Shown: positions 1 to 53,201 of the stretch, piece after piece | How the letters are laid out: each line of letters opens with the position of its first letter | Numbering within the stretch: the first letter of the stretch is position 1 | Virus record (IMG/VR): IMGVR_UViG_3300022816_000023 | Coordinates: 1-53,201 of that record | Direction: 5' to 3' (one strand) | Source: a virus | Length of the DNA stretch: 53,201 nucleotides | The notes under the pieces: model-generated | The model's input: only the letters and a program-made list of their open reading frames with translations | Database searches by the model: none | Told to the model about the DNA's origin: nothing | Program-made: the position numbers and the translations under genes

Positions 1-37
1 TGCTGAGTCCTGCGAGAGTGGCTGCGATGGTTGACAT
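1..37 (-). CDS. Start of a leftward gene cut by the window edge
   Basis: An ATG on the minus strand at 37-35 opens a frame that reads MSTIAATLAGLS up to the window edge. An AAAGGAG Shine-Dalgarno sequence lies about ten bases upstream, and the start lies 23 bases beyond the stop of the 915-residue gene, so it is the next gene of the same leftward operon. Only 12 residues are visible and no function can be given. Confidence 0.55.
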   Translation of the reverse strand, partial: MSTIAATLAGLS

Positions 38-60
38 ATTAATAAACTCCTTTATTCCCC

Positions 61-2808
61 TTATTCCTCCTCTTTCGGAGCCAGATAAGGGAACATGCGA
101 ATCAGTTGTTTGCCTAGCATTTGCATGACTTCGGCATAATTGAGGTCGGGCTGGGGGTCTTCCCAGTTTTCATCTAGTTGATGTAATGCTGAAAGAACTC
201 CTTGGGCGTCCATGCCCTTGGCGGTGAAGATACGATTTCTTCCTGGAATGTTTTCTGAAGCTGAGCCAGTACGGAAGAATTCCTTTTCAACTATAATGAC
301 TTCAATCTTCCTTTCCCCCATCACCTCACCTGACTCATCGTACTCTTGCACGATAACTCGACGAGATTTAGGTGGTGTGTCTCCTAAGAAGGCTCGAATA
401 GCCTGCTTCTTTGAAAGCTCATGTATTGGGAACATGATGTCGATAGGAATTCTTTTCCCATCTTCAATGTACCAACACTGTGGGGTGCGTCGTGGCATGA
501 ACTTATTGCCAACGATATCTACCGATTTACCCAACTCAGCTATAAAGCGTGGGTCGAATAACCAGACTTTAACTGTTCTTCCAGGCCAAGTTCGGAAGGT
601 GTTAGTACAACCTGCCGTCTCGGGGTCTAGGTTGTTAGCTTTACAATGGTTCTTGAATTCCAGTTTGGTGTTGAATGTCTGAGGAAGGAAGGCTTTGTTG
701 GTCTTCTGCTTCTCAATACCTGTTGGGGTGGTGTAGACTTGAGTCTGAGTGTCCATCTTACAGACGCAGACAACAGCCTTGTACATGTGGGTAGCTCTGG
801 CAAGCTGTGAACGCTGCTTACCAACACGACTGATGTGGGCAGTCTTAGGTCCCAGAATGGCAGTACCATTGGGGTGAGCCACTACGTACGTCCTAACCCT
901 TCGGTCTCGCTGCTTATTACCAGAGATGCAAAGACGTACAGTGGAATCAGCTTCCCTTGCCACTGTGTACATCTCCTCAGCACTCATATCCTTCATGTAG
1001 TCGATGACAACGCATTGACCCATGACTTGAATGCCGATGTAGTTGGGAATTAACTTCCCATTTTCAATGATGGCACCTATTTCAGTACCATACTTACCTA
1101 AGTACTCCAGCATGGCAGTTTGAAGAATAGGTACCTTCACTGGATACTTCTCAAAATGGTCATGGTACTCGCCCTTCCCATCCATCTGACTCATGAAATA
1201 GTTGGTCTGAACCCCATTGGTGGGGTTTATGATGCACGAATCAAATCGTGATACCAACTTCCTTCCTTCCTTCCGAGTGTATGTGACTACAGTACGGAAT
1301 TCCTGCTTCATGTGGTCTAAGGGGTGTACAAATGCTTTCTTTTCAGCATCCCATACCGGGGGCAATATGAACATGTACGTGAGGCCAGTGTACTCCCCAC
1401 CTTGTCGCTTGACATCAGTGAATGCAACTGGCTCTCCGTTGGGGAGTGTTGCAGTCAGGATTATCATTGGAATCCCCGCCTTCCGAAGTTTAGGGTCGGA
1501 ATGTGGGACTTCCTGAACACGTAGACGGCCATGCTTAATCAAACGATTGATAAGCCCGGTGTCTTCGGTCACTCGTGTTGGTGGTGTTGGGACAAAGCCT
1601 GTTGGCTCATCCCGCAATAGGAAGTGTTTCTCACTCAGGTCGAGATTTATTACTCTGTCACACAACTTATGCAAGTTGGTGTTCAGGATGTACTTCATCT
1701 TGGAGTCGTCCAAGCCAGACATTGCCTGCTTGGTTGAGGTTAACAACGGTGCAATGCGTGGGTCCATCTTTCGGTTGAATGATGCTGCACTTTGAGCATC
1801 CTCTAAGATGGTGAAGTCTTTATTATCCTTTGTCATAGCCTTGAAATTGTTCTTTTCAATTTCAAGAAAACGGTAAGGATTGGTGAATGCGTGGGCACGC
1901 CGTGCATGTAGGTTAGGCCAGCCACCCTTTGGTGCAGGTTGGTTCTTCTTGGGAGTAATCTCCCACAAATCCATTGTGTCGTAGGTGGAGTCCAACATTC
2001 CAATTGGCAACTCCGTATGAGATTTGATGAAGTTGGTGTATTCATCCATCGGAACGTATCGGCTGCCATCTTTCTTGGTGACGTATGTTACAGCCTCGTT
2101 ATCAGGCTTTGGCAAACCTTGACGTCTGTATAGTAGAGGTGGGAATAGGTCATACCACTCTTTCAGGTCTGCGTCAGTCAATGAGTGGAAGTGCTCAATA
2201 GCCTTCCCTCGCTGATAGTTGAGCACAGGTACACGTTTTGTGATGGGCCACTTGATACAGACTGCCTGGTACTTGGTCCAAAGAGTCTCGGCTGATTCGC
2301 CTTCCCGCTCGATGGGAATCCACTTTTCACGGGTGGACATTCTATCAGCATCAGCGTCAATCTCTCGTGCCGCTGCCCAGGACTCGTTGAGCACAATCCT
2401 TTCTGGATTACCCTGAGAATCATAGTCGTAGTAGAACGACCCTGGAGGGCAATTGGCACAAACTCCAACTGGGCACTCGGTAGACCAGAATTTCACCGCA
2501 GTCTGAGACAACAAGTATAGGTAAATTTCCTTACCGATGCTTTGAAGAGCCTCTTTAAAGTTTCCGGACTTCAAGTGCTTCATGAATGGAGGGAGCACCG
2601 GCTCTACGATATCTTGACCTTCCTTGGTCAAGTAAGTCTTCATGGCTGAAGGTATATAAGCTACTCCCTTCAGTGTCTTTTCAGTCTTCCCAAGCTCAAC
2701 ATCCATGAAGAGGATGCGAGTCATGGTCTTGGGGTTTTCTTTGATGGCATTCTCCAACATTTCGCGATGTTTCTGGATTGCCGTTTCAATTGTCATTGTT
2801 TCAGACAT
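61..2808 (-). CDS. Large 915-residue phage protein of unknown function
   Basis: A long open frame that starts at ATG 2808 behind a clean AGGAG site. I do not recognise the family. The protein looks soluble: no signal peptide or membrane segment is evident. A cysteine cluster near residues 112-120 (ECPVGVCANCPPG) could bind a metal. The C-terminal 50 residues are acidic and end in KEEE. It is the largest gene of the left operon and follows a small membrane protein with an 18-base gap, so the two are probably co-transcribed. A replication, transcription or host-takeover role is possible from its position among accessory genes, but nothing in the sequence proves one. Existence of the gene is near certain; the function is open. 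Confidence 0.9.
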   Translation of the reverse strand: MSETMTIETAIQKHREMLENAIKENPKTMTRILFMDVELGKTEKTLKGVAYIPSAMKTYLTKEGQDIVEPVLPPFMKHLKSGNFKEALQSIGKEIYLYLLSQTAVKFWSTECPVGVCANCPPGSFYYDYDSQGNPERIVLNESWAAAREIDADADRMSTREKWIPIEREGESAETLWTKYQAVCIKWPITKRVPVLNYQRGKAIEHFHSLTDADLKEWYDLFPPLLYRRQGLPKPDNEAVTYVTKKDGSRYVPMDEYTNFIKSHTELPIGMLDSTYDTMDLWEITPKKNQPAPKGGWPNLHARRAHAFTNPYRFLEIEKNNFKAMTKDNKDFTILEDAQSAASFNRKMDPRIAPLLTSTKQAMSGLDDSKMKYILNTNLHKLCDRVINLDLSEKHFLLRDEPTGFVPTPPTRVTEDTGLINRLIKHGRLRVQEVPHSDPKLRKAGIPMIILTATLPNGEPVAFTDVKRQGGEYTGLTYMFILPPVWDAEKKAFVHPLDHMKQEFRTVVTYTRKEGRKLVSRFDSCIINPTNGVQTNYFMSQMDGKGEYHDHFEKYPVKVPILQTAMLEYLGKYGTEIGAIIENGKLIPNYIGIQVMGQCVVIDYMKDMSAEEMYTVAREADSTVRLCISGNKQRDRRVRTYVVAHPNGTAILGPKTAHISRVGKQRSQLARATHMYKAVVCVCKMDTQTQVYTTPTGIEKQKTNKAFLPQTFNTKLEFKNHCKANNLDPETAGCTNTFRTWPGRTVKVWLFDPRFIAELGKSVDIVGNKFMPRRTPQCWYIEDGKRIPIDIMFPIHELSKKQAIRAFLGDTPPKSRRVIVQEYDESGEVMGERKIEVIIVEKEFFRTGSASENIPGRNRIFTAKGMDAQGVLSALHQLDENWEDPQPDLNYAEVMQMLGKQLIRMFPYLAPKEEE

Positions 2809-2826
2809 GATATCTCCTGTAAGCCG

Positions 2827-3174
2827 TTAGGCCTGGAACGTTGCGTGAGCTAAGCGTTTGGCTTCTGTCATATTCTTGACAGGAATACCAGTCTTCCACT
2901 CTTGGTCGGTGGAACCAGGTTGGGATACAAAGAATGCACCATCAACCTTCTTCAGATGGAAGGTCAAGCCATTATGCTGAAATGTTGCAATATCTGGGAT
3001 TGCAACTGGTGTTGGTGCAGAGGGCTTTTCCTCCAAAGCTTTATTCATAGCCTTAGCGCCCTTACTCATGAGGATACCGGCACCAATTATGGTACCGATA
3101 ATTGCCGCAACAATAGCGCCAATGAACAGAAACAGACCTCCTAAGAGGCCGATGCTAACATGTCCTGGTTTCAC
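2827..3174 (-). CDS. Small membrane-anchored protein, 115 residues
   Basis: It begins with GTG at 3174, overlapping the TGA of the upstream 40-residue gene by four bases (GTGA), which implies translational coupling. Residues 7-35 form one long hydrophobic segment rich in Gly, Ile and Ala (LLGGLFLFIGAIVAAIIGTI), the mark of a single membrane helix, perhaps a hairpin. A short alanine/proline linker leads to a soluble C-terminal domain of about 55 residues with mixed charge. The likely topology is an N-terminal anchor with a cytoplasmic domain. The family is not recognised. It could modify the host envelope during infection, but that is inference. Confidence 0.75.
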   Translation of the reverse strand: MKPGHVSIGLLGGLFLFIGAIVAAIIGTIIGAGILMSKGAKAMNKALEEKPSAPTPVAIPDIATFQHNGLTFHLKKVDGAFFVSQPGSTDQEWKTGIPVKNMTEAKRLAHATFQA

Positions 3175-3293
3175 TTGTTAATCACCTTATGCTTTCTGTA
3201 ACTGAGGGTAGCTCGAACGGAAGCCCATTTCCATCCCTTCCTTCTAACACTCCGAGCCTTTTGGCGATTTCGTTCCAACGTACACTGTATCAT
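3171..3293 (-). CDS. Very basic 40-residue protein
   Basis: A short frame whose ATG (3293-3291) overlaps the TAA of the YbaB-like gene (TAATG) and whose TGA overlaps the GTG of the membrane-protein gene (GTGA). Both junctions are typical coupled junctions, which is the main reason to accept so small a gene. About a third of the residues are Arg, Lys or His (e.g. RNRQKARSVRRKGWKW), so it may bind nucleic acid. No family is recognised. Confidence 0.6.
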   Translation of the reverse strand: MIQCTLERNRQKARSVRRKGWKWASVRATLSYRKHKVINK

Positions 3294-3598
3294 TAGTGGG
3301 TCTCCTTCATGGCCTGTTTCAGATTATTGATTGCCACTTCTTTGCGGCAATTGTTTGCTTGCTCGAAAGCCTTCTTTGAGGCCTCCAGTATTGAATTCGA
3401 AATGGATTTGTGGTCATTCCAGTCAATCCAATCTTCAGCAAGGGATACTGAAAGAGTTTCTCCAGCACCGTTTACGATGATGGTAACCCCACCTGATGTA
3501 GCGGAGTACTCATAGTCCTGCAAAGAATCCTCTAAGGCATCTATCTTTGCCATAGAGTCCCGGACTGCATTCTGTTGGAATTGCTTTGGTAGTTTCAT
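3293..3598 (-). CDS. YbaB/EbfC-like nucleoid-associated protein
   Basis: The 101-residue product has the layout of the YbaB/EbfC family: an N-terminal amphipathic helix (residues 1-30), a central beta sheet with the hallmark turn SGGVTIIVNGAGETLSVSL (about 35-53), then a long C-terminal helix (KSISNSILEASKKAFEQA). YbaB proteins are dimeric DNA-binding proteins of the bacterial nucleoid, about 100 residues long, so the length fits. It overlaps the preceding gene by ATGA. A phage copy could compact or mark phage DNA, or interfere with host nucleoid proteins; that role is inference. The fold assignment is fairly strong from the pattern alone. Confidence 0.7.
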   Translation of the reverse strand: MKLPKQFQQNAVRDSMAKIDALEDSLQDYEYSATSGGVTIIVNGAGETLSVSLAEDWIDWNDHKSISNSILEASKKAFEQANNCRKEVAINNLKQAMKETH

Positions 3599-3861
3599 TT
3601 CAGAATCTCCTTTGGCTTATTACCGGTCAGTGGTGTCACTACGTCTCCTTCACCAGGAAGGTCAACGTGGAAGGGGATGAACTCACGGAATGGCACGTTG
3701 TTGATACGCGCCAACCACCTTCCCCATGCCTTGGCAACTAAGTAGTTTTCGTACTTGTAGGTTGCCAGGATGGTAGCTGTACCTTGACGTAAAACCCAAC
3801 AGTGCCTCCAATACCGGAGGGACACTGAGTAAGAGTCTAAAGGATAAAAGGGTTTAGGCAT
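3595..3861 (-). CDS. Small protein of unknown function, 88 residues
   Basis: It starts at ATG 3861, with the stop of the upstream gene at 3863-3865, and overlaps the YbaB-like gene by ATGA at its end. The sequence is aromatic-rich with many Trp and Tyr in the first 50 residues (SLRYWRHCWVLRQG), and has no membrane segment. I do not recognise it. Its tight junctions on both sides make it a real operon member. Confidence 0.75.
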   Translation of the reverse strand: MPKPFYPLDSYSVSLRYWRHCWVLRQGTATILATYKYENYLVAKAWGRWLARINNVPFREFIPFHVDLPGEGDVVTPLTGNKPKEILK

Positions 3862-3862
3862 C

Positions 3863-4246
3863 TTATTTCAAATTGGCCAAGTACATCTTAGCCCAGTCTC
3901 CGATTAGTGTGAATGACTCAGTGAAGAAGCACTCATTCAGTGCCAATGGTTCTTCATCTGAATCTGGATGGCCAATCTTTGTTCTGGTCCACTCTGTTGT
4001 CTTTTTAGAGTAGAATGGTATTGGCCAACCCTGCTCACAATACGCATACAAGTAACGCTCCAGGGAGTCTCCTGAGAGGGTCACGGCGTACACCATGTCG
4101 AGGAAGGTGAAGAGGGCTTGGTGTCCGTCTGTCACTATAGCTTCTGCTATAACTTTCTGGACGGCCTCCTCATCATTCCACTTAGTTGTTTCTGAATAGA
4201 ACTTGCTGAGACTTCCGCCCCGTTCTCCGACAGTGATTTTAATCAT
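3863..4246 (-). CDS. Soluble protein of unknown function, 127 residues
   Basis: A frame with an ATGA overlap to the upstream zinc-motif gene (4243-4246). The product is mildly acidic and aromatic, without signal peptide or membrane helix. No motif was recognised. Being coupled to both neighbours, it belongs to the same leftward transcript. Confidence 0.75.
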   Translation of the reverse strand: MIKITVGERGGSLSKFYSETTKWNDEEAVQKVIAEAIVTDGHQALFTFLDMVYAVTLSGDSLERYLYAYCEQGWPIPFYSKKTTEWTRTKIGHPDSDEEPLALNECFFTESFTLIGDWAKMYLANLK

Positions 4247-4593
4247 AGCTTACCACTTCCATTACAGTTCAGGCAAATACGCCATTTACCATACTCCTTT
4301 AGGTCATCTTCTTCCAAGAAGGGGTGACCTGTACCATTACAGCACCCACAAATAGTCCCAGAAATGATAGAAGGCTCCCATTCCTCATTGTCTCCACCCT
4401 CAACCAGTTCTACTTTGAGGAATAGATTGGAGTGTCCCTTTGGAGTGAATAGGATTGGGTACTTAGTCAATTGCACTCCCTTCTCTCTGAAGTGCTCAGC
4501 GAGTTCTACCAAGACATCTGCAACTCCTGGTGATTGCCGTCGATGGATCACTGGATGAGCAGTGTCAATCTGAATAACAAGCTTTTGTTTCAT
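4243..4593 (-). CDS. Protein with a C-terminal DnaJ-type zinc motif pair
   Basis: 116 residues, ATG at 4593 behind AAGGAG. The C-terminal 40 residues hold two CxxCxGxG repeats, CGCCNGTG and CLNCNGSG, spaced about 20 residues apart. This is the arrangement of one zinc site of the DnaJ central domain. The N-terminal 75 residues form an unrelated alpha/beta domain that I cannot assign. There is no J domain, so this is not a co-chaperone; a zinc-stabilised binding module is more likely. It is the first gene after a gap of 130 bases on its 5' side, so a promoter may lie there. Confidence 0.75.
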   Translation of the reverse strand: MKQKLVIQIDTAHPVIHRRQSPGVADVLVELAEHFREKGVQLTKYPILFTPKGHSNLFLKVELVEGGDNEEWEPSIISGTICGCCNGTGHPFLEEDDLKEYGKWRICLNCNGSGKL

Positions 4594-4723
4594 AGAAACT
4601 CCTTAAGGACTCTTTCAGTCCCTGTCAACTTAAATGTAATAATTGTAGACCTATTGTAACTGAAAATATGTCAGTTTTGTATAGGCTCCCAACCGCATAG
4701 GGTAAACACTACCGGAGGGGATA

Positions 4724-5107
4724 TTAATCAAGAGGCTTCATACTCGTTTCAGAATATAAGGTCCCATTGTAATCTATGTCGGTTGGTGAAATATAGTAAT
4801 ACCCCACCAAGTAATCAGCGTAATTCACCTTCTTGAACTGGTGATATACTTTCCGATTACCTTCACGAGTCTGAAGATAGCCATAATAAACTATCTTGGT
4901 CCAGTCCTTTGGTTGAGTTTTGTACCTGTACTCCTCTCCAGGTGCGTACTTCAAGGTGCTGAGTATAAACTGGCTCTCATGAATCTCAAGGTAGGCTCCA
5001 CGTCCACCAATCACTAGGCGTGTATACCCAGTAGCGATTAGTGGCCCACGAGCACCTGAACCCAATTTGGCGTATATGTTCAACGGTTTAAATGTTAAGT
5101 CTCTCAT
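4724..5107 (-). CDS. Protein of unknown function, 127 residues
   Basis: It starts at ATG 5107, overlapping the stop of the SLOG-domain gene by four bases (ATGA). The product is basic and tyrosine-rich with predicted beta character (repeated short strands such as YTRLVIGGRGAYLEIHESQF). No family recognised. It is the last gene of the DUF4326-macro-SLOG transcript before a 130-base gap, so it may work with them. Confidence 0.75.
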   Translation of the reverse strand: MRDLTFKPLNIYAKLGSGARGPLIATGYTRLVIGGRGAYLEIHESQFILSTLKYAPGEEYRYKTQPKDWTKIVYYGYLQTREGNRKVYHQFKKVNYADYLVGYYYISPTDIDYNGTLYSETSMKPLD

Positions 5108-5643
5108 GCTATTGTCCTCAAGAAAGCATTCAATGCCTTCATATCTGCCTCATTGTAGAGATTATAAACGGGAATCTCGTATGCCCGTGCTATTCTTATA
5201 GCTTGCCCTGTTCCTCCTGAGTCTTTACCATCCTTAGTCCAACAGATTACAAATGCTGAAAAGACTTCTAGGTGGTAACCCATTATCTGACATACATTCC
5301 TTGTATGACATGACCGAGCGAATGCCCCACAGTTATACCAATGAGGGCAGTGTTTCTCAGCCACCCTTTCAGCTTCAGCCTTAGCAGCACCCTTGAGAAT
5401 ATAGCATCCCTGTTCGGTGGTGTATCTACCTTGGAAGCCATTGAATGGTAGGTAGATTTCTTTCAGTTCACCAGCACCCTCCTCAAATGCTGTATCCATT
5501 CCCTTAGCACCACCACTACGGAGAGTATACCCTCGCTCATGAAGCCACCTTGCAATTGAAATAGCTTTCATAGCTACCCCTTCAGGAAGGCCATTCATGT
5601 TGAAGCCTTCCCTCGAACCTACACCGCAATAGATTTTATTCAT
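5104..5643 (-). CDS. SLOG-superfamily (DprA/LOG-like) nucleotide-binding protein
   Basis: The start chosen is ATG 5643, because a GGAGG site lies six bases before it and it abuts the macro gene stop at 5645; a longer frame upstream would run inside the macro gene. The 179-residue product begins with IYCGVGSRE and carries a glycine-rich SGGAKGMD loop at residues 43-50, the phosphate-binding signature of DprA/Smf and LOG Rossmann folds, with a second glycine-rich stretch (GGTGQAIRIA) near residue 140. SLOG domains bind or cleave nucleotide ligands such as NAD or ADP-ribose derivatives. Translation is probably coupled to the macro-domain gene, which points to shared substrate chemistry. Exact substrate unknown. 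Confidence 0.75.
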   Translation of the reverse strand: MNKIYCGVGSREGFNMNGLPEGVAMKAISIARWLHERGYTLRSGGAKGMDTAFEEGAGELKEIYLPFNGFQGRYTTEQGCYILKGAAKAEAERVAEKHCPHWYNCGAFARSCHTRNVCQIMGYHLEVFSAFVICWTKDGKDSGGTGQAIRIARAYEIPVYNLYNEADMKALNAFLRTIA

Positions 5644-5644
5644 T

Positions 5645-6124
5645 CTAATTTCCTCCATACGTGACCACATAAAAGCGGTCATCCAGGATTTCTGAAATAG
5701 TAGGCTTAACATTTTCGAATAAAAGCCCACCTCGGCCACAACCGGGCCTCGGCAAACAGATAGACTTCCAGCCATAATGATCGGCCATCCTCACAAGTAG
5801 TCGTGCTGACTTCTGAATCAGCAACAGTGAAGAATCATCCCTCCAATGATTCTTTGTAGGAAATGACACAACGTTCATTGTATGCCATTCACCTTGAGGG
5901 AATGCAATATTAACCCCCAACTGACAGAGAATAGGCACATTCTTCATATCGTGTGCCTTCAACACCGCCCCGAAGTAATAAGATAGCCCTGGAACCCTCC
6001 TATTGAATTCCAAGGCAATGCCAGCACCCATAGTCAATGACCCGTCTTTCTTCAGTATATTGTTGGTGGTACAACAAATTGCATCACACTTAATACTGAA
6101 AAGATTGCCACGTATTTCTTTCAT
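5645..6124 (-). CDS. Macro-domain protein (ADP-ribose binding or hydrolysing)
   Basis: The 159-residue product is a single macro domain. It shows the N-terminal GNLF strand, CTTNN, the MGAGIALEFNRRVPG segment (32-46) that contacts the distal ribose, and PRPGCGRGGL (125-134) forming the phosphate loop. The size matches stand-alone macro domains of the ALC1/Poa1p type, which remove ADP-ribose from proteins or DNA, or act on ADP-ribose phosphate. It starts at 6124, overlapping the stop of a 28-residue gene (ATGA), and is followed two bases later by the SLOG gene. In a phage it may reverse host ADP-ribosylation or remove signalling nucleotides; that is inference from the family. Confidence 0.85.
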   Translation of the reverse strand: MKEIRGNLFSIKCDAICCTTNNILKKDGSLTMGAGIALEFNRRVPGLSYYFGAVLKAHDMKNVPILCQLGVNIAFPQGEWHTMNVVSFPTKNHWRDDSSLLLIQKSARLLVRMADHYGWKSICLPRPGCGRGGLLFENVKPTISEILDDRFYVVTYGGN

Positions 6125-6207
6125 TTCAGTAACCCCTCGAATACATCAAGTACAAGGCTTACCAAGTCTTCCCCTTCATAGGGAAATTCGAATTCTAACT
6201 GTTGCAT
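6121..6207 (-). CDS. 28-residue microprotein between DUF4326 and macro genes
   Basis: An ATG at 6207 preceded by AAGGAGG overlaps the upstream stop by one base (TGATG). The frame ends with TGA overlapping the macro start (ATGA). The peptide begins MQQLEFEFPYEGEDLVSLVL and ends in GLLK; it is acidic with an amphipathic helix in its second half. The strong ribosome binding site and exact junctions support translation. It may bind a neighbour or serve only to couple translation. Confidence 0.6.
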   Translation of the reverse strand: MQQLEFEFPYEGEDLVSLVLDVFEGLLK

Positions 6208-6548
6208 CAATCCTCCTTATTCAACTGACCTGCTACGAATAGCAGGTAATCACCATGACACGGTGCTGGATTACACCAACACACTAGCGTCTTCCCGTGT
6301 AGAGACCGTACAGCCTCTCTGAATGGCAAATCAGTCTTCAGTCGCTCCTCCAAGTACAAGCGGTAACAGGGCAGCGTAGAGCCACCAGTGATGTGAATCT
6401 GACTGCACCTCGTACAGACAGTCCCCAATACACAAGGGTTCTTGAAGGTGCTCTCAGGAACACCCCATGATACGTTCTTCCTTCCAATGTAGACGTAGCT
6501 CGGGTCACTCTTCCAATCCACAGGTGCTGACCTAATGTTGATAATCAT
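6207..6548 (-). CDS. DUF4326 family protein
   Basis: 113 residues, ATG 6548 behind TAGGAGG. The C-terminal segment LVCWCNPAPCHGDYLL (88-103) is the signature of DUF4326, a small family common in phages and mobile elements; the upstream FKNPCVLG segment and the middle aromatic helix also fit. Two further cysteines (CTRC, 45-48) could make a metal site with the CxC of the signature. The biochemical role of the family is not known to me. It heads the cassette with the macro and SLOG genes, so a role in the same nucleotide pathway is plausible. Confidence 0.75.
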   Translation of the reverse strand: MIINIRSAPVDWKSDPSYVYIGRKNVSWGVPESTFKNPCVLGTVCTRCSQIHITGGSTLPCYRLYLEERLKTDLPFREAVRSLHGKTLVCWCNPAPCHGDYLLFVAGQLNKED

Positions 6549-6570
6549 TCTTATTCCTCCTAACGGTTGG

Positions 6571-6605
6571 ATTGGTACTGAATGATTAGTCCACTGAGTA
6601 CCAAT
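6571..6605 (-). terminator. Inverted repeat between two leftward genes, possible terminator
   Basis: A perfect 9-bp inverted repeat (ATTGGTACT and AGTACCAAT, 17-base loop) lies just after the stop of the 233-residue gene and before the DUF4326 start. No clear U-tract follows on the minus strand, so it may be a weak terminator, an RNA-processing site or an operator. Confidence 0.4.
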
Positions 6606-6619
6606 GCCACTACTACGAA

Positions 6620-7321
6620 TTACGCAGAGACCTTCTTAGCCTTGCGAACGACAGCCTTACCAGCTGCCTTGACCTGAGCAGCCTCCTTGAGACCCTTGAC
6701 TACGTTGACGATGATCTCCTTGAGAGGTGCGTGGGTCTTCTCAAGATTGCCGAGTCGGAAGACATAGTTCTTCACGGTAGTCTGACCACTATCGGTCTTA
6801 CCATAGACCTTAGTGAGCAACTGGTTCTTCAGCTCCGCCTTGCTCTTGTCAGAGTACACGAAGCACTCTACGTCCGAAACCTTCTTCTCGATAGCCCAGG
6901 TCTGTGCAGCCACCAGGGACTTCACCTGCACCACCTTCATGAGTTCGTACTCGAAGGTGCCACCCACGGGGGCCTTCTTCACCACGATGATGGCCTGAAG
7001 CTTATCATCCTTGGAACAGACGTAGAAGCCAACGTACCTGGGAGTCCCCTGCTTGGGCATCACAGGGGCGTGCTTGGCGTCCCACTGTGCCTGAGCACGG
7101 GCCATGTGCTCCTCATACATTGCCTGGTGGATGGCCTCGGGGGTGAGGGCTGGGGCGATGGCATCAAGGACGATTTGAGTGTTGTCGAGTTTCATGTTGG
7201 TATTCTCCTGAAGGTTCTGCGAATCCTGGGAAGCGGTCGTGGTATCCATCAAGGATACGTTGTCGAGTAGGGTTGCCGCTGCAATAGCAGTAGGCTTTTG
7301 TGATTTACGCATTGTTCTCAT
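6620..7321 (-). CDS. Lysine/alanine-tailed protein of unknown function, 233 residues
   Basis: Two starts are credible: ATG 7321 with AAAAGG six bases before it, and ATG 7195 (residue 43) with AGGAG nine bases before it. The first 42 residues are polar and low in complexity, so the shorter 191-residue form may be the main product. The centre looks like an alpha/beta domain. The last 25 residues are rich in Lys, Ala and Val (e.g. AAGKAVVRKAKKVSA), like a nucleic-acid-binding tail. By eye this gene is distinctly richer in G+C than its neighbours. No family recognised. Confidence 0.75.
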   Translation of the reverse strand: MRTMRKSQKPTAIAAATLLDNVSLMDTTTASQDSQNLQENTNMKLDNTQIVLDAIAPALTPEAIHQAMYEEHMARAQAQWDAKHAPVMPKQGTPRYVGFYVCSKDDKLQAIIVVKKAPVGGTFEYELMKVVQVKSLVAAQTWAIEKKVSDVECFVYSDKSKAELKNQLLTKVYGKTDSGQTTVKNYVFRLGNLEKTHAPLKEIIVNVVKGLKEAAQVKAAGKAVVRKAKKVSA

Positions 7322-7360
7322 GTTGAGCCTTTTACCGAGGTCGCTCAGCTCACGTATCAG

Positions 7361-7744
7361 TTAGTCGTTAAACGGGTACAGCCGTAACTGGGCATTCACT
7401 TCTGCCAGTTTCAGCTGGATGAATTTCTCATACCAGGCGTTTTGGGTCGAGGACTCATAGGGGTCTAAAGCCACCAGCTCCCTAGTGAGTCGTGTGTGGG
7501 CCTTCACAAGCCCACTGAGGGTATGCTTGTGTTCTCTTCTTACGAAAACATCCTCCCCTCTGAAGCTGAAAAGAAATCTAAGATATTCCAACTCTTTCTT
7601 CAGCTCCTCTAACTCCATTTTGAGTTGTTCTGCGAAAATCTTGAGACTCATTTCAGCTCCCTCCTGTTGAAACCATACAAGGCTTACGAAGTCAGCTACT
7701 CTTACGAATAGGTAGCACAAAACGATGAGAATGAGGATGCTCAT
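7361..7744 (-). CDS. Membrane-anchored coiled-coil protein, 127 residues
   Basis: ATG 7744 overlaps the stop of an upstream 33-residue membrane peptide (ATGA). Residues 2-25 are hydrophobic (ILILIVLCYLFVRV), consistent with an N-terminal membrane helix. A heptad-like helix rich in Leu, Glu and Lys follows (about 32-58), then a second helical stretch. Anchor plus coiled coil resembles inner-membrane spanins or signal-anchored phage proteins, but no lysis genes are adjacent and the match is only architectural. An internal ATG before SLKIFAEQ would give a soluble form. Confidence 0.65.
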   Translation of the reverse strand: MSILILIVLCYLFVRVADFVSLVWFQQEGAEMSLKIFAEQLKMELEELKKELEYLRFLFSFRGEDVFVRREHKHTLSGLVKAHTRLTRELVALDPYESSTQNAWYEKFIQLKLAEVNAQLRLYPFND

Positions 7745-7842
7745 TCCAGTCCGTACTTCAAAGCGGCAAACCCAAATGCAATCACCGCTAAGGAAATCAC
7801 AGCCACAAGGAAGAATATCAAAACAACCATTCCTGGACTCAT
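7741..7842 (-). CDS. 33-residue single-pass membrane peptide
   Basis: ATG 7842 has an AGGGGAG ribosome binding site and overlaps the stop of the 62-residue gene; its own TGA overlaps the next ATG (ATGA on both sides). The peptide is almost entirely one hydrophobic helix (MVVLIFFLVAVISLAVIAFG) with a short polar C-terminus. Its position directly before a membrane-anchored coiled-coil protein suggests the pair may work together in the host membrane. No family recognised. Confidence 0.65.
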   Translation of the reverse strand: MSPGMVVLIFFLVAVISLAVIAFGFAALKYGLE

Positions 7843-8027
7843 CGGTAATTCTCCCCTAATGAGACCTGGAGATACACCCCTCCAAAGTCCACAATGGTAC
7901 CATTTTCCTTCATGTAATACTCTGGCACATCAGGAGTATCCATGGGAACGTACAGAAATTTTCCAACGGCCCAGCACAACCCTGCTGGGACTTTCTTCGA
8001 CAGTACTACTTTGAACATTTTATTCAT
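7839..8027 (-). CDS. Small protein of unknown function, 62 residues
   Basis: ATG 8027 is preceded by AAGGAG and overlaps the stop of the zinc-motif peptide upstream. The product looks like a compact beta-rich domain (FKVVLSKKVPAGLCWAVG at the start, VYLQVSL near the end). No family recognised; coupled junctions on both sides support it. Confidence 0.65.
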   Translation of the reverse strand: MNKMFKVVLSKKVPAGLCWAVGKFLYVPMDTPDVPEYYMKENGTIVDFGGVYLQVSLGENYR

Positions 8028-8128
8028 TTCGAATTCTCCTTTATCCTTCCAGAACCATTACAGTCCTGGCAATACGAATCGTATCCATCCCAACCCGTTC
8101 CCTGACAGGTTGGGCAGATGATACTCAC
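8024..8128 (-). CDS. 34-residue zinc-finger peptide with two CxxCxGxG motifs
   Basis: GTG at 8128 overlaps the stop of the previous gene (GTGA) and the frame ends in an ATGA overlap with the 62-residue gene. The peptide consists of CPTCQGTG and CQDCNGSG separated by eight residues, with a short basic tail: one complete DnaJ-type zinc site standing alone. It echoes the C-terminus of the 116-residue protein at 4243-4593. It may stabilise a partner or be an isolated zinc knuckle. Its motif and junctions make translation likely. Confidence 0.6.
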   Translation of the reverse strand: MSIICPTCQGTGWDGYDSYCQDCNGSGRIKENSK

Positions 8129-8286
8129 TTGGTAATAAACCTAATAAGTTTGGCGTCACGAGCCAAGACCAAGCTTTCCATAGCCTGGTGAGCACGAACC
8201 ACATGCCTTCCTCTCGTGAATGCTCCAAGATACCAATTCTTGGGGCCATCCACCAACTGCACACGAATCCACAACCTCGTTCTCAT
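8125..8286 (-). CDS. Small basic protein, 53 residues
   Basis: ATG 8286 sits seven bases after AAGGAG. The frame overlaps the zinc-finger peptide gene by GTGA. The product is basic and compact (LWIRVQLVDGPKNWYLGAF at the N-terminus, a helix in the second half). An overlapping 68-residue frame on the same strand lacks a ribosome binding site and is judged a shadow. Function unknown. Confidence 0.65.
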   Translation of the reverse strand: MRTRLWIRVQLVDGPKNWYLGAFTRGRHVVRAHQAMESLVLARDAKLIRFITK

Positions 8287-8356
8287 TTTTTTCTCCTTAC
8301 CAACACAACCATTCCAGCTGTTCTGCTTATAGGTGCAGTTTACCTTGTCTTCTGAA

Positions 8357-8677
8357 TCAAATCAATAATCCAGAAGACTGAGCCATAATACTCTGGACCT
8401 TACTCTGGCTCTTGAATAAGGTCGAATCGAAATGGTCAGCCACCAGATACCTAGCGATATCTATGGGCTTGTCCCCACATGCCTCATGCATAGGAGACAA
8501 AGTGATGATAGCAGCGAGGGGGGCTGCCAGCTTGTTATGGGCCGTTCTCCTCGCTTTATCCAGTGAAGGGCTACCATACTTCAAATGGTCCTTCACTGCG
8601 GAACGATATTCTGAAATGTATCGTTCCGACAACTCCACTTCGTAATGAGTGGAATTATATTCACACTGAAACAACAT
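8357..8677 (-). CDS. Helical protein of unknown function, 106 residues
   Basis: ATG 8677 behind AAAGGAG at good spacing. The product is mostly helical with mixed charge and no membrane segment. No family recognised. It stands alone between two gaps of roughly 70-90 bases, so it may have its own promoter. Confidence 0.7.
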   Translation of the reverse strand: MLFQCEYNSTHYEVELSERYISEYRSAVKDHLKYGSPSLDKARRTAHNKLAAPLAAIITLSPMHEACGDKPIDIARYLVADHFDSTLFKSQSKVQSIMAQSSGLLI

Positions 8678-8770
8678 GGTATTACTCCTTTGTTTTCAGT
8701 ACCTTACCACACCTAATATTGGTTACGTGGTCTCAATGATGAGTAGTTTAACGTCATTTCGGACAGGATA

Positions 8771-9001
8771 CTACCAGACTTCGTTCAGGAAACTGTTAAT
8801 CTCCATCATGAAGGCGTGGTCCGACTGCGATGAAGCCTTCTTCATCGCGTAGACTCCCGACTCAACGACCACCACCCCGATCAGTCTCTCCTGTACATGG
8901 CTGAGGGGGCAGCCATGTACAGTGAAGGTGATAACCTCCACGTCCGGTCGAGTCGTAACTCGACTGTAGCCGTCAACGTAGCAGTACTGAATTTTGAACA
9001 T
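8771..9001 (-). CDS. Small protein of unknown function, 76 residues
   Basis: The start chosen is ATG 9001 (MFKIQYCYVDG), which has AAGGAG eight bases before it. A longer frame to 9073 adds a hydrophobic stretch without a ribosome binding site and is less likely. The coding region contains a perfect 13-bp inverted repeat (8891-8922) and a second 7-bp one near 8947-8964, unusual for a gene this short. No family recognised. Confidence 0.6.
   Translation of the reverse strand: MFKIQYCYVDGYSRVTTRPDVEVITFTVHGCPLSHVQERLIGVVVVESGVYAMKKASSQSDHAFMMEINSFLNEVW
8891..8922. repeat. Perfect 13-bp inverted repeat inside a coding region
   Basis: CTGTACATGGCTG and its exact complement CAGCCATGTACAG are separated by AGGGGG. 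In RNA this forms a very stable stem-loop in the middle of the 76-residue gene, where it could slow ribosomes, block decay or bind a protein. The encoded peptide TVHGCPLSHVQ shows the palindrome as a near-symmetric stretch. Confidence 0.75.
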
Positions 9002-9150
9002 TACTGTTCTCCTTACAACTTTGTAGGCAGTTGTCGCCATAAGAATCAATAGGTTAATGCAATATAATTGCACCCAGGGGTCGTTTGTTTACCCCATACC
9101 CATCTCAATAATAGTCATCACAATAGGGTGTATCTATATACCGTGGTAAC

Positions 9151-9231
9151 GAAAAATATTATATAAAAAAAAATATAAAAATTTTCAAAATACCCCCTAA
9201 TTTTTTCTCTAGTGTAAGCGATAGTCTAATT
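9151..9231 (+). promoter_or_regulatory. AT-rich promoter-like repeat R1 before the GIY-YIG gene
   Basis: The 160-base gap between the leftward early genes and the first rightward gene holds an A-tract region, then TACCCCCTAATTTTTTC, then about 28 bases to the ATG. Related sequences occur at 10378-10424 (R2) and 10537-10606 (R3). In all three, a TTTTTC element is followed 14-15 bases later by a T-A-rich hexamer (TAGTCT, TACGTA, TATTAT), which suggests a phage promoter with an upstream A-rich element. No experimental support; spacing judged by eye. Confidence 0.4.
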
Positions 9232-10257
9232 ATGAATAAATTTAAAAACTATTACGGAATTCAATCTGGAATCTACTACATCCGCTGTGTTGTTACAGAT
9301 ATCCAGTACATCGGCCAATCTAAACGAATGTCATCGAGGGCAACCGCTCATCATAAAGAATTGAGAGAAAATCGACATAGTAATCCTAAGTTACAAAATG
9401 CATGGAATAAATATGGAGCGGATATGTTTGAATTTGGAATCATTGAGACTTGTGATGTTTCCCAGCTTAACGAGCGTGAACAATATTATTTTGACACCCT
9501 GAATAAAGATACGTTGTTCAACATTCACCTTACAGTTGGAGAAGTTCCTAAGTGGAGAAACGCCTCTGTAGATAGACGCCTTTATCTGAAACAGAAATCT
9601 GAGGAAGGTTTGCGTAGGAAAGAAGAATATGCACTACTCTCAGATGAAGAGAAGAAAGCATTAAAATTGCAACGACGCCGAACCTCCAGGAAATGGGATG
9701 GAACCTACCGGAAAACTCAAGAGGGCAGTGCAAATAAAGCCAGAGCAAATCGAGAAAGACTTACTGGGACACATCTTAGTGAAGAAAGAAGGAAACACAT
9801 GGAAGAAGTAACTAAAGAAAGAATGAAACCATGTGAATTTATTCATGATAGTGGAGAGACTATGAAGGAAGATGGTGTAGGTATTGCTGCTAGGAAATAT
9901 AACCTGAAAAGAAAGAAGTTAGGAGAAGTTTTTACAGGAGTACTTCCATCATATAAAGGGTGGAGACTTCTTCCAGGTGAAAGAGAAAGATTATGGATTG
10001 AAAAAGGAATTCAGAAAGAACAGGGATATGGTCCCAAAAGACTATTAGCAATGTCTTCTGCTAGTAAAGAAACACACAGGAAAATAAAAGAAGGAATCAG
10101 CCCGTATGGGCCACTTATCAATCCTTCTGGGGAAGTTGTCCAACCTGAAATGAATCTACTTCAGTTTGCTAGGGAAAACGATTTACACCGTTCTGGGCTG
10201 GGCCATCTTTATTCAGGAAAATATAAGACATATAAAGGATGGAAATTAGCTGAGTAA
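9232..10257 (+). CDS. Free-standing GIY-YIG homing endonuclease
   Basis: 341 residues. The N-terminal domain (about 8-100) is a GIY-YIG nuclease: GIYYIR and QYIGQS form the two-strand signature, followed by a conserved Arg (SSRATAHH), NAWNKYG and a Glu in LNEREQYYF. The rest is modular DNA-binding sequence: a NUMOD3-like patch (LSEERRKHME) and two repeats of an intron-endonuclease-type module, each ending in YKGW (near residues 240 and 335). Such enzymes cut unoccupied alleles and spread their own gene. It sits between the leftward early block and the rightward genes, starts with ATG behind repeat R1 without a strong Shine-Dalgarno, and appears intact. Confidence 0.9.
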   Translation: MNKFKNYYGIQSGIYYIRCVVTDIQYIGQSKRMSSRATAHHKELRENRHSNPKLQNAWNKYGADMFEFGIIETCDVSQLNEREQYYFDTLNKDTLFNIHLTVGEVPKWRNASVDRRLYLKQKSEEGLRRKEEYALLSDEEKKALKLQRRRTSRKWDGTYRKTQEGSANKARANRERLTGTHLSEERRKHMEEVTKERMKPCEFIHDSGETMKEDGVGIAARKYNLKRKKLGEVFTGVLPSYKGWRLLPGERERLWIEKGIQKEQGYGPKRLLAMSSASKETHRKIKEGISPYGPLINPSGEVVQPEMNLLQFARENDLHRSGLGHLYSGKYKTYKGWKLAE

Positions 10258-10260
10258 AGC

Positions 10261-10277
10261 GATAGGGTGCCCCTATC
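10261..10277 (+). terminator. Short stem-loop after the GIY-YIG gene
   Basis: GATAGGG, a three-base loop TGC, then CCCTATC, starting three bases after the stop codon. The seven-pair stem could end transcription of the endonuclease gene, though no T-run follows. A related string (TAAGCGATAG) occurs just before the gene start. Confidence 0.45.
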
Positions 10278-10606
10278 ATCATAGCCAATCTATAGGGGGG
10301 GTATAAGTGTATATAGGTTTATAGGTATAGGTTCTTATATGAGGGTGTGGGTATAGATATGGGGTAGATTGAGTATAGAAAAATATTTTAAAAAATTTGA
10401 AATACTCCCCCTATTTTTCCTATGAAACAGTTATACGTAGTACTGAAAGATAAGGGTACTGGAATAAAATTATAGTGTATAATTAAGGGTGGGGGTATTA
10501 AATTCTGAAAAAGGAATAAATGTATAATGGAAAACTGAAAAATATTTTAAAAAATTTGAAAACTATGGTGTATTTTTCTACTAGTTGGTACAATATTATA
10601 AGTATT
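10278..10606 (+). promoter_or_regulatory. Gene-free AT-rich region with repeats R2 and R3
   Basis: About 330 bases without a convincing gene. The first 100 bases hold many TATAGG-like units and runs of G. R2 (10378-10424) and R3 (from 10537) share an identical 25-base A/T-rich core at their start. R3 leads with conserved spacing to TATTATAAG just before ATG 10607 and may be the promoter of the tube-like gene. R2 leads to no real gene, only a 17-codon frame. The region could also hold an origin or protein-binding sites; nothing decides between these. Confidence 0.4.
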
Positions 10607-11071
10607 ATGAATAATACGAAGTACATTAATGATGTAGGGCACTTTGGGAAGATTAACCTGCCGAATGTTGCGGAGCACGTTAAAGTTCCCAATGATTTAA
10701 TGAAGACAGGTTGTAGAACTAATTATAATGGGAGTAATCTTTCAGCTACTTATACCACACGTAATGGTACCTTCCCAGCTGTAACACTGGAATCTGTTGT
10801 ATATACAGTTAATCTAAATAAGAAGATTAAAGGAACATTAATTCTATCTCAGTATGAAATGGATGCCCTAACCTCTGCTGGCTTAGCTATGGGTGAGGCA
10901 TTTGACCTTACAGTTAAAGGAACAACCCCAACTGGTAAAACCTCACAACTCACATTGAAAGGGGTGGTTATTTATGAAATGACAGGTGGAAAATCTTGTT
11001 CTGATATGAGTGATGCAGTGGGTTATGCCTTCGATGCTGAAGAATATATTCCGTGGGCTATAATCATCTAG
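10607..11071 (+). CDS. Isolated tail-tube-like protein, 154 residues
   Basis: The start ATG 10607 (MNNTKYINDVG) is preferred over an upstream ATG at 10520 because the upstream segment overlaps repeat R3. The C-terminal half lines up with the tail tube protein at 37687-38508: FDLTVKGTTPTGK against FDLTLIGVTRDGR, then SDMSDAVGYAFDA against ADMSNATGFTFVA, and both end in a P-W pair. It is therefore probably a tube-fold virion protein. It lies far from the tail module and converges with the 1095-residue gene, overlapping it by eight bases at the 3' ends. Its role could be an alternative tube, a cap or a decoration protein. Confidence 0.65.
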   Translation: MNNTKYINDVGHFGKINLPNVAEHVKVPNDLMKTGCRTNYNGSNLSATYTTRNGTFPAVTLESVVYTVNLNKKIKGTLILSQYEMDALTSAGLAMGEAFDLTVKGTTPTGKTSQLTLKGVVIYEMTGGKSCSDMSDAVGYAFDAEEYIPWAIII

Positions 11072-14000
11072 CAGCTAATTCAGCTAAACGCATAGCTATG
11101 TTTTCAACCTTACCTAACACTCTAGTACCAGTTGTAGTGAGATGTTCCCCTAACTTAACAGCACCCTTAACACCCCTAAATGCAGGGAAGCTACGATGTT
11201 CTTTCATTAATTTAGTGTTGGTTAAGGCTACTGACTCCATAACCTGCTGTGCCACACTCATATAATTTTCTTCAGTTTCCTCTAAACCCCCGGCTAACAT
11301 AGTTGCATGGGTAGCGGTTCTTATAAATTCAGTGATTCCTTCCCCACCTAAATATTCTGAAACACCATACCCCTCACCCATATTGTTGAATGCAGCTAGG
11401 TTACTTTGGTTATTGGAGTAGTGCATAGTCATCCCAGGAGCTGAAATGATGTTTGTTTCGTGACCATTGATAGTAGCCTTCACTGTGGATTTTGCTATCA
11501 ATTCATGGAAGGCGTCCATATCTCCATTCACCATTCTTTCGTAAATCTCTCCACGTTCAGCGTCTAGTCCCCCAAGCTGACGCAGGAATTCTCGTAAACC
11601 ATCATGGTCAAATAATTCTTCAGTACCAATCACTGCACCATACCTCAGTCCAGAAGCATCAGTGATATGCAACCCCTGTTCCATATGAGGAGATACCTTA
11701 ACACCACTAGTCATTTTACCAATGACAACTGATGGCAAGTTCTCTAGTAAAGCACGTACACCTTCACGATTTACAATCGTACCAGCAAAGCCAGCCACTA
11801 TATCATCAGCCCCCTGTTCGGTGATTCTAGCAAAACCAGTCGTAACACCTTGTTTACCTGTGTGAATATTCTCTCTCAAGCCACGAGCTATATCTTCCTT
11901 AGTTCGGCCAGGGAAGTACTTCATTTGTACTTCAGCTAGTTTATCTATATCACCGATCACATAAGCTACATTTGTTTTCACAGGGACTCGATCTATAGAC
12001 TGGAACATTCCTTGAATCTCACGACGTGGGTCTAATAAATTACCTTCAGAACCTGACATTGATGAACCATCTGTATGTGCCCATAATGTCTTTCCAATAC
12101 TAGAATCTGTGCCTTTTGCAAACCTTACATCTTGAATCAACAGCCCCTTGAATTTATCCCATGCATCTGATAGGAGTTCGTGCATAGTTCCTCCTCTTGC
12201 ATCTAACCCTACAAAAGCTTTCAATAAATTCCTATTGTATTCAGTTATTCTGTGGACACCATTCTTCGCCTCTTCAACTAATACCTGAACACTGAATTTT
12301 GAGGCATGTTCAGTTATACCCTTAACGGCTTTATCAATTGAATATTGGTGAGTCTTTAAGTCATACTGAAGAACTGCTTTACGTAAAGCAGCAGGACCAT
12401 GCATATCATTACCTAGTGTATTGTGTAAGATATGAGATTCTACCCCTATTTCCCTCGATAGCTGGTTTAAATCACTCATACCTTCATGACTCAATAACCA
12501 ATCTCTATCGAACCTTCCGCGGACTTCGCCCGGTAATCTTAAATTACCTTTAGAACCATAACCAGATTTTGTTCTTTTTAAACGGTAATCTCTGATGCCG
12601 TATTGTTCTATATCTATATTACGTGAAAGCTGGTCTTTTAAGAATTCATCACCAAAACTCAACATAACCGTTCCGTCCTCCCCATAATTTATTACGGGGT
12701 GAAGGTACGCTACTTGTTTAACCCCGGTTTCTTTATATGTTTTCGTTAAACCACCACCTAAAGGAGTCCATATGTTTTCAGCATTTAGGTGCTCATACCA
12801 CATCATTTCCATAGAATTAATTTGCCCTCGGAGTGGCAATGGCAAACTATCTACTCCTAATTCTGTGCTCTTTCTTTGTACAACTCCAATATCCATTAAG
12901 TTCTGAAGAATATCAGGGCCTTGTCTCAAGGGGAGTGAACGTTTTGGTACTATAGGGATACGTGAATTAATAGCCCCCTTAGGTCCGAAATGTTTTAAAC
13001 CTAAACCTACGCCGGAAATATGTTCTATAGAAGCCCGTGCAAGGGCATCAGTGGAAGTACTACTTAATTGTTCTATTAAATCAACTATTCTATTGAGGCC
13101 TCTTTTTGTTAAGTGTTTAGGGGAATTAGCTACTTCAAAGGTTCCCTCCATAATTCCAATTGTATGTTGTAAAAAAGCTTCATCTACATCCAATCCAGCG
13201 TTACGTTGAACGCCTCTAATGATTCTTTCAGTACTATCATTTAAGACACCAGTTGCACGGTCACCTAACCCCTTAGCTATTCCTGGGATATGACCAAATC
13301 CAGCTACCCAAATTGCTTTTCTAACTGGGTTATTGAGGTTAGCAATTGCACTAGTAGAACCCCTAGCAGCTAGGTCTTCTAAAACCTGTAGAGCATAGGC
13401 TTTAACTTCTGCATTTTTAGCATTGACCACCCTACCAACAATATCTTTAACTATAGATTTATCTAATTGTTTTAAAGCATCTTCCTTACTCAATTGCATA
13501 GTTCTGGAAAGAATCATTTCCTGACTTAGCTTGTTGTGAAATTTAAAAAGGTCTATGAATTCTTTTTTTGTAGGTGCTCGTAAGATTCCGTATACATCCT
13601 TACTACTATGTAGTTCAGGTGTTCTTACATCAAACAGAGGTTTCTGGAAGGGAGCTTTTATGTGACCATGTATTTGAAACTTCGTCCCCTTCTTAGTGAG
13701 ACCTATGATTTCATTCACTACCGAGATGTCACCATCCTGGTCGATATTGAATCGGCCCATCACAGCAGGGTTCACAGCTACTTTATAATTACCAAATCTA
13801 TCAGGACCGATAACTTTATGGAATATTTTAGGTTCTGCTGGATTAGTTCCATCTAGTTTCCAGACATAATTACCGCTGGCATCTCTTTCTAATAAACGTT
13901 CATCATACGGTAATGTGAAATCAGATACTACAGTGTATTGGCCAGATTTAATACCTGTTACTTTATGTCCCCGGTCTTGTAATATCTTTACTTGTGCGGC

Positions 14001-14351
14001 TACCGGGTCTATGGTCCATGTTTGGTCTTGTAACTGTTCTCCAACATGAGGAATATATTTTTCATAAATCCTTTCCAGCCACTTTTGTTGAATATGAGGG
14101 GCTACACTTTCTATGTGAATTTCATGCGTTCCACCACGACCTAGTTGTATATATTGAGCTGGAATGATTCTGGAGAATGCGTGTTCCTTACCTTTAATAT
14201 CTAAATATGGCAGATATATGGGTTCTGTGGTTCTCCCTTCCACTTCCTCTTCCAGGTGTATTCTATAACGCCTTAGTATAAGATTATTAGGCTTTTCAAT
14301 TCCTAAGTTTTTGGTTTTAAGTATTCCAAAAAGTTCACTCTTATCTCTCAT
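11064..14351 (-). CDS. Large 1095-residue protein with a D-x-D-G-D motif, function unknown
   Basis: The only leftward gene in the right part of the window. No family is recognised with confidence. Residues 204-208 read DQDGD inside VNPAVMGRFNIDQDGDISVV. This resembles the metal-binding loop of double-psi beta-barrel RNA polymerases (NADFDGD in multisubunit enzymes, DbDGD in two-barrel enzymes), including the preceding proline and FN. The rest could not be matched to polymerase regions, so this is a hypothesis only. The C-terminal part is alanine-rich and helical. It starts at ATG 14351 behind TATTATAAT, a good -10 sequence on the minus strand, and codon use resembles the virion genes. It may be a virion-associated enzyme. 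Confidence 0.85.
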   Translation of the reverse strand: MRDKSELFGILKTKNLGIEKPNNLILRRYRIHLEEEVEGRTTEPIYLPYLDIKGKEHAFSRIIPAQYIQLGRGGTHEIHIESVAPHIQQKWLERIYEKYIPHVGEQLQDQTWTIDPVAAQVKILQDRGHKVTGIKSGQYTVVSDFTLPYDERLLERDASGNYVWKLDGTNPAEPKIFHKVIGPDRFGNYKVAVNPAVMGRFNIDQDGDISVVNEIIGLTKKGTKFQIHGHIKAPFQKPLFDVRTPELHSSKDVYGILRAPTKKEFIDLFKFHNKLSQEMILSRTMQLSKEDALKQLDKSIVKDIVGRVVNAKNAEVKAYALQVLEDLAARGSTSAIANLNNPVRKAIWVAGFGHIPGIAKGLGDRATGVLNDSTERIIRGVQRNAGLDVDEAFLQHTIGIMEGTFEVANSPKHLTKRGLNRIVDLIEQLSSTSTDALARASIEHISGVGLGLKHFGPKGAINSRIPIVPKRSLPLRQGPDILQNLMDIGVVQRKSTELGVDSLPLPLRGQINSMEMMWYEHLNAENIWTPLGGGLTKTYKETGVKQVAYLHPVINYGEDGTVMLSFGDEFLKDQLSRNIDIEQYGIRDYRLKRTKSGYGSKGNLRLPGEVRGRFDRDWLLSHEGMSDLNQLSREIGVESHILHNTLGNDMHGPAALRKAVLQYDLKTHQYSIDKAVKGITEHASKFSVQVLVEEAKNGVHRITEYNRNLLKAFVGLDARGGTMHELLSDAWDKFKGLLIQDVRFAKGTDSSIGKTLWAHTDGSSMSGSEGNLLDPRREIQGMFQSIDRVPVKTNVAYVIGDIDKLAEVQMKYFPGRTKEDIARGLRENIHTGKQGVTTGFARITEQGADDIVAGFAGTIVNREGVRALLENLPSVVIGKMTSGVKVSPHMEQGLHITDASGLRYGAVIGTEELFDHDGLREFLRQLGGLDAERGEIYERMVNGDMDAFHELIAKSTVKATINGHETNIISAPGMTMHYSNNQSNLAAFNNMGEGYGVSEYLGGEGITEFIRTATHATMLAGGLEETEENYMSVAQQVMESVALTNTKLMKEHRSFPAFRGVKGAVKLGEHLTTTGTRVLGKVENIAMRLAELAAR

Positions 14352-14453
14352 ATTAATTTAGAGGTTTCGATATTATAATACATATCACTCAATTCCTCCT
14401 TTAGAGGATTACATCCTCTAATTGGTTGTATGAAGGTGATGAGGTGATGTGCT
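14352..14453. promoter_or_regulatory. Divergent control region before the virion operon
   Basis: About 100 bases between the leftward 1095-residue gene and the rightward virion genes. ATTATAAT at 14372-14379 is nearly symmetric and can serve as a -10 element in either direction. CGATATTATAATACATAT (14368-14385) resembles sequences just before the genes at 29851 and 49501. At 14401-14421 a perfect 9-bp inverted repeat (TTAGAGGAT, loop TAC, ATCCTCTAA) looks like an operator or a terminator stem. GAGGTG precedes the GTG start at 14454. Confidence 0.5.
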
Positions 14454-14900
14454 GTGAAAACCCTAGATTTACATTTTCCTATTTCGAATTACGAACCATT
14501 ATTGAATACAAGAACATTCAATATTATATACCCTGAGGACCACCCACTTTCTAAGAATGTGGACCTAAAGACCATGGCACATTTAGTGTTCTGGGATGAT
14601 GATGAATATAGTTGTTTAATTCATGGAGAACAATTAGAATCAAAACCAGAACCTATGGAAGAGTTATATTATGATGTAGCCTACCTAAAGGATTGCCCTT
14701 TAAAATACTTAAATCGTGCTGAGTGGGAAACTAACTGGGGGCCTAATGATTTAAAATCTTTCTTCAGTTATAATAAAGGTAGTAATTATGATACCTGTGT
14801 TAAATTAATATGCTTAGAGAAACATAATTATAGCCTAAAGAACCTGAATGAGAAATATATAAGAAAGGAAATGTTTGAGAAGAAAACAACTAAGAAATAA
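14454..14900 (+). CDS. First gene of the virion operon, 148 residues, unknown
   Basis: It starts with GTG 14454 after GAGGTG. The product is acidic and aromatic in the first two thirds (VFWDDDEYSCLIHGEQ) and ends in a lysine-rich tail (MFEKKTTKK). No family recognised. Its stop TAA overlaps the ATG of the next gene (TAATGG). Position at the head of the operon would fit a packaging or regulatory protein, but the sequence does not show it. Confidence 0.75.
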   Translation: MKTLDLHFPISNYEPLLNTRTFNIIYPEDHPLSKNVDLKTMAHLVFWDDDEYSCLIHGEQLESKPEPMEELYYDVAYLKDCPLKYLNRAEWETNWGPNDLKSFFSYNKGSNYDTCVKLICLEKHNYSLKNLNEKYIRKEMFEKKTTKK

Positions 14901-15808
14901 TGGACAATGAATTAGCTACTACAGCCCCGACCCTGACTAAGCAAGCAGATAGAAAGACACGAGTACAAGTTATAGAAGAAGCCTCACGCTTTGATATAGC
15001 TGCACCTGTATCTGAAGAAGAGTTTGATACTGCCTTAGACTACGTAGCCCAAGTACTATTATTCGATACTAGGTGGGAAGAGAAGGTTGCTAGTAAACCA
15101 TACAGTAAAGCTAATATAATGGTACTGGGTTCACTTCCGATGATATGTTCTGGTACAGCTTGTGTATACTCTTCAGTATGCCCAATATTGAAAGCTATGA
15201 CTACGAATAGCCAAAGAATGAAGTTAGTTGGAACTAAATGTAGAGTTGAGAAAGAAAAGGCTTTAGAAGCTTTCAGCAGTTGGATACATGAATTAGATAT
15301 AGCACCAGAAGACACCACTGACTTATTGAACCTATCCTTAATGATTCGAAATGTAATAACCCTCCATCGTATAGACTGGACAATAGCTATGAATGGAATG
15401 TATGAACAGAAAGTTGGTGGAATAGTACAGAAGACAGGGCAGGTATTTTATAATAAAGAACTTTCTCAGTTACATAAATTAGCCCAAGATATAACTAAAC
15501 AACAACAATCATTACATAGTCAATTAGTTGCATCACGTAGAGACCGTGTTAACCTAGCTGCATCAACTGGAAAAAGTATGAGTGTTCTTCAGAAATTAAT
15601 GACCCAAAGACTTGAGGCAAAGCAAGCAGCTGAGAATGTAACTGAAGCGGAGTATACAGAAGATGATGAACCTAAAGGTATTGGTTCAGAATATAATTCC
15701 ACTACCTCCATTCCTATAGGTTTAGATAAAGACTACATGCACACTGAAGCAGATAAGAAGTCTTTGAATAGATTATTTATTAATAAAGAAAAGCGAAGTG
15801 TTAATTAA
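14900..15808 (+). CDS. Cysteine-cluster protein upstream of the terminase, 302 residues
   Basis: The start is fixed by the TAATG junction with the previous gene. Residues about 83-119 hold CSGTACVYSSVCP, then GTKCRVE about 18 residues later: four cysteines in a pattern (C-x4-C-x5-C-x18-20-C) that fits a zinc or iron-sulphur site. A helical middle follows, then a polar coiled-coil-like stretch (LAQDITKQQQSLHSQL) and a low-complexity acidic tail. I have the impression that similar cysteine-cluster proteins occur near terminase genes of other large phages, but cannot name the family. A small-terminase or DNA-packaging role is possible from position; confidence in function is low. Confidence 0.8.
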   Translation: MDNELATTAPTLTKQADRKTRVQVIEEASRFDIAAPVSEEEFDTALDYVAQVLLFDTRWEEKVASKPYSKANIMVLGSLPMICSGTACVYSSVCPILKAMTTNSQRMKLVGTKCRVEKEKALEAFSSWIHELDIAPEDTTDLLNLSLMIRNVITLHRIDWTIAMNGMYEQKVGGIVQKTGQVFYNKELSQLHKLAQDITKQQQSLHSQLVASRRDRVNLAASTGKSMSVLQKLMTQRLEAKQAAENVTEAEYTEDDEPKGIGSEYNSTTSIPIGLDKDYMHTEADKKSLNRLFINKEKRSVN

Positions 15809-15810
15809 GA

Positions 15811-16455
15811 ATGAAAAAGGCGTGGGACTGGTTAGGGGCACACCCAGGAGTTAGGAACATCGGGGGAATTACATTGGGAGTTGGTACTGTAGCTGGAATT
15901 GGTAATTGGGCTTACCACCATAGACATGGAGAGGGTGGTGAGAACCGTATGAAGATGGCGGCCGGTTTTGGTATTGCAGCTATAGCTGGTTTAGCTTTAC
16001 ATAAAACTGGCCTCATTGGAATGGGGACTAAACTAGGTGGTGCAGCTATGACTGGAATAGCTGGTTTAGAATCTGCTGGAAGAGGTTTGGAGTCAGGAGC
16101 ACGTTTTGCCCTAATAGATAGGAAATCAGCAGCAGGAATAGAAGGGTGGATGCCACACCTACATGAACCGATGGACCCACACAATCCATTCAAGAAGATT
16201 TCATTGAATAAGAAGATTGTAGGTAGGATTATTGGTGCTGGTGCAGCGTTAGGTGTTGCCAATGCATACTCTTCTTCAGTGTTTCCTAAAGCGCCCCCTG
16301 CTTCAGTTTATTACGATGGACAACAGATGAGACGTAGAGGTGATATGGGAGCTACTGGACAATATGCCCAACGTATGATTAATCAATCAAATATGGGTGG
16401 AATGGGGCAGATGGATTATGAAGCCCTGGCTCGTGGTGCTGTACATATCTTCTAA
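15811..16455 (+). CDS. Glycine/alanine-rich hydrophobic protein, 214 residues
   Basis: ATG 15811 follows the previous stop by two bases. The N-terminal 90 residues hold two or three hydrophobic segments rich in Gly and Ala (e.g. IGGITLGVGTVAGIGNWAYH and FGIAAIAGLALHKTG), possible membrane helices. The C-terminal third has a further such segment (IIGAGAALGVANAY) and a methionine/glycine-rich end. No family recognised. It is the first of four adjacent proteins of this style, perhaps internal virion or ejection proteins. Confidence 0.75.
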   Translation: MKKAWDWLGAHPGVRNIGGITLGVGTVAGIGNWAYHHRHGEGGENRMKMAAGFGIAAIAGLALHKTGLIGMGTKLGGAAMTGIAGLESAGRGLESGARFALIDRKSAAGIEGWMPHLHEPMDPHNPFKKISLNKKIVGRIIGAGAALGVANAYSSSVFPKAPPASVYYDGQQMRRRGDMGATGQYAQRMINQSNMGGMGQMDYEALARGAVHIF

Positions 16456-16491
16456 CACTGAAGACTCTATTTCAATAGGTGAATAATTAAC

Positions 16492-16974
16492 ATGGCTTTA
16501 ATGACAGGTGGATTGGGTAGAGCAGGCTTAAGAGGTGTCTTAGGGGGTGCTAATTGGATTGAGAAGCAAGCGGCTAAGCAATTCTTCAATACTAAAGGTA
16601 CTTGGGGCACAGCGATGCGCTACGGGGCAGGAATAGCTCTTGGAGGAGCTGCTCTTACTTTGGGAAAGGATAGTTATAATTCCTTACGCTCACATCAATT
16701 TGGTTCAGCCTTACTCAGTGGTGCCTTGGCCGTAGGTGCTGGCTTTGCTGCACACAATGCCGCTTTAGTTAATGGTGGAGCAAGAAATGCTTTGAATTGG
16801 GCACGTATGAGTGCTATTCGTGCTCGTGGCGCAATGGTGGGTGCATCTCGTGGATGGGGAGCTGAAATGAGTGCCGGTAGATATGTTGAAAGATTTGGAG
16901 GAATGGGAAGGCGAGTAACTGCTCCTGTTTCAATGACTTCTAGTGTGCCTATAAGCCGGTCAGGTACTAGCTGA
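16492..16974 (+). CDS. Glycine/alanine-rich hydrophobic protein, 160 residues
   Basis: ATG 16492 with AATAGGTG about 14 bases upstream. Two hydrophobic Gly/Ala segments (IALGGAALTLG and SALLSGALAVGAGFAAHNAA) alternate with arginine-rich amphipathic stretches. Composition and style match its neighbours at 15811 and 17270. No family recognised. Confidence 0.7.
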   Translation: MALMTGGLGRAGLRGVLGGANWIEKQAAKQFFNTKGTWGTAMRYGAGIALGGAALTLGKDSYNSLRSHQFGSALLSGALAVGAGFAAHNAALVNGGARNALNWARMSAIRARGAMVGASRGWGAEMSAGRYVERFGGMGRRVTAPVSMTSSVPISRSGTS

Positions 16975-16987
16975 TTAGGAGCAACTT

Positions 16988-17269
16988 TTGCACGAAGACA
17001 TCGTATCAGGGGGGGGCAGAACTTCTAATTCTGCTATCATGGGAATACCAATAACAAGAGGGGAAATTCTTCCTGCTGAAGCAGAAATAACACGGGCTGA
17101 AGCACTTGGACTTGGTGGCATAGATTTTCCTATTCATGGCAGAAATGTTGGTCGGGGGGGTTTAGCTGACAGCCTTACCGTTGGAGATATGATATATATG
17201 AATCAACAAGCTAGACGAGCAGTTCCTAATATAACTCCTATAGAATTTCCGTTTCGAAGAGCAAGATAA
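16988..17269 (+). CDS. Small protein of unknown function with TTG start, 93 residues
   Basis: The start is TTG 16988, seven bases after AGGAG (16977-16981); no ATG in frame has a comparable site. The product is hydrophilic with glycine-rich turns (LGLGGIDFPIHGRNVGRGG) and ends in FPFRRAR. The next ATG follows its stop directly. No family recognised. Confidence 0.65.
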   Translation: MHEDIVSGGGRTSNSAIMGIPITRGEILPAEAEITRAEALGLGGIDFPIHGRNVGRGGLADSLTVGDMIYMNQQARRAVPNITPIEFPFRRAR

Positions 17270-17683
17270 ATGGGTAAACTTTGGGGTGCTGTAGGCAAAC
17301 ATATTAGCTGGATGGGTGCATTCCAGGCCGTTGCCATAGTTGGACCACTATTTGGACACCACACAGCTAGGGAGAAGATGCAATCCGTTGGCCTTGGTAT
17401 TGGCACTAACATGTTGGTTGGTGGTATGGGTCAAATGGGCCAAATGTTTGGTGGTATGGGAATTCAATTCGCTGCCCAAATGCCTGCATGGGGCCGTGGG
17501 TTGACTACAAGGTACAGAAGTGGACTAGAATCCCGGTCAAGTGCAGCCGTTCCATTCTCGCATTCTAACTTGCCTATGGACCAATGCCTAGCCTCACTGA
17601 ACTTTGCTAGACAATCAATCGGTGGTATGTCTAGTGATTATGGACAGGCCTCGGCGTTCGCTAGTCGTTTTATGTCTAGGTAG
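17270..17683 (+). CDS. Methionine/glycine-rich protein before the terminase, 137 residues
   Basis: ATG 17270 comes immediately after the previous TAA. A central stretch is unusually rich in Met and Gly (MGQMGQMFGGMGIQFAAQMP), preceded by a hydrophobic helix (SWMGAFQAVAIVGPLFG). Similar Met/Gly-rich sequence occurs at the end of the 15811 product and within the tape-measure candidate, so these may be related virion components. No family recognised. Confidence 0.7.
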   Translation: MGKLWGAVGKHISWMGAFQAVAIVGPLFGHHTAREKMQSVGLGIGTNMLVGGMGQMGQMFGGMGIQFAAQMPAWGRGLTTRYRSGLESRSSAAVPFSHSNLPMDQCLASLNFARQSIGGMSSDYGQASAFASRFMSR

Positions 17684-17723
17684 GCTCTAGTTCTTATAGG
17701 TGTATCTATTAACACCTACTACC

Positions 17724-20700
17724 ATGTCTAGTCAAATTGATATTAACAAATTAAGTCCTGAAGAATTAGAATTATTCGCTGATATAAACAAAGACCCTAT
17801 AGCTTTTGGTGAAACATTCTTAATAGTTCCTTCAGATGACCATGAACCAAAGCCTTTTCGTGCTAACTACTCCCAACGTGCTATTATGCGGGCCAAGAAA
17901 AAGACGGTTTATATAGCTTGTCTTAGTAGGGATTCACAGGTTATAGACCCTATCACCTTACGCCCTATTCCAATTTACCAAGCAGAACACGTTAGAAAAA
18001 CTTTATGTTTTGATTTCTATCAAAATAAATTAGTTTGGACTAATTGTACATGGTCTGAATCTGGGCAGAAGAAGTGTATTAAACTGAATCTAGGTAGTGG
18101 TATTGATATTAGCCCTAGTGAAGACCATGAAGTGTATGAACGTAAAAAGGGTTGGATTAGAACTGATACTTTGAAAATAGGTGATAAAATATTAAGTCCT
18201 TCTGTTATTTCTATACAAGGCTCATTGATAAGAAGTGATGTAATACTGAAAGAATGTGTAGAACGTGGTTTAAGAAATGGCACCTTCGATGATGAAGTAT
18301 TCCAGTACACCGATGATTGTTTATCATCATTCTTTTTACACTTGTGGGAATCAGTAGGCCGTTTATTACACAATGAAACTCAGATTTCATTCATGGTTCA
18401 TAGTAGAGACCTTGCTTTAGAACTCCACCACCTATTACTCAGATTAGAAATTACCTGTAGAATTGATGAAGATGGTAATGTTTTCATTGATGAACCTATA
18501 GATTTAAATTTCTTTCTGAATACAATAGGATATGATTGTCCTATTCATGATGCTAAATCCCCTAGACGATGGGAAATTGTTACAGATATAAAACGAATAG
18601 GACTGAGAGATGTATATGATTTATCAGTTGAACATGAAGACCACAACTTTTTAGCCTCAGATATTATAGTTCATAATTGTAGCCGCAGGTCGGGTAAGTC
18701 GATGTGCCTTACAGTACTGGCTTTATGGCACGCAATTACAAAGAATAATAAGAAAATTCTCTTCTTTGCCAACTCCAGTAAACAAGTTGATGCCTGGTTT
18801 GAAGTCTTAGATGGATGGATACGTTCGTCGGAGTTTGTTAAATCTTTTCAGGACCCTAAAGGAATCAATAGGTCATCTCCACAGCGTAGGTCATTTATAA
18901 CTAACTCTTATATAGCTGGGTATATCTTAACAGACCAAGAATCCTGCCGTGGCTTAACTTCAGATGTTTGTCTCCCCTATAAAGAAAGGGTATTAACAGA
19001 TATTGGCTATCTTCCTATTGGAGATATTGTAGAAAAAGGGCTAGGGGAAAAAGTACTATCCTATAATCCAAAAACAGAGCAATTGGAATGGAAGAAAATA
19101 TTAAAGAGAATAACTAACCCATTATTAGATAGACAGTACAATATTCTGGAAACTCCTTTTGGGGAATTGTGCTGTACAGAAGACCATCCTATTTTTACAG
19201 AAAGAGGTTATATCCAAGCTAATGAATTATTAAAAGGCGACATTATATATTATGATAACACCAGAAACGACTTTAACTGCTCAGGAAAGACAAGTTCTAT
19301 TAGGAACAATGTTGGGAGACGGATATTGTGCATTACCCACGAAAGGGAGCAGGAATGCACGATTGACAATGAGACATGGACCGAAGCAAAAGGATTACTT
19401 AGACTGGAAGTACAATCAGTTAAGCAGATGGTTCCACAATCCACCACACTCAGAGGTGAATCAAGGTTACGGAGAAATCTCCCATATTGCGGTGAGTATG
19501 TGTCATCCAGTATTCACAGAAATAACAAACCTGTATTACCAAAACAAGAAGAAAATAATTACAAGAGAAATATTAGACCAATTAGGTCCTTTAGGAATAG
19601 CAGTATGGTTCATGGACGATGGTTCCCGTTCCAAATACACTTTTCAACTACATACAGAGGGATTTTCAGAACAGGAGAGTATCTTAATAGCAGAATATTT
19701 AACGAAAAAACTAAATGGCCCAGTTATAGTGAGACAATACAAAACGTACCACAGAATAGAAATTCAAATGGAAGCCAGGACTCATTTAATAGAAATGATA
19801 AAGGAATTTCTACCAGAATCTATGATGTACAAGATAGATATTCCATTTCTGAAGACAATAAGAAAATGTCGATATTGCCAGAAAGAATTTTACCCTCTTC
19901 GCAATGTTCAAGAAAAGACAGGACATTTCTTTTGTCAGGAATGTGCTACAATAAGATACAGGGAATACAAGAAAGACCCGGAAAATCGAATCAAGTGGAA
20001 TACAAGAAGAAAAGAATTGGCAAAACTGAAGAAGTTGTCTACGACCTCACAATAGAAGATAATCACAACTTCTTTGCAGAAGGAATTCTTATTTCAAACT
20101 GTTTTGTGGACGAGGCACAGAGCCTTTCTGATGATGACTGGAGTGTATTGAAGCCTATTATGGTAGGGGATATGTATCGTTCAGCACATATTAGAAACTA
20201 TTTGGCTGGTACAATCAAGGAACCCACTGGGCAATTCTATCATAGAGTTAAGAAACAGGGGGGTGACGAAGTTACTAATTTAATCTTTATACCTGTAACT
20301 AAGAATAAAGATTACACTGAAGAAATGATACGGGCAATTAGATTGGAAGTTTCAGAAGCTGAATTCCAGACTGAATTTTTACTGGAAGTGGGAACTAGTG
20401 AAGACTCTGTATTTAATTCTAAAGATATCCAAAGAGCAGCTACTGATGATATGTATTATGGGAAACAGAATATTAAAGAATCATCTAACTTCTTCAGATT
20501 CATGGGGGTTGACTGGGATAAGGTACAAGCTGGAACAAATATTGCTGTTGTACAATATAATAAAATCACCCAAGATATGCAAGTGATTTATAGAGAGGAA
20601 GTTGAGAAAGGTAAATTTAGTTATACAGCAGCAGTCGCTAAAGTTATAGAATTGTATATGCACTTCGCCCCTGATATTGTCACAGCTGACCAAGGCCAAG

Positions 20701-21245
20701 GAGAAAAGCAGTGGGAGGACCTAGTTCTAGAATCTGAAAGAAGGGGATTGGATTTACATAACCGATTGATTAAATTACCTTTTCAGAGTAAAGTTGAAGT
20801 TCCTAATATGCTTACAGGGGAAATTGAAAGGAAACTCATAAAGCCATTACTAGTTGGTATCTTACAATCTAAACTCCAAGAATCTAGATTAAAGTTCCCA
20901 GCTGAAGATGATGTTTTAAAGAATCAATTATTAGGGTATAAGATTAAAAAGACAACTGAAAATACTATTAAGTATTCCAGTTCTAATGAACATATTATAG
21001 ATTGTTTATCATTCTGTGCTTATGGAATATGGTTATGTTTCGAGAATATAATGGGGCAACGATATTTAGAAAGAAATGCTGATTTCCAAGTTATTGAAAA
21101 TGAAACTAATAAATTCACTGATGAAAGACTCTTAGAGAATTTCTGGAGTCAATTAGAAGGGGAAAGGTCTCTTGGAGAAGGAGTAGATGTCTTCAGGTCT
21201 TCATTTTCAATGAATGGTCCAGGACCTATGAGGAGTAGCTGGTGA
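17724..21245 (+). CDS. terL: Terminase large subunit interrupted by two inteins
   Basis: The DNA-packaging motor. The start is set at ATG 17724; a GTG at 17700 would add eight residues. The precursor has 1173 residues, and removal of inteins of 253 and 377 residues leaves about 543, normal for TerL. The ATPase has Walker A (CSRRSGKSM, from residue 319) and Walker B with its glutamate (CFVDEAQ, from 793). The C-terminal RNase H-like nuclease has Asp in GVDWDK (930), TADQGQ (989) and IIDCLS (1093). One intein sits directly before each Walker motif, so splicing is required for activity. The stop overlaps the next start (GTGA). A diverged paralogue of the ATPase part lies at 40990-41415. Confidence 0.95.
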   Translation: MSSQIDINKLSPEELELFADINKDPIAFGETFLIVPSDDHEPKPFRANYSQRAIMRAKKKTVYIACLSRDSQVIDPITLRPIPIYQAEHVRKTLCFDFYQNKLVWTNCTWSESGQKKCIKLNLGSGIDISPSEDHEVYERKKGWIRTDTLKIGDKILSPSVISIQGSLIRSDVILKECVERGLRNGTFDDEVFQYTDDCLSSFFLHLWESVGRLLHNETQISFMVHSRDLALELHHLLLRLEITCRIDEDGNVFIDEPIDLNFFLNTIGYDCPIHDAKSPRRWEIVTDIKRIGLRDVYDLSVEHEDHNFLASDIIVHNCSRRSGKSMCLTVLALWHAITKNNKKILFFANSSKQVDAWFEVLDGWIRSSEFVKSFQDPKGINRSSPQRRSFITNSYIAGYILTDQESCRGLTSDVCLPYKERVLTDIGYLPIGDIVEKGLGEKVLSYNPKTEQLEWKKILKRITNPLLDRQYNILETPFGELCCTEDHPIFTERGYIQANELLKGDIIYYDNTRNDFNCSGKTSSIRNNVGRRILCITHEREQECTIDNETWTEAKGLLRLEVQSVKQMVPQSTTLRGESRLRRNLPYCGEYVSSSIHRNNKPVLPKQEENNYKRNIRPIRSFRNSSMVHGRWFPFQIHFSTTYRGIFRTGEYLNSRIFNEKTKWPSYSETIQNVPQNRNSNGSQDSFNRNDKGISTRIYDVQDRYSISEDNKKMSILPERILPSSQCSRKDRTFLLSGMCYNKIQGIQERPGKSNQVEYKKKRIGKTEEVVYDLTIEDNHNFFAEGILISNCFVDEAQSLSDDDWSVLKPIMVGDMYRSAHIRNYLAGTIKEPTGQFYHRVKKQGGDEVTNLIFIPVTKNKDYTEEMIRAIRLEVSEAEFQTEFLLEVGTSEDSVFNSKDIQRAATDDMYYGKQNIKESSNFFRFMGVDWDKVQAGTNIAVVQYNKITQDMQVIYREEVEKGKFSYTAAVAKVIELYMHFAPDIVTADQGQGEKQWEDLVLESERRGLDLHNRLIKLPFQSKVEVPNMLTGEIERKLIKPLLVGILQSKLQESRLKFPAEDDVLKNQLLGYKIKKTTENTIKYSSSNEHIIDCLSFCAYGIWLCFENIMGQRYLERNADFQVIENETNKFTDERLLENFWSQLEGERSLGEGVDVFRSSFSMNGPGPMRSSW
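17919..18677 (+). mobile_element. Intein 1 in TerL, before Walker A, with degenerate endonuclease
   Basis: 253 residues from Cys1 (CLSRDSQVIDP) to a terminal His-Asn (IIVHN), followed by Cys+1 of the extein. Block B is present with His (SPSEDHEVYE) and block F reads VYDLSVEHEDHNF. The middle of about 120 residues retains the style of a DOD-type LAGLIDADG endonuclease (SRDLALELHHLLLRLEI), but the acidic LAGLIDADG motif is replaced (FLHLWESVGRL) and a first motif is missing. It should splice but no longer home by itself. Joining the flanks restores YIACSRRSGKS. Confidence 0.9.
18969..20099 (+). mobile_element. Intein 2 in TerL, before Walker B, hosting an out-of-frame endonuclease
   Basis: 377 residues from Cys1 (CLPYKERVLTDIGYLPIGD) to Ser-Asn, then Cys+1 of CFVDEAQ. 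Block B is CTEDHPIFT; block F is VYDLTIEDNHNFF. The residue before Asn is Ser rather than the usual His. Splicing sequence occupies only the first 94 residues and about the last 25. The roughly 250 residues between have no recognisable domain in this frame (polar, rich in Asn, Ser, Arg, Lys), because that DNA encodes a LAGLIDADG endonuclease in the next frame. The intein frame nevertheless has no stop codon there, so the terminase precursor stays intact. Confidence 0.9.
19252..20055 (+). CDS. LAGLIDADG homing endonuclease encoded out of frame inside intein 2
   Basis: 267 residues in the +1 frame relative to TerL, wholly inside intein 2. The product has both catalytic helices of a LAGLIDADG_2-type enzyme: LLGTMLGDGY (16-25) and LGIAVWFMDDGS (114-125), with the usual spacing and the conserved T-x-x-F-S-x-x-E (135-141). 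A C-terminal zinc finger follows (C206, C209, C228, C231) with a basic tail. Both acidic residues are kept, so it looks active. The ATG at 19252 has only a distant AAAAGG (14 bases). It could be made by internal initiation on the terminase mRNA. It would cut intein-less terL and so spread intein and gene together. Confidence 0.88.
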   Translation: MITPETTLTAQERQVLLGTMLGDGYCALPTKGSRNARLTMRHGPKQKDYLDWKYNQLSRWFHNPPHSEVNQGYGEISHIAVSMCHPVFTEITNLYYQNKKKIITREILDQLGPLGIAVWFMDDGSRSKYTFQLHTEGFSEQESILIAEYLTKKLNGPVIVRQYKTYHRIEIQMEARTHLIEMIKEFLPESMMYKIDIPFLKTIRKCRYCQKEFYPLRNVQEKTGHFFCQECATIRYREYKKDPENRIKWNTRRKELAKLKKLSTTSQ

Positions 21246-22531
21246 ACTTAATTGATTTATTAAAGAAAAGAACTGTACCAAAGGTGGTAGACCCTGGTAG
21301 TGATTCTGTAACTGGAACTATGGGTGCTAGGAATGAAAATATCCCTAGTGCAATAAAAGCACAACAAGATTTTAAAGATACACCTATACCCACAATAGTT
21401 AGTGACCTAAAGCAACAGGTTATAAATGCCCAAGCTGAAGTACAGAAAGCTATTGTGGATATAATCAACACTAACGCTACCGATACTATATTCCAGACCT
21501 ATAGTAAATTAGTACAATCATCTTCATTCAACCCTGCTGTACTTCTAACTGATAAAGCAGCTAAGCCTAATAACAAAGTCAATACTTCAGCTATTATAGA
21601 AGCTGAAAGAAATGTTTATACTAATCTTACAGACCCTAGAGCACCTTTCTTAAATGATTTATACGGAGTACAATCTGTTTTAGGTTCTTTTCAGTATACC
21701 TTAAAATCTGTCTGGGATAACATACTTAAAAGTAATGAATACCCAGATGATAGATTAACTAGATTATCACTATACAGGGACCAAGAAACGGTAGCCCAAT
21801 TAAGTAATTATGCAACAAGAGTTCGTGGTAATACTATGGACCCAATAGAATCAGCCTTTGTAACTGGACTGGTTAATTCTATAACCCAGGATTTACAGAA
21901 GAATTCAAGCCAGTATAGTAAATCTGTTGAAGAATCTATTAGTACATTACAAGGAATACAAACATATCTACAAGCTTCACTCATTATTCAGAATGGTCAA
22001 TGGGAAACATTCTTCAATATTATAAAACATAGTTACACTAATATCTTGAATCAAGTAGCCCAGAAAATTATGTCCTCACAGAATTATGCAACTTCTACTA
22101 TGCTGAATAATAAAATCTTTACTTTCACTGATAGAATAGAACATGTACTGGGAATGAATGGAATGATAGTGGCACCTGTCTTACAAGAATTCAAGAATCA
22201 AATAGACCATGCTATCTTCTTTGAAGTTAGTAAGATTGAAGATGATATGATTTCTAAGGAACGTACTGATTTACAAACTCAAATGATGAGAGACCTAGCT
22301 CTGACAAATAGCCAGAAGAGTTCCCATACTAAACAATACATCCATGCAATAGATGCAGCAATTGTGCAATTAAATTCTATGAAATACCAAACTACTTTAG
22401 GAGATACTTCCTCACTATTCAACACCATCGGAGGAGCTATTAGTTCTTACAGAAGTAAAACTAGAGTCACCCCAGGTAAGCCTTTAACTCAGCCATTTAA
22501 TATTGATGGAAGTGATTATGCAGCTTTATAA
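21242..22531 (+). CDS. Helical virion protein between terminase and portal, 429 residues
   Basis: GTG 21242 overlaps the terminase stop. The product is almost entirely helical and polar, rich in Gln, Asn and Ser, with long heptad-like stretches (e.g. VSDLKQQVINAQAEVQKAIV). No family recognised. Its place between terminase and portal suggests a head or neck structural protein. The end overlaps the start of the next gene by 14 bases or more. Confidence 0.8.
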   Translation: MNLIDLLKKRTVPKVVDPGSDSVTGTMGARNENIPSAIKAQQDFKDTPIPTIVSDLKQQVINAQAEVQKAIVDIINTNATDTIFQTYSKLVQSSSFNPAVLLTDKAAKPNNKVNTSAIIEAERNVYTNLTDPRAPFLNDLYGVQSVLGSFQYTLKSVWDNILKSNEYPDDRLTRLSLYRDQETVAQLSNYATRVRGNTMDPIESAFVTGLVNSITQDLQKNSSQYSKSVEESISTLQGIQTYLQASLIIQNGQWETFFNIIKHSYTNILNQVAQKIMSSQNYATSTMLNNKIFTFTDRIEHVLGMNGMIVAPVLQEFKNQIDHAIFFEVSKIEDDMISKERTDLQTQMMRDLALTNSQKSSHTKQYIHAIDAAIVQLNSMKYQTTLGDTSSLFNTIGGAISSYRSKTRVTPGKPLTQPFNIDGSDYAAL

Positions 22532-23063
22532 TAAAATTGTAAATTCTATTTTAGTGTGGTTATTGAAACATTATGAAGATAGAATTCTACCACTAATCAA
22601 TCAAGAAAAGATATTAGAGCAACTAACCACTAGATTTGCATCCCATAATCAAGAGGAGCTTGATGCACGAATACAATGTGTTAGGGATTTTGTTAATGAG
22701 ACATTACCTATTATGTACCCACAGTATGATAACATGGCTATTTGTGAAGATGGTTCTTGGAATTACTTCCCCCTCACTAATTCTAAATTAGTCCATTTTA
22801 ACTTTATACTGACCCAAATACCTCTATTTATCTGTATACCTGGAGTCGCTTCAGCTTCATGGGAAGAAGCTCGTCTTAGGGGTATAACCAGATTAGAATG
22901 GGAAACTACTCACCAGGACTTGAAAATCATTGAATCCAAGCTTCCTGATATGCCAACAATAGGTAATTCCATTCAACCTAGATTGATAATTTTACGTTGG
23001 ACTGACCCAGTGAACCATATGGAATTATTAGATAGATTTAAGAAATTCGACATTAAGGAATAA
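22518..23063 (+). CDS. Protein of unknown function upstream of portal, 181 residues
   Basis: Several in-frame starts exist (TTG 22503, ATG 22506, GTG 22512, ATG 22518). ATG 22518 is preferred because it follows a GGAAG at a workable distance. The frame overlaps the end of the previous gene. The product is alpha/beta with a hydrophobic patch (FNFILTQIPLFICIPGVA) and no clear signature. The portal gene starts two bases after its stop. Confidence 0.7.
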   Translation: MQLYNKIVNSILVWLLKHYEDRILPLINQEKILEQLTTRFASHNQEELDARIQCVRDFVNETLPIMYPQYDNMAICEDGSWNYFPLTNSKLVHFNFILTQIPLFICIPGVASASWEEARLRGITRLEWETTHQDLKIIESKLPDMPTIGNSIQPRLIILRWTDPVNHMELLDRFKKFDIKE

Positions 23064-23065
23064 TT

Positions 23066-24676
23066 GTGCAAGCAGCATCCCTAGGATTAACAGTAGTCAA
23101 GACTTCTGAATTTACAGAGACTGAGACTATTAAACAGGCTAACCATACGTTAAGCGAATTCAGGTCCGACTTCGGAGCTGGATTTTCCCGTCGTGACCTT
23201 AAAATCAGACGTAATATTAAACTAGCCTATGATGCATATATAACAGATGGTCTTATTAAACAAACAGTTGATAAATATGTAGAAATGTTTATGGACTTTG
23301 ATTTTGAAGGGGAAAAGAAGCCTAAAGATTATTTAATGAAAAGGCTGAATACAATGTCTCTTCAGACTGGAGAACCCTATAAAGTTCTTTTATCCAGAGC
23401 AGTTACAGAATACTTCTTAACAGGGAATATGGTGATTCTGAAGTACAGGGGCTGGAACAATAAATCTACCAATCGTGCTTTATATGTGAATAAGCCATAC
23501 TCTATTTCAGGATTAGAATTATTCTCCATAACCAAGATGGATACCCACTTCAATAAAGATAGTGTATTCGATGGCTGGCAGGTTAGAAATTGTGGAGTTG
23601 TCACTAAGATAGATTTATTGAATCCCCGAGGAAATAGATTATCTACCGACCAATGTCTAATAGATGTTTCCCCTAAGGTATCAGATGACGATGTACTTTT
23701 ACCAGGTGTTGATTTATTACATATTTCCTATAAGAAATTAGCAGATACTAAATATGGCTATGGCTTAATCTTAGCTGGGTTAGAGGATTTTGCTTTAATT
23801 AGGAAGTTAGAATTAACTACTGCTATAATGTGGCAGAAATTCTCAATGCCCTTGTTCCACCACACTATAGAAAGAACGGCAACTCCATTACAGGGTCAGC
23901 AGAATGATATAGTTGCTGCTTATGCAATGCACCAACGTAAATCTCCTGATGGATTTATTGTGACTGGGGCTAACCATAAAATAACTGCAATAGGTGCAGA
24001 GTCACAAGCTATGAGAGTTGAAGGATACTTAAAGTATTTCTCCTCAAGAGCTTGTTCCAGCATTGGAATCAGTACATATCTATTAGGATTAGAATCTGGA
24101 ACACTAGGTACTGTTCAGACAGCAACTGAAAACTTAAACGATAAGGTACGCTGGTGTATGAAAGATATTTCATGGCAAATGCAGCCATTGATTAATGAAA
24201 TCTTATGGGAAGGTGGATTCGACCCTTACACTAATCCTGAGAAAGAATCGGTTAAATTAGTCTTTGAGGATATTGATGTTGATAGAACTATTAAAGCTGA
24301 AGCACACGCTACTGATATGTTCACTAAGAATGCAATAGACCATGACCAACTACAAGCTAAATTGAAGAATAAGAAGGGTGTTAATGATAGCCGCCTCTAT
24401 TCTAATATGATTGATAAGCCTAAGATTGATCATGAAGCAGCGGCTAAGATACGGGTGGAGAAATCCAAGCCTAAGCCGAGAACTGTACGAGAGCAGGTTG
24501 AGAAAATCCTTCCTAGAGATGAAGGGGATTTAGAAGATTTTATCTTCTTAATGACTAGGAGATATGGTTATTCACAGGAGCAATTCCAAGAAATAAGCCA
24601 TACCATGATAGAGTTAGTTAACGATGAAGACGCATTCATAGAATTAATAGTTCAATTACTAGCAGATGAAGAATAA
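23066..24676 (+). CDS. Portal protein
   Basis: 536 residues with GTG start at 23066. The sequence has the layout of portal proteins: an N-terminal wing with several short strands, then VDLLHISYKKLADTKYGYG followed by a long helix (LAGLEDFALIRKLELTTAIM), the typical pre-stem region, and a helical crown with a charged C-terminus rich in Lys and Glu. Size and position between terminase and maturation genes fit. The portal forms the dodecameric ring at the head vertex, binds the terminase during packaging and the connector proteins afterwards. Confidence 0.8.
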   Translation: MQAASLGLTVVKTSEFTETETIKQANHTLSEFRSDFGAGFSRRDLKIRRNIKLAYDAYITDGLIKQTVDKYVEMFMDFDFEGEKKPKDYLMKRLNTMSLQTGEPYKVLLSRAVTEYFLTGNMVILKYRGWNNKSTNRALYVNKPYSISGLELFSITKMDTHFNKDSVFDGWQVRNCGVVTKIDLLNPRGNRLSTDQCLIDVSPKVSDDDVLLPGVDLLHISYKKLADTKYGYGLILAGLEDFALIRKLELTTAIMWQKFSMPLFHHTIERTATPLQGQQNDIVAAYAMHQRKSPDGFIVTGANHKITAIGAESQAMRVEGYLKYFSSRACSSIGISTYLLGLESGTLGTVQTATENLNDKVRWCMKDISWQMQPLINEILWEGGFDPYTNPEKESVKLVFEDIDVDRTIKAEAHATDMFTKNAIDHDQLQAKLKNKKGVNDSRLYSNMIDKPKIDHEAAAKIRVEKSKPKPRTVREQVEKILPRDEGDLEDFIFLMTRRYGYSQEQFQEISHTMIELVNDEDAFIELIVQLLADEE

Positions 24677-24685
24677 AAAATAAGA

Positions 24686-25882
24686 GTGGATGTTATGTAT
24701 TTTAATAAACAAGACGGCATGATTTGGGCTAGAGAATATACTAGACTAGGCGTGGAAAATAGAAGAGAAGATTATGATAAGCCCGTATCGGAATTTACCG
24801 AGGGGTTGATTTCTGATTTAGGGATTAAAGAGGTACGAGCTATTTACCCAATGATTAAAGCGATTAATACTGGAAAGCTCACTAAGAATTTTACTTTATA
24901 CCCTATGCAATCATTAGTAGGTCAAAATCGTTCTGAAGGGCGTACTGGTTATGCTTCATTCATACTTCCTTATGGTAAACCAGTCATTACAGAGCATCGT
25001 TTACAAACCCAACAGGGGTTCTTTGGACCTGGGGAAAGAGCAGATGTACCAATGGGACGTTTAGTTGCTGCATCAATGGTTCGTAGAAAAGCTGATGAAG
25101 TCCTGACTCCAGCGAAGAAAGGTTACCCAGGTACACTAGAAGGTACCGGCTACATGGCTACAGTGGCAGCTGTGACCTCCCCAGAAGCTATTGATAGAAT
25201 TTTAGGTAAAGCATATCACACCGTTTCTATTGGAACTAGGGTTGAAGATGTATGGGAATCTATTTCAGGTAAGAATATAGCTGATATGAAACGTAAAGGT
25301 GAAGAACTTCCAGCTTATGAAAGAGGCCAGATGTACAATGGACAATGTTCTTATTGGACTATGGGACCTGTTCAAGGAAAAGAATTGAGTTATGTCAATG
25401 CACCATCAGATGAAGATGCAGGAACCATGAATGCTAATCTTGGTGAAGATGGAATTAAATTACTAGTAGCTGATAAGAAAGTAGGTAAGAATAATGAATT
25501 CACTTTCTATGATGCCCAGACACTGAAGAAATATGAATGGAATTATGAAGAGTCAGTTATTGACCATAGTCATTTCATGGATTCATCAGCTGTAGGCCAA
25601 CGTACTTGGATTCTTAATGGTAAAGAAATGATAGCCGAAGGAATCTTTTCAGAATCAGTTGACATAATTGTAGGTTCAATGGTGGAATGGGGCTCAACTG
25701 CTAAGGGTAAGATAAACTCTATTCATGTAGAAGGTATCGTTCCTGGAATTCCTGTGACTTTAGAAGCTACTGATGTAGTGCCTATTGCAAAGATACAGAT
25801 TTATAAAGATGATAAACCTACTGATAGATATGTAGGACATAAACTTAGTTCATTAAAGCTGAGTGGAGAATTGAAGAAATAA
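24686..25882 (+). CDS. Putative prohead maturation protease, 398 residues
   Basis: Start GTG 24686 or ATG 24695. Support is the pattern of the phage prohead (U35/S78-type) protease region: GKPVITEH with a candidate catalytic His, TVSIGT with a candidate Ser about 100 residues later, then a segment ending in ELSYVNAPSDEDA, close to the S-x-V-N-x-P-x-D signature that follows the active site in many such proteins. The usual cysteine pairs in between are reduced to one Cys. The gene order portal, protease, scaffold-like, capsid also fits. The assignment is moderate; direct homology was not tested. Confidence 0.6.
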   Translation: MDVMYFNKQDGMIWAREYTRLGVENRREDYDKPVSEFTEGLISDLGIKEVRAIYPMIKAINTGKLTKNFTLYPMQSLVGQNRSEGRTGYASFILPYGKPVITEHRLQTQQGFFGPGERADVPMGRLVAASMVRRKADEVLTPAKKGYPGTLEGTGYMATVAAVTSPEAIDRILGKAYHTVSIGTRVEDVWESISGKNIADMKRKGEELPAYERGQMYNGQCSYWTMGPVQGKELSYVNAPSDEDAGTMNANLGEDGIKLLVADKKVGKNNEFTFYDAQTLKKYEWNYEESVIDHSHFMDSSAVGQRTWILNGKEMIAEGIFSESVDIIVGSMVEWGSTAKGKINSIHVEGIVPGIPVTLEATDVVPIAKIQIYKDDKPTDRYVGHKLSSLKLSGELKK

Positions 25883-27018
25883 TGGAAAAATATATTAAAG
25901 AGGCCCTAAAGGACATTAGTAAGCTCACTGCTATTAAAGCAGATGGGTCTATTGATGCTGCTGAATTTGATGCTAAGTTGAAAGAAGCTATTGGTAGTAT
26001 TATCAATGAGAATTACTTAACTGACTTTACAGCCCTATTAGTGAAAGCTGATGGTACTGAAGGAGAGGTTAAGGCTAAAAACACAGAACTTTTCTCATCT
26101 TGTCAAAATGAAGCGATTAACTTTTATGGTGACTGGAATGAGGAAGCAGTTGGACATGCTGTTGTTTCATACCTAGAACAAGAGGGCGCATTTGATGGCG
26201 TTAAGGTTCCTGAAGTATTCGTTACTTATGGTGAACTCTATAGCCTCAAGCCAGAAGATGAATTGTTCAAGAAAGAATCCACAATGACTGTTTCAGTACG
26301 TAAAGAGTTAGCTGATGATAAGTTTGCTGGACCTGGAAAGATATTTCCTATTACTGATACTAAACATTTCTTAATTAGTAGAAAATTATCTGCTAGATCT
26401 ACTGATAAATCCGTTGAAAATTTAGATATGCCAATAAATTCTCCAATTCTTTTAGAAGATGGCACTCCAATTAAAACTCTTAACTCAGTTGAAGATGTAG
26501 ATAAATTACTGGAAGAGAAAGAACTTTATAAAGAATCTTACTCCCTATCTGATGAAGATATGGCAAAATTCACAAAATTCTTAGAAAATTTTAAAGAAAA
26601 TAGTGAAATTTACTTCGGAGAAGACATAAATCCTCTATTGAATTATAGTGGAGAAATTCCAGAACCAGTTATTCTGGGTAAGGAGTTCCTTTACAACTAT
26701 TTTGTGAAGCATGAACTAGTAGATTCTAGAGAGTATTTACTCCCTCTAGTTAGTATAGTACGTTCTAAGAAGGTCACTCAGACTGAATTAGAAAACGCTT
26801 CTAAAGGCTATCAGGTATTTAGCAATTCTGTATTAGAAAAGCTACTTAAGAAGCCTATCGACGTTGTAGTGAATGAATCAGTGGGTACTATCAATCAGTT
26901 GGCTCCATCCAAGGAAGTTGACGACAGTGATGCCACCGTTGGAGAAAGTCAACCAATTCAGAAAGGTTTAAGTAAATCTTTCTTTGGTCGAGGTAGTAGC
27001 AGAAGAAAGAAGGATTAA
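25882..27018 (+). CDS. Putative capsid scaffold or head-assembly protein, 378 residues
   Basis: It starts at ATG 25882, overlapping the protease stop by one base. The protein is acidic overall (pI judged low by eye) with a basic C-terminus (FFGRGSSRRKKD), a charge arrangement common in scaffolds, whose basic tail contacts the capsid shell. A segment near residues 148-160 (KFAGPGKIFPITDTKHFLIS) resembles a conserved F-A-G-P-x-x-x-F-P-I-x-D-x-x-H motif seen in head-morphogenesis proteins. Position just before the capsid genes fits. No direct proof. Confidence 0.55.
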   Translation: MEKYIKEALKDISKLTAIKADGSIDAAEFDAKLKEAIGSIINENYLTDFTALLVKADGTEGEVKAKNTELFSSCQNEAINFYGDWNEEAVGHAVVSYLEQEGAFDGVKVPEVFVTYGELYSLKPEDELFKKESTMTVSVRKELADDKFAGPGKIFPITDTKHFLISRKLSARSTDKSVENLDMPINSPILLEDGTPIKTLNSVEDVDKLLEEKELYKESYSLSDEDMAKFTKFLENFKENSEIYFGEDINPLLNYSGEIPEPVILGKEFLYNYFVKHELVDSREYLLPLVSIVRSKKVTQTELENASKGYQVFSNSVLEKLLKKPIDVVVNESVGTINQLAPSKEVDDSDATVGESQPIQKGLSKSFFGRGSSRRKKD

Positions 27019-27056
27019 CAAATCCATCACAAAATTGTAGGAGATAATTAAGTATA

Positions 27057-28490
27057 ATGTTAAATGACATGTTTGGCGCTTTTCCAGCGCAGAATAGAAA
27101 TTGGAAGCCTCAGATTGAAGTATCCGCAGAAAATGTCGGGTATGTTCCTGCGGAGGAATTCCGTGTTGACCCCTTTCTTCCAGCCGTTGGCGTCGATCCA
27201 TTCGACCCAGCTGGTGCCGTTGTAATTCCTAGTGGCCGTTTTGTAGGTCATGGATTCACTAGCGGTCGTGGCAGTACATATTACCGAATGACTCTAGCTG
27301 ATACTGGAAAGACCTGTATCACCCTAGCTGATGGTAAGCAAATTACTCCTACTGGTATGTCTACTAATATGATGTACAAGGAAACTACAATGTTCATGAC
27401 TGATTCTAATACTGCAAAGTATAAGAAGATGTTCATGGCTGAAGTACCTTTCGTGCTTAGTATTAACAATGCACACGGTACGTTAAGTACTGGTGACTGG
27501 GTTGCCCCTTACTTCGGGTCTACCACATCAACTTCCGTGATTTCTTTCATCCACCGAGGTAAGCCAGTCAAGTGGAGTCCTTTACGACTTTATACCACTG
27601 CACAGGTTACTGCTTCAGCGGCTGTTTCTTTGACCGCAGCTATTTACCCTGGTATCACTCCAGTCGTACTAGCGTCCTATGCAGCCGGTGTATTCCTTCC
27701 TAACGTTCAATCAACTGTTGCTTGGACTGGTACTTATTGGACTGCTTCCTTCACAAGCACAGGTTCTTCAACTGTTACGTCAGTGCATTATTCATATGGA
27801 CAAGATGCTGACCAGGCGGCTGGTGAGGTTACACGACTAAAGTCCGTTACTGATATTCTAAATACAGACTCATTCTTGAAGTGGGTGGAATTCGCTGATC
27901 GGGATTATCTAAACTTCCCAACAATGAGATTGGCAGCTACTAAATTCCCAGTTACTCCAGTTAGTAATGAAACACCAACTACAGTCACTGCTGGCTCACG
28001 TTACCGTATCTTAGCTACTCCAAATCCAATGTCAGTGTATCACACTGTTCTTGTGGAAGTTTCTAATGCGACTGTAATTGATATTGCTGGTAACTCAACT
28101 AACTATGCTACTAATACTTGGTTTGCACTACCTACCAATACCTCACTTGATAATCGTGGCTACTTTGTTGGTCTCTACCATACAGTGAACTGGAGAACTG
28201 GTGTTATTGACATCGCTTCTAACGTCACTGCAATCTCAGGTACTCTTTCAGTACGAATTTCATACAGTTATGTGACTGATGCTCGTGATGGAGCAGCCCT
28301 TTGGGGTGGTGGTATCACTAACCTAACTGATGGTCGTAATACTCCAGTAGCTGGCGCATCAACAAGTCCTTTACAAACAGACTGGACTGGTGCAACTAAC
28401 TACCCAACACCTTCAACACCAGCATACGGTGTTCCAGCCCATCTTAACCTTACAGACGTTGTAGGAGCGTTAAGAATCTTTGTGAAATAA
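27057..28490 (+). CDS. Putative head decoration or capsid-associated protein, 477 residues
   Basis: ATG 27057, with GGAG about 13 bases upstream. The product is beta-rich with high Thr, Ser, Val and Ala (AQVTASAAVSLTAAIYPG), typical of virion surface proteins. It lies directly before the major capsid gene, a usual site for decoration or stabilisation proteins. No named family recognised. A minor capsid or head-fibre role is also possible. Confidence 0.6.
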   Translation: MLNDMFGAFPAQNRNWKPQIEVSAENVGYVPAEEFRVDPFLPAVGVDPFDPAGAVVIPSGRFVGHGFTSGRGSTYYRMTLADTGKTCITLADGKQITPTGMSTNMMYKETTMFMTDSNTAKYKKMFMAEVPFVLSINNAHGTLSTGDWVAPYFGSTTSTSVISFIHRGKPVKWSPLRLYTTAQVTASAAVSLTAAIYPGITPVVLASYAAGVFLPNVQSTVAWTGTYWTASFTSTGSSTVTSVHYSYGQDADQAAGEVTRLKSVTDILNTDSFLKWVEFADRDYLNFPTMRLAATKFPVTPVSNETPTTVTAGSRYRILATPNPMSVYHTVLVEVSNATVIDIAGNSTNYATNTWFALPTNTSLDNRGYFVGLYHTVNWRTGVIDIASNVTAISGTLSVRISYSYVTDARDGAALWGGGITNLTDGRNTPVAGASTSPLQTDWTGATNYPTPSTPAYGVPAHLNLTDVVGALRIFVK

Positions 28491-28496
28491 AGGGAA

Positions 28497-28521
28497 TTGG
28501 GAACTCTTGGTGGGTTCCCAA
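28497..28521 (+). terminator. Stem-loop before the capsid gene
   Basis: TTGGGAAC and GTTCCCAA form an eight-pair stem with a nine-base loop, six bases after the stop of the decoration-like gene. No T-run follows, so it may act as an RNA-processing or stability element that separates the highly expressed capsid message rather than as a full terminator. Confidence 0.5.
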
Positions 28522-28554
28522 ACTGCAACTAATTAGGAAAAGGATAATATTAAT

Positions 28555-29784
28555 ATGAATATGTTTAAATTAATGAAGCAGGTCCAGAACGCTACACTTG
28601 GCCCAACATTAAATAAGTACGCTTCCCTTAACGGTCTTTCAATCGGTGAAACAACCGCTGGAACAACCATCACAATGGAAGATGCAGCTGAACGGTTGCA
28701 GGAAGCTCAGGAATTTATTTACGCCCAGTTTACAGGACGTGACTTCGAAGGTAAGGAATATAATGTTCCACCTATGCAAATTAACGAAGCGTTGAATACA
28801 TCAGACGTTTCCGTTGTGTTCCCTCGTGTCATCTCTGAAGTACTACAACAGCCTAAAGAACCATCACTATTCCTCAGTAATCAGGTAGTCGATGAAGTTG
28901 TCTTCTCAGATAACTCACCATTGTCTATTGAATTTCCTAAGGTTGGTGCTCTTCAAGCTTTTGAAATTGCAGAAGGTCAGGACTACCCAGCCCAGACTCT
29001 CAGCATCACTCAAGATATGACAGCGATTCGTCTACGAAAAGTTGGTCTTGCATCTTCACTATCAGAAGAAGTTCAGAATCTTTCTATGTGGCCATTGCTA
29101 ACACTCTTAGCTGGTCTTATGATGAAGGCTATTGACCGAAAGCAAGAATCACTTCTTTATCAGATTATGATGCAGAAGGCCCAGAATGTGTTCGATAACA
29201 ACAGTACTGACACTTCTTATTGGACTACAGGAACTGGGGTTGCACAATCTGCTAATGGTTCATTCGATTATAATGACCTCGTTAAGATGATGGCTGTTCT
29301 TTTGGGACGACGCTATCAAGGAACTCACTTCCTTGCTCACCCTCTTGCTTGGCCTATCTTCGCTCAGGACCCAATTCTAAAGGCACAGTTCTACCACGGT
29401 GGTCAACTCGGTGCAGGTATTTGGAATCGTCCTCCACAGTTCGACCAACAGGCAGCTATTCCTTTTGGAATCTCCTATGTTCCTTACTACGCACTTCCTT
29501 ATGCTGAAGTAACTGCATTGACTAATGTTAGTTCTTCACTCGGTACTTCACTCTTGACTGACGTGTATGTCATTGATAAGGCTAACTCTTTATTCCTTGC
29601 TACTCGTGGTAAGGCTAATATGGACCAAATGGAAAACTGGTACCGAGATTGTACACAAATCAAGGCCCGTAAGTATATGGGAATGTCTGCTAAGGATGGC
29701 GGTTATGGTATGTGTTCAGCCAAGAATCTGAGAGTCGTTGCCAACCAGAAAAGCATCATGACAATTAATACTCACTCCGTGTGA
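28555..29784 (+). CDS. Major capsid protein, HK97-like
   Basis: 409 residues, ATG 28555 behind AAAAGGATAA. After a polar N-terminal segment (about 1-75, perhaps cleaved on maturation) the protein shows the pattern of HK97-fold capsids: an E-loop-like region (VVFSDNSPLSIEFPKVG), the long spine helix (WPLLTLLAGLMMKAIDRKQES) with conserved Asp/Arg, and an A-domain with a conserved HPLAWPIF segment. It lies in the standard order after protease and scaffold. It is the shell subunit of the head. Stem-loops on both sides suggest a separately stabilised message. Confidence 0.8.
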   Translation: MNMFKLMKQVQNATLGPTLNKYASLNGLSIGETTAGTTITMEDAAERLQEAQEFIYAQFTGRDFEGKEYNVPPMQINEALNTSDVSVVFPRVISEVLQQPKEPSLFLSNQVVDEVVFSDNSPLSIEFPKVGALQAFEIAEGQDYPAQTLSITQDMTAIRLRKVGLASSLSEEVQNLSMWPLLTLLAGLMMKAIDRKQESLLYQIMMQKAQNVFDNNSTDTSYWTTGTGVAQSANGSFDYNDLVKMMAVLLGRRYQGTHFLAHPLAWPIFAQDPILKAQFYHGGQLGAGIWNRPPQFDQQAAIPFGISYVPYYALPYAEVTALTNVSSSLGTSLLTDVYVIDKANSLFLATRGKANMDQMENWYRDCTQIKARKYMGMSAKDGGYGMCSAKNLRVVANQKSIMTINTHSV

Positions 29785-29790
29785 TCCAGG

Positions 29791-29830
29791 CAGCGGAAGT
29801 TTTTACAGAAAAAGAAAGAAACTTCCGCTG
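29791..29830 (+). terminator. Strong stem-loop after the capsid gene
   Basis: CAGCGGAAGTTT and AAACTTCCGCTG are perfectly complementary (12 pairs) with a 16-base A-rich loop, starting seven bases after the capsid stop. It would end or stabilise the capsid mRNA. The sequence after the stem is not T-rich, so partial termination or protection against decay is more likely than full stop. Confidence 0.6.
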
Positions 29831-29831
29831 A

Positions 29832-29850
29832 TTCATACGATATTAGTAGT
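29832..29850 (+). promoter_or_regulatory. Promoter-like motif directly before the second GIY-YIG gene
   Basis: ATACGATATTAGTAGT stands immediately before the ATG at 29851. A close match occurs before the gene at 49501 and a partial match at 14368. No Shine-Dalgarno sequence is present, so a -10-like element giving a leaderless mRNA is one reading. Consensus drawn by eye from three sites. Confidence 0.3.
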
Positions 29851-30879
29851 ATGAATCAAAATAATAAAGAGATTAATATCTCACAAGTCTGGGGCATCTA
29901 TCTTATCTCGAATAAGGTGGATGCTTCTTTTTATGTTGGGTCTACAGCTAGGTCATTTGCAAAACGGTGGTCTGACCATAGAAGAGCTTTTAATGCTGGT
30001 AAAAACTCCCCTTATCTACAACACGCCTGGAATAAGTATGGGGAAGAAAACTTTGAATTCTCTGTATTAGAAGTTGTGGAGTCTAAAGATAAATTGGTTG
30101 TACTGGAAAGAGAACAATATTGGATTGATTACCTTAAACCAGAATACAACATCAACCCTAAAGCTGAAAGTAGATTAGGGTCTAAACAAACTCCTGAAAC
30201 CATTGCTAAAATTAGTGGATATGTACCGTGGAATAAAGGATTGAAATACCACAAAACCCCAGAACAAGTAGAAGCAATGAAACTAATTCGTGGGGAACAA
30301 CACCACTGTTACGGTGGGCATATGTCTGAAGAAGCTAAAAGGAAATCTGCTCTATCACACAAGAAACTTACCACGGAACAAGAACAAGAAGCGTATGAAT
30401 TATACCTTAGTGGAGAATATTCTATTGATGAATTAAAAGATAAGTTCAATTGTACTTTTGACCCAATTAGGAATTCTATACTAAAGAAACTGAAAGAAAA
30501 AGATTCTACTATTATATCACTAAGGGAAGCCCAGAAAGTAGGTTTAATAAGAAGAACTAAGACCAAATTCAAGAATCCTGAAGAACGCGGTAAAAAATTA
30601 AGTGAAATTCAAAGTTTTAGTTACAAACATACTGAGTTAGTTCCACTAATCTTTTCAGATTATAATAGCGGAGAAACTATTAGTAAATTAATGATTACAT
30701 ATAAGGCTACATTCTCAACTCTTTCTTCAGTATTAAAGAAAGAATATAAAAAGATTGGTATTGAAACCCACCACTTGAAACAATCTCGTAAACAATACTT
30801 AAACTCTATTGATATGAACGATATTATATTGTTGGGACCACAAGATCGTAGCGTGAGCGAGAAGACAAGTAGGTCATAA
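29851..30879 (+). CDS. Free-standing GIY-YIG homing endonuclease after the capsid gene
   Basis: 342 residues. GIYLIS and FYVGSTARSFAKRWSDHRR form the GIY-YIG core (residues 15-45), followed by HAWNKYGEENFEF and the catalytic Glu region (LEREQYWIDYL). NUMOD3-type patches follow (KQTPETIAKISG, KTPEQVEAMK, MSEEAKRKS), then two helix-turn-helix-like units. It is intact and unlike the first GIY-YIG protein outside the catalytic core. It is inserted between the capsid gene and the next virion gene, a frequent site for phage homing genes, since cutting conserved capsid DNA favours spread. Confidence 0.9.
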   Translation: MNQNNKEINISQVWGIYLISNKVDASFYVGSTARSFAKRWSDHRRAFNAGKNSPYLQHAWNKYGEENFEFSVLEVVESKDKLVVLEREQYWIDYLKPEYNINPKAESRLGSKQTPETIAKISGYVPWNKGLKYHKTPEQVEAMKLIRGEQHHCYGGHMSEEAKRKSALSHKKLTTEQEQEAYELYLSGEYSIDELKDKFNCTFDPIRNSILKKLKEKDSTIISLREAQKVGLIRRTKTKFKNPEERGKKLSEIQSFSYKHTELVPLIFSDYNSGETISKLMITYKATFSTLSSVLKKEYKKIGIETHHLKQSRKQYLNSIDMNDIILLGPQDRSVSEKTSRS

Positions 30880-30892
30880 GAGAAAGAATACT

Positions 30893-31306
30893 ATGATTAG
30901 AGCACGTATGAGTTTTGGCGGCGTTTACCTTTACCACAATTATACTGAAGAAGAGAAATTGTTGCGTAAAGAAAAAGGATACACTAATTGGAATATCTAT
31001 GGAGAACTTCTTTCAGTTCCTATGGATGAAGCAATTGAGAAAGCCCAGATAGCTTGGGATACTGGACAATTCATTCAGATTGAGTGCCGATGGTATGCAG
31101 TCTATACTCCAGACCCTACAAATCCTAATGCTAGTTGGGCTAAAGCAACACCAAACGGTAACATTAATATGACTATTCAGAATCCAGGAGCTTTACGTAA
31201 TCTGAAGAACCAGATTGAAAAGGCTGAAAAGGATGGGCGTAAAAGTGGGATTCACCCAACGAAGGAGTTCTACGTGGACTTCTACGCTGCACCCGCTGAA
31301 GATTAA
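30893..31306 (+). CDS. Small virion-region protein of unknown function, 137 residues
   Basis: ATG 30893 with AAGAGAAAG upstream. The product is mixed alpha/beta with several Trp/Tyr (GYTNWNIYGELLSVPMDEAI) and a basic helix near the C-terminus. No family recognised. It ends just before a strong terminator, so it closes the capsid-region transcript. Confidence 0.7.
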   Translation: MIRARMSFGGVYLYHNYTEEEKLLRKEKGYTNWNIYGELLSVPMDEAIEKAQIAWDTGQFIQIECRWYAVYTPDPTNPNASWAKATPNGNINMTIQNPGALRNLKNQIEKAEKDGRKSGIHPTKEFYVDFYAAPAED

Positions 31307-31327
31307 AATAGCAATAAACGATTAGGT

Positions 31328-31364
31328 TAGAGCCTGTACATGTAAAGTGTACAGGCTCTATTTA
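31328..31364 (+). terminator. Strong rho-independent terminator
   Basis: TAGAGCCTGTACA and TGTACAGGCTCTA form a perfect 13-pair stem with a seven-base loop, followed by TTTAG. It lies 22 bases after the preceding stop and about 30 before the next gene, a clear boundary between head and connector/tail genes. Confidence 0.75.
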
Positions 31365-31394
31365 GTTATGAGCTTAAATGGGAGTACTTTTTAG

Positions 31395-32963
31395 ATGTCT
31401 GACTATCCTACGATAGTATACCGCTGGCCGCACCTCAGCTCGGGACCTGTGGTCTCTACTACTGAGTCAATTATATTCCGATGGTCACAGCCTATTGATT
31501 CTACTCAATTTAGTGATAATACTTTACGAGCTACACATGTAGTTGTATTTGAAAAGAATAATGGAACACAGATTCCTATTTCTTTCACTTCCTATACTGA
31601 TTCTAGAAATGAAGTATCCTTAACTCCTACATCTCCATATGAATCTGGAAAAACTTATGTTGTAATTGTTAATCGTGGAGTACGTGATACCTTCGGGCGT
31701 GGGTCTGCACAAGATTTTAGATGGGAATTTACTACTGCCCTAAGCTCTCTTTCAGATACTTCATTATTAAGTCCAGCAGATTTAAGTATTGTTAATGTAT
31801 TCCCTACTTTATCATGGGCAGCTAATTCAGCTACTGGTTCTATTAATTACCAACTGCAATTAAGTTCCTTATTCGATTATAGTAGTGTAGACTATGGTAA
31901 CCTCATTCATGCCACTGTTCCAGCTTCTGGTACTACCACTCCTATTAGTATTACTCCTGCTGGTTCATTCACTGCTGAATCAACTTATTATTGGCGTGTT
32001 AGATGTTATACCAATAGTGCTTCTGGTGATTGGTCTGACCCAGCTTCTTTCTATTTTGGTACTTCACGTATAGCCCACTCTTCGAGTAGTGAATCTTGGA
32101 ATGACCCCTTACCACTACAAGTGTCGGCGTGTTCTTTTGTTAATGGTTTAAGCAACCTGCAAGCATGGCCTACTATAAAATTAGTGTTCACTAGGGTCTT
32201 ACCTAATCTTAGTGATATAACTTTAGTGGCTAAGATTTTAATTCCAAGAAATGATGTTCCAGCTTCTTTCAATGACACTGTTGTTTCTGGTTCATGGTCT
32301 TCTGGTGCGGCTTCTTCTTTCACCTTCACGCCTACAGTTGCAATTGCTAATAACACCAGATATGAATTAGTGCTCCCTGCAACCCTCACAGCATCAGATG
32401 GTACACTTTTAGGGGTACAGTCGGTATACTTCTTCACAGGGCCGTACAGCCCCTACTACGTGCCATTACGGAGTATTCGTGCCCGCTTCTTGGGTGCTGA
32501 ATCAAAGATACCTGATGACCTTATAAATTATTATATCTACCAAGCATCATTAGAAGTTAAGGCTAAATACTACGCTAGTTCTTTAGGGGCAGGATTTGGA
32601 ATGGGAGATTCACTGAAAGAGAGTTATGTACGTGATACGGCTAACCTAGTTTCCTATGGAGCTTTGAAGTGGGTTGAGGCGGCTGCTACTTATAATTTAC
32701 TGAAAAGTATATTGAGGCGTGAATTACAGAATATAGGCCGTACTAGACAACAGGGAGATTACACTGAGAAATTAGATAGTGATTACCTTAAAGCTTTACA
32801 GGCAGCTAAACAGGATGCTGCTGAAGAATTGGCTACCTATGGTGATTACGTTTCCCCATCAGACCTTCCAATGACTGGCTCTACCGGAAGTGCTTGGCCA
32901 GGATATGCATGGAATTATGATGCTATGGTGGGACGTGACGCTTTTTATAGGCCGGGGTTCTGA
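31395..32963 (+). CDS. Ig-like domain protein with C-terminal connector-like domain, 522 residues
   Basis: ATG 31395, GGAG 11 bases upstream. Residues about 5-115 form a Big_5 (SbsA Ig-like) domain: IIFRWSQPIDSTQF to GKTYVVIVNRGVRDTFG to FRWEFTTA. A fibronectin-like unit follows (about 120-220, ending YYWRVRCYTNSASGDWS), then a second Big_5-like unit (about 240-350). The last 170 residues are helical (IRARFLGAESKIPDDLIN, then helices ending in a charged stretch) and resemble head-tail adaptor proteins. So the protein probably sits at the neck and projects Ig domains outward, where such domains often bind cell surfaces weakly. Confidence 0.7.
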   Translation: MSDYPTIVYRWPHLSSGPVVSTTESIIFRWSQPIDSTQFSDNTLRATHVVVFEKNNGTQIPISFTSYTDSRNEVSLTPTSPYESGKTYVVIVNRGVRDTFGRGSAQDFRWEFTTALSSLSDTSLLSPADLSIVNVFPTLSWAANSATGSINYQLQLSSLFDYSSVDYGNLIHATVPASGTTTPISITPAGSFTAESTYYWRVRCYTNSASGDWSDPASFYFGTSRIAHSSSSESWNDPLPLQVSACSFVNGLSNLQAWPTIKLVFTRVLPNLSDITLVAKILIPRNDVPASFNDTVVSGSWSSGAASSFTFTPTVAIANNTRYELVLPATLTASDGTLLGVQSVYFFTGPYSPYYVPLRSIRARFLGAESKIPDDLINYYIYQASLEVKAKYYASSLGAGFGMGDSLKESYVRDTANLVSYGALKWVEAAATYNLLKSILRRELQNIGRTRQQGDYTEKLDSDYLKALQAAKQDAAEELATYGDYVSPSDLPMTGSTGSAWPGYAWNYDAMVGRDAFYRPGF

Positions 32964-32965
32964 AA

Positions 32966-33586
32966 ATGAGTAATACTGATGAATGGAACTTAGGTGGGAC
33001 CAGTTGGAAGGATTCTAATCCTTTTGGTTTACAAGCTGAAAATTTCATATGGGATAATCCTAACTGGGCTATTTATTTCAGAAAAGACCAAAGATTTAAA
33101 TGTCCTGGTCATTATAGTATATCTAAACAGTCTTCTTTTACATTCAATGAATACTGCCCTAAGTGTTTAGGCTTTGGAATTTATACAACTGCAATGATTA
33201 TACCTGTACGAGTTAATCTAGGCCAAGCTAAATTAAGTGTTCGGTCTTCTGATATGCGATTACTCCCAGGATTTATGGAACATTATGTCACTACCCTAGA
33301 TTTCCCTAGAAATGCTAAACCACAATTAGAAGATGTTGTACTATTCTGTGACTGGAATAAGAATTACCAAGATGTACCTAGACCACCTGTTGGAAGGCCA
33401 CTAAATGTTACAAGTATCTATTTAGTTAAATCTCTCAATGACCATATAGAAAGGGAACTAGGTTGGTTTGATACTGGGGTGGAAGGATTTGATTATAATG
33501 AAGACTGGGCTAATACTTATATTCCACACCTAGTCAACCTTCCAGTGTTACAGAAAGAGGTGTGGCCACAGGAGATATACTGGTGA
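32966..33586 (+). CDS. Putative neck/connector protein with a cysteine motif, 206 residues
   Basis: ATG 32966 two bases after the previous stop. Residues about 47-72 hold CPGHYS and CPKCLGFG, a possible zinc site of the CxxCxGxG type. The rest is beta-rich. Position between the adaptor-like protein and the sheath-like protein suggests a head-completion or neck role. No family name can be given. The end overlaps the next gene by 25 bases. Confidence 0.65.
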   Translation: MSNTDEWNLGGTSWKDSNPFGLQAENFIWDNPNWAIYFRKDQRFKCPGHYSISKQSSFTFNEYCPKCLGFGIYTTAMIIPVRVNLGQAKLSVRSSDMRLLPGFMEHYVTTLDFPRNAKPQLEDVVLFCDWNKNYQDVPRPPVGRPLNVTSIYLVKSLNDHIERELGWFDTGVEGFDYNEDWANTYIPHLVNLPVLQKEVWPQEIYW

Positions 33587-35004
33587 TAAGATGTTTAATA
33601 TGTGGAACAGCTACAGACGGGGCAACTAATGAATGCTTTCTTCCTAAAGATGAAAGGGAGTTAGTTAAATACCTGGGTGGCAACTTTATTGAAAGAAGAC
33701 TAGTTTCACCTACAGCTTCTAGTCTTAGTTTAACATACACTCCCTGGACTAGTCCTACTAATCAAGTGAATGGCCTTAGCAATTACCTTTATTCAGCATT
33801 GGTATCAGCTAACAGTGTGTCTTTTGGGGCTATAGGTTTATGTGCCACTGGTGCTACTAACACAGTAGATTTAACATACACTCCCTATCTAGGTGTTTCA
33901 GACCTCTTATTTGCTGCTCGTAAATATTTACAGATTACGGGAACTATGCCATATATATTACGCTTAGGTGGTGTGGCCGCTTCTCTTTCAGTTAGTGGTT
34001 GGGCCTTTTCAGCTAAGTATCCTGGACAAAGATATAATAGTGTTGTTGTATCTGGAAATGGTTCTAATCTTATTAGAATTTATGGTATGGAACCTAATTA
34101 CCCAGCGGTTACTTATACAGGAGACTGGGATACTATTTATAACAGTATCTATAGGGATTTTTATTTTGGTATATGCCCTATTATTGCAACTAACTCTTCT
34201 ACCACTATGCCTTCTGGAATATACCACTTAACATCTGGAACGGATGGTACGCCTGCTAGTGGTGATATAACATCATTCTTTGATATGATAGATTTACCTT
34301 CTGAGGTCAGTCATATATTGATGCTATATCCTTTAGACAGTAATGTGATAAATCTAGCTTATGCTAACTTTGATGCCTCCCTAGTTCAACCCCGTGCAAT
34401 AATTACTCCAGCACCTGCGTACACAGACCCAGCGAGTACATGGGCAGTTACACAATTAACTAGTATACCCTATAGACATGATTTAGTTAGTAGTGTTATA
34501 GGTACTATAACTACTGTATTAGATGGTAAGGAAGTCACTAGGTATTCTGCTGAAGAAGCAGTTATTGGTTATGCTAATTCAACTGGATTATCAATGACCA
34601 ATATCCCTCTTTCAGCTACATCCTTCACTCCAGATTTAAGTTCTGATGATTTGAACTTACTTAAGAATGCTGGTTGGATGGCAATAACTAGGCATATTAA
34701 AAATGATATCAGTACATTCAAAGGTACTACTTCAGCAGCTGACACTAGTTTTATTTATAATTCTAAGTGTGCTGAGATATATGCAATAGGTTATGGCTAT
34801 CTAGAACAATTCTTAGGTGGAATTATTCAGCAGGGAAGGAAACCTGAGATGGAGAAAGAATTAATGGGATTATTACAAAATATTTCATTCTTCACTCCAG
34901 AATCAGTTAGTGTGACAATAGTTGGTGACTCTATTATAGTAGAAATCACAGGAATGATTCCTAATGAAATTCTTAAAATAAGTTTCACTGCACAGAATAG
35001 ATAA
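33562..35004 (+). CDS. Tail-sheath-like protein, shorter paralogue, 480 residues
   Basis: The start is GTG 33562, inside the end of the previous gene. The N-terminus (ICGTATDGATNECFLPKDE) matches the sheath start in the gene at 35918 (IIGTAVDGPINKPYQINNT). The C-terminal 140 residues have the layout of the sheath C-terminal domain: an extended arm, a helix (CAEIYAIGYGYLEQFLGG), and final strands (SIIVEITGMIPNEILKISF). It is shorter than the main sheath and lies closer to the neck genes, so it may form the sheath end ring or a neck collar. Confidence 0.6.
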   Translation: MATGDILVIRCLICGTATDGATNECFLPKDERELVKYLGGNFIERRLVSPTASSLSLTYTPWTSPTNQVNGLSNYLYSALVSANSVSFGAIGLCATGATNTVDLTYTPYLGVSDLLFAARKYLQITGTMPYILRLGGVAASLSVSGWAFSAKYPGQRYNSVVVSGNGSNLIRIYGMEPNYPAVTYTGDWDTIYNSIYRDFYFGICPIIATNSSTTMPSGIYHLTSGTDGTPASGDITSFFDMIDLPSEVSHILMLYPLDSNVINLAYANFDASLVQPRAIITPAPAYTDPASTWAVTQLTSIPYRHDLVSSVIGTITTVLDGKEVTRYSAEEAVIGYANSTGLSMTNIPLSATSFTPDLSSDDLNLLKNAGWMAITRHIKNDISTFKGTTSAADTSFIYNSKCAEIYAIGYGYLEQFLGGIIQQGRKPEMEKELMGLLQNISFFTPESVSVTIVGDSIIVEITGMIPNEILKISFTAQNR

Positions 35005-35022
35005 TCCCTCTATTTACTTGTA

Positions 35023-35913
35023 ATGATTGATTTGGATTCTGGAAAGACTCCTGACCAAGTTATTGATTCTAATTTCTCATTAAATCCTTATGACCTACCA
35101 GCTAGAATCTGGGGATTGATAGAAAATAAATTTAAACAATATGGTGTGAGCATTGTTGAGGCTTATCCTCAAGCGAGAGTCAATGGAAACACAGTATCGT
35201 GGAGGATAGTGACTCGGAGGGCGGGAGGTGCTAATGGGAGAAAGCAGAAGATGGGTCCTATGTTATCTAGTTTCTATAAGCTAGATACAGATGGAGTGAT
35301 TTATGTTGTTTATGCACAAGACCATATCGTAGATTTTGAATTCGCTATTTTTTCAACGTCTAATGCAGAAGCCGATAAGATAGCTTGGGACCTAGAAAGA
35401 TTTATAGTTCTTTGTGAAGGCCCTTTAAAACAATTTGACCCTGGAATAACTTTAACATTCACCCACCAAACGGCGGATATGAATATGAGAGATAGTCACC
35501 AGGATGATATCATAGCTAGATATATTAGATTCACAGCCACTGTTCCAGTCAGAGAGATTAGAACTGAAACAGAGTTGAGGTCTATAAATCTAACCATAGG
35601 ATTTGGTGATAAATTTATTCAGAGTCCTTGGTACACTAGAACTGATAGTTCCTCTAAGTATTATATACCTATTTCTTTAGGAACTAAAATTACTAAAATT
35701 AGTAGTGTCTATAAATTCACAGGAGTCTTGAAACTTCTGAAACAAGATACAGATTATTATATCAAGCAAGATAGTAGTAATTTGTTATATATAGAATGGA
35801 ACGATGTAAATGGAGCGGTCCCTGGAATTGGGGACCAATTCAGAGTAGAATATCATATCACTGGAATAGTACATGGTACAAATATCAGCGATAATGACCT
35901 TTTGAGGAGATAA
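35023..35913 (+). CDS. Putative tail terminator or neck protein, 296 residues
   Basis: ATG 35023. The product is beta-rich with an alpha/beta N-terminal half that contains a helix (RIWGLIENKFKQYGV) and a strand pair, in the style of tail-terminator proteins, followed by a second beta domain. The assignment rests on position between two sheath-like genes and general layout only. The next start, ATG 35918, has its own GAGGAG. Confidence 0.5.
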   Translation: MIDLDSGKTPDQVIDSNFSLNPYDLPARIWGLIENKFKQYGVSIVEAYPQARVNGNTVSWRIVTRRAGGANGRKQKMGPMLSSFYKLDTDGVIYVVYAQDHIVDFEFAIFSTSNAEADKIAWDLERFIVLCEGPLKQFDPGITLTFTHQTADMNMRDSHQDDIIARYIRFTATVPVREIRTETELRSINLTIGFGDKFIQSPWYTRTDSSSKYYIPISLGTKITKISSVYKFTGVLKLLKQDTDYYIKQDSSNLLYIEWNDVNGAVPGIGDQFRVEYHITGIVHGTNISDNDLLRR

Positions 35914-35917
35914 TGTT

Positions 35918-37651
35918 ATGGCAGGAGCAACTGGCCCAACTTTTGTACAAAGATCAGGAAAAATACCACAGTCGGTTAGTAATCCGACGACAAGACGGCT
36001 GCTTATTATAGGCACTGCCGTTGATGGCCCTATTAATAAGCCATACCAAATCAATAACACCGCAGTAGCTGAAAGATTATTTGGACCTGCTAACTACTCA
36101 TTGGGCTACCTAGACCCTAATGATGCTACTGAGAGTTTAAAATCCAATGGAGCTACTATTCCATTAGCCATTGCCCAAGCTATCGCTGCGGGTTGTGGTG
36201 ACATTTGGGTTTGTAGAGCCTCTGGTACTTATGCCCAGGTTCCTTCTGCATTCTCAAGTAAATTAGATGTAAGAGCTTCTTACCCAGGACGTATTTATAA
36301 CACTGCTGCATTGACTATTCTTCCAGCTTCTGGTTATTTGAATATTACTTATACCCAACCAGCTAAGAAAGGTGGAACTGTAACATCTCAATTATCTTCA
36401 GGCTTAACAGTGTCTGATATGATTCAGCAGATTAATAACAACCCTTTGAATAAGTGTTTCTATATTCAACCTGATACTTGGCCTACATATCTTGCTTCTT
36501 CAGCTTACACTACTATTTCTAGTGCAGGTGGTACAGCTACCTTGACAGGTGGTACTAATGGTTGTAGAGCAGTTGGTGATGACTATGGGGCTGATACAGC
36601 AACTGGTGTCAATGGCTTAGCTACTTTACTAACTGTCACAGACTCAGGAACTTTTGATGCAGTCTTAGGAACTAACTTAAGATTTGATGAAGTTGTACTA
36701 ACTAGTATTTATATTGATGATCAGGTAGTTAACACTGCTTCAGCTACTTCTACTACGATAGCAACTGACTTTATAACTTTCTTGGACCAAGTTTCAGCAG
36801 ATATCTCCCCTTGTCACGGTGTTATAGCAGTTCGTCCACCTAACCATCGTGATGATAGTTCTATTATCTCCTGGGTCACTAATAACCTCTTAGCTACTGC
36901 CTATGCAGCATATAATTCAACTTTACGTTGGAACTGCGCTGGTCCATTCTTGTATTACGGCTGGAACCGCATTGATTCTCTCAATGGTACTGTAGACCTT
37001 GGTGTACGACTTTCAGTAGTTGCAGGACCTGAAGCTATTTACACGCATCCTGATAGAAACACCTACACTGATATGTGGCATGTTTCTTATGCTGCGTTAC
37101 TAACTCAAATTCCTCCAGAAAGGTCACCATTACGTATGACACTACCAGGTGTTTCAGGATTTGGTACTCCAATTCCACGTAAATATCTTGATAAGTTGAC
37201 TAATGGTGTTGGTTATGATTCTACTAATGTTAGTACTGAAACAGGACAGGGGGCTTATGTAACTCTCATCCGAGATAGTAATAATATCTATGGACCAATG
37301 AGGGTTTATGATGACCCAACTGTTTCTTCACGCTCTGATTACTGTAGGCAATGGCAATTAATCAACCTAGTGAATTCTATTCAGAATGACCTAGACCAAC
37401 GATTGCAGCCATTCTATGGTGGTTCTACTAATCAACAAGCTTTAGCTGCTATGGAAACAGCCGTTCAGAATATTCTAGAAGGATACAATCACTCTGGAGC
37501 TATTAAGGGTGGTAAGGGTGATGGTTATAATTTCACTGTTCAAGTCCAAGGAAATGATGGTGACTTAGGGGCTATTCACGTTTCTGTAGAAATCAATCCA
37601 TCTCGTTCTCTCCGAAAGATTTACTTGATTATGTCAATTCGGAAACCATAA
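35918..37651 (+). CDS. Tail sheath protein
   Basis: 577 residues, ATG 35918 behind GAGGAG. The N-terminal arm is followed by LLIIGTAVDGPINKP, the usual opening strand-turn of sheath proteins. The insertion domain (about 100-300) is Thr/Ser-rich and beta-like. The C-terminal part holds the conserved core: HGVIAVRPPNHRD, then a Tyr/Trp-rich segment, then the C-terminal helix and strands (RQWQLINLVNSIQNDLDQ to AIHVSVEINPSRSLRKIYL). It forms the contractile outer tube of the tail, which shows that this is a myovirus. Confidence 0.8.
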   Translation: MAGATGPTFVQRSGKIPQSVSNPTTRRLLIIGTAVDGPINKPYQINNTAVAERLFGPANYSLGYLDPNDATESLKSNGATIPLAIAQAIAAGCGDIWVCRASGTYAQVPSAFSSKLDVRASYPGRIYNTAALTILPASGYLNITYTQPAKKGGTVTSQLSSGLTVSDMIQQINNNPLNKCFYIQPDTWPTYLASSAYTTISSAGGTATLTGGTNGCRAVGDDYGADTATGVNGLATLLTVTDSGTFDAVLGTNLRFDEVVLTSIYIDDQVVNTASATSTTIATDFITFLDQVSADISPCHGVIAVRPPNHRDDSSIISWVTNNLLATAYAAYNSTLRWNCAGPFLYYGWNRIDSLNGTVDLGVRLSVVAGPEAIYTHPDRNTYTDMWHVSYAALLTQIPPERSPLRMTLPGVSGFGTPIPRKYLDKLTNGVGYDSTNVSTETGQGAYVTLIRDSNNIYGPMRVYDDPTVSSRSDYCRQWQLINLVNSIQNDLDQRLQPFYGGSTNQQALAAMETAVQNILEGYNHSGAIKGGKGDGYNFTVQVQGNDGDLGAIHVSVEINPSRSLRKIYLIMSIRKP

Positions 37652-37686
37652 ACTAGCGGAAATATAATTAAAAGGAAATAAAAGAA

Positions 37687-38508
37687 ATGGCAAACACAGA
37701 CGGAACCAATATTTTCGCTAGATACGGCTTTAGCCCTTATGCTGGCTCACTAGACGCGAATTTAACTCAGGCTAATAACCAGCAAAGAACCATCTTCACG
37801 GGTGGTGACCTTCATGCGTATATCAATCATATTCCAGTCACTAACCTAGAATCTTGTACATGGTCTATTCAGACTGATGTAGCTGGAAACTATGTTATGG
37901 GTAAACGAGATGCAGTAGCTTATACTACAGGTAAAAGAGCTATTGTAGGTAACCTTGTATTCTCTCTATATGATAAACATGCCCTATTAGAAGAAGTCTT
38001 CGGGGTAACTGATAGAGGGTTTAATACTCAAGGCTCACTTAATAGTGGAGATAATAACATTATAATTAATGCTACACAAACCTCTCCTATCGCTGTAACT
38101 TCTACTACTCCTGGTGCAGTTAATACAGCAATTAATAGATATTCTTACGCTGTTGGTACCAATCCTAATACATCTGTAGGTAATGCTTACGGATTGAGAG
38201 GGTTAAGCCTTACTGATTATCAAGCTTTTGTTAGCGCAGCGGCTAAGGATACAGCTAAATTAGTAGGAGCTACCACTGTAAACTACTCAGACCAATTACC
38301 TCCATTTGACTTAACTCTTATTGGTGTAACTCGTGATGGTAGAGCAGCTAAAGCTAGTATCTTTGGTATTCAAATCACCCAAGAAACTTCAGGCTTCTCT
38401 TCAGCTGATATGTCAAATGCAACAGGTTTTACCTTTGTAGCACTAGCAGTTGTTCCATGGAGACCTTTAGATAGTACTGGTGGAATTATTGGTACCAGTG
38501 GTGCCTAG
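37687..38508 (+). CDS. Tail tube protein, 273 residues
   Basis: ATG 37687 with AAAAGGAAATAAAAG upstream. It has the layout of phage tube proteins: an N-terminal strand pair around LHAYINHIPVTNLESCTWS, a long loop, KRAIVGNLVFSLYDKHAL, and a C-terminal sheet with PPFDLTLIGVTRDGR and GIQITQETSGFSSADMSN. It follows the sheath gene, the usual place of the tube. Related sequences occur in the next two genes and at 10607-11071. Confidence 0.75.
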   Translation: MANTDGTNIFARYGFSPYAGSLDANLTQANNQQRTIFTGGDLHAYINHIPVTNLESCTWSIQTDVAGNYVMGKRDAVAYTTGKRAIVGNLVFSLYDKHALLEEVFGVTDRGFNTQGSLNSGDNNIIINATQTSPIAVTSTTPGAVNTAINRYSYAVGTNPNTSVGNAYGLRGLSLTDYQAFVSAAAKDTAKLVGATTVNYSDQLPPFDLTLIGVTRDGRAAKASIFGIQITQETSGFSSADMSNATGFTFVALAVVPWRPLDSTGGIIGTSGA

Positions 38509-38514
38509 TGATAG

Positions 38515-38550
38515 ATTAGAATAGGGGAGATAAAATTCCTCTATTCTAAT
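38515..38550 (+). terminator. Stem-loop between two tube-like genes
   Basis: ATTAGAATAG pairs perfectly with CTATTCTAAT, and GGGGA extends the stem with G-U pairs against TTCCT. It starts seven bases after the tube stop and ends three bases before the next ATG. It could reduce read-through after the tube gene, or hide the next start when folded. Confidence 0.55.
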
Positions 38551-38553
38551 AGA

Positions 38554-39285
38554 ATGTCTTTATCGGGACTTGGGGTTTCTGCTGACCAGATAGCAGCTAA
38601 TTCACAGAACTATATAAGTGCCAGGTCTCAAGACCAAATAATCTATTGGGATAGTAACTCTAGTGACCTCCACGCTGCCCAACGTACCAATCAATTCAAT
38701 GCATGTGACCTTCATGCAACCTTAATTCTTCCATTCTTAGTTCCTGGTTATGACCGCCCTCCCACGGTTCAATTACCAGGATTAACTTTATTGTCTATGT
38801 CCAAACATAGGGACAAATACCCTGTCACTAGATTTGGTAAGACTGGAATAAGTGGGTTTACTTATGGTAAACTAACCACTGCTGGAACAATTGGCTTCAC
38901 TATATTAACTGGAAACCCATTTGCAGAGGCTATGGCCTATTATGCTACCTGGAGAAATGCAAGAACTGATGTGGCCTTTATGGACCCAACAGACCTCCCT
39001 CCAATGGACATGAACCTTGTCTTCAGTGATAAGAGAGGAAATACATCAACTATGTTGGTGAGGTCATTGACTCTTGTTGATAATTCTCAGAATGTATCTA
39101 TCAATGATATTCAAATGACTGAAATGTATACTTTCATGGCAGCTAAGGCTTCATTACTAGTAAATGTTCAGCAAGTTCAAAATGATAATGAATTATTCTT
39201 AACCCCACCTAATCCTAATAAAGTACCAGTACAAAAAGCTGCCCCTCCAACTACTAAATTCCTAGGAATTACTTTCCCTTTCTAA
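38554..39285 (+). CDS. Tube-like tail protein, second copy, 243 residues
   Basis: ATG 38554 lies right after the stem-loop. The layout parallels the tube protein: ACDLHATLILPFLVPGYDRP, a central GKTGISGFTYGKLTTAGTIG segment, then DLPPMDMNLVFSDKRGN and SINDIQMTEMYTFMAA. The proline/lysine-rich C-terminal tail is absent from the first copy. It may form a tube section near the baseplate or neck, or the inner hub. No sequence for a signal or membrane segment. Confidence 0.6.
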   Translation: MSLSGLGVSADQIAANSQNYISARSQDQIIYWDSNSSDLHAAQRTNQFNACDLHATLILPFLVPGYDRPPTVQLPGLTLLSMSKHRDKYPVTRFGKTGISGFTYGKLTTAGTIGFTILTGNPFAEAMAYYATWRNARTDVAFMDPTDLPPMDMNLVFSDKRGNTSTMLVRSLTLVDNSQNVSINDIQMTEMYTFMAAKASLLVNVQQVQNDNELFLTPPNPNKVPVQKAAPPTTKFLGITFPF

Positions 39286-39287
39286 TT

Positions 39288-40157
39288 ATGATATCTGCCA
39301 GTCTCTTACAGAACCAATTTAAGATTGTCGATAATTTCAATACTACCTATTGGTCTGGGGAAGATGTAGCTATTTATGCAGATAATGTATTTTTACAAGA
39401 AGCTTTTCAATTAAACTATATGATAACTGAACAAGTGAGGCCGTATTATGGTTATGCAAGTTATATTCCTGATAGAGTTATTCATGGTTCTAGAATTATA
39501 ACTGGAGAAATAAGTTTAAATTTTAAACAAGATAGCTATGTATATTCATTGATTCAGTTATTAAGTAAAACAGATAATTCATTTCTGAAAAGTTCAATTA
39601 ATAAAACTGATTTAAGCCAAACAGGTACAAGAATAAGACCTGTTCTTCCTATGACCAATATCAGTAATTCTCTTTCAGCACCAACAATAGAACAATTCAA
39701 TAATAATCCACAATTAGCAGCTGAATACGCAAAACGTAAGAAGCAATTGACTACTGCTTTAGATACTGAAGATGTTAATAAATACCAAAGTGATATTAAT
39801 GAAGTATCGGGAATATTTGAAACAAGGCCTTCTGGATTCGATATTAGTATTATACTAGGTGCTGGAATAAAGACTGCACAAATCTTAAGAATGGATACTG
39901 ACTCTACTAGTTATTACACTGATGGGATTATAGACCAAACTAAGAATGTAGGGCAGATGTCACCAGCTACAGGAAAGAAATTAATAGGGGTTGACTTAAT
40001 GCAACAGGCAGTTTCAATGAATGATGATGGACGGGGATTTGTAGAAACATGGACCTTCCAAGCCAGAGATTTACAAATACTAAATCATATAGATTTAGAT
40101 GGTACTCAGGAAGCAGCTATTAAGACAGCATTTGGTAATGCAGAAAGTTTACAATAA
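39288..40157 (+). CDS. Tube-like tail protein, third copy, 289 residues
   Basis: ATG 39288 two bases after the previous stop. Tube-like features are GEDVAIYADNVFLQEAFQL with a YIPDRVIHGSRIITGEISLN strand pair at the N-terminal side and FDISIILG with FVETWTFQARDL at the C-terminal side, with a polar linker of about 80 residues between (ITE.. to ETRPSG). It is the most diverged of the three adjacent copies. Role probably in tail tube or baseplate hub. Confidence 0.55.
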   Translation: MISASLLQNQFKIVDNFNTTYWSGEDVAIYADNVFLQEAFQLNYMITEQVRPYYGYASYIPDRVIHGSRIITGEISLNFKQDSYVYSLIQLLSKTDNSFLKSSINKTDLSQTGTRIRPVLPMTNISNSLSAPTIEQFNNNPQLAAEYAKRKKQLTTALDTEDVNKYQSDINEVSGIFETRPSGFDISIILGAGIKTAQILRMDTDSTSYYTDGIIDQTKNVGQMSPATGKKLIGVDLMQQAVSMNDDGRGFVETWTFQARDLQILNHIDLDGTQEAAIKTAFGNAESLQ

Positions 40158-40166
40158 GGAATAATA

Positions 40167-40859
40167 ATGATACTCGGAAAAGATAAGGTAACACCAAAAA
40201 TTGTAGCAGAAGCTAAGGCGATACTAGGCCCTGAAATTGCTATTTACCACTATAAAGATAAGACTGGAAGATACGAAGCTATTTTCAAAGAAATCAACCA
40301 TGATTTAATGAAACGTATTCGTACTAGAATCAAAGAAGAAACACTGAAGAATAATCTTCTACCAATGGAAGAAATCAATGATATGGTCTTTGATGAATGT
40401 ATTATCTGGCCGCCAGTATCAACGGAAGATAAGAATAACCTACCAGTTGGTAAGATTGTTGATATAGTTAAATCTATTCAAGAGAAGAGTGGATTCTTAG
40501 ATGTTGACCTAGCTGAAAGACCTTTAAGACCTGATATTTATACAGAAATTATTCAGGATTTTGATTATTGGCCTTCTATCACTAAAGAAGAAATAGTAGA
40601 ACTGAAAGAGAAGATTCCATTTCAGTTATTCAAAGTTGAGATTGGTGGATTTGAATTTGTTATAAGACCATTAACTAAGGCTGATATATTTTTGGTAAAT
40701 TCTTCCCAAGACGAGCAAAGTACAGCCTGTAAAGCAGTTACAGTATGGCCTACAAAGGTCCCGTGGGAAACTCTTAGCGGCGGAGTTATACTTTTGCTCA
40801 GCCAAGAAATTACACGTGTAAGTGGCTTTAGTAGTGATTCTGAGGTAACCGAATTATGA
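40167..40859 (+). CDS. Putative tail assembly chaperone 1, 230 residues
   Basis: ATG 40167 behind AAGGA. The product is helical and acidic, with FEFVIRPLTKADIFLVNSS followed by a Cys/Val segment (TACKAVTVWPTKV), a pattern common in tail assembly chaperones that bind the tape measure. The partner at 41415 has the corresponding segment TDFVFRGVTREELRASG. Both lie before the tape-measure candidate, as expected. Here the two chaperone-like genes are separated by a homing-gene remnant and a terminase-like gene instead of being joined by a frameshift. The stop overlaps the remnant start by ATGA. Confidence 0.6.
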   Translation: MILGKDKVTPKIVAEAKAILGPEIAIYHYKDKTGRYEAIFKEINHDLMKRIRTRIKEETLKNNLLPMEEINDMVFDECIIWPPVSTEDKNNLPVGKIVDIVKSIQEKSGFLDVDLAERPLRPDIYTEIIQDFDYWPSITKEEIVELKEKIPFQLFKVEIGGFEFVIRPLTKADIFLVNSSQDEQSTACKAVTVWPTKVPWETLSGGVILLLSQEITRVSGFSSDSEVTEL

Positions 40860-40993
40860 GTCTAAAAACTATAGAACCAGTATTACAGAATTTTGGGGTC
40901 TATAGAATAGAAAATTTATTAAATGGGAAAATCTATATAGGTTCTACTATTTCGGGCTTTTCGGAGGAGGCATCGGTTAGCGAACTCCTATGA
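40856..40993 (+). pseudogene. Truncated GIY-YIG homing endonuclease remnant, 45 codons
   Basis: The frame starts at ATG 40856, overlapping the previous stop. Residues 14-31 read GVYRIENLLNGKIYIGST, a clear GIY-YIG signature with both strands. The frame then ends after 14 more residues without the catalytic Arg helix, Glu or DNA-binding part. It is therefore the decayed start of a homing endonuclease gene, still translatable as a 45-residue peptide and overlapping the next start (ATGATG). It shows that a GIY-YIG element once entered between the chaperone genes. Confidence 0.75.
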
Positions 40994-41415
40994 TGCAACA
41001 ACAAACAGCTTATGAATTATACCAAGAAAAATTTAATATCAGTAGGTTAAATAATTGTGCTGATATAGCTTTATTCAATGCTATAACACTGAAAAATAAG
41101 AAAATATTGATTGTTACTAATAAACCCTATCACTTAGATAATATCTTTGATGCAATTGATTTACGAATTAAATACTCTAACTCTCTTTCAGCTTTGTATG
41201 ATAAAGGATTTAAAACTCCCCATCCTAAAAGAGAATTCTTAACAGATTGTACTATCAATGGATATTGTATTGGAGATGAAATCCGTGGCCTAACAGCAAA
41301 TGTTGTAATCAATTATAATCCTGTATCTTTTAGTAATGAGGAATGGAAAAATATTCTACCTATTATGTCTGGGGATAGATTATCTGCTGGAAAAATGAGA
41401 CTCTATGAAGTGTAA
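40990..41415 (+). CDS. Terminase-ATPase-like protein lacking Walker residues, 141 residues
   Basis: The product lines up with the TerL ATPase domain of this same phage over about 110 residues: NAITLKNKKILIVTN with HAITKNNKKILFFAN, then EIRGLTANV with SCRGLTSDV, then SNEEWKNILPIMSGD with SDDDWSVLKPIMVGD. The Walker A site is lost (SRLNNCAD for SRRSGKSM), as is Walker B (VVINYNPVS for CFVDEAQS). The nuclease domain is absent. The region covered includes both positions where inteins sit in TerL, but no intein is present. Junctions on both sides are tight (ATGATG, TAATGG), so it is probably expressed. It may be a repurposed protein-binding fold or a decaying fragment. Confidence 0.7.
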   Translation: MMQQQTAYELYQEKFNISRLNNCADIALFNAITLKNKKILIVTNKPYHLDNIFDAIDLRIKYSNSLSALYDKGFKTPHPKREFLTDCTINGYCIGDEIRGLTANVVINYNPVSFSNEEWKNILPIMSGDRLSAGKMRLYEV

Positions 41416-42047
41416 TGGAAGACTTAGTAAAACGAGATAAGAAATTTCGTTGGTATACAATTCAATTAAAAGACCAGAATCAGTCAATGACTGATTTTGT
41501 TTTTCGTGGGGTCACTAGAGAGGAGTTACGTGCTTCTGGAACTAAACCTACGACTTATGATGGTGAGCTTTATATACTGAAACAATGTGTAGTTAATAAA
41601 ATAGATTGGGGTGCTCAATTATATTATACAGTACAGAGAATATTAGAAGAAATCTATAAATACTCTGGCTTAACTGAAGAAGCATTGACATTGAAGGAAG
41701 CTCATGCTTGGCTTACAAGTCCTACTGGTTTAATAGAAGGTGTAGCATGTACAATGATAAGTGGCTGTTCTCTAGAATCCCTTCATAATGCAGACCCCTC
41801 TTATTATGCTTATTATTGCTTATTAGGTAAGATGATGTTTGAAACTACATATGGAATGCCTGTAGACCAAGCCTTTGGGATGGAAGGCGCTGAGGGAGGA
41901 GATGTTCCTACTACTGATGGTGACCAAGAATTTATTAATGTAAAACACCAAAGAGCAGACCAGAATCCTTTCCCAGGACACGGTGAACAAGGAAAGCAAG
42001 TAGAAGTTTTTGAGTGGAAGAAGCCTAAGAAGCCACGAGGTAAATAA
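41415..42047 (+). CDS. Putative tail assembly chaperone 2, 210 residues
   Basis: ATG 41415 overlaps the previous stop (TAATG). Residues 10-60 (WYTIQLKDQNQSMTDFVFRG, then YDGELYILKQCVV) follow the pattern of the first chaperone candidate. A helical middle (EALTLKEAHAWLTSPTGLIEG) precedes a polar lysine-rich C-terminus (WKKPKKPRGK). It ends with TAATG overlapping the start of the tape-measure candidate, its expected client. Confidence 0.6.
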   Translation: MEDLVKRDKKFRWYTIQLKDQNQSMTDFVFRGVTREELRASGTKPTTYDGELYILKQCVVNKIDWGAQLYYTVQRILEEIYKYSGLTEEALTLKEAHAWLTSPTGLIEGVACTMISGCSLESLHNADPSYYAYYCLLGKMMFETTYGMPVDQAFGMEGAEGGDVPTTDGDQEFINVKHQRADQNPFPGHGEQGKQVEVFEWKKPKKPRGK

Positions 42048-45000
42048 TGCCTTTATTCAGTGGCTTGAATTATTATAGTGAAGGGCAGGAGGACCATCAT
42101 TCCTTCACACATAAATTAACTGGTATGGCTAAACTAGCTGCTATTATAGGAGTAGGTTTAGTTGCTGGAAGACCATTACTACAAGCTGCTGGTAAAGCTG
42201 GTTTAGCATTAGCTGGGGGTAAATCTGAAAGAACTATTTTAGGACTTTTAGGTTCTAAATTAGGAGTTACTTCAGAAGAAGATGTTATTCATAATATAAC
42301 AAGTGGTGCATCACAAGCATTATTTGGTTTAGGCGAACAAATAGAACAAAGCTCCATTACCTTTGCCACTAATTTCAAGCGTATTAGAGCTTTCACCGAA
42401 GCACTTGAACCACATGTAGCAGATGAGTCTAAAACAGCGTACACAGCCGCTCGTGGCCAATTAGAGGGTATGTTAGCTGAAGTAGGTCGAGCAGGTAGAG
42501 GTCATGAAACTGAAGAAACATTCTTGGGTACACATATTATTAAAAGATTCAATAGTATGTCAGAAGACTTGGGGGTTAAGTATAAATTCAATTCCCTAAA
42601 TGAACAAGAAAAAAGATTTAGAGAGTTGATAGACCAATCAGTTAATCAGAAAGCTTCCAGAGAATCTTTACAAAGTATAATGGCTTCTATTAAGAATAGA
42701 AGAACTATCATTGAAACAATGCGTAAATCGGTTGGCTACCACGGGGAAAGAACTAGAGCTACTAAGAAATTATTTGGATTTACAAAACACAAAGATATCA
42801 CCTGGGGAGATTTAGTAGACAGACCAGGGAATGAAGATACCAGAGCAGCTGTCAATCGTATGTTAGATAATATGGGGGCTTTAACCCATAGACCTGATGG
42901 CGAAACAGCAGTAGATACGCTAATTAAAAGATTCCAAGCAACTGCTGATAAACTCTTTGATTATACAGGTAGTACTGGGCTTCCTGGTTCACATCCTGAA
43001 AAGAATGAATTTATGGATATTTTCCATAAAACAGAAACTGGATTCATTAAAACAACTAAGAACGGAAGAACTGAAATAGTTCCATTGCATAAATTCAGAG
43101 CGGTTAAGGATGAATTCTTAGATAAAGCAATCAATGAATTACAAATTCCACTAGTGCCTTATAAGTTTTCAATACCAATGAAAACTTTCACTAATATGTT
43201 TAAACCTAATAGTAGAGTTATAACTCGTTTAGGTCATGCAATCAATAATCCTGAACTGATGAGGCAAGCTGGGTTTAAAGACTCTGTAACTGCCCATACC
43301 CAACTTTTAGGAACTGGAAATACCCTATTAGCTATCAGCCCTGATACGGAAAATGAAGCTGGAACAATGGGAGTTATTCAAGCTGTAGAAGGACGCTACA
43401 CTTCTTTCAGTCATTCAGATAGTGCCCACTTCAGAAGATTAACTAAAGCAAGACAAAATAAGCCTGATGATTACCTAGAAAGTTTATTCCAATTTAGAGA
43501 TAGAGACGATAAGAGTAATCTAGAAAATAGATTATATAACAATGCACAACGATTTAGTAGATTGATTTATGATGAAAAAACAGATGGCTGGAAAGTTGAA
43601 TCTAAGAGTGTTGTATTCAATCCTTTAGTTAGAAAATTATATGGTACCGGTTTTAATGTTGCTGTAGAAGACTTACACCCATTACAGTTAATGGATTACT
43701 TAAAAGACTCCGCACATAGTTTAGGTTTGAAAGATAAGAGTCCTATAGCCTATAATAAAGCCATTAACTATTTAATCAATCAAGCTAGTCAAGGCACTAC
43801 TGATATTTCAGAAGAACTAATTAGAATAGGTCGTGAATATAATTATGGCTCTAGAAAACTAGACTTTTCTAAAACATTTGATGGAGCTATACGTAGAATG
43901 CTCCTCAATGCTGATAATCCAGAAGAACTTCGAGAATCATTGAATCTTAGATATAAAGGCCAGCAATCCACTCATACAGGTAAACCTGATATTATAACCA
44001 ATTTAGATTCTGAATTATCTAAGGAAACTTCTTATAAATTCTCTCGTGCTATTTCTATGTTGGGAGGAGAGAAACAAGGACACTTAAGTAATACTACTCC
44101 TAAAGAAGGTGGTATTATTCAAGGTGTTCTGAATAGTACACTAGGTCATGATGGGATTTCTACTCCACTATCTCAACTACAAACAGGTTTATTAGCTGAA
44201 GTGGTTCATGGAATGGGAGTCCAAAAGATTCAAGATTTATTAGGCGATACCTCCCTGATAAACCTAACACATAGTCTTGAAGATAATCTTGATTTAAGCC
44301 ATCCCCTTATAGATTTTATGAAAGATAAGGGATTTAGTACCAATCAAATTAGAAGTGCCTTTTCAGGAATACTAGAGAAACGTACTAAAGACGGAGAACA
44401 ATTTGAAGCAATAAATCGGTCTCGTTTAGGAGAACTAGGTTCTTTATTATTAGATAATAAAGAGTTAGGTGGATTATCATCTAATGAACATGTTAGGATG
44501 AACATCCTAGACATCATGAGCCAGCATGTGCAAGGGAAGGGCCTTCTAGATACAGTGACTCTTGAAAAGAGAAATTATATCTTAACCAAAATGAGTGAAG
44601 ATTTTGATTTGGCAGATGCTCTTAAAAATAGATTTAAGATGGGGAGACCATTCCACCCTGAAGAACTAACTGATAATCCATTCTCAGATGCAACTAATTT
44701 TGTAGTTAGAACTAACATCCCTTCTCTTTCAGAACTATATAATATGTCAGGTGATGAAAGATTAGCATTCTTGACTGATATGACTAAGAATGGTTTTGGT
44801 ATAGGAGATTATCTAAAAGCATTAGGAAGACCTGAAGCAGCCCATGGACAGCTATCAGCTTTAACTCAGGTCTTATTACAGACTCCTCAGAATATTGGAA
44901 AAGAAATTGGATTAGGTATTCCAGAACAAGACCGTATTACAACTTTAAGGTCTATACTAGGTTATGGACTGAAAAGAGTGTTACCTTTATATGTGGGTGT

Positions 45001-48000
45001 TGAGGCTTATAAGAATATCAATGCTAATATGCATCATGCTGGATTGTTAGGTCTAGATGATATGGCAGCTAATCTATTAGCCAATGGTAGATTATCCTTA
45101 GCCAGTATTAAAGACCTTGTAGGGGCAACTGGAATGGATAAGGGATTAGTATATTCTATTCCAGGACTAGACCAGTATTTCACACCACGTAGTAGAGATG
45201 AAGAACAAGAATACTTACACTACGGAGATGAAGCAGTAAGACAAGGACGTTTTTGGTTTATAGGTTCTAGGAGTAATTTGACTGGAGGTGCTGTAGACTA
45301 TTATAGACCTAATTTCTATAGAAGATGGACTAGCCACTGGACTGAAGCAGATAATGTAGATATAAGTAATCCAGAACATTCATGGCTTCCAAATACTCAA
45401 AATGTTTTAGGAATATTCAACCCTAAAGTATTCTTACATCCTCATTGGTGGGAAGAGAAACACGCCCAAGACCGGCCTTATGGTACATTCACAGGAGTAC
45501 ATGAGCCAACAGGTTACACCATAAACTCTTCTTCAGCTTATGGTTCTATGGGAATTGGAACATTCGGTGGTGGTTATAATCCTGGAATGTATGGTGGTGG
45601 ACCAGGACATGGTTCTGGTGGCGGGGCAATACCAACTAATGCACAAGGCGACCCTGAGTATGCTTCAGGTGATAAAATACACTTAGGGTTCCATAAAGAA
45701 CAATCTCTTATGGACCTACGTTATCTAACACCCTATAATATGTTCGCTAGGGGAGTTCATATTGCTAGAGAGCAGATGGGTCTTTATGGTGCCTTGATGC
45801 AGAGATTACCATTTTATCCAGAAGAACATGGTGCCTTTGATATTCAAACACCACATAATGCAAGGTCATTGAATAGACTTCTATGGGGTGGTGATTACGG
45901 TGAACTAACTGGATTATATGGAGAATTTGGTAGAAGATTTGTTCCTATGGAAAATCAAGACTTAGATGCCTATAATGAAAATCCCAATAATTCTCCTAGT
46001 TGGCTACCTACTAAATTCCACCACGGAGATATGTATATGCGTACAGGCGCTGGAGAACTTAATTTACCTGGTGAGAGCTATCTTCAAAGCCATAAGTGGG
46101 TGAGTCCTATGAAGGTTCGTGGTTCTGTTATAGGTGGAACTGAACAAGAGATTATTGATTCATGGCTCAACCCTATGAAAGAACTTGAAGGTGATGGAGT
46201 TGAGGATGTGGTCGATTTTGGCAGCTTTGCTCATAGAGCTATACAGCATCAAATAAATGATTTAGGTATATTAGTAGGTGCTGAAACATCAATATATGAT
46301 AAAGAACATAATATTTCAGGAACTATTGATGCTATTGTTAATGGAGATTCAGGACCTGAGATAGTTGATATTAAAACTCAAGGTTCTAAAGGATGGGGAC
46401 ACACTCCTGATAAGTATATAGACCAGATTAATACCTATATGGCAATCACAGGGTATCATAGAGCCCACCTAGCCTTTGTTAATAGAGATAATATGTCTCA
46501 GACTCGTATAGAAGATTATGACTTCGACCCTGAAAGATGGAAGAATACCCTAGAGAAAGTTGAAAGAGCAAGAGCAGTTGTTCAGCAAATGTCAGCAGAT
46601 GGAGATGTGAGTCCATTTGAAACATATGATTTATTATCACGTATTGAAATACTAGCTAAGGTTGCACCTAATAGTCCTGAGTACAGAGCAGCTATTGAAT
46701 TCGCTGAGAAAGGTGGAGGATTTGGTGGATTTGAAAAACAAAGATTAAATCAAGCTATAGGTCAAGCTAAGAAACTGAAAGAAAAGTATAATTTATATCC
46801 TTTGAGATATAATGTACATACAGAAAACCAGAACTTAAGAGTTGATGATATAACTGATGATGGAAATATACTGACTAATCTTGGTACCATTAAATTAGCA
46901 GGAGTTAAGTGGGATAATCAGGCTTTTGGTCTAGATGATGCTTCAGATGTCTTAGCTCATTATGGAATACATCGTGGAGGGTATATCAATGCACGATTAC
47001 TGAAAGGACAATTAAATCCTGAACTTATGATTGATGAGCCATTAGAGGCTATTGTAGGATTAACCAATGAAAGATTAATACGTTCTAAATATGCTAAACC
47101 TGATTTAGAGAATAGAAATCCTTTATCAACCCAAGTAGTGTTCCATAATTCACTGCTAAAAAAGATAGAAGAAAAGATTATTCACTCTGATAATATGCTC
47201 TCGAATAAAATTTTTAGAACTAGAACTGGTCTTGAACAATTTGAAAGGGGGGAAGTTTATGGTACTGACCGTTCACGTCTTTCAGCTATTTATGATACAA
47301 TGATAGTTCCCACAGTTCAATCTTTTATTCATAAAGACCCTATATCTGCTGGGATTGCTGGGGCATTATTAACAGGAATGTTCTTCAGGTCTAAGGATGC
47401 TAGAATACAAGCCATGAAAATAGGTGCTCTAGCTTTCTCTTCTATGTCAATGATTAGAATGACTGAAGAACTAGCTACAGGTAAACCTTGGACTCCACAT
47501 AGATATAAGAGAAGTATAGAATTCGATGAATATTGGGATACCTTAAATTACCTTAAGGAAACTGCTAATGCTGAGGGAGCTAAAGAGAAAGCTAAGCAAG
47601 AAGAGGGAGTTGATATTGATTCCTTGAACTCTAATGAAGAGAGGGTTAATAAGAACATTGGTCCTTGGAGCATTCTAGCTATTAATGCCGATAGAAAGGC
47701 TCGTGAGACCATGTACGGTTACAACGAGGCAGCAGGGAGCTTACAGCAGGCTTTAGCGGCCATTCCTGATAGGCATAGACAGATTGCTGAATCTTTAATC
47801 ACTACTGGCTCTACTAAAGAGAAGACTAAATTCTATGATTTATTAGGTGATTCTGAAAGAAGAGTGTTAGGTAAATTCTTGGGAGTTAAACATAGAGATA
47901 TTCCTCAGAGACAAGATTTAACTCATTATTTCAAGAGTCATTTCTTACCAGGACCTGAATGGGATGGATGGTCAGGGAATTCTGATATGAATGACCTGAA

Positions 48001-48298
48001 GACTCGCTCAGCAGCTTTAGAAGATATTAAGGTTGACCAACCTAGTCGTGAAAGAGTTGAGAAGGCAAGAGCTTATAGTAAAGGAATTGCAATTCCTAGA
48101 ATGGATAACCCCACAATAGGGATGGTGCGTTCAGCTATCAATGATGTAATAAGGAGTGGTGGATATAATAGACTGGATGTTAGTTATTCCATTCACCCTT
48201 CTACTAAGAACGTAATTAATGTCGATACGGATTTATTTGAAGACAAAACTAATGAACTAATACACCAGATGAGAGAGCAATCTCAATCTGGTAGCTAA
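42047..48298 (+). CDS. Tape-measure-sized protein with an internal PD-(D/E)XK nuclease domain
   Basis: 2083 residues. Position after the tail chaperones and length make it the tape-measure candidate; at about 1.5 angstrom per residue it would imply a tail near 0.3 micrometre. An N-terminal hydrophobic segment (AKLAAIIGVGLVAGRPLL) and a later one near 1768 (GIAGALLTGMFF) could be membrane-active. Residues about 1385-1490 form a RecB/Cas4-type nuclease: FGSFAHRAIQH, GTIDAIV (about 1424-1430), EIVDIKTQ (1438-1445), QINTYM (about 1459), with all catalytic positions present. A Gly/Met-rich stretch lies near 1165-1205. The nuclease could act on host or phage DNA during entry. Confidence 0.8.
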   Translation: MPLFSGLNYYSEGQEDHHSFTHKLTGMAKLAAIIGVGLVAGRPLLQAAGKAGLALAGGKSERTILGLLGSKLGVTSEEDVIHNITSGASQALFGLGEQIEQSSITFATNFKRIRAFTEALEPHVADESKTAYTAARGQLEGMLAEVGRAGRGHETEETFLGTHIIKRFNSMSEDLGVKYKFNSLNEQEKRFRELIDQSVNQKASRESLQSIMASIKNRRTIIETMRKSVGYHGERTRATKKLFGFTKHKDITWGDLVDRPGNEDTRAAVNRMLDNMGALTHRPDGETAVDTLIKRFQATADKLFDYTGSTGLPGSHPEKNEFMDIFHKTETGFIKTTKNGRTEIVPLHKFRAVKDEFLDKAINELQIPLVPYKFSIPMKTFTNMFKPNSRVITRLGHAINNPELMRQAGFKDSVTAHTQLLGTGNTLLAISPDTENEAGTMGVIQAVEGRYTSFSHSDSAHFRRLTKARQNKPDDYLESLFQFRDRDDKSNLENRLYNNAQRFSRLIYDEKTDGWKVESKSVVFNPLVRKLYGTGFNVAVEDLHPLQLMDYLKDSAHSLGLKDKSPIAYNKAINYLINQASQGTTDISEELIRIGREYNYGSRKLDFSKTFDGAIRRMLLNADNPEELRESLNLRYKGQQSTHTGKPDIITNLDSELSKETSYKFSRAISMLGGEKQGHLSNTTPKEGGIIQGVLNSTLGHDGISTPLSQLQTGLLAEVVHGMGVQKIQDLLGDTSLINLTHSLEDNLDLSHPLIDFMKDKGFSTNQIRSAFSGILEKRTKDGEQFEAINRSRLGELGSLLLDNKELGGLSSNEHVRMNILDIMSQHVQGKGLLDTVTLEKRNYILTKMSEDFDLADALKNRFKMGRPFHPEELTDNPFSDATNFVVRTNIPSLSELYNMSGDERLAFLTDMTKNGFGIGDYLKALGRPEAAHGQLSALTQVLLQTPQNIGKEIGLGIPEQDRITTLRSILGYGLKRVLPLYVGVEAYKNINANMHHAGLLGLDDMAANLLANGRLSLASIKDLVGATGMDKGLVYSIPGLDQYFTPRSRDEEQEYLHYGDEAVRQGRFWFIGSRSNLTGGAVDYYRPNFYRRWTSHWTEADNVDISNPEHSWLPNTQNVLGIFNPKVFLHPHWWEEKHAQDRPYGTFTGVHEPTGYTINSSSAYGSMGIGTFGGGYNPGMYGGGPGHGSGGGAIPTNAQGDPEYASGDKIHLGFHKEQSLMDLRYLTPYNMFARGVHIAREQMGLYGALMQRLPFYPEEHGAFDIQTPHNARSLNRLLWGGDYGELTGLYGEFGRRFVPMENQDLDAYNENPNNSPSWLPTKFHHGDMYMRTGAGELNLPGESYLQSHKWVSPMKVRGSVIGGTEQEIIDSWLNPMKELEGDGVEDVVDFGSFAHRAIQHQINDLGILVGAETSIYDKEHNISGTIDAIVNGDSGPEIVDIKTQGSKGWGHTPDKYIDQINTYMAITGYHRAHLAFVNRDNMSQTRIEDYDFDPERWKNTLEKVERARAVVQQMSADGDVSPFETYDLLSRIEILAKVAPNSPEYRAAIEFAEKGGGFGGFEKQRLNQAIGQAKKLKEKYNLYPLRYNVHTENQNLRVDDITDDGNILTNLGTIKLAGVKWDNQAFGLDDASDVLAHYGIHRGGYINARLLKGQLNPELMIDEPLEAIVGLTNERLIRSKYAKPDLENRNPLSTQVVFHNSLLKKIEEKIIHSDNMLSNKIFRTRTGLEQFERGEVYGTDRSRLSAIYDTMIVPTVQSFIHKDPISAGIAGALLTGMFFRSKDARIQAMKIGALAFSSMSMIRMTEELATGKPWTPHRYKRSIEFDEYWDTLNYLKETANAEGAKEKAKQEEGVDIDSLNSNEERVNKNIGPWSILAINADRKARETMYGYNEAAGSLQQALAAIPDRHRQIAESLITTGSTKEKTKFYDLLGDSERRVLGKFLGVKHRDIPQRQDLTHYFKSHFLPGPEWDGWSGNSDMNDLKTRSAALEDIKVDQPSRERVEKARAYSKGIAIPRMDNPTIGMVRSAINDVIRSGGYNRLDVSYSIHPSTKNVINVDTDLFEDKTNELIHQMREQSQSGS

Positions 48299-48349
48299 GA
48301 TTGGTATTATATAAATCGTAATATCAATGAGAGATAAAAGAGGTATAAA

Positions 48350-49477
48350 ATGAAAATTAATATTCCAGATTCCTTCCTGAAACATGCATTGATTCAGGGT
48401 GTAGATTCAGAGACAGCAGTAGAGGTATATGTTGCTAAGATGAATAAGAAATCTACAGAACCAAGTGCAATTAATCTAGTTGAAGCAGGTGATTTTGAAA
48501 CTTTAACTATGGCAAGAAACTCTATACGAGCAGCTTGGAACAACCATAAGACTGATGAACAGAAAAGTGTTCATTCCATTTATAATAAAGCAGATATTCA
48601 ATCTATACAAGTATATGATTCTAAAGATTATATGTCTAAGGCTTTAAATGAATTACAATCACTTATTGGTGATGTATCATTCCCTAAATATGATGTAAAG
48701 CTGAAGAAAGAGTCTAATAGAATTGCTGTTATTTCAGACCTTCATATTCCATTCATGTCAGAGAAGGCATTTGCTGCGGTCTGTAATGACCCTGCTGAGG
48801 AGCTATGGATAGCTGGTGATATTCTAGATATGTATGGAGCTAACCGCCACAGAAAGAATTTAGACTATATCACAGTTCGCGAAGAATTAGCTAAGGGCCG
48901 AGCAGTGATGGAAATCCTAGCTAGTAAATTCAAGAGGATCTTTATTCTTCCTGGTGGAAATCATGACCTGAATGCAATGCGTAGAATCCAAGATACCTTC
49001 CCACAATTGGCTTGCCTTATGATGAATCCAGTAGAAATGATTTGTGGTGGTTTAACTAATATCCAATTCCTTTCTTCAGTTATTAAAGATACTGCACCTG
49101 GAGTTTCAATGGGTACAGATTATGAATTAGACTTCATGGGAATGAGGGGTGATGCTTTAATTAGCCACTTTGATAATTTCTGTGGGCAGGAAGCCTTATT
49201 GAAGATTGACCAATGGATTGGAGAATGGGACCATGTATTGAATCTTCCTACTTCCCCTAGAATAATCCTAAATGGTCATGTTCACAAATTATTTTCTCAG
49301 TTCACACCTAAAGGAAGACTCTTAGTTTGTACTGGTTGCTTATGTAAGCCAATGATGTATCAATTCACTAATCATGGTAAGTACTCAGCACCGACTATTG
49401 GATATACTGCGCTGTACGTAGATGATTTTGGTGTTACTGATTTAAATAAAACACAATTAATTTATATTGGTCAGTAA
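48350..49477 (+). CDS. Calcineurin-like metallophosphoesterase, 375 residues
   Basis: ATG 48350 behind GAGGTATAAA. The catalytic part (from about residue 125) has every metal-binding motif in order: ISDLHIPF (D-x-H), AGDILDMYG (G-D-x-x-D), PGGNHDLN (G-N-H-D), ISHFDNF (H) and LNGHVHKL (G-H-x-H). The N-terminal 120 residues are helical and unassigned. Such enzymes cleave phosphoesters, including cyclic nucleotides, RNA ends or DNA. Its place among late genes between two nuclease-domain proteins suggests nucleic-acid processing or removal of a signalling nucleotide; the substrate cannot be told from sequence. Confidence 0.85.
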   Translation: MKINIPDSFLKHALIQGVDSETAVEVYVAKMNKKSTEPSAINLVEAGDFETLTMARNSIRAAWNNHKTDEQKSVHSIYNKADIQSIQVYDSKDYMSKALNELQSLIGDVSFPKYDVKLKKESNRIAVISDLHIPFMSEKAFAAVCNDPAEELWIAGDILDMYGANRHRKNLDYITVREELAKGRAVMEILASKFKRIFILPGGNHDLNAMRRIQDTFPQLACLMMNPVEMICGGLTNIQFLSSVIKDTAPGVSMGTDYELDFMGMRGDALISHFDNFCGQEALLKIDQWIGEWDHVLNLPTSPRIILNGHVHKLFSQFTPKGRLLVCTGCLCKPMMYQFTNHGKYSAPTIGYTALYVDDFGVTDLNKTQLIYIGQ

Positions 49478-49478
49478 C

Positions 49479-49500
49479 GATTGATACGATAATATTAGGT
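49479..49500 (+). promoter_or_regulatory. Promoter-like motif before the 45-residue gene
   Basis: GATACGATAATATTAGGT stands directly before ATG 49501, matching the motif before 29851 (ATACGATATTAGTAGT). There is no Shine-Dalgarno sequence. It may be a -10-type element for a leaderless message or a conserved initiation signal. Judged by eye only. Confidence 0.3.
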
Positions 49501-49638
49501 ATGAACGATAGTTTTAATACTGAAGAACTGCCAAGGGCTTTTGAGAAGCAAGACCCCGCTATTTCAGAATTTGAACAAGCATACCTAATGGATGTTGCTG
49601 AGGCAGTTAAACGATTGATAGAGTGGGAGAATGAATGA
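49501..49638 (+). CDS. Small acidic protein, 45 residues
   Basis: ATG 49501 to TGA 49638. The peptide is acidic and helical (ISEFEQAYLMDVAEAVKRLI) and ends in EWENE. Its stop overlaps the next start (ATGATG), which supports translation. No family recognised. Confidence 0.6.
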   Translation: MNDSFNTEELPRAFEKQDPAISEFEQAYLMDVAEAVKRLIEWENE

Positions 49639-49976
49639 TGTCAAAGTATGGTAATTTCACTACACCTGTTCCAGATTTTAAACAGGAAATATTTGTTATA
49701 GAAGACCAATTTGAAAAAGAATTGATTACAGAAGCTGAAAAGAATAAGAAGTTAAAGAAGATTAATAAAGCTAAATTACTTTATATTGTTTATAGTAATG
49801 GAGGATACACTCCTAAGAGAATGAAACGTAATAAGATTTCATTGACAGACCAGAAAGAAATGCACGCAGCTAAGCAAGCTAGAGATTTCTTGAAGACTTT
49901 AAATGATGGTGCTACTGACGAGGCACCTACGGATACCAGTGAAGCTGTAACACCTCCTACAGTTTCTACCGACTAG
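49635..49976 (+). CDS. Lysine-rich small protein with acidic tail, 113 residues
   Basis: Start ATG 49635 or 49638; the second has better spacing to GGGAG. The centre is very basic (AEKNKKLKKINKAKLLYIVY, then KRMKRNK) and the last 25 residues are Thr/Pro/Asp-rich and probably disordered. It could bind nucleic acid or a virion partner. Two terminators follow its stop. No family recognised. Confidence 0.7.
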   Translation: MMSKYGNFTTPVPDFKQEIFVIEDQFEKELITEAEKNKKLKKINKAKLLYIVYSNGGYTPKRMKRNKISLTDQKEMHAAKQARDFLKTLNDGATDEAPTDTSEAVTPPTVSTD

Positions 49977-50008
49977 AACCTTATACCTCTCAATAAGGGT
50001 TCTTTATT
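49975..50008 (+). terminator. First of two tandem terminators
   Basis: AGAACC-TTAT pairs with ATAAGGGTTCT with one bulged base and an eight-base loop, followed by TTATT. It overlaps the stop codon region of the 113-residue gene. Confidence 0.6.
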
Positions 50009-50010
50009 AG

Positions 50011-50041
50011 GGTCTAGCTCTTAGTTGGCTAGACCTTATTT
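50011..50041 (+). terminator. Second tandem terminator
   Basis: GGTCTAGC and GCTAGACC form an eight-pair stem with a nine-base loop, followed by TTATTTCT. With the preceding stem it forms a double terminator that separates the phosphoesterase unit from the last large gene. Confidence 0.65.
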
Positions 50042-50087
50042 CTATTTATATTCCTCAATTATGTTGGGCTAACCCTCTAATTTAGGT

Positions 50088-53000
50088 GTGAATATCCCGC
50101 GAGGATTAGGTCATTCTGATAATGACTATAAACAGCAGCCTAAAGTTCCTGGTGACCTTTTCAGAGACCAGAGAACTAAAGAAGATTATATAATTCAGTT
50201 TATAGGGTCTGCTGTGGTAGCTGGTGGTGCTTATATCTACGCTACCCATTTATTCACTAATGCTGTTCGTGAATTCCACTACGCTGAAACACAACACCTG
50301 CTATTATTAAGAGATAATAGTTTAGGGGATATTAGTTTATTAACTCCCCAACAAGTTCGTTCCCAGTACTTTAAAAATATTCAAGATGCTTTCAAAGGTA
50401 ATCAGGAAGCTGAAGCAGCAATGCTTAGTCAAGAAAATCAATTACTAAGAGATTTGCTCATGATAGGAGCCGAATCTGAAGAAGCTGGAGTGTTTGACCA
50501 ACGCATTGTAGAAATTGCTAAATCAATGGTCTTCTATGGTAAAGGAATCCCCGATTTAGAATCTATTAAAAAAGCTTTAATGGCCCATAAGACATCGGTT
50601 ACCCCAGAAGATTATATAGATGACCTTGCTAAAAGAGTATTCAATGAAGCAACTACTCAAGAAAATTTAAGGGTTGGAGCTAATCGTGCTACTAATCTTA
50701 CTGCTTCTGAATCTGGATTTATTGGTAATTATTTTAAAAAATCAGTTTCAGGTTCATCTGATAACACAAGGATGGTTTCAGCAGCACGTAAGCTAAAAGC
50801 TGCTCCCTCCCCAGAGTTATCTGATACTGAAAAGAAGGTATTGGCTGTACTTATAGGGGATAATGCCCAATATAAGGGGCAATTTCGTGATTCTGGATTT
50901 GGTCCACACTTTAAAAAATCTCAATCAGATAGACTCCAGGTAGTCTTGAATGAAATATTTCATACAGGGGATAAATTACATGCCTCTCAAGGTATGGGAG
51001 TTATTAGAGATTTTAATAAAGGTCTTAATAATGTAGTACTTCAAGCTATTTCAGATTCAGGACATCCTTATGTAGAAATGGCAAGAACAGCTGTAAATGC
51101 TGAACAACAAGCTAGAAGAAGTTTTTTCCGTGGTTATAGAAACCATTATTCTTTTCAGTACAATAAAAATACAATGATGGGTAATGTTCCAAATACAGGA
51201 ATATTACGAAATGTATTAACCGATAGGTCTTTTGATGAAATAGGAAAAATTAAAGACTTTGGTGGTGGTGTGTCCAAATTCGTTAGTATGGATGCTCCTA
51301 CGGTTATAGATGATTTCTTAGGTGGTAGTAAAGTTAAATTAGGAAAAGCAACTGGAATTATTGGAAGAGATAAGGCTCTCACTAAAGCTGTACTATCTGA
51401 GTTAAACCTTGTAGATAAAATTAATACAACAGGGAATAAGCAATTATTCCTAAAACCAAGTACCGTTTCTAAAATTCAAGAACAAAAGAAAGCTGGTAAA
51501 GCTATTGATATAAAGGCTTTACTTAAAGAGGATGCTTATATTAGAAAAAACATTGGAACAGAAATTATTGAAAATGCAGAACTATCTCATGTAACTAAAA
51601 GAGGTGGTGTCACTGTACGCGGCAATAAAATCTCTGTAGGTTATATATGGGGGAATATGGAAGGTAATCTAACTGATAAGACTACTTCTTTACGTAAGAA
51701 ATTAGAAATTATGGGGGACCTTCCTGAAAAGGCTAGAGGAACAACTAGATTATACGTAGCTGAAACAGATGTTACCAAGGATTCATTTGGACGCTCTATC
51801 AACCAAACATTTATGTCTTCGGATTTAAATAAACTATTAGTCCATATGGAACAAACTAATCCGGTAGCTCCTGAAATACTGACAGAGGATTATACTAAAA
51901 CACGACGCTCCACCTTACGTTATATAGATGTAGATAATAGTCAATACAAACAATTACCTAAAGGGATTATTTCAGCCCAAGGAAATACTGAGTTGACAGC
52001 ATTGGTGGAAGGGTCTATTCCTATTATAAATCCAAGGTCACCTTATGTAGAGGGGTTGAATCTTAGAACTAGAAAGGGCCTTATAGCTGCGGCGAAGCAA
52101 GCCGGTACAATCACTGAAATACCTATTCATTCAGATTCTCGTATAATTAATGAATTCAAAGACCAAGAATTTGAAGAATTTCTTAATGATACTATGAATA
52201 ATAGAAAGATTGCTTTTGCAAGACTGGCAGATGGTAAAACAAAACTTATTGGTACTCAAATGGATACTCCGATTGAGACACAAATTGCTAGAGCTAAGAA
52301 ATTCTATAAATCTTCCAGAGCAGCTATACTTGATATTGAAACTGATAATATAGAAGGTAGTGATGTAAAAATCTTAACAGAATTGACTATGTACAATAGA
52401 AAATATTCTGGTGTTGATAAAATAGTACATACACAAAAACAACAAGCTAAAACATTGATAGAATTAGCTGAGAAACTAAAGGGTATTGATGTTATAGGTA
52501 CACAAACACGTTCTGACTTTGATGAACTAGAGAAAATGGCTGAGCATCTTTCAGGAGCCGGATTAGGCGATGATGTCTCTGCTCAATTAAGAAAAGCTGG
52601 TACTGTCTTCAGACACACAGTTAAACATAAATTATTTGACCTTGAAATAATCCCACAAGTCGCAGGAATGGCTGATTTAGGAAGTACATCTCAATCGTTC
52701 TTGACAGCTTCTTTCTTAAAAAGAAATCAGGAACACACGTCTCACCAGGATGTTATAGATGCTTTTGACTTAACTGAACATTTTAAAGACCCTTTCCTTG
52801 AAAATGCTGACAGTATAAAATTAGTCAATGATGCCCCTATAGTTTATGATACTGGGTCTATGCATAATCTTCGTGGTAGAATTATGCAGCCTGTTGGAAT
52901 TAAAACTAGTGAATTAGACGGAGGAACTACTTCAATCATCTATCGAGAATTCACTACTACTCTTAGAGGTGGTTCACATAAGATAAGACCTACCGGAACA

Positions 53001-53150
53001 TTCTTTGAAGAAACGGCTAATTCAGTTGCAATTTTAGGAGCTAATTTTAATAAAAGAACAGTGGTAGACCATTCTATATTGAGAGAACAAATTAAGGAAA
53101 TCCATTTGTTGTTTATATGTAGGAGTTCCTACACTACTAAATCTTTGTAA
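50088..53150 (+). CDS. Large late protein with a DEDD exonuclease domain, 1020 residues
   Basis: GTG start at 50088 with AGG only two bases before, so the start is not certain. An N-terminal hydrophobic helix (about 35-60, QFIGSAVVAGGAYIYATHLF) may be a membrane anchor. The middle is helical and unassigned. From about 745 to 895 the sequence reads as a DnaQ-type 3'-5' exonuclease: LDIET (747-751), VIGTQTRSDFDEL (near 810), LFDLEII (near 846) and H-x4-D in SHQDVIDA (near 885). The C-terminal tail after residue 1003 looks unlike the rest and overlaps an opposite-strand frame, so the true end may differ. Probably a tail or ejected protein. Confidence 0.75.
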   Translation: MNIPRGLGHSDNDYKQQPKVPGDLFRDQRTKEDYIIQFIGSAVVAGGAYIYATHLFTNAVREFHYAETQHLLLLRDNSLGDISLLTPQQVRSQYFKNIQDAFKGNQEAEAAMLSQENQLLRDLLMIGAESEEAGVFDQRIVEIAKSMVFYGKGIPDLESIKKALMAHKTSVTPEDYIDDLAKRVFNEATTQENLRVGANRATNLTASESGFIGNYFKKSVSGSSDNTRMVSAARKLKAAPSPELSDTEKKVLAVLIGDNAQYKGQFRDSGFGPHFKKSQSDRLQVVLNEIFHTGDKLHASQGMGVIRDFNKGLNNVVLQAISDSGHPYVEMARTAVNAEQQARRSFFRGYRNHYSFQYNKNTMMGNVPNTGILRNVLTDRSFDEIGKIKDFGGGVSKFVSMDAPTVIDDFLGGSKVKLGKATGIIGRDKALTKAVLSELNLVDKINTTGNKQLFLKPSTVSKIQEQKKAGKAIDIKALLKEDAYIRKNIGTEIIENAELSHVTKRGGVTVRGNKISVGYIWGNMEGNLTDKTTSLRKKLEIMGDLPEKARGTTRLYVAETDVTKDSFGRSINQTFMSSDLNKLLVHMEQTNPVAPEILTEDYTKTRRSTLRYIDVDNSQYKQLPKGIISAQGNTELTALVEGSIPIINPRSPYVEGLNLRTRKGLIAAAKQAGTITEIPIHSDSRIINEFKDQEFEEFLNDTMNNRKIAFARLADGKTKLIGTQMDTPIETQIARAKKFYKSSRAAILDIETDNIEGSDVKILTELTMYNRKYSGVDKIVHTQKQQAKTLIELAEKLKGIDVIGTQTRSDFDELEKMAEHLSGAGLGDDVSAQLRKAGTVFRHTVKHKLFDLEIIPQVAGMADLGSTSQSFLTASFLKRNQEHTSHQDVIDAFDLTEHFKDPFLENADSIKLVNDAPIVYDTGSMHNLRGRIMQPVGIKTSELDGGTTSIIYREFTTTLRGGSHKIRPTGTFFEETANSVAILGANFNKRTVVDHSILREQIKEIHLLFICRSSYTTKSL

Positions 53151-53201
53151 TTGTTGTTTATTCGTAGGGTCTCCTCCCCAATGTATAGGATCAGACAATT
53201 G
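53034..53201 (-). other. Opposite-strand open frame running off the window edge
   Basis: From the right edge the minus strand encodes 55 residues ending at TAA 53034. The first 38 look protein-like and contain two related units, GGDPTNKQQ and VGTPTYKQQ, 15 residues apart; the last 17 look less so. It overlaps the end of the exonuclease gene. It may be the 3' end of a converging gene, or a trace of an inversion or insertion near 53095. The window ends too soon to decide. Confidence 0.3.
53106..53177. repeat. Imperfect direct repeat, about 27 bases, 45-base period
   Basis: TTGTTGTTTATATGTAGG at 53106 recurs as TTGTTGTTTATTCGTAGG at 53151, and similarity continues for about nine bases. The 45-base period is a multiple of three, which fits a repeated protein unit read on the minus strand. 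Confidence 0.55.

Follow-up and report, generated by a model that had tools for sequence, protein, structure and literature searches.

Out-of-frame LAGLIDADG endonuclease gene nested in a viral terminase intein, with related arrangements at other loci

Two inteins and a nested gene in the terminase locus

We analyzed a virus record of 53,201 bases, referred to as the window; the features of the terminase locus lie on its plus strand. The large terminase (TerL) gene occupies an open frame of 1181 codons (17700..21245, with an alternative ATG start at 17724), which matches Terminase_6N as well as PHROG terminase and contains two inteins. Intein 1 (17919..18677, 253 aa) was delimited from the sequence and lies in the Walker A motif (VYIA/C...HN/CSRRSGKS, slashes marking the junctions). 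It shows only a weak in-frame LAGLIDADG_3 trace (PF14528, E 0.004, failing its cut-off), possibly a degenerate canonical endonuclease. Elsewhere in the window, a separate gene with a GIY-YIG domain (9232-10257) represents a possible further homing endonuclease.

Intein 2 (18969..20099, 377 aa), delimited by PF14890, a structure model and alignment, is located in the Walker B motif (SDV/C...SN/CFVDEAQ) and hosts the nested gene. Taken alone it matches PF14890 with an E of 8e-13, and it carries the residues expected of an intein, namely C1, TEDH in block B, N377 and the +1 Cys, while the penultimate residue is Ser instead of the usual His. For the AlphaFold model of the intein frame, rows from phage records and FoX3 were left out of the underlying alignment. 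Residues 1-100 and 353-377 were modelled confidently and the middle was disordered: the N-terminal splicing half of ~100 aa with Cys1 and TxDH (18969..19268) reached a pLDDT of ~72-94 per 10-residue block and the C-terminal half with blocks F/G (VYDLTIEDNHNFFAEGILISN; 20025..20099) ~90 in the last two blocks, compared to ~30-40 over most of residues 100-352 for the stop-free spacer lying over the endonuclease (19269..20024). A Foldseek search with this model returned solved mini-inteins as the best matches (best E 8e-7), as expected for a HINT fold. The model thus shows intein 2 as two halves of a HINT fold separated by a disordered loop of ~250 residues, and the motifs, the structure model and the exact empty allele found for FoX3 (see below) point to protein splicing.

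The initial annotation had placed a complete and separate endonuclease in another frame inside intein 2, and our analysis agrees. The ORF 19252..20055 (ATG start, 267 aa) sits entirely within the stop-free TerL frame, shifted by one base (+1 relative to TerL), and its stop codon TAG (20053-20055) spans the ATA GAA codons of the intein C-terminal half. It matches PF03161 with an E of 6e-36, and both LAGLIDADG motifs (GTMLGDG and WFMDDGS) are intact with conserved catalytic acids. A profile search with the endonuclease family led to I-SceI structures (E 1e-29), and the fold model (pLDDT 87.5) matched I-SceI and I-WcaI (TM 0.65/0.77, E 1e-15 to 1e-16). By profile, motifs and modelled fold, the nested gene is an I-SceI-type LAGLIDADG homing endonuclease. 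The zinc finger that had been suggested at its C-terminus is recognizable in two CxxC pairs (C206/C209 and C228/C231; 19867..19944), of which Cys 206, 209 and 231 are near-invariant across the nested family; we call this tail zinc-finger-like, as the matches to zinc-finger Pfam families are weak and below the cut-off. The proposal that one DNA segment serves both as intein linker and as endonuclease gene is likewise supported.

In canonical bifunctional LAGLIDADG inteins such as PI-SceI, PI-PfuI and, among the sequences considered here, the KLEP7 RNA ligase intein, enzyme and intein usually form a single polypeptide read in one frame. Intein 2 resembles these inteins in that HINT halves flank the enzyme, the insertion lies in a conserved catalytic motif and the same homing cycle is expected. 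However, the endonuclease is shifted by one base from the intein frame; it has its own start and stop, and a disordered spacer is left in the intein. With the PF03161 intron-encoded endonucleases of the I-SceI type the nested enzyme shares the single-chain double-LAGLIDADG fold and the profile, but those enzymes sit in an intron or free-standing context, and we know of none with a zinc-finger tail or with dual coding with an intein.

Recurrence of the nested arrangement

The initial annotation knew of no described example of this layout. The layout is not singular, since we found 15 further distinct loci as well as a close precedent lacking an intein. Loci were collected by scanning IMG/VR with DNA patterns and, guided by profiles, IMG/VR together with GTDB genomes, and were then tested for a second open frame. 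The scans yielded a further 12 distinct nested LAGLIDADG loci, 11 on virus contigs and one on a Nostoc contig, all in a single register. Reading of the sequences assigned their host genes to SF1-like helicases (L083, L122, L132, L148, L167 and L209), SF2-like helicases (L266, L267/L268, L269 and L272) and TerL-like proteins (L162 and L307). The element L209 lies on a genome contig of Nostoc sp. JL33, in a UvrD-like helicase gene. In L132, the same helicase frame contains, 3' of the nested intein, an apparent second intein-like N-terminal segment (CSPPDELILTKRGQVPIAEL). Of the 75 loci in one complete AVWFMDDG scan, 6 were nested. Several high-GC candidates with off-frame runs of 100-166 codons (L063, L091, L143, L177, L178 and others) were rejected as partial chance overlaps.

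Three phage genomes are nested as well. In FoX3, which has a Xanthomonas host and was found by tblastn, a LAGLIDADG gene lies out of frame within a helicase intein, in the other register. According to Pfam, the TerL inteins of Gordonia phage Clown (L182, 2400-3527) and Synechococcus phage S-EIVl (L345, 2488-3483) each contain an out-of-frame HNH gene with zinc-finger motifs. The search of TerL inteins for nested frames, which had been suggested as a check, was thus positive for the TerL-like L162 and L307 with LAGLIDADG and for Clown and S-EIVl with HNH genes. The HNH genes of Clown, S-EIVl and the ShiLan-type phage Mantra are all related (~35% identity between Clown and Mantra over part of the length). 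Annotated nested examples are labelled only as terminase or helicase, the Clown and S-EIVl loci as terminase.

In the LAGLIDADG cases with known junctions the insertion lies right behind the ‘DE’ of Walker B, the window being the sole exception. Compared to its sister phage FoX1, FoX3 differs by exactly a 942-nt intein at DE/CHH, which FoX1 lacks, and the remaining 1425 nt show 28 mismatches. From this exact difference we infer that the FoX3 element acts as a discrete insertion. Searches of IMG/VR with exact peptide patterns revealed no close relatives of either TerL or the endonuclease of the window, an empty TerL allele for the window was not found, and the search with the FoX3 endonuclease returned only FoX3 itself; for this reason homing at the window is proposed by analogy with FoX3.

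The closest described arrangement is that of ShiLan and Pacc40, in which HNH genes are inserted out of frame in phage methylases and no splicing domain was found (Arsenault, Gosselin, Gogarten 2025, PMC11855218). These cases share with ours a homing endonuclease in an alternative frame and a host gene frame that stays open, but in our loci the shifted gene lies within a recognizable intein splicing domain and mostly belongs to the LAGLIDADG family. We also considered the SPbeta nrdE intein as a possible precedent; going by its annotation, the record places the intein within one bnrdE reading frame. We found no description of an intein with an out-of-frame endonuclease in the literature searched, Gosselin et al. 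2025 and Gorbalenya 1998 lying outside it, and priority for this layout is uncertain.

Openness of the intein frame, selection and register

Next, we considered the intein frame over the endonuclease, in which 0 stops were observed. When the protein was kept fixed and its codons were resampled from the phage's own genes, a mean of 25.5 stops with a minimum of 13 was obtained in 10,000 trials; permuting the gene's own synonymous codons gave a mean of 13.0 and a minimum of 4. The ~17 chance stops estimated in the initial annotation are in the right range, and its claim that selection keeps the frame open is supported. The third frame of the region contains 33 stops, and the off-frames of ordinary genes in the window show 4.6-16.7 stops per 100 codons and never stay open for more than 85 codons. 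We tested 17 sequences (the window plus 16 further ones, corresponding to 16 distinct loci as L267 and L268 are near-identical), and each had 0 stops compared to 5-41 expected. Stop-free resamples with host codon usage occurred only for the GC-rich L132 (12/4000) and for FoX3 (1/4000).

The comparison of synonymous and non-synonymous change in both frames, likewise suggested beforehand, was possible for four related pairs. The enzyme frame showed a pN/pS of 0.26-0.45 and the host protein 0.29-0.57, compared to 1.03-1.64 for the intein frame overlapping the enzyme on the same DNA, ratios that are rough because synonymous sites are close to saturated in some pairs. Identity in these pairs was 54-70% for the enzyme and 31-38% for the intein frame. 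Change by enzyme codon position was highest at the third, lower at the first and lowest at the second position, in agreement with the pN/pS values. Taken together, these data show that the enzyme frame is under purifying selection, while the intein-frame spacer drifts and is mainly kept open. In many members, though not in all, the spacer leans hydrophilic (z to -3.0).

The registers differ in how easily stops can be avoided. In the common register, used in 14 of the 15 cases listed, an intein codon consists of the third base of an enzyme codon and the first two bases of the next one, so that a stop requires NNT followed by AA, AG or GA. As we checked for all 16 cases, replacing NNT by NNC is always synonymous, and the overlapping stops can therefore be removed in every case without cost to the enzyme. 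In the other register, a TGA that is not synonymously removable arises wherever Met precedes Ile, Met, Thr, Asn or Lys, and 1-5 such pairs occur in most of the nested enzymes. At the critical positions T was absent in every +2 locus (compared to 0.08-0.41 elsewhere), with C, G or A instead. Cost-free stop removal can explain both the recurrence of this register and the persistence of the element in A+T-rich genomes; as the reason for the register preference it is suggestive rather than proven, since the cases represent few independent lineages.

A proposed mobile element with two reading frames

We consider it highly probable that the locus represents a mobile splicing element whose splicing and homing functions are uncoupled, each in a reading frame of its own. 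In the first frame, the ribosome would translate TerL straight across intein 2; the N half of ~100 residues and the C half of ~25 residues would pair as a HINT splicing domain with the disordered spacer of ~250 residues looped out, and excision would reconstitute the Walker B motif of TerL. In the second frame, translation would begin at a separate start codon close to where the N half ends and yield a free LAGLIDADG enzyme that resembles I-SceI and carries a zinc-finger-like tail. This enzyme would cleave alleles lacking the intein at the insertion site, and repair would copy the entire segment. Selection keeps the enzyme sequence, as shown for the related pairs, and keeps the spacer mainly stop-free and slightly hydrophilic. 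Production of the free endonuclease and cleavage of the empty allele are predictions of this model.

How the enzyme is translated can be judged from the surroundings of its start. Where their 5' end is intact, the common-register LAGLIDADG genes start 14-20 residues ahead of motif 1, and most of these genes have an in-frame stop shortly 5' of the start. Convincing ribosome-binding sites were observed in L307, L272 and L269 only, and that of the window is weak and badly spaced. The conserved codons for the intein ‘GD’ (GGNGAY), found just 5' of the nested start in the window (19232-19252) as well as in L272, L269 and L267, may also act as a ribosome-binding site in the second nested clade. Internal initiation is our preferred, though unproven, route. 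Alternatively, programmed +1 frameshifting might produce the enzyme as a fusion to the intein N half, which would fit the +1 difference between the frames and the weak ribosome-binding sites of several members. However, the upstream stop closes the enzyme frame in most members and leaves a narrow window for a shift (18 nt in the window sequence), and the start codon is found at the same place across members; we regard frameshifting as unlikely.

Considerably less probable still is that the nested frame is a relic, i.e. a formerly fused enzyme that has slipped out of frame and whose production has ceased. The phylogenies bear on this question. In the FastTree phylogeny, free-standing or intron-borne relatives share one clade with the window, FoX3, L307 and the SF2 group, whereas in the IQ-TREE phylogeny the window joins only nested genes, those of the SF1/L162 clade (support 100), and fused in-frame enzymes adjoin the SF2 group, a second nested clade. 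Although this latter neighbourhood is what a relic would predict, the enzyme frame is under purifying selection between relatives, the catalytic acids and start codons are intact and the fold model is undamaged. An in-frame fusion disguised by two compensating indels, conceivable for a metagenomic record such as the window, is the least credible explanation, as 15 other distinct loci show the layout too, among them the GenBank genomes of FoX3, Clown and S-EIVl, a recurrence that excludes a one-off sequencing frameshift, and as codon choice avoiding stops along the whole enzyme is not a product of error. With regard to the origin of the uncoupled element, the nested layout probably arose several times; invasion of a mini-intein by a free-standing gene is an unproven origin, and the two trees disagree on the sister groups.

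More broadly, the cases may represent a widespread, so far undescribed architecture of mobile inteins with more than one origin, comprising LAGLIDADG and HNH enzymes and favoured in the register in which stops can be removed synonymously, a generalization for which we see about as much reason to accept as to doubt. The cases show that the homing enzyme of an intein can be encoded by an overlapping gene of its own, which standard annotation overlooks. They also provide a large natural case of dual coding on the same strand with the constraint clearly divided between the frames, and a simple, testable rule, based on the genetic code, for the registers open to such overlaps. Splicing domains apparently tolerate stop-free spacers of several hundred residues, and the family offers a source of putative I-SceI-type nucleases with predicted target sites.

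Follow-up and report, generated by a model that had tools for sequence, protein, structure and literature searches.

Gene arrangement in the tail operon

The window analyzed here is the whole stretch of viral DNA in IMG/VR record IMGVR_UViG_3300022816_000023, 53,201 nt long, from a very divergent, jumbo-type phage. Acinetobacter phage ME3, Bacillus phage KLEB27-3, and Moorella phage MTATph1 are remote relatives: their gene order is similar, and their terminase, portal, and capsid proteins are about 22–28% identical to those of the window. Throughout its annotation, ME3 is in turn likened to Bacillus phage 0305phi8-36. Flanked by the tail assembly chaperone genes TAC1 (upstream; 40167–40859, 230 aa) and TAC2 (downstream; 41415–42047) is an ORF of 141 codons (ORF X, 40990–41415), with an ATG start and a TAA stop. 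Next comes a tape-measure-like gene (42047–48298, 2083 aa), and a frame of 45 codons (40856–40993) lies between TAC1 and ORF X; all are on the plus strand. ORF X opens with ATGATG, which overlaps the TGA of the 45-codon frame, and its TAA overlaps the ATG of TAC2 (TAATG), so both the location between chaperone genes and the overlapping start and stop codons described in the first-pass annotation are present. No strong ribosome-binding site was found at the usual distance from ORF X. Translational coupling is plausible because its start and stop codons overlap the neighboring frames, and coupling of this kind probably lets ORF X be translated together with the tail genes; we infer that it is expressed.

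Bacillus phage 0305phi8-36 is reported to have a two-gene tail chaperonin (gp143/gp144) made without a frameshift (PMC2147016). TAC1 and TAC2 fit this arrangement, except that here the pair is split by an endonuclease stub and ORF X. TAC1 resembles two tandem chaperone-type repeats, both with an SGF motif at the end, and so does its counterpart in G031, which is the closest of the relatives for which a tail region is available. The C-terminal SGF motif of TAC1 is mirrored in TAC2 and missing from ORF X, which has no visible similarity to the TAC proteins.

The tape-measure-like protein, like those of two relatives (L162 5533–11724 and L167 5078–11266), has a set of residues resembling a PD-(D/E)XK nuclease motif by eye; Pfam gave no match. 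A short terL-like piece within the same gene (44642–44824, E = 0.001) was taken as chance, since the orthologous stretch in G031 does not share the TerL-like residues.

Homology to TerL and loss of catalytic motifs

The large terminase gene of the window (plus strand) is interrupted by two inteins, leaving exteins at approximately 17700–17918, 18678–18968, and 20100–21245. With both inteins left out, its product matches ORF X at 36% identity over 118 aa (blastp, E = 6e-18). The alignment score is 163, whereas 2000 shuffles averaged 33 and never exceeded 61; a profile built from the TerL ATPase domains of the group gives ORF X 42.8 bits; and tblastn with the TerLs of five phages recovers ORF X in each case. 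Against Pfam Terminase_6N there was no score. The homologous core covers residues 25–139 (41062–41406), with a weak extension back to about residue 12. The collinearity with TerL proposed earlier therefore holds, and the shared motifs on which it was based (AIT..NKKIL, RGLT..V, and PIM.GD) are all there.

Both Walker motifs are gone, as had been noted. In the family alignment the P-loop consensus R-R-x-G-K-[ST] is replaced by FNISRL (41032–41049), with SRL in place of GKS and the P-loop arginine lost, and the invariant Asp-Glu of Walker B is replaced by Tyr109-Asn110 (41314–41319). When conserved P-loop and Walker B sites in an alignment with the TerLs of related phages are counted as catalytic or adjacent, ORF X keeps none of six, compared with 15 of 29 other family-conserved positions (Fisher p = 0.027). 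Read from its sequence, ORF X is thus a catalytically dead TerL-ATPase paralogue, predicted to be unable to bind or hydrolyze ATP.

One functional pair is kept. Arg99-Gly100 (41284–41289) corresponds to the motif containing R139 of P74-26 TerL, described as a trans-acting arginine finger (PMC5727402); Arg99 aligns with the residue mutated in the R139A structure of that protein. Retention may be structural, since the Arg-Gly pair is conserved across nearly the whole family.

By structural alignment, ORF X covers the segment that opens with the P-loop and stops just short of the C-motif, approximately residues 160 to 285 of T4 gp17. Strand beta-1, the C-motif, the lid, and the nuclease are missing because only this stretch is covered, and no further terL fragments that might go with it were found in the window. 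The suggestion that it spans both intein sites of TerL holds for the second (V^CFVDE), which is well inside the aligned region, but the first lies at its edge. Compared with the T4-like TerL ATPases (Terminase_6N; T4 gp17, Sf6 gp2, P74-26), then, ORF X retains the Arg-Gly pair and many core positions, but it has neither Walker A nor Walker B, none of the missing elements listed above, and is a separate short gene in a tail operon.

Predicted fold

An AlphaFold2 model of ORF X reached a pLDDT of 86.7 and a pTM of 0.81 with TerL relatives in the alignment, on which it therefore depends; prediction from the single sequence was unusable (pLDDT 41.9). The first 23 residues (40990–41058) are disordered in the model. 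The top Foldseek matches were Sf6 gp2 (E = 3e-5) and T4 gp17 (E = 5e-5), and superposition on Sf6 gp2 with VIA-align gave a Z of 12.8 and an rmsd of 2.7 over 117 residues. The model thus matches TerL ATPase domains, as would be expected of the paralogue that had been proposed, with the qualification that its alignment was TerL-derived; a TerL-type fold seems to be kept. Strand beta-1 would be at the center of the sheet, and a protein lacking it may be unable to fold.

Descent and distribution in relatives

A tree built on the segment common to both places ORF X within a clade (support 96/100) made up of the window's TerL and its three nearest relatives, those of L008, G031, and G054, as sister to the TerL of its own genome (74/88, or 89/87 with fewer relatives in the tree). 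A split at the base of the TerL clade is not rejected (AU p = 0.34). The branch leading to ORF X is about six times longer than that of the window's TerL (2.03 vs 0.32). The placement and branch lengths together indicate a duplicate of the clade's TerL that has evolved about six times faster.

Two distant phages have a short stand-alone TerL-type ATPase gene upstream of terL (L016 9304–9861 and L021 5296–5988). These resemble ORF X in being separate TerL-type ATPase domains within the wider phage group, but their Walker motifs are intact, their genomic place is different, and their sequences are very distant. Orthology with ORF X is disfavored on these three grounds, and the AU test (p = 0.11) does not exclude it because branches in that part of the tree exceed 5.

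At the TAC1–TAC2 junction, ORF X was absent from all four lineages in which the junction could be read. Three have a short spacer: in G031 (TAC1 49% and TAC2 40% identical to those of the window) the gap is 46 bp, in G054 (L167) it is at most about 140 bp, and G019 (L164) is also short. G055 (L168) appears to nearly duplicate G054, as G034 does G019. The fourth, G004, has an unrelated frame of 508 aa at the junction, without ORF X; this frame (L163 4818–6344, minus strand) has a signal-peptide-like start and is bounded by TAC2 and by the gene that precedes TAC1. The annotated relatives also have no ORF X at the equivalent place.

Searches for direct homologues of ORF X found none in the phage collection (E up to 1) and none in viral contigs. 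Profile and protein searches of the junction relatives and some 40 further phage records matched mainly terL genes, and scans of genome contigs for MCP and TAC1, which used short peptide patterns and can miss relatives, turned up no relatives. ORF X is found in one contig only. The first-pass annotation had allowed that related phages might show the gene merely as a random broken fragment; instead they lack it, in broken or conserved form. Since no relative's junction has it, ORF X is, for the collections searched, an insertion special to the lineage of the window and does not belong to the conserved tail module.

This distribution bears directly on the earlier idea that an ATPase fold had been reused as a tail chaperone, so that ORF X would be a third chaperone recruited for use with TAC1 and TAC2. 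The position between those genes, with overlapping codons on either side, is what such a tail-assembly factor might be expected to show. However, G031, G019, G054, and the annotated relatives all do without it at this place, 0305phi8-36 works with two chaperonin genes, and ORF X does not resemble the TAC proteins. On synteny this role was rejected, and it is considered highly improbable.

Endonuclease stub and probable route of insertion

The 45-codon frame just upstream of ORF X begins with the N-terminus of a GIY-YIG endonuclease, absent from the first-pass annotation, with the GIY...YIG motif at its start (GVYRIENLLNGKIYIGST); it matches phrog_314 (E = 5.6e-6) and, below the cut-off, Pfam GIY-YIG (0.0017). 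Just 32 codons of this stub are left, without complete catalytic and DNA-binding domains. The last 14 codons of the frame are a second TAC1 C-terminus: the first copy, VSGFSSDSEVTEL, is at 40818–40859 and the second, ISGFSEEASVSELL, with different serine codons, at 40949–40993. The stub and the duplicated gene end are what would be expected if an endonuclease element with its own version of the gene end had inserted at the end of TAC1 and then decayed. Because they lie just upstream, homing-endonuclease recombination is the most likely way in which ORF X was placed.

An intact GIY-YIG homing endonuclease gene resembling the stub is present elsewhere in the window (29851–30879, plus strand). 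The region encoding the first 23 residues of ORF X has some likeness to it (24 of 28 nt match; the protein alignment scores 40, and shuffles reach at most 35), and this would tie ORF X itself to the endonuclease element. The likeness, which a profile search does not recover, is suggestive only. A group I intron was rejected as an explanation: Rfam had no match anywhere in the window and, with no RNA family matched, there is no known intron in it.

It had also been suggested that the gene might serve as a decoy lacking intact homing sites. DNA similarity between ORF X and terL is almost nil (at best 38 bp at 76%), so no homing site would be offered or protected, and this idea is unlikely.

Endonucleases are known to cluster near structural and terminase genes (PMC10448857). 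The stub resembles homing-endonuclease insertions near essential phage genes in adjoining an essential operon and a duplicated gene end, and differs from known ones in that the neighboring cargo is a diverged terL fragment, for which no published case was found in the literature searched. ORF X is accordingly described here as a lineage-specific, endonuclease-associated terL duplication.

Maintenance of the reading frame

Several properties of ORF X suggest past selection. Its codon bias and GC3 are those of the phage tail genes, and its indels are multiples of three. In 3000 random composition-matched sequences the longest open frame was 99 codons, shorter than ORF X. Simulated neutral divergence from TerL introduced six stops on average, with two of 1000 runs remaining stop-free, and the observed substitutions are milder than in the simulation (197 vs 155 ± 18); these neutral and frame tests presuppose that the divergence of ORF X postdates the duplication, and one copy of it is known.

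The main rival reading is of ORF X as a passenger in decay, in which an endonuclease element carried in a terL fragment that now has no function and whose frame is still open by chance. Such an origin is in keeping with its being a fragment that lacks strand beta-1 and everything from the C-motif on, with the decayed stub adjoining it, and with its occurrence in one contig and no relative. Neutral decay or base composition would not be expected to leave a stop-free frame of this length, nor indels in multiples of three with a codon usage that fits the phage. Walker residues should moreover still be visible in a fragment that had recently left a working TerL, yet all are changed in ORF X. On the passenger reading, much of the divergence would have been gained while the sequence was still part of a working TerL or of a second terminase. 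A passenger origin is a real possibility, though less likely than not.

Possible roles

With much of the TerL surface kept and the use of ATP lost, ORF X could act only through binding. Tentatively, at somewhat less than even confidence, it is proposed to be a terL-derived pseudo-ATPase that acts by mimicry of the TerL ATPase face. The TerL ATPase core would have been duplicated and truncated within the window's own TerL clade, and GIY-YIG-linked recombination would have put the duplicate between TAC1 and TAC2, where the stub still adjoins it. The product, retaining much of the ATPase surface including the Arg-Gly motif and unable to use ATP, would then bind one of the normal partners of TerL: an adjacent TerL subunit of the packaging ring, the portal protein (encoded at 23066–24676), or a TerL sensor of the host. 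Its function might accordingly be that of a motor regulator or of an immune decoy. The full scheme, in which a homing endonuclease delivered the duplication and the stand-alone pseudo-ATPase presents an arginine-finger face without an ATP site and thereby adjusts or inhibits the TerL ring, or else disables a TerL sensor, is speculative and as a whole unlikely.

The decoy role overlaps in part with this mimicry proposal. ORF X would imitate the TerL core and occupy an Avs-type terminase sensor without triggering it. Avs1–4 are described as recognizing terminase and portal (PMC12931631), the structures matched by the ORF X model include a bound phiV-1 terminase (8dgc), and a dead, truncated copy is arguably what a decoy would need. 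Against this, it presupposes a host with an Avs system and a fragment bearing the surface that a sensor recognizes, and a mimic might trigger the sensor rather than block it. This role is judged distinctly improbable.

The literature searched contains no account of a TerL ATPase core that stands alone and is catalytically dead, or of a truncated or paralogous TerL. Should ORF X be produced and bind TerL or portal, it would be a natural partner for testing subunit coordination and the location of the trans-acting arginine; if it binds an immune protein that senses TerL, it would be an anti-defense mimic of a conserved trigger. A passenger, too, would record the movement of pieces of essential genes into other operons by homing endonucleases.

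Terminase inteins and other observations

The first TerL intein of the window (17919–18677) is inserted just before the P-loop (YIA^CSRRSGKS). The clearly similar inteins of L008 (8850–11246) and G031 (L161 2376–4778) lie about seven residues away, inside the P-loop (GK^S). The frame of the second intein (18969–20099) is open through a complete LAGLIDADG endonuclease of 267 aa encoded in a different frame (19252–20055; Pfam LAGLIDADG_2, E = 6e-36), so that some 800 bases of intein coding sequence are overlapped. In the early region, a Macro-domain protein is encoded on the minus strand (5645–6124; Pfam E = 1.6e-6).
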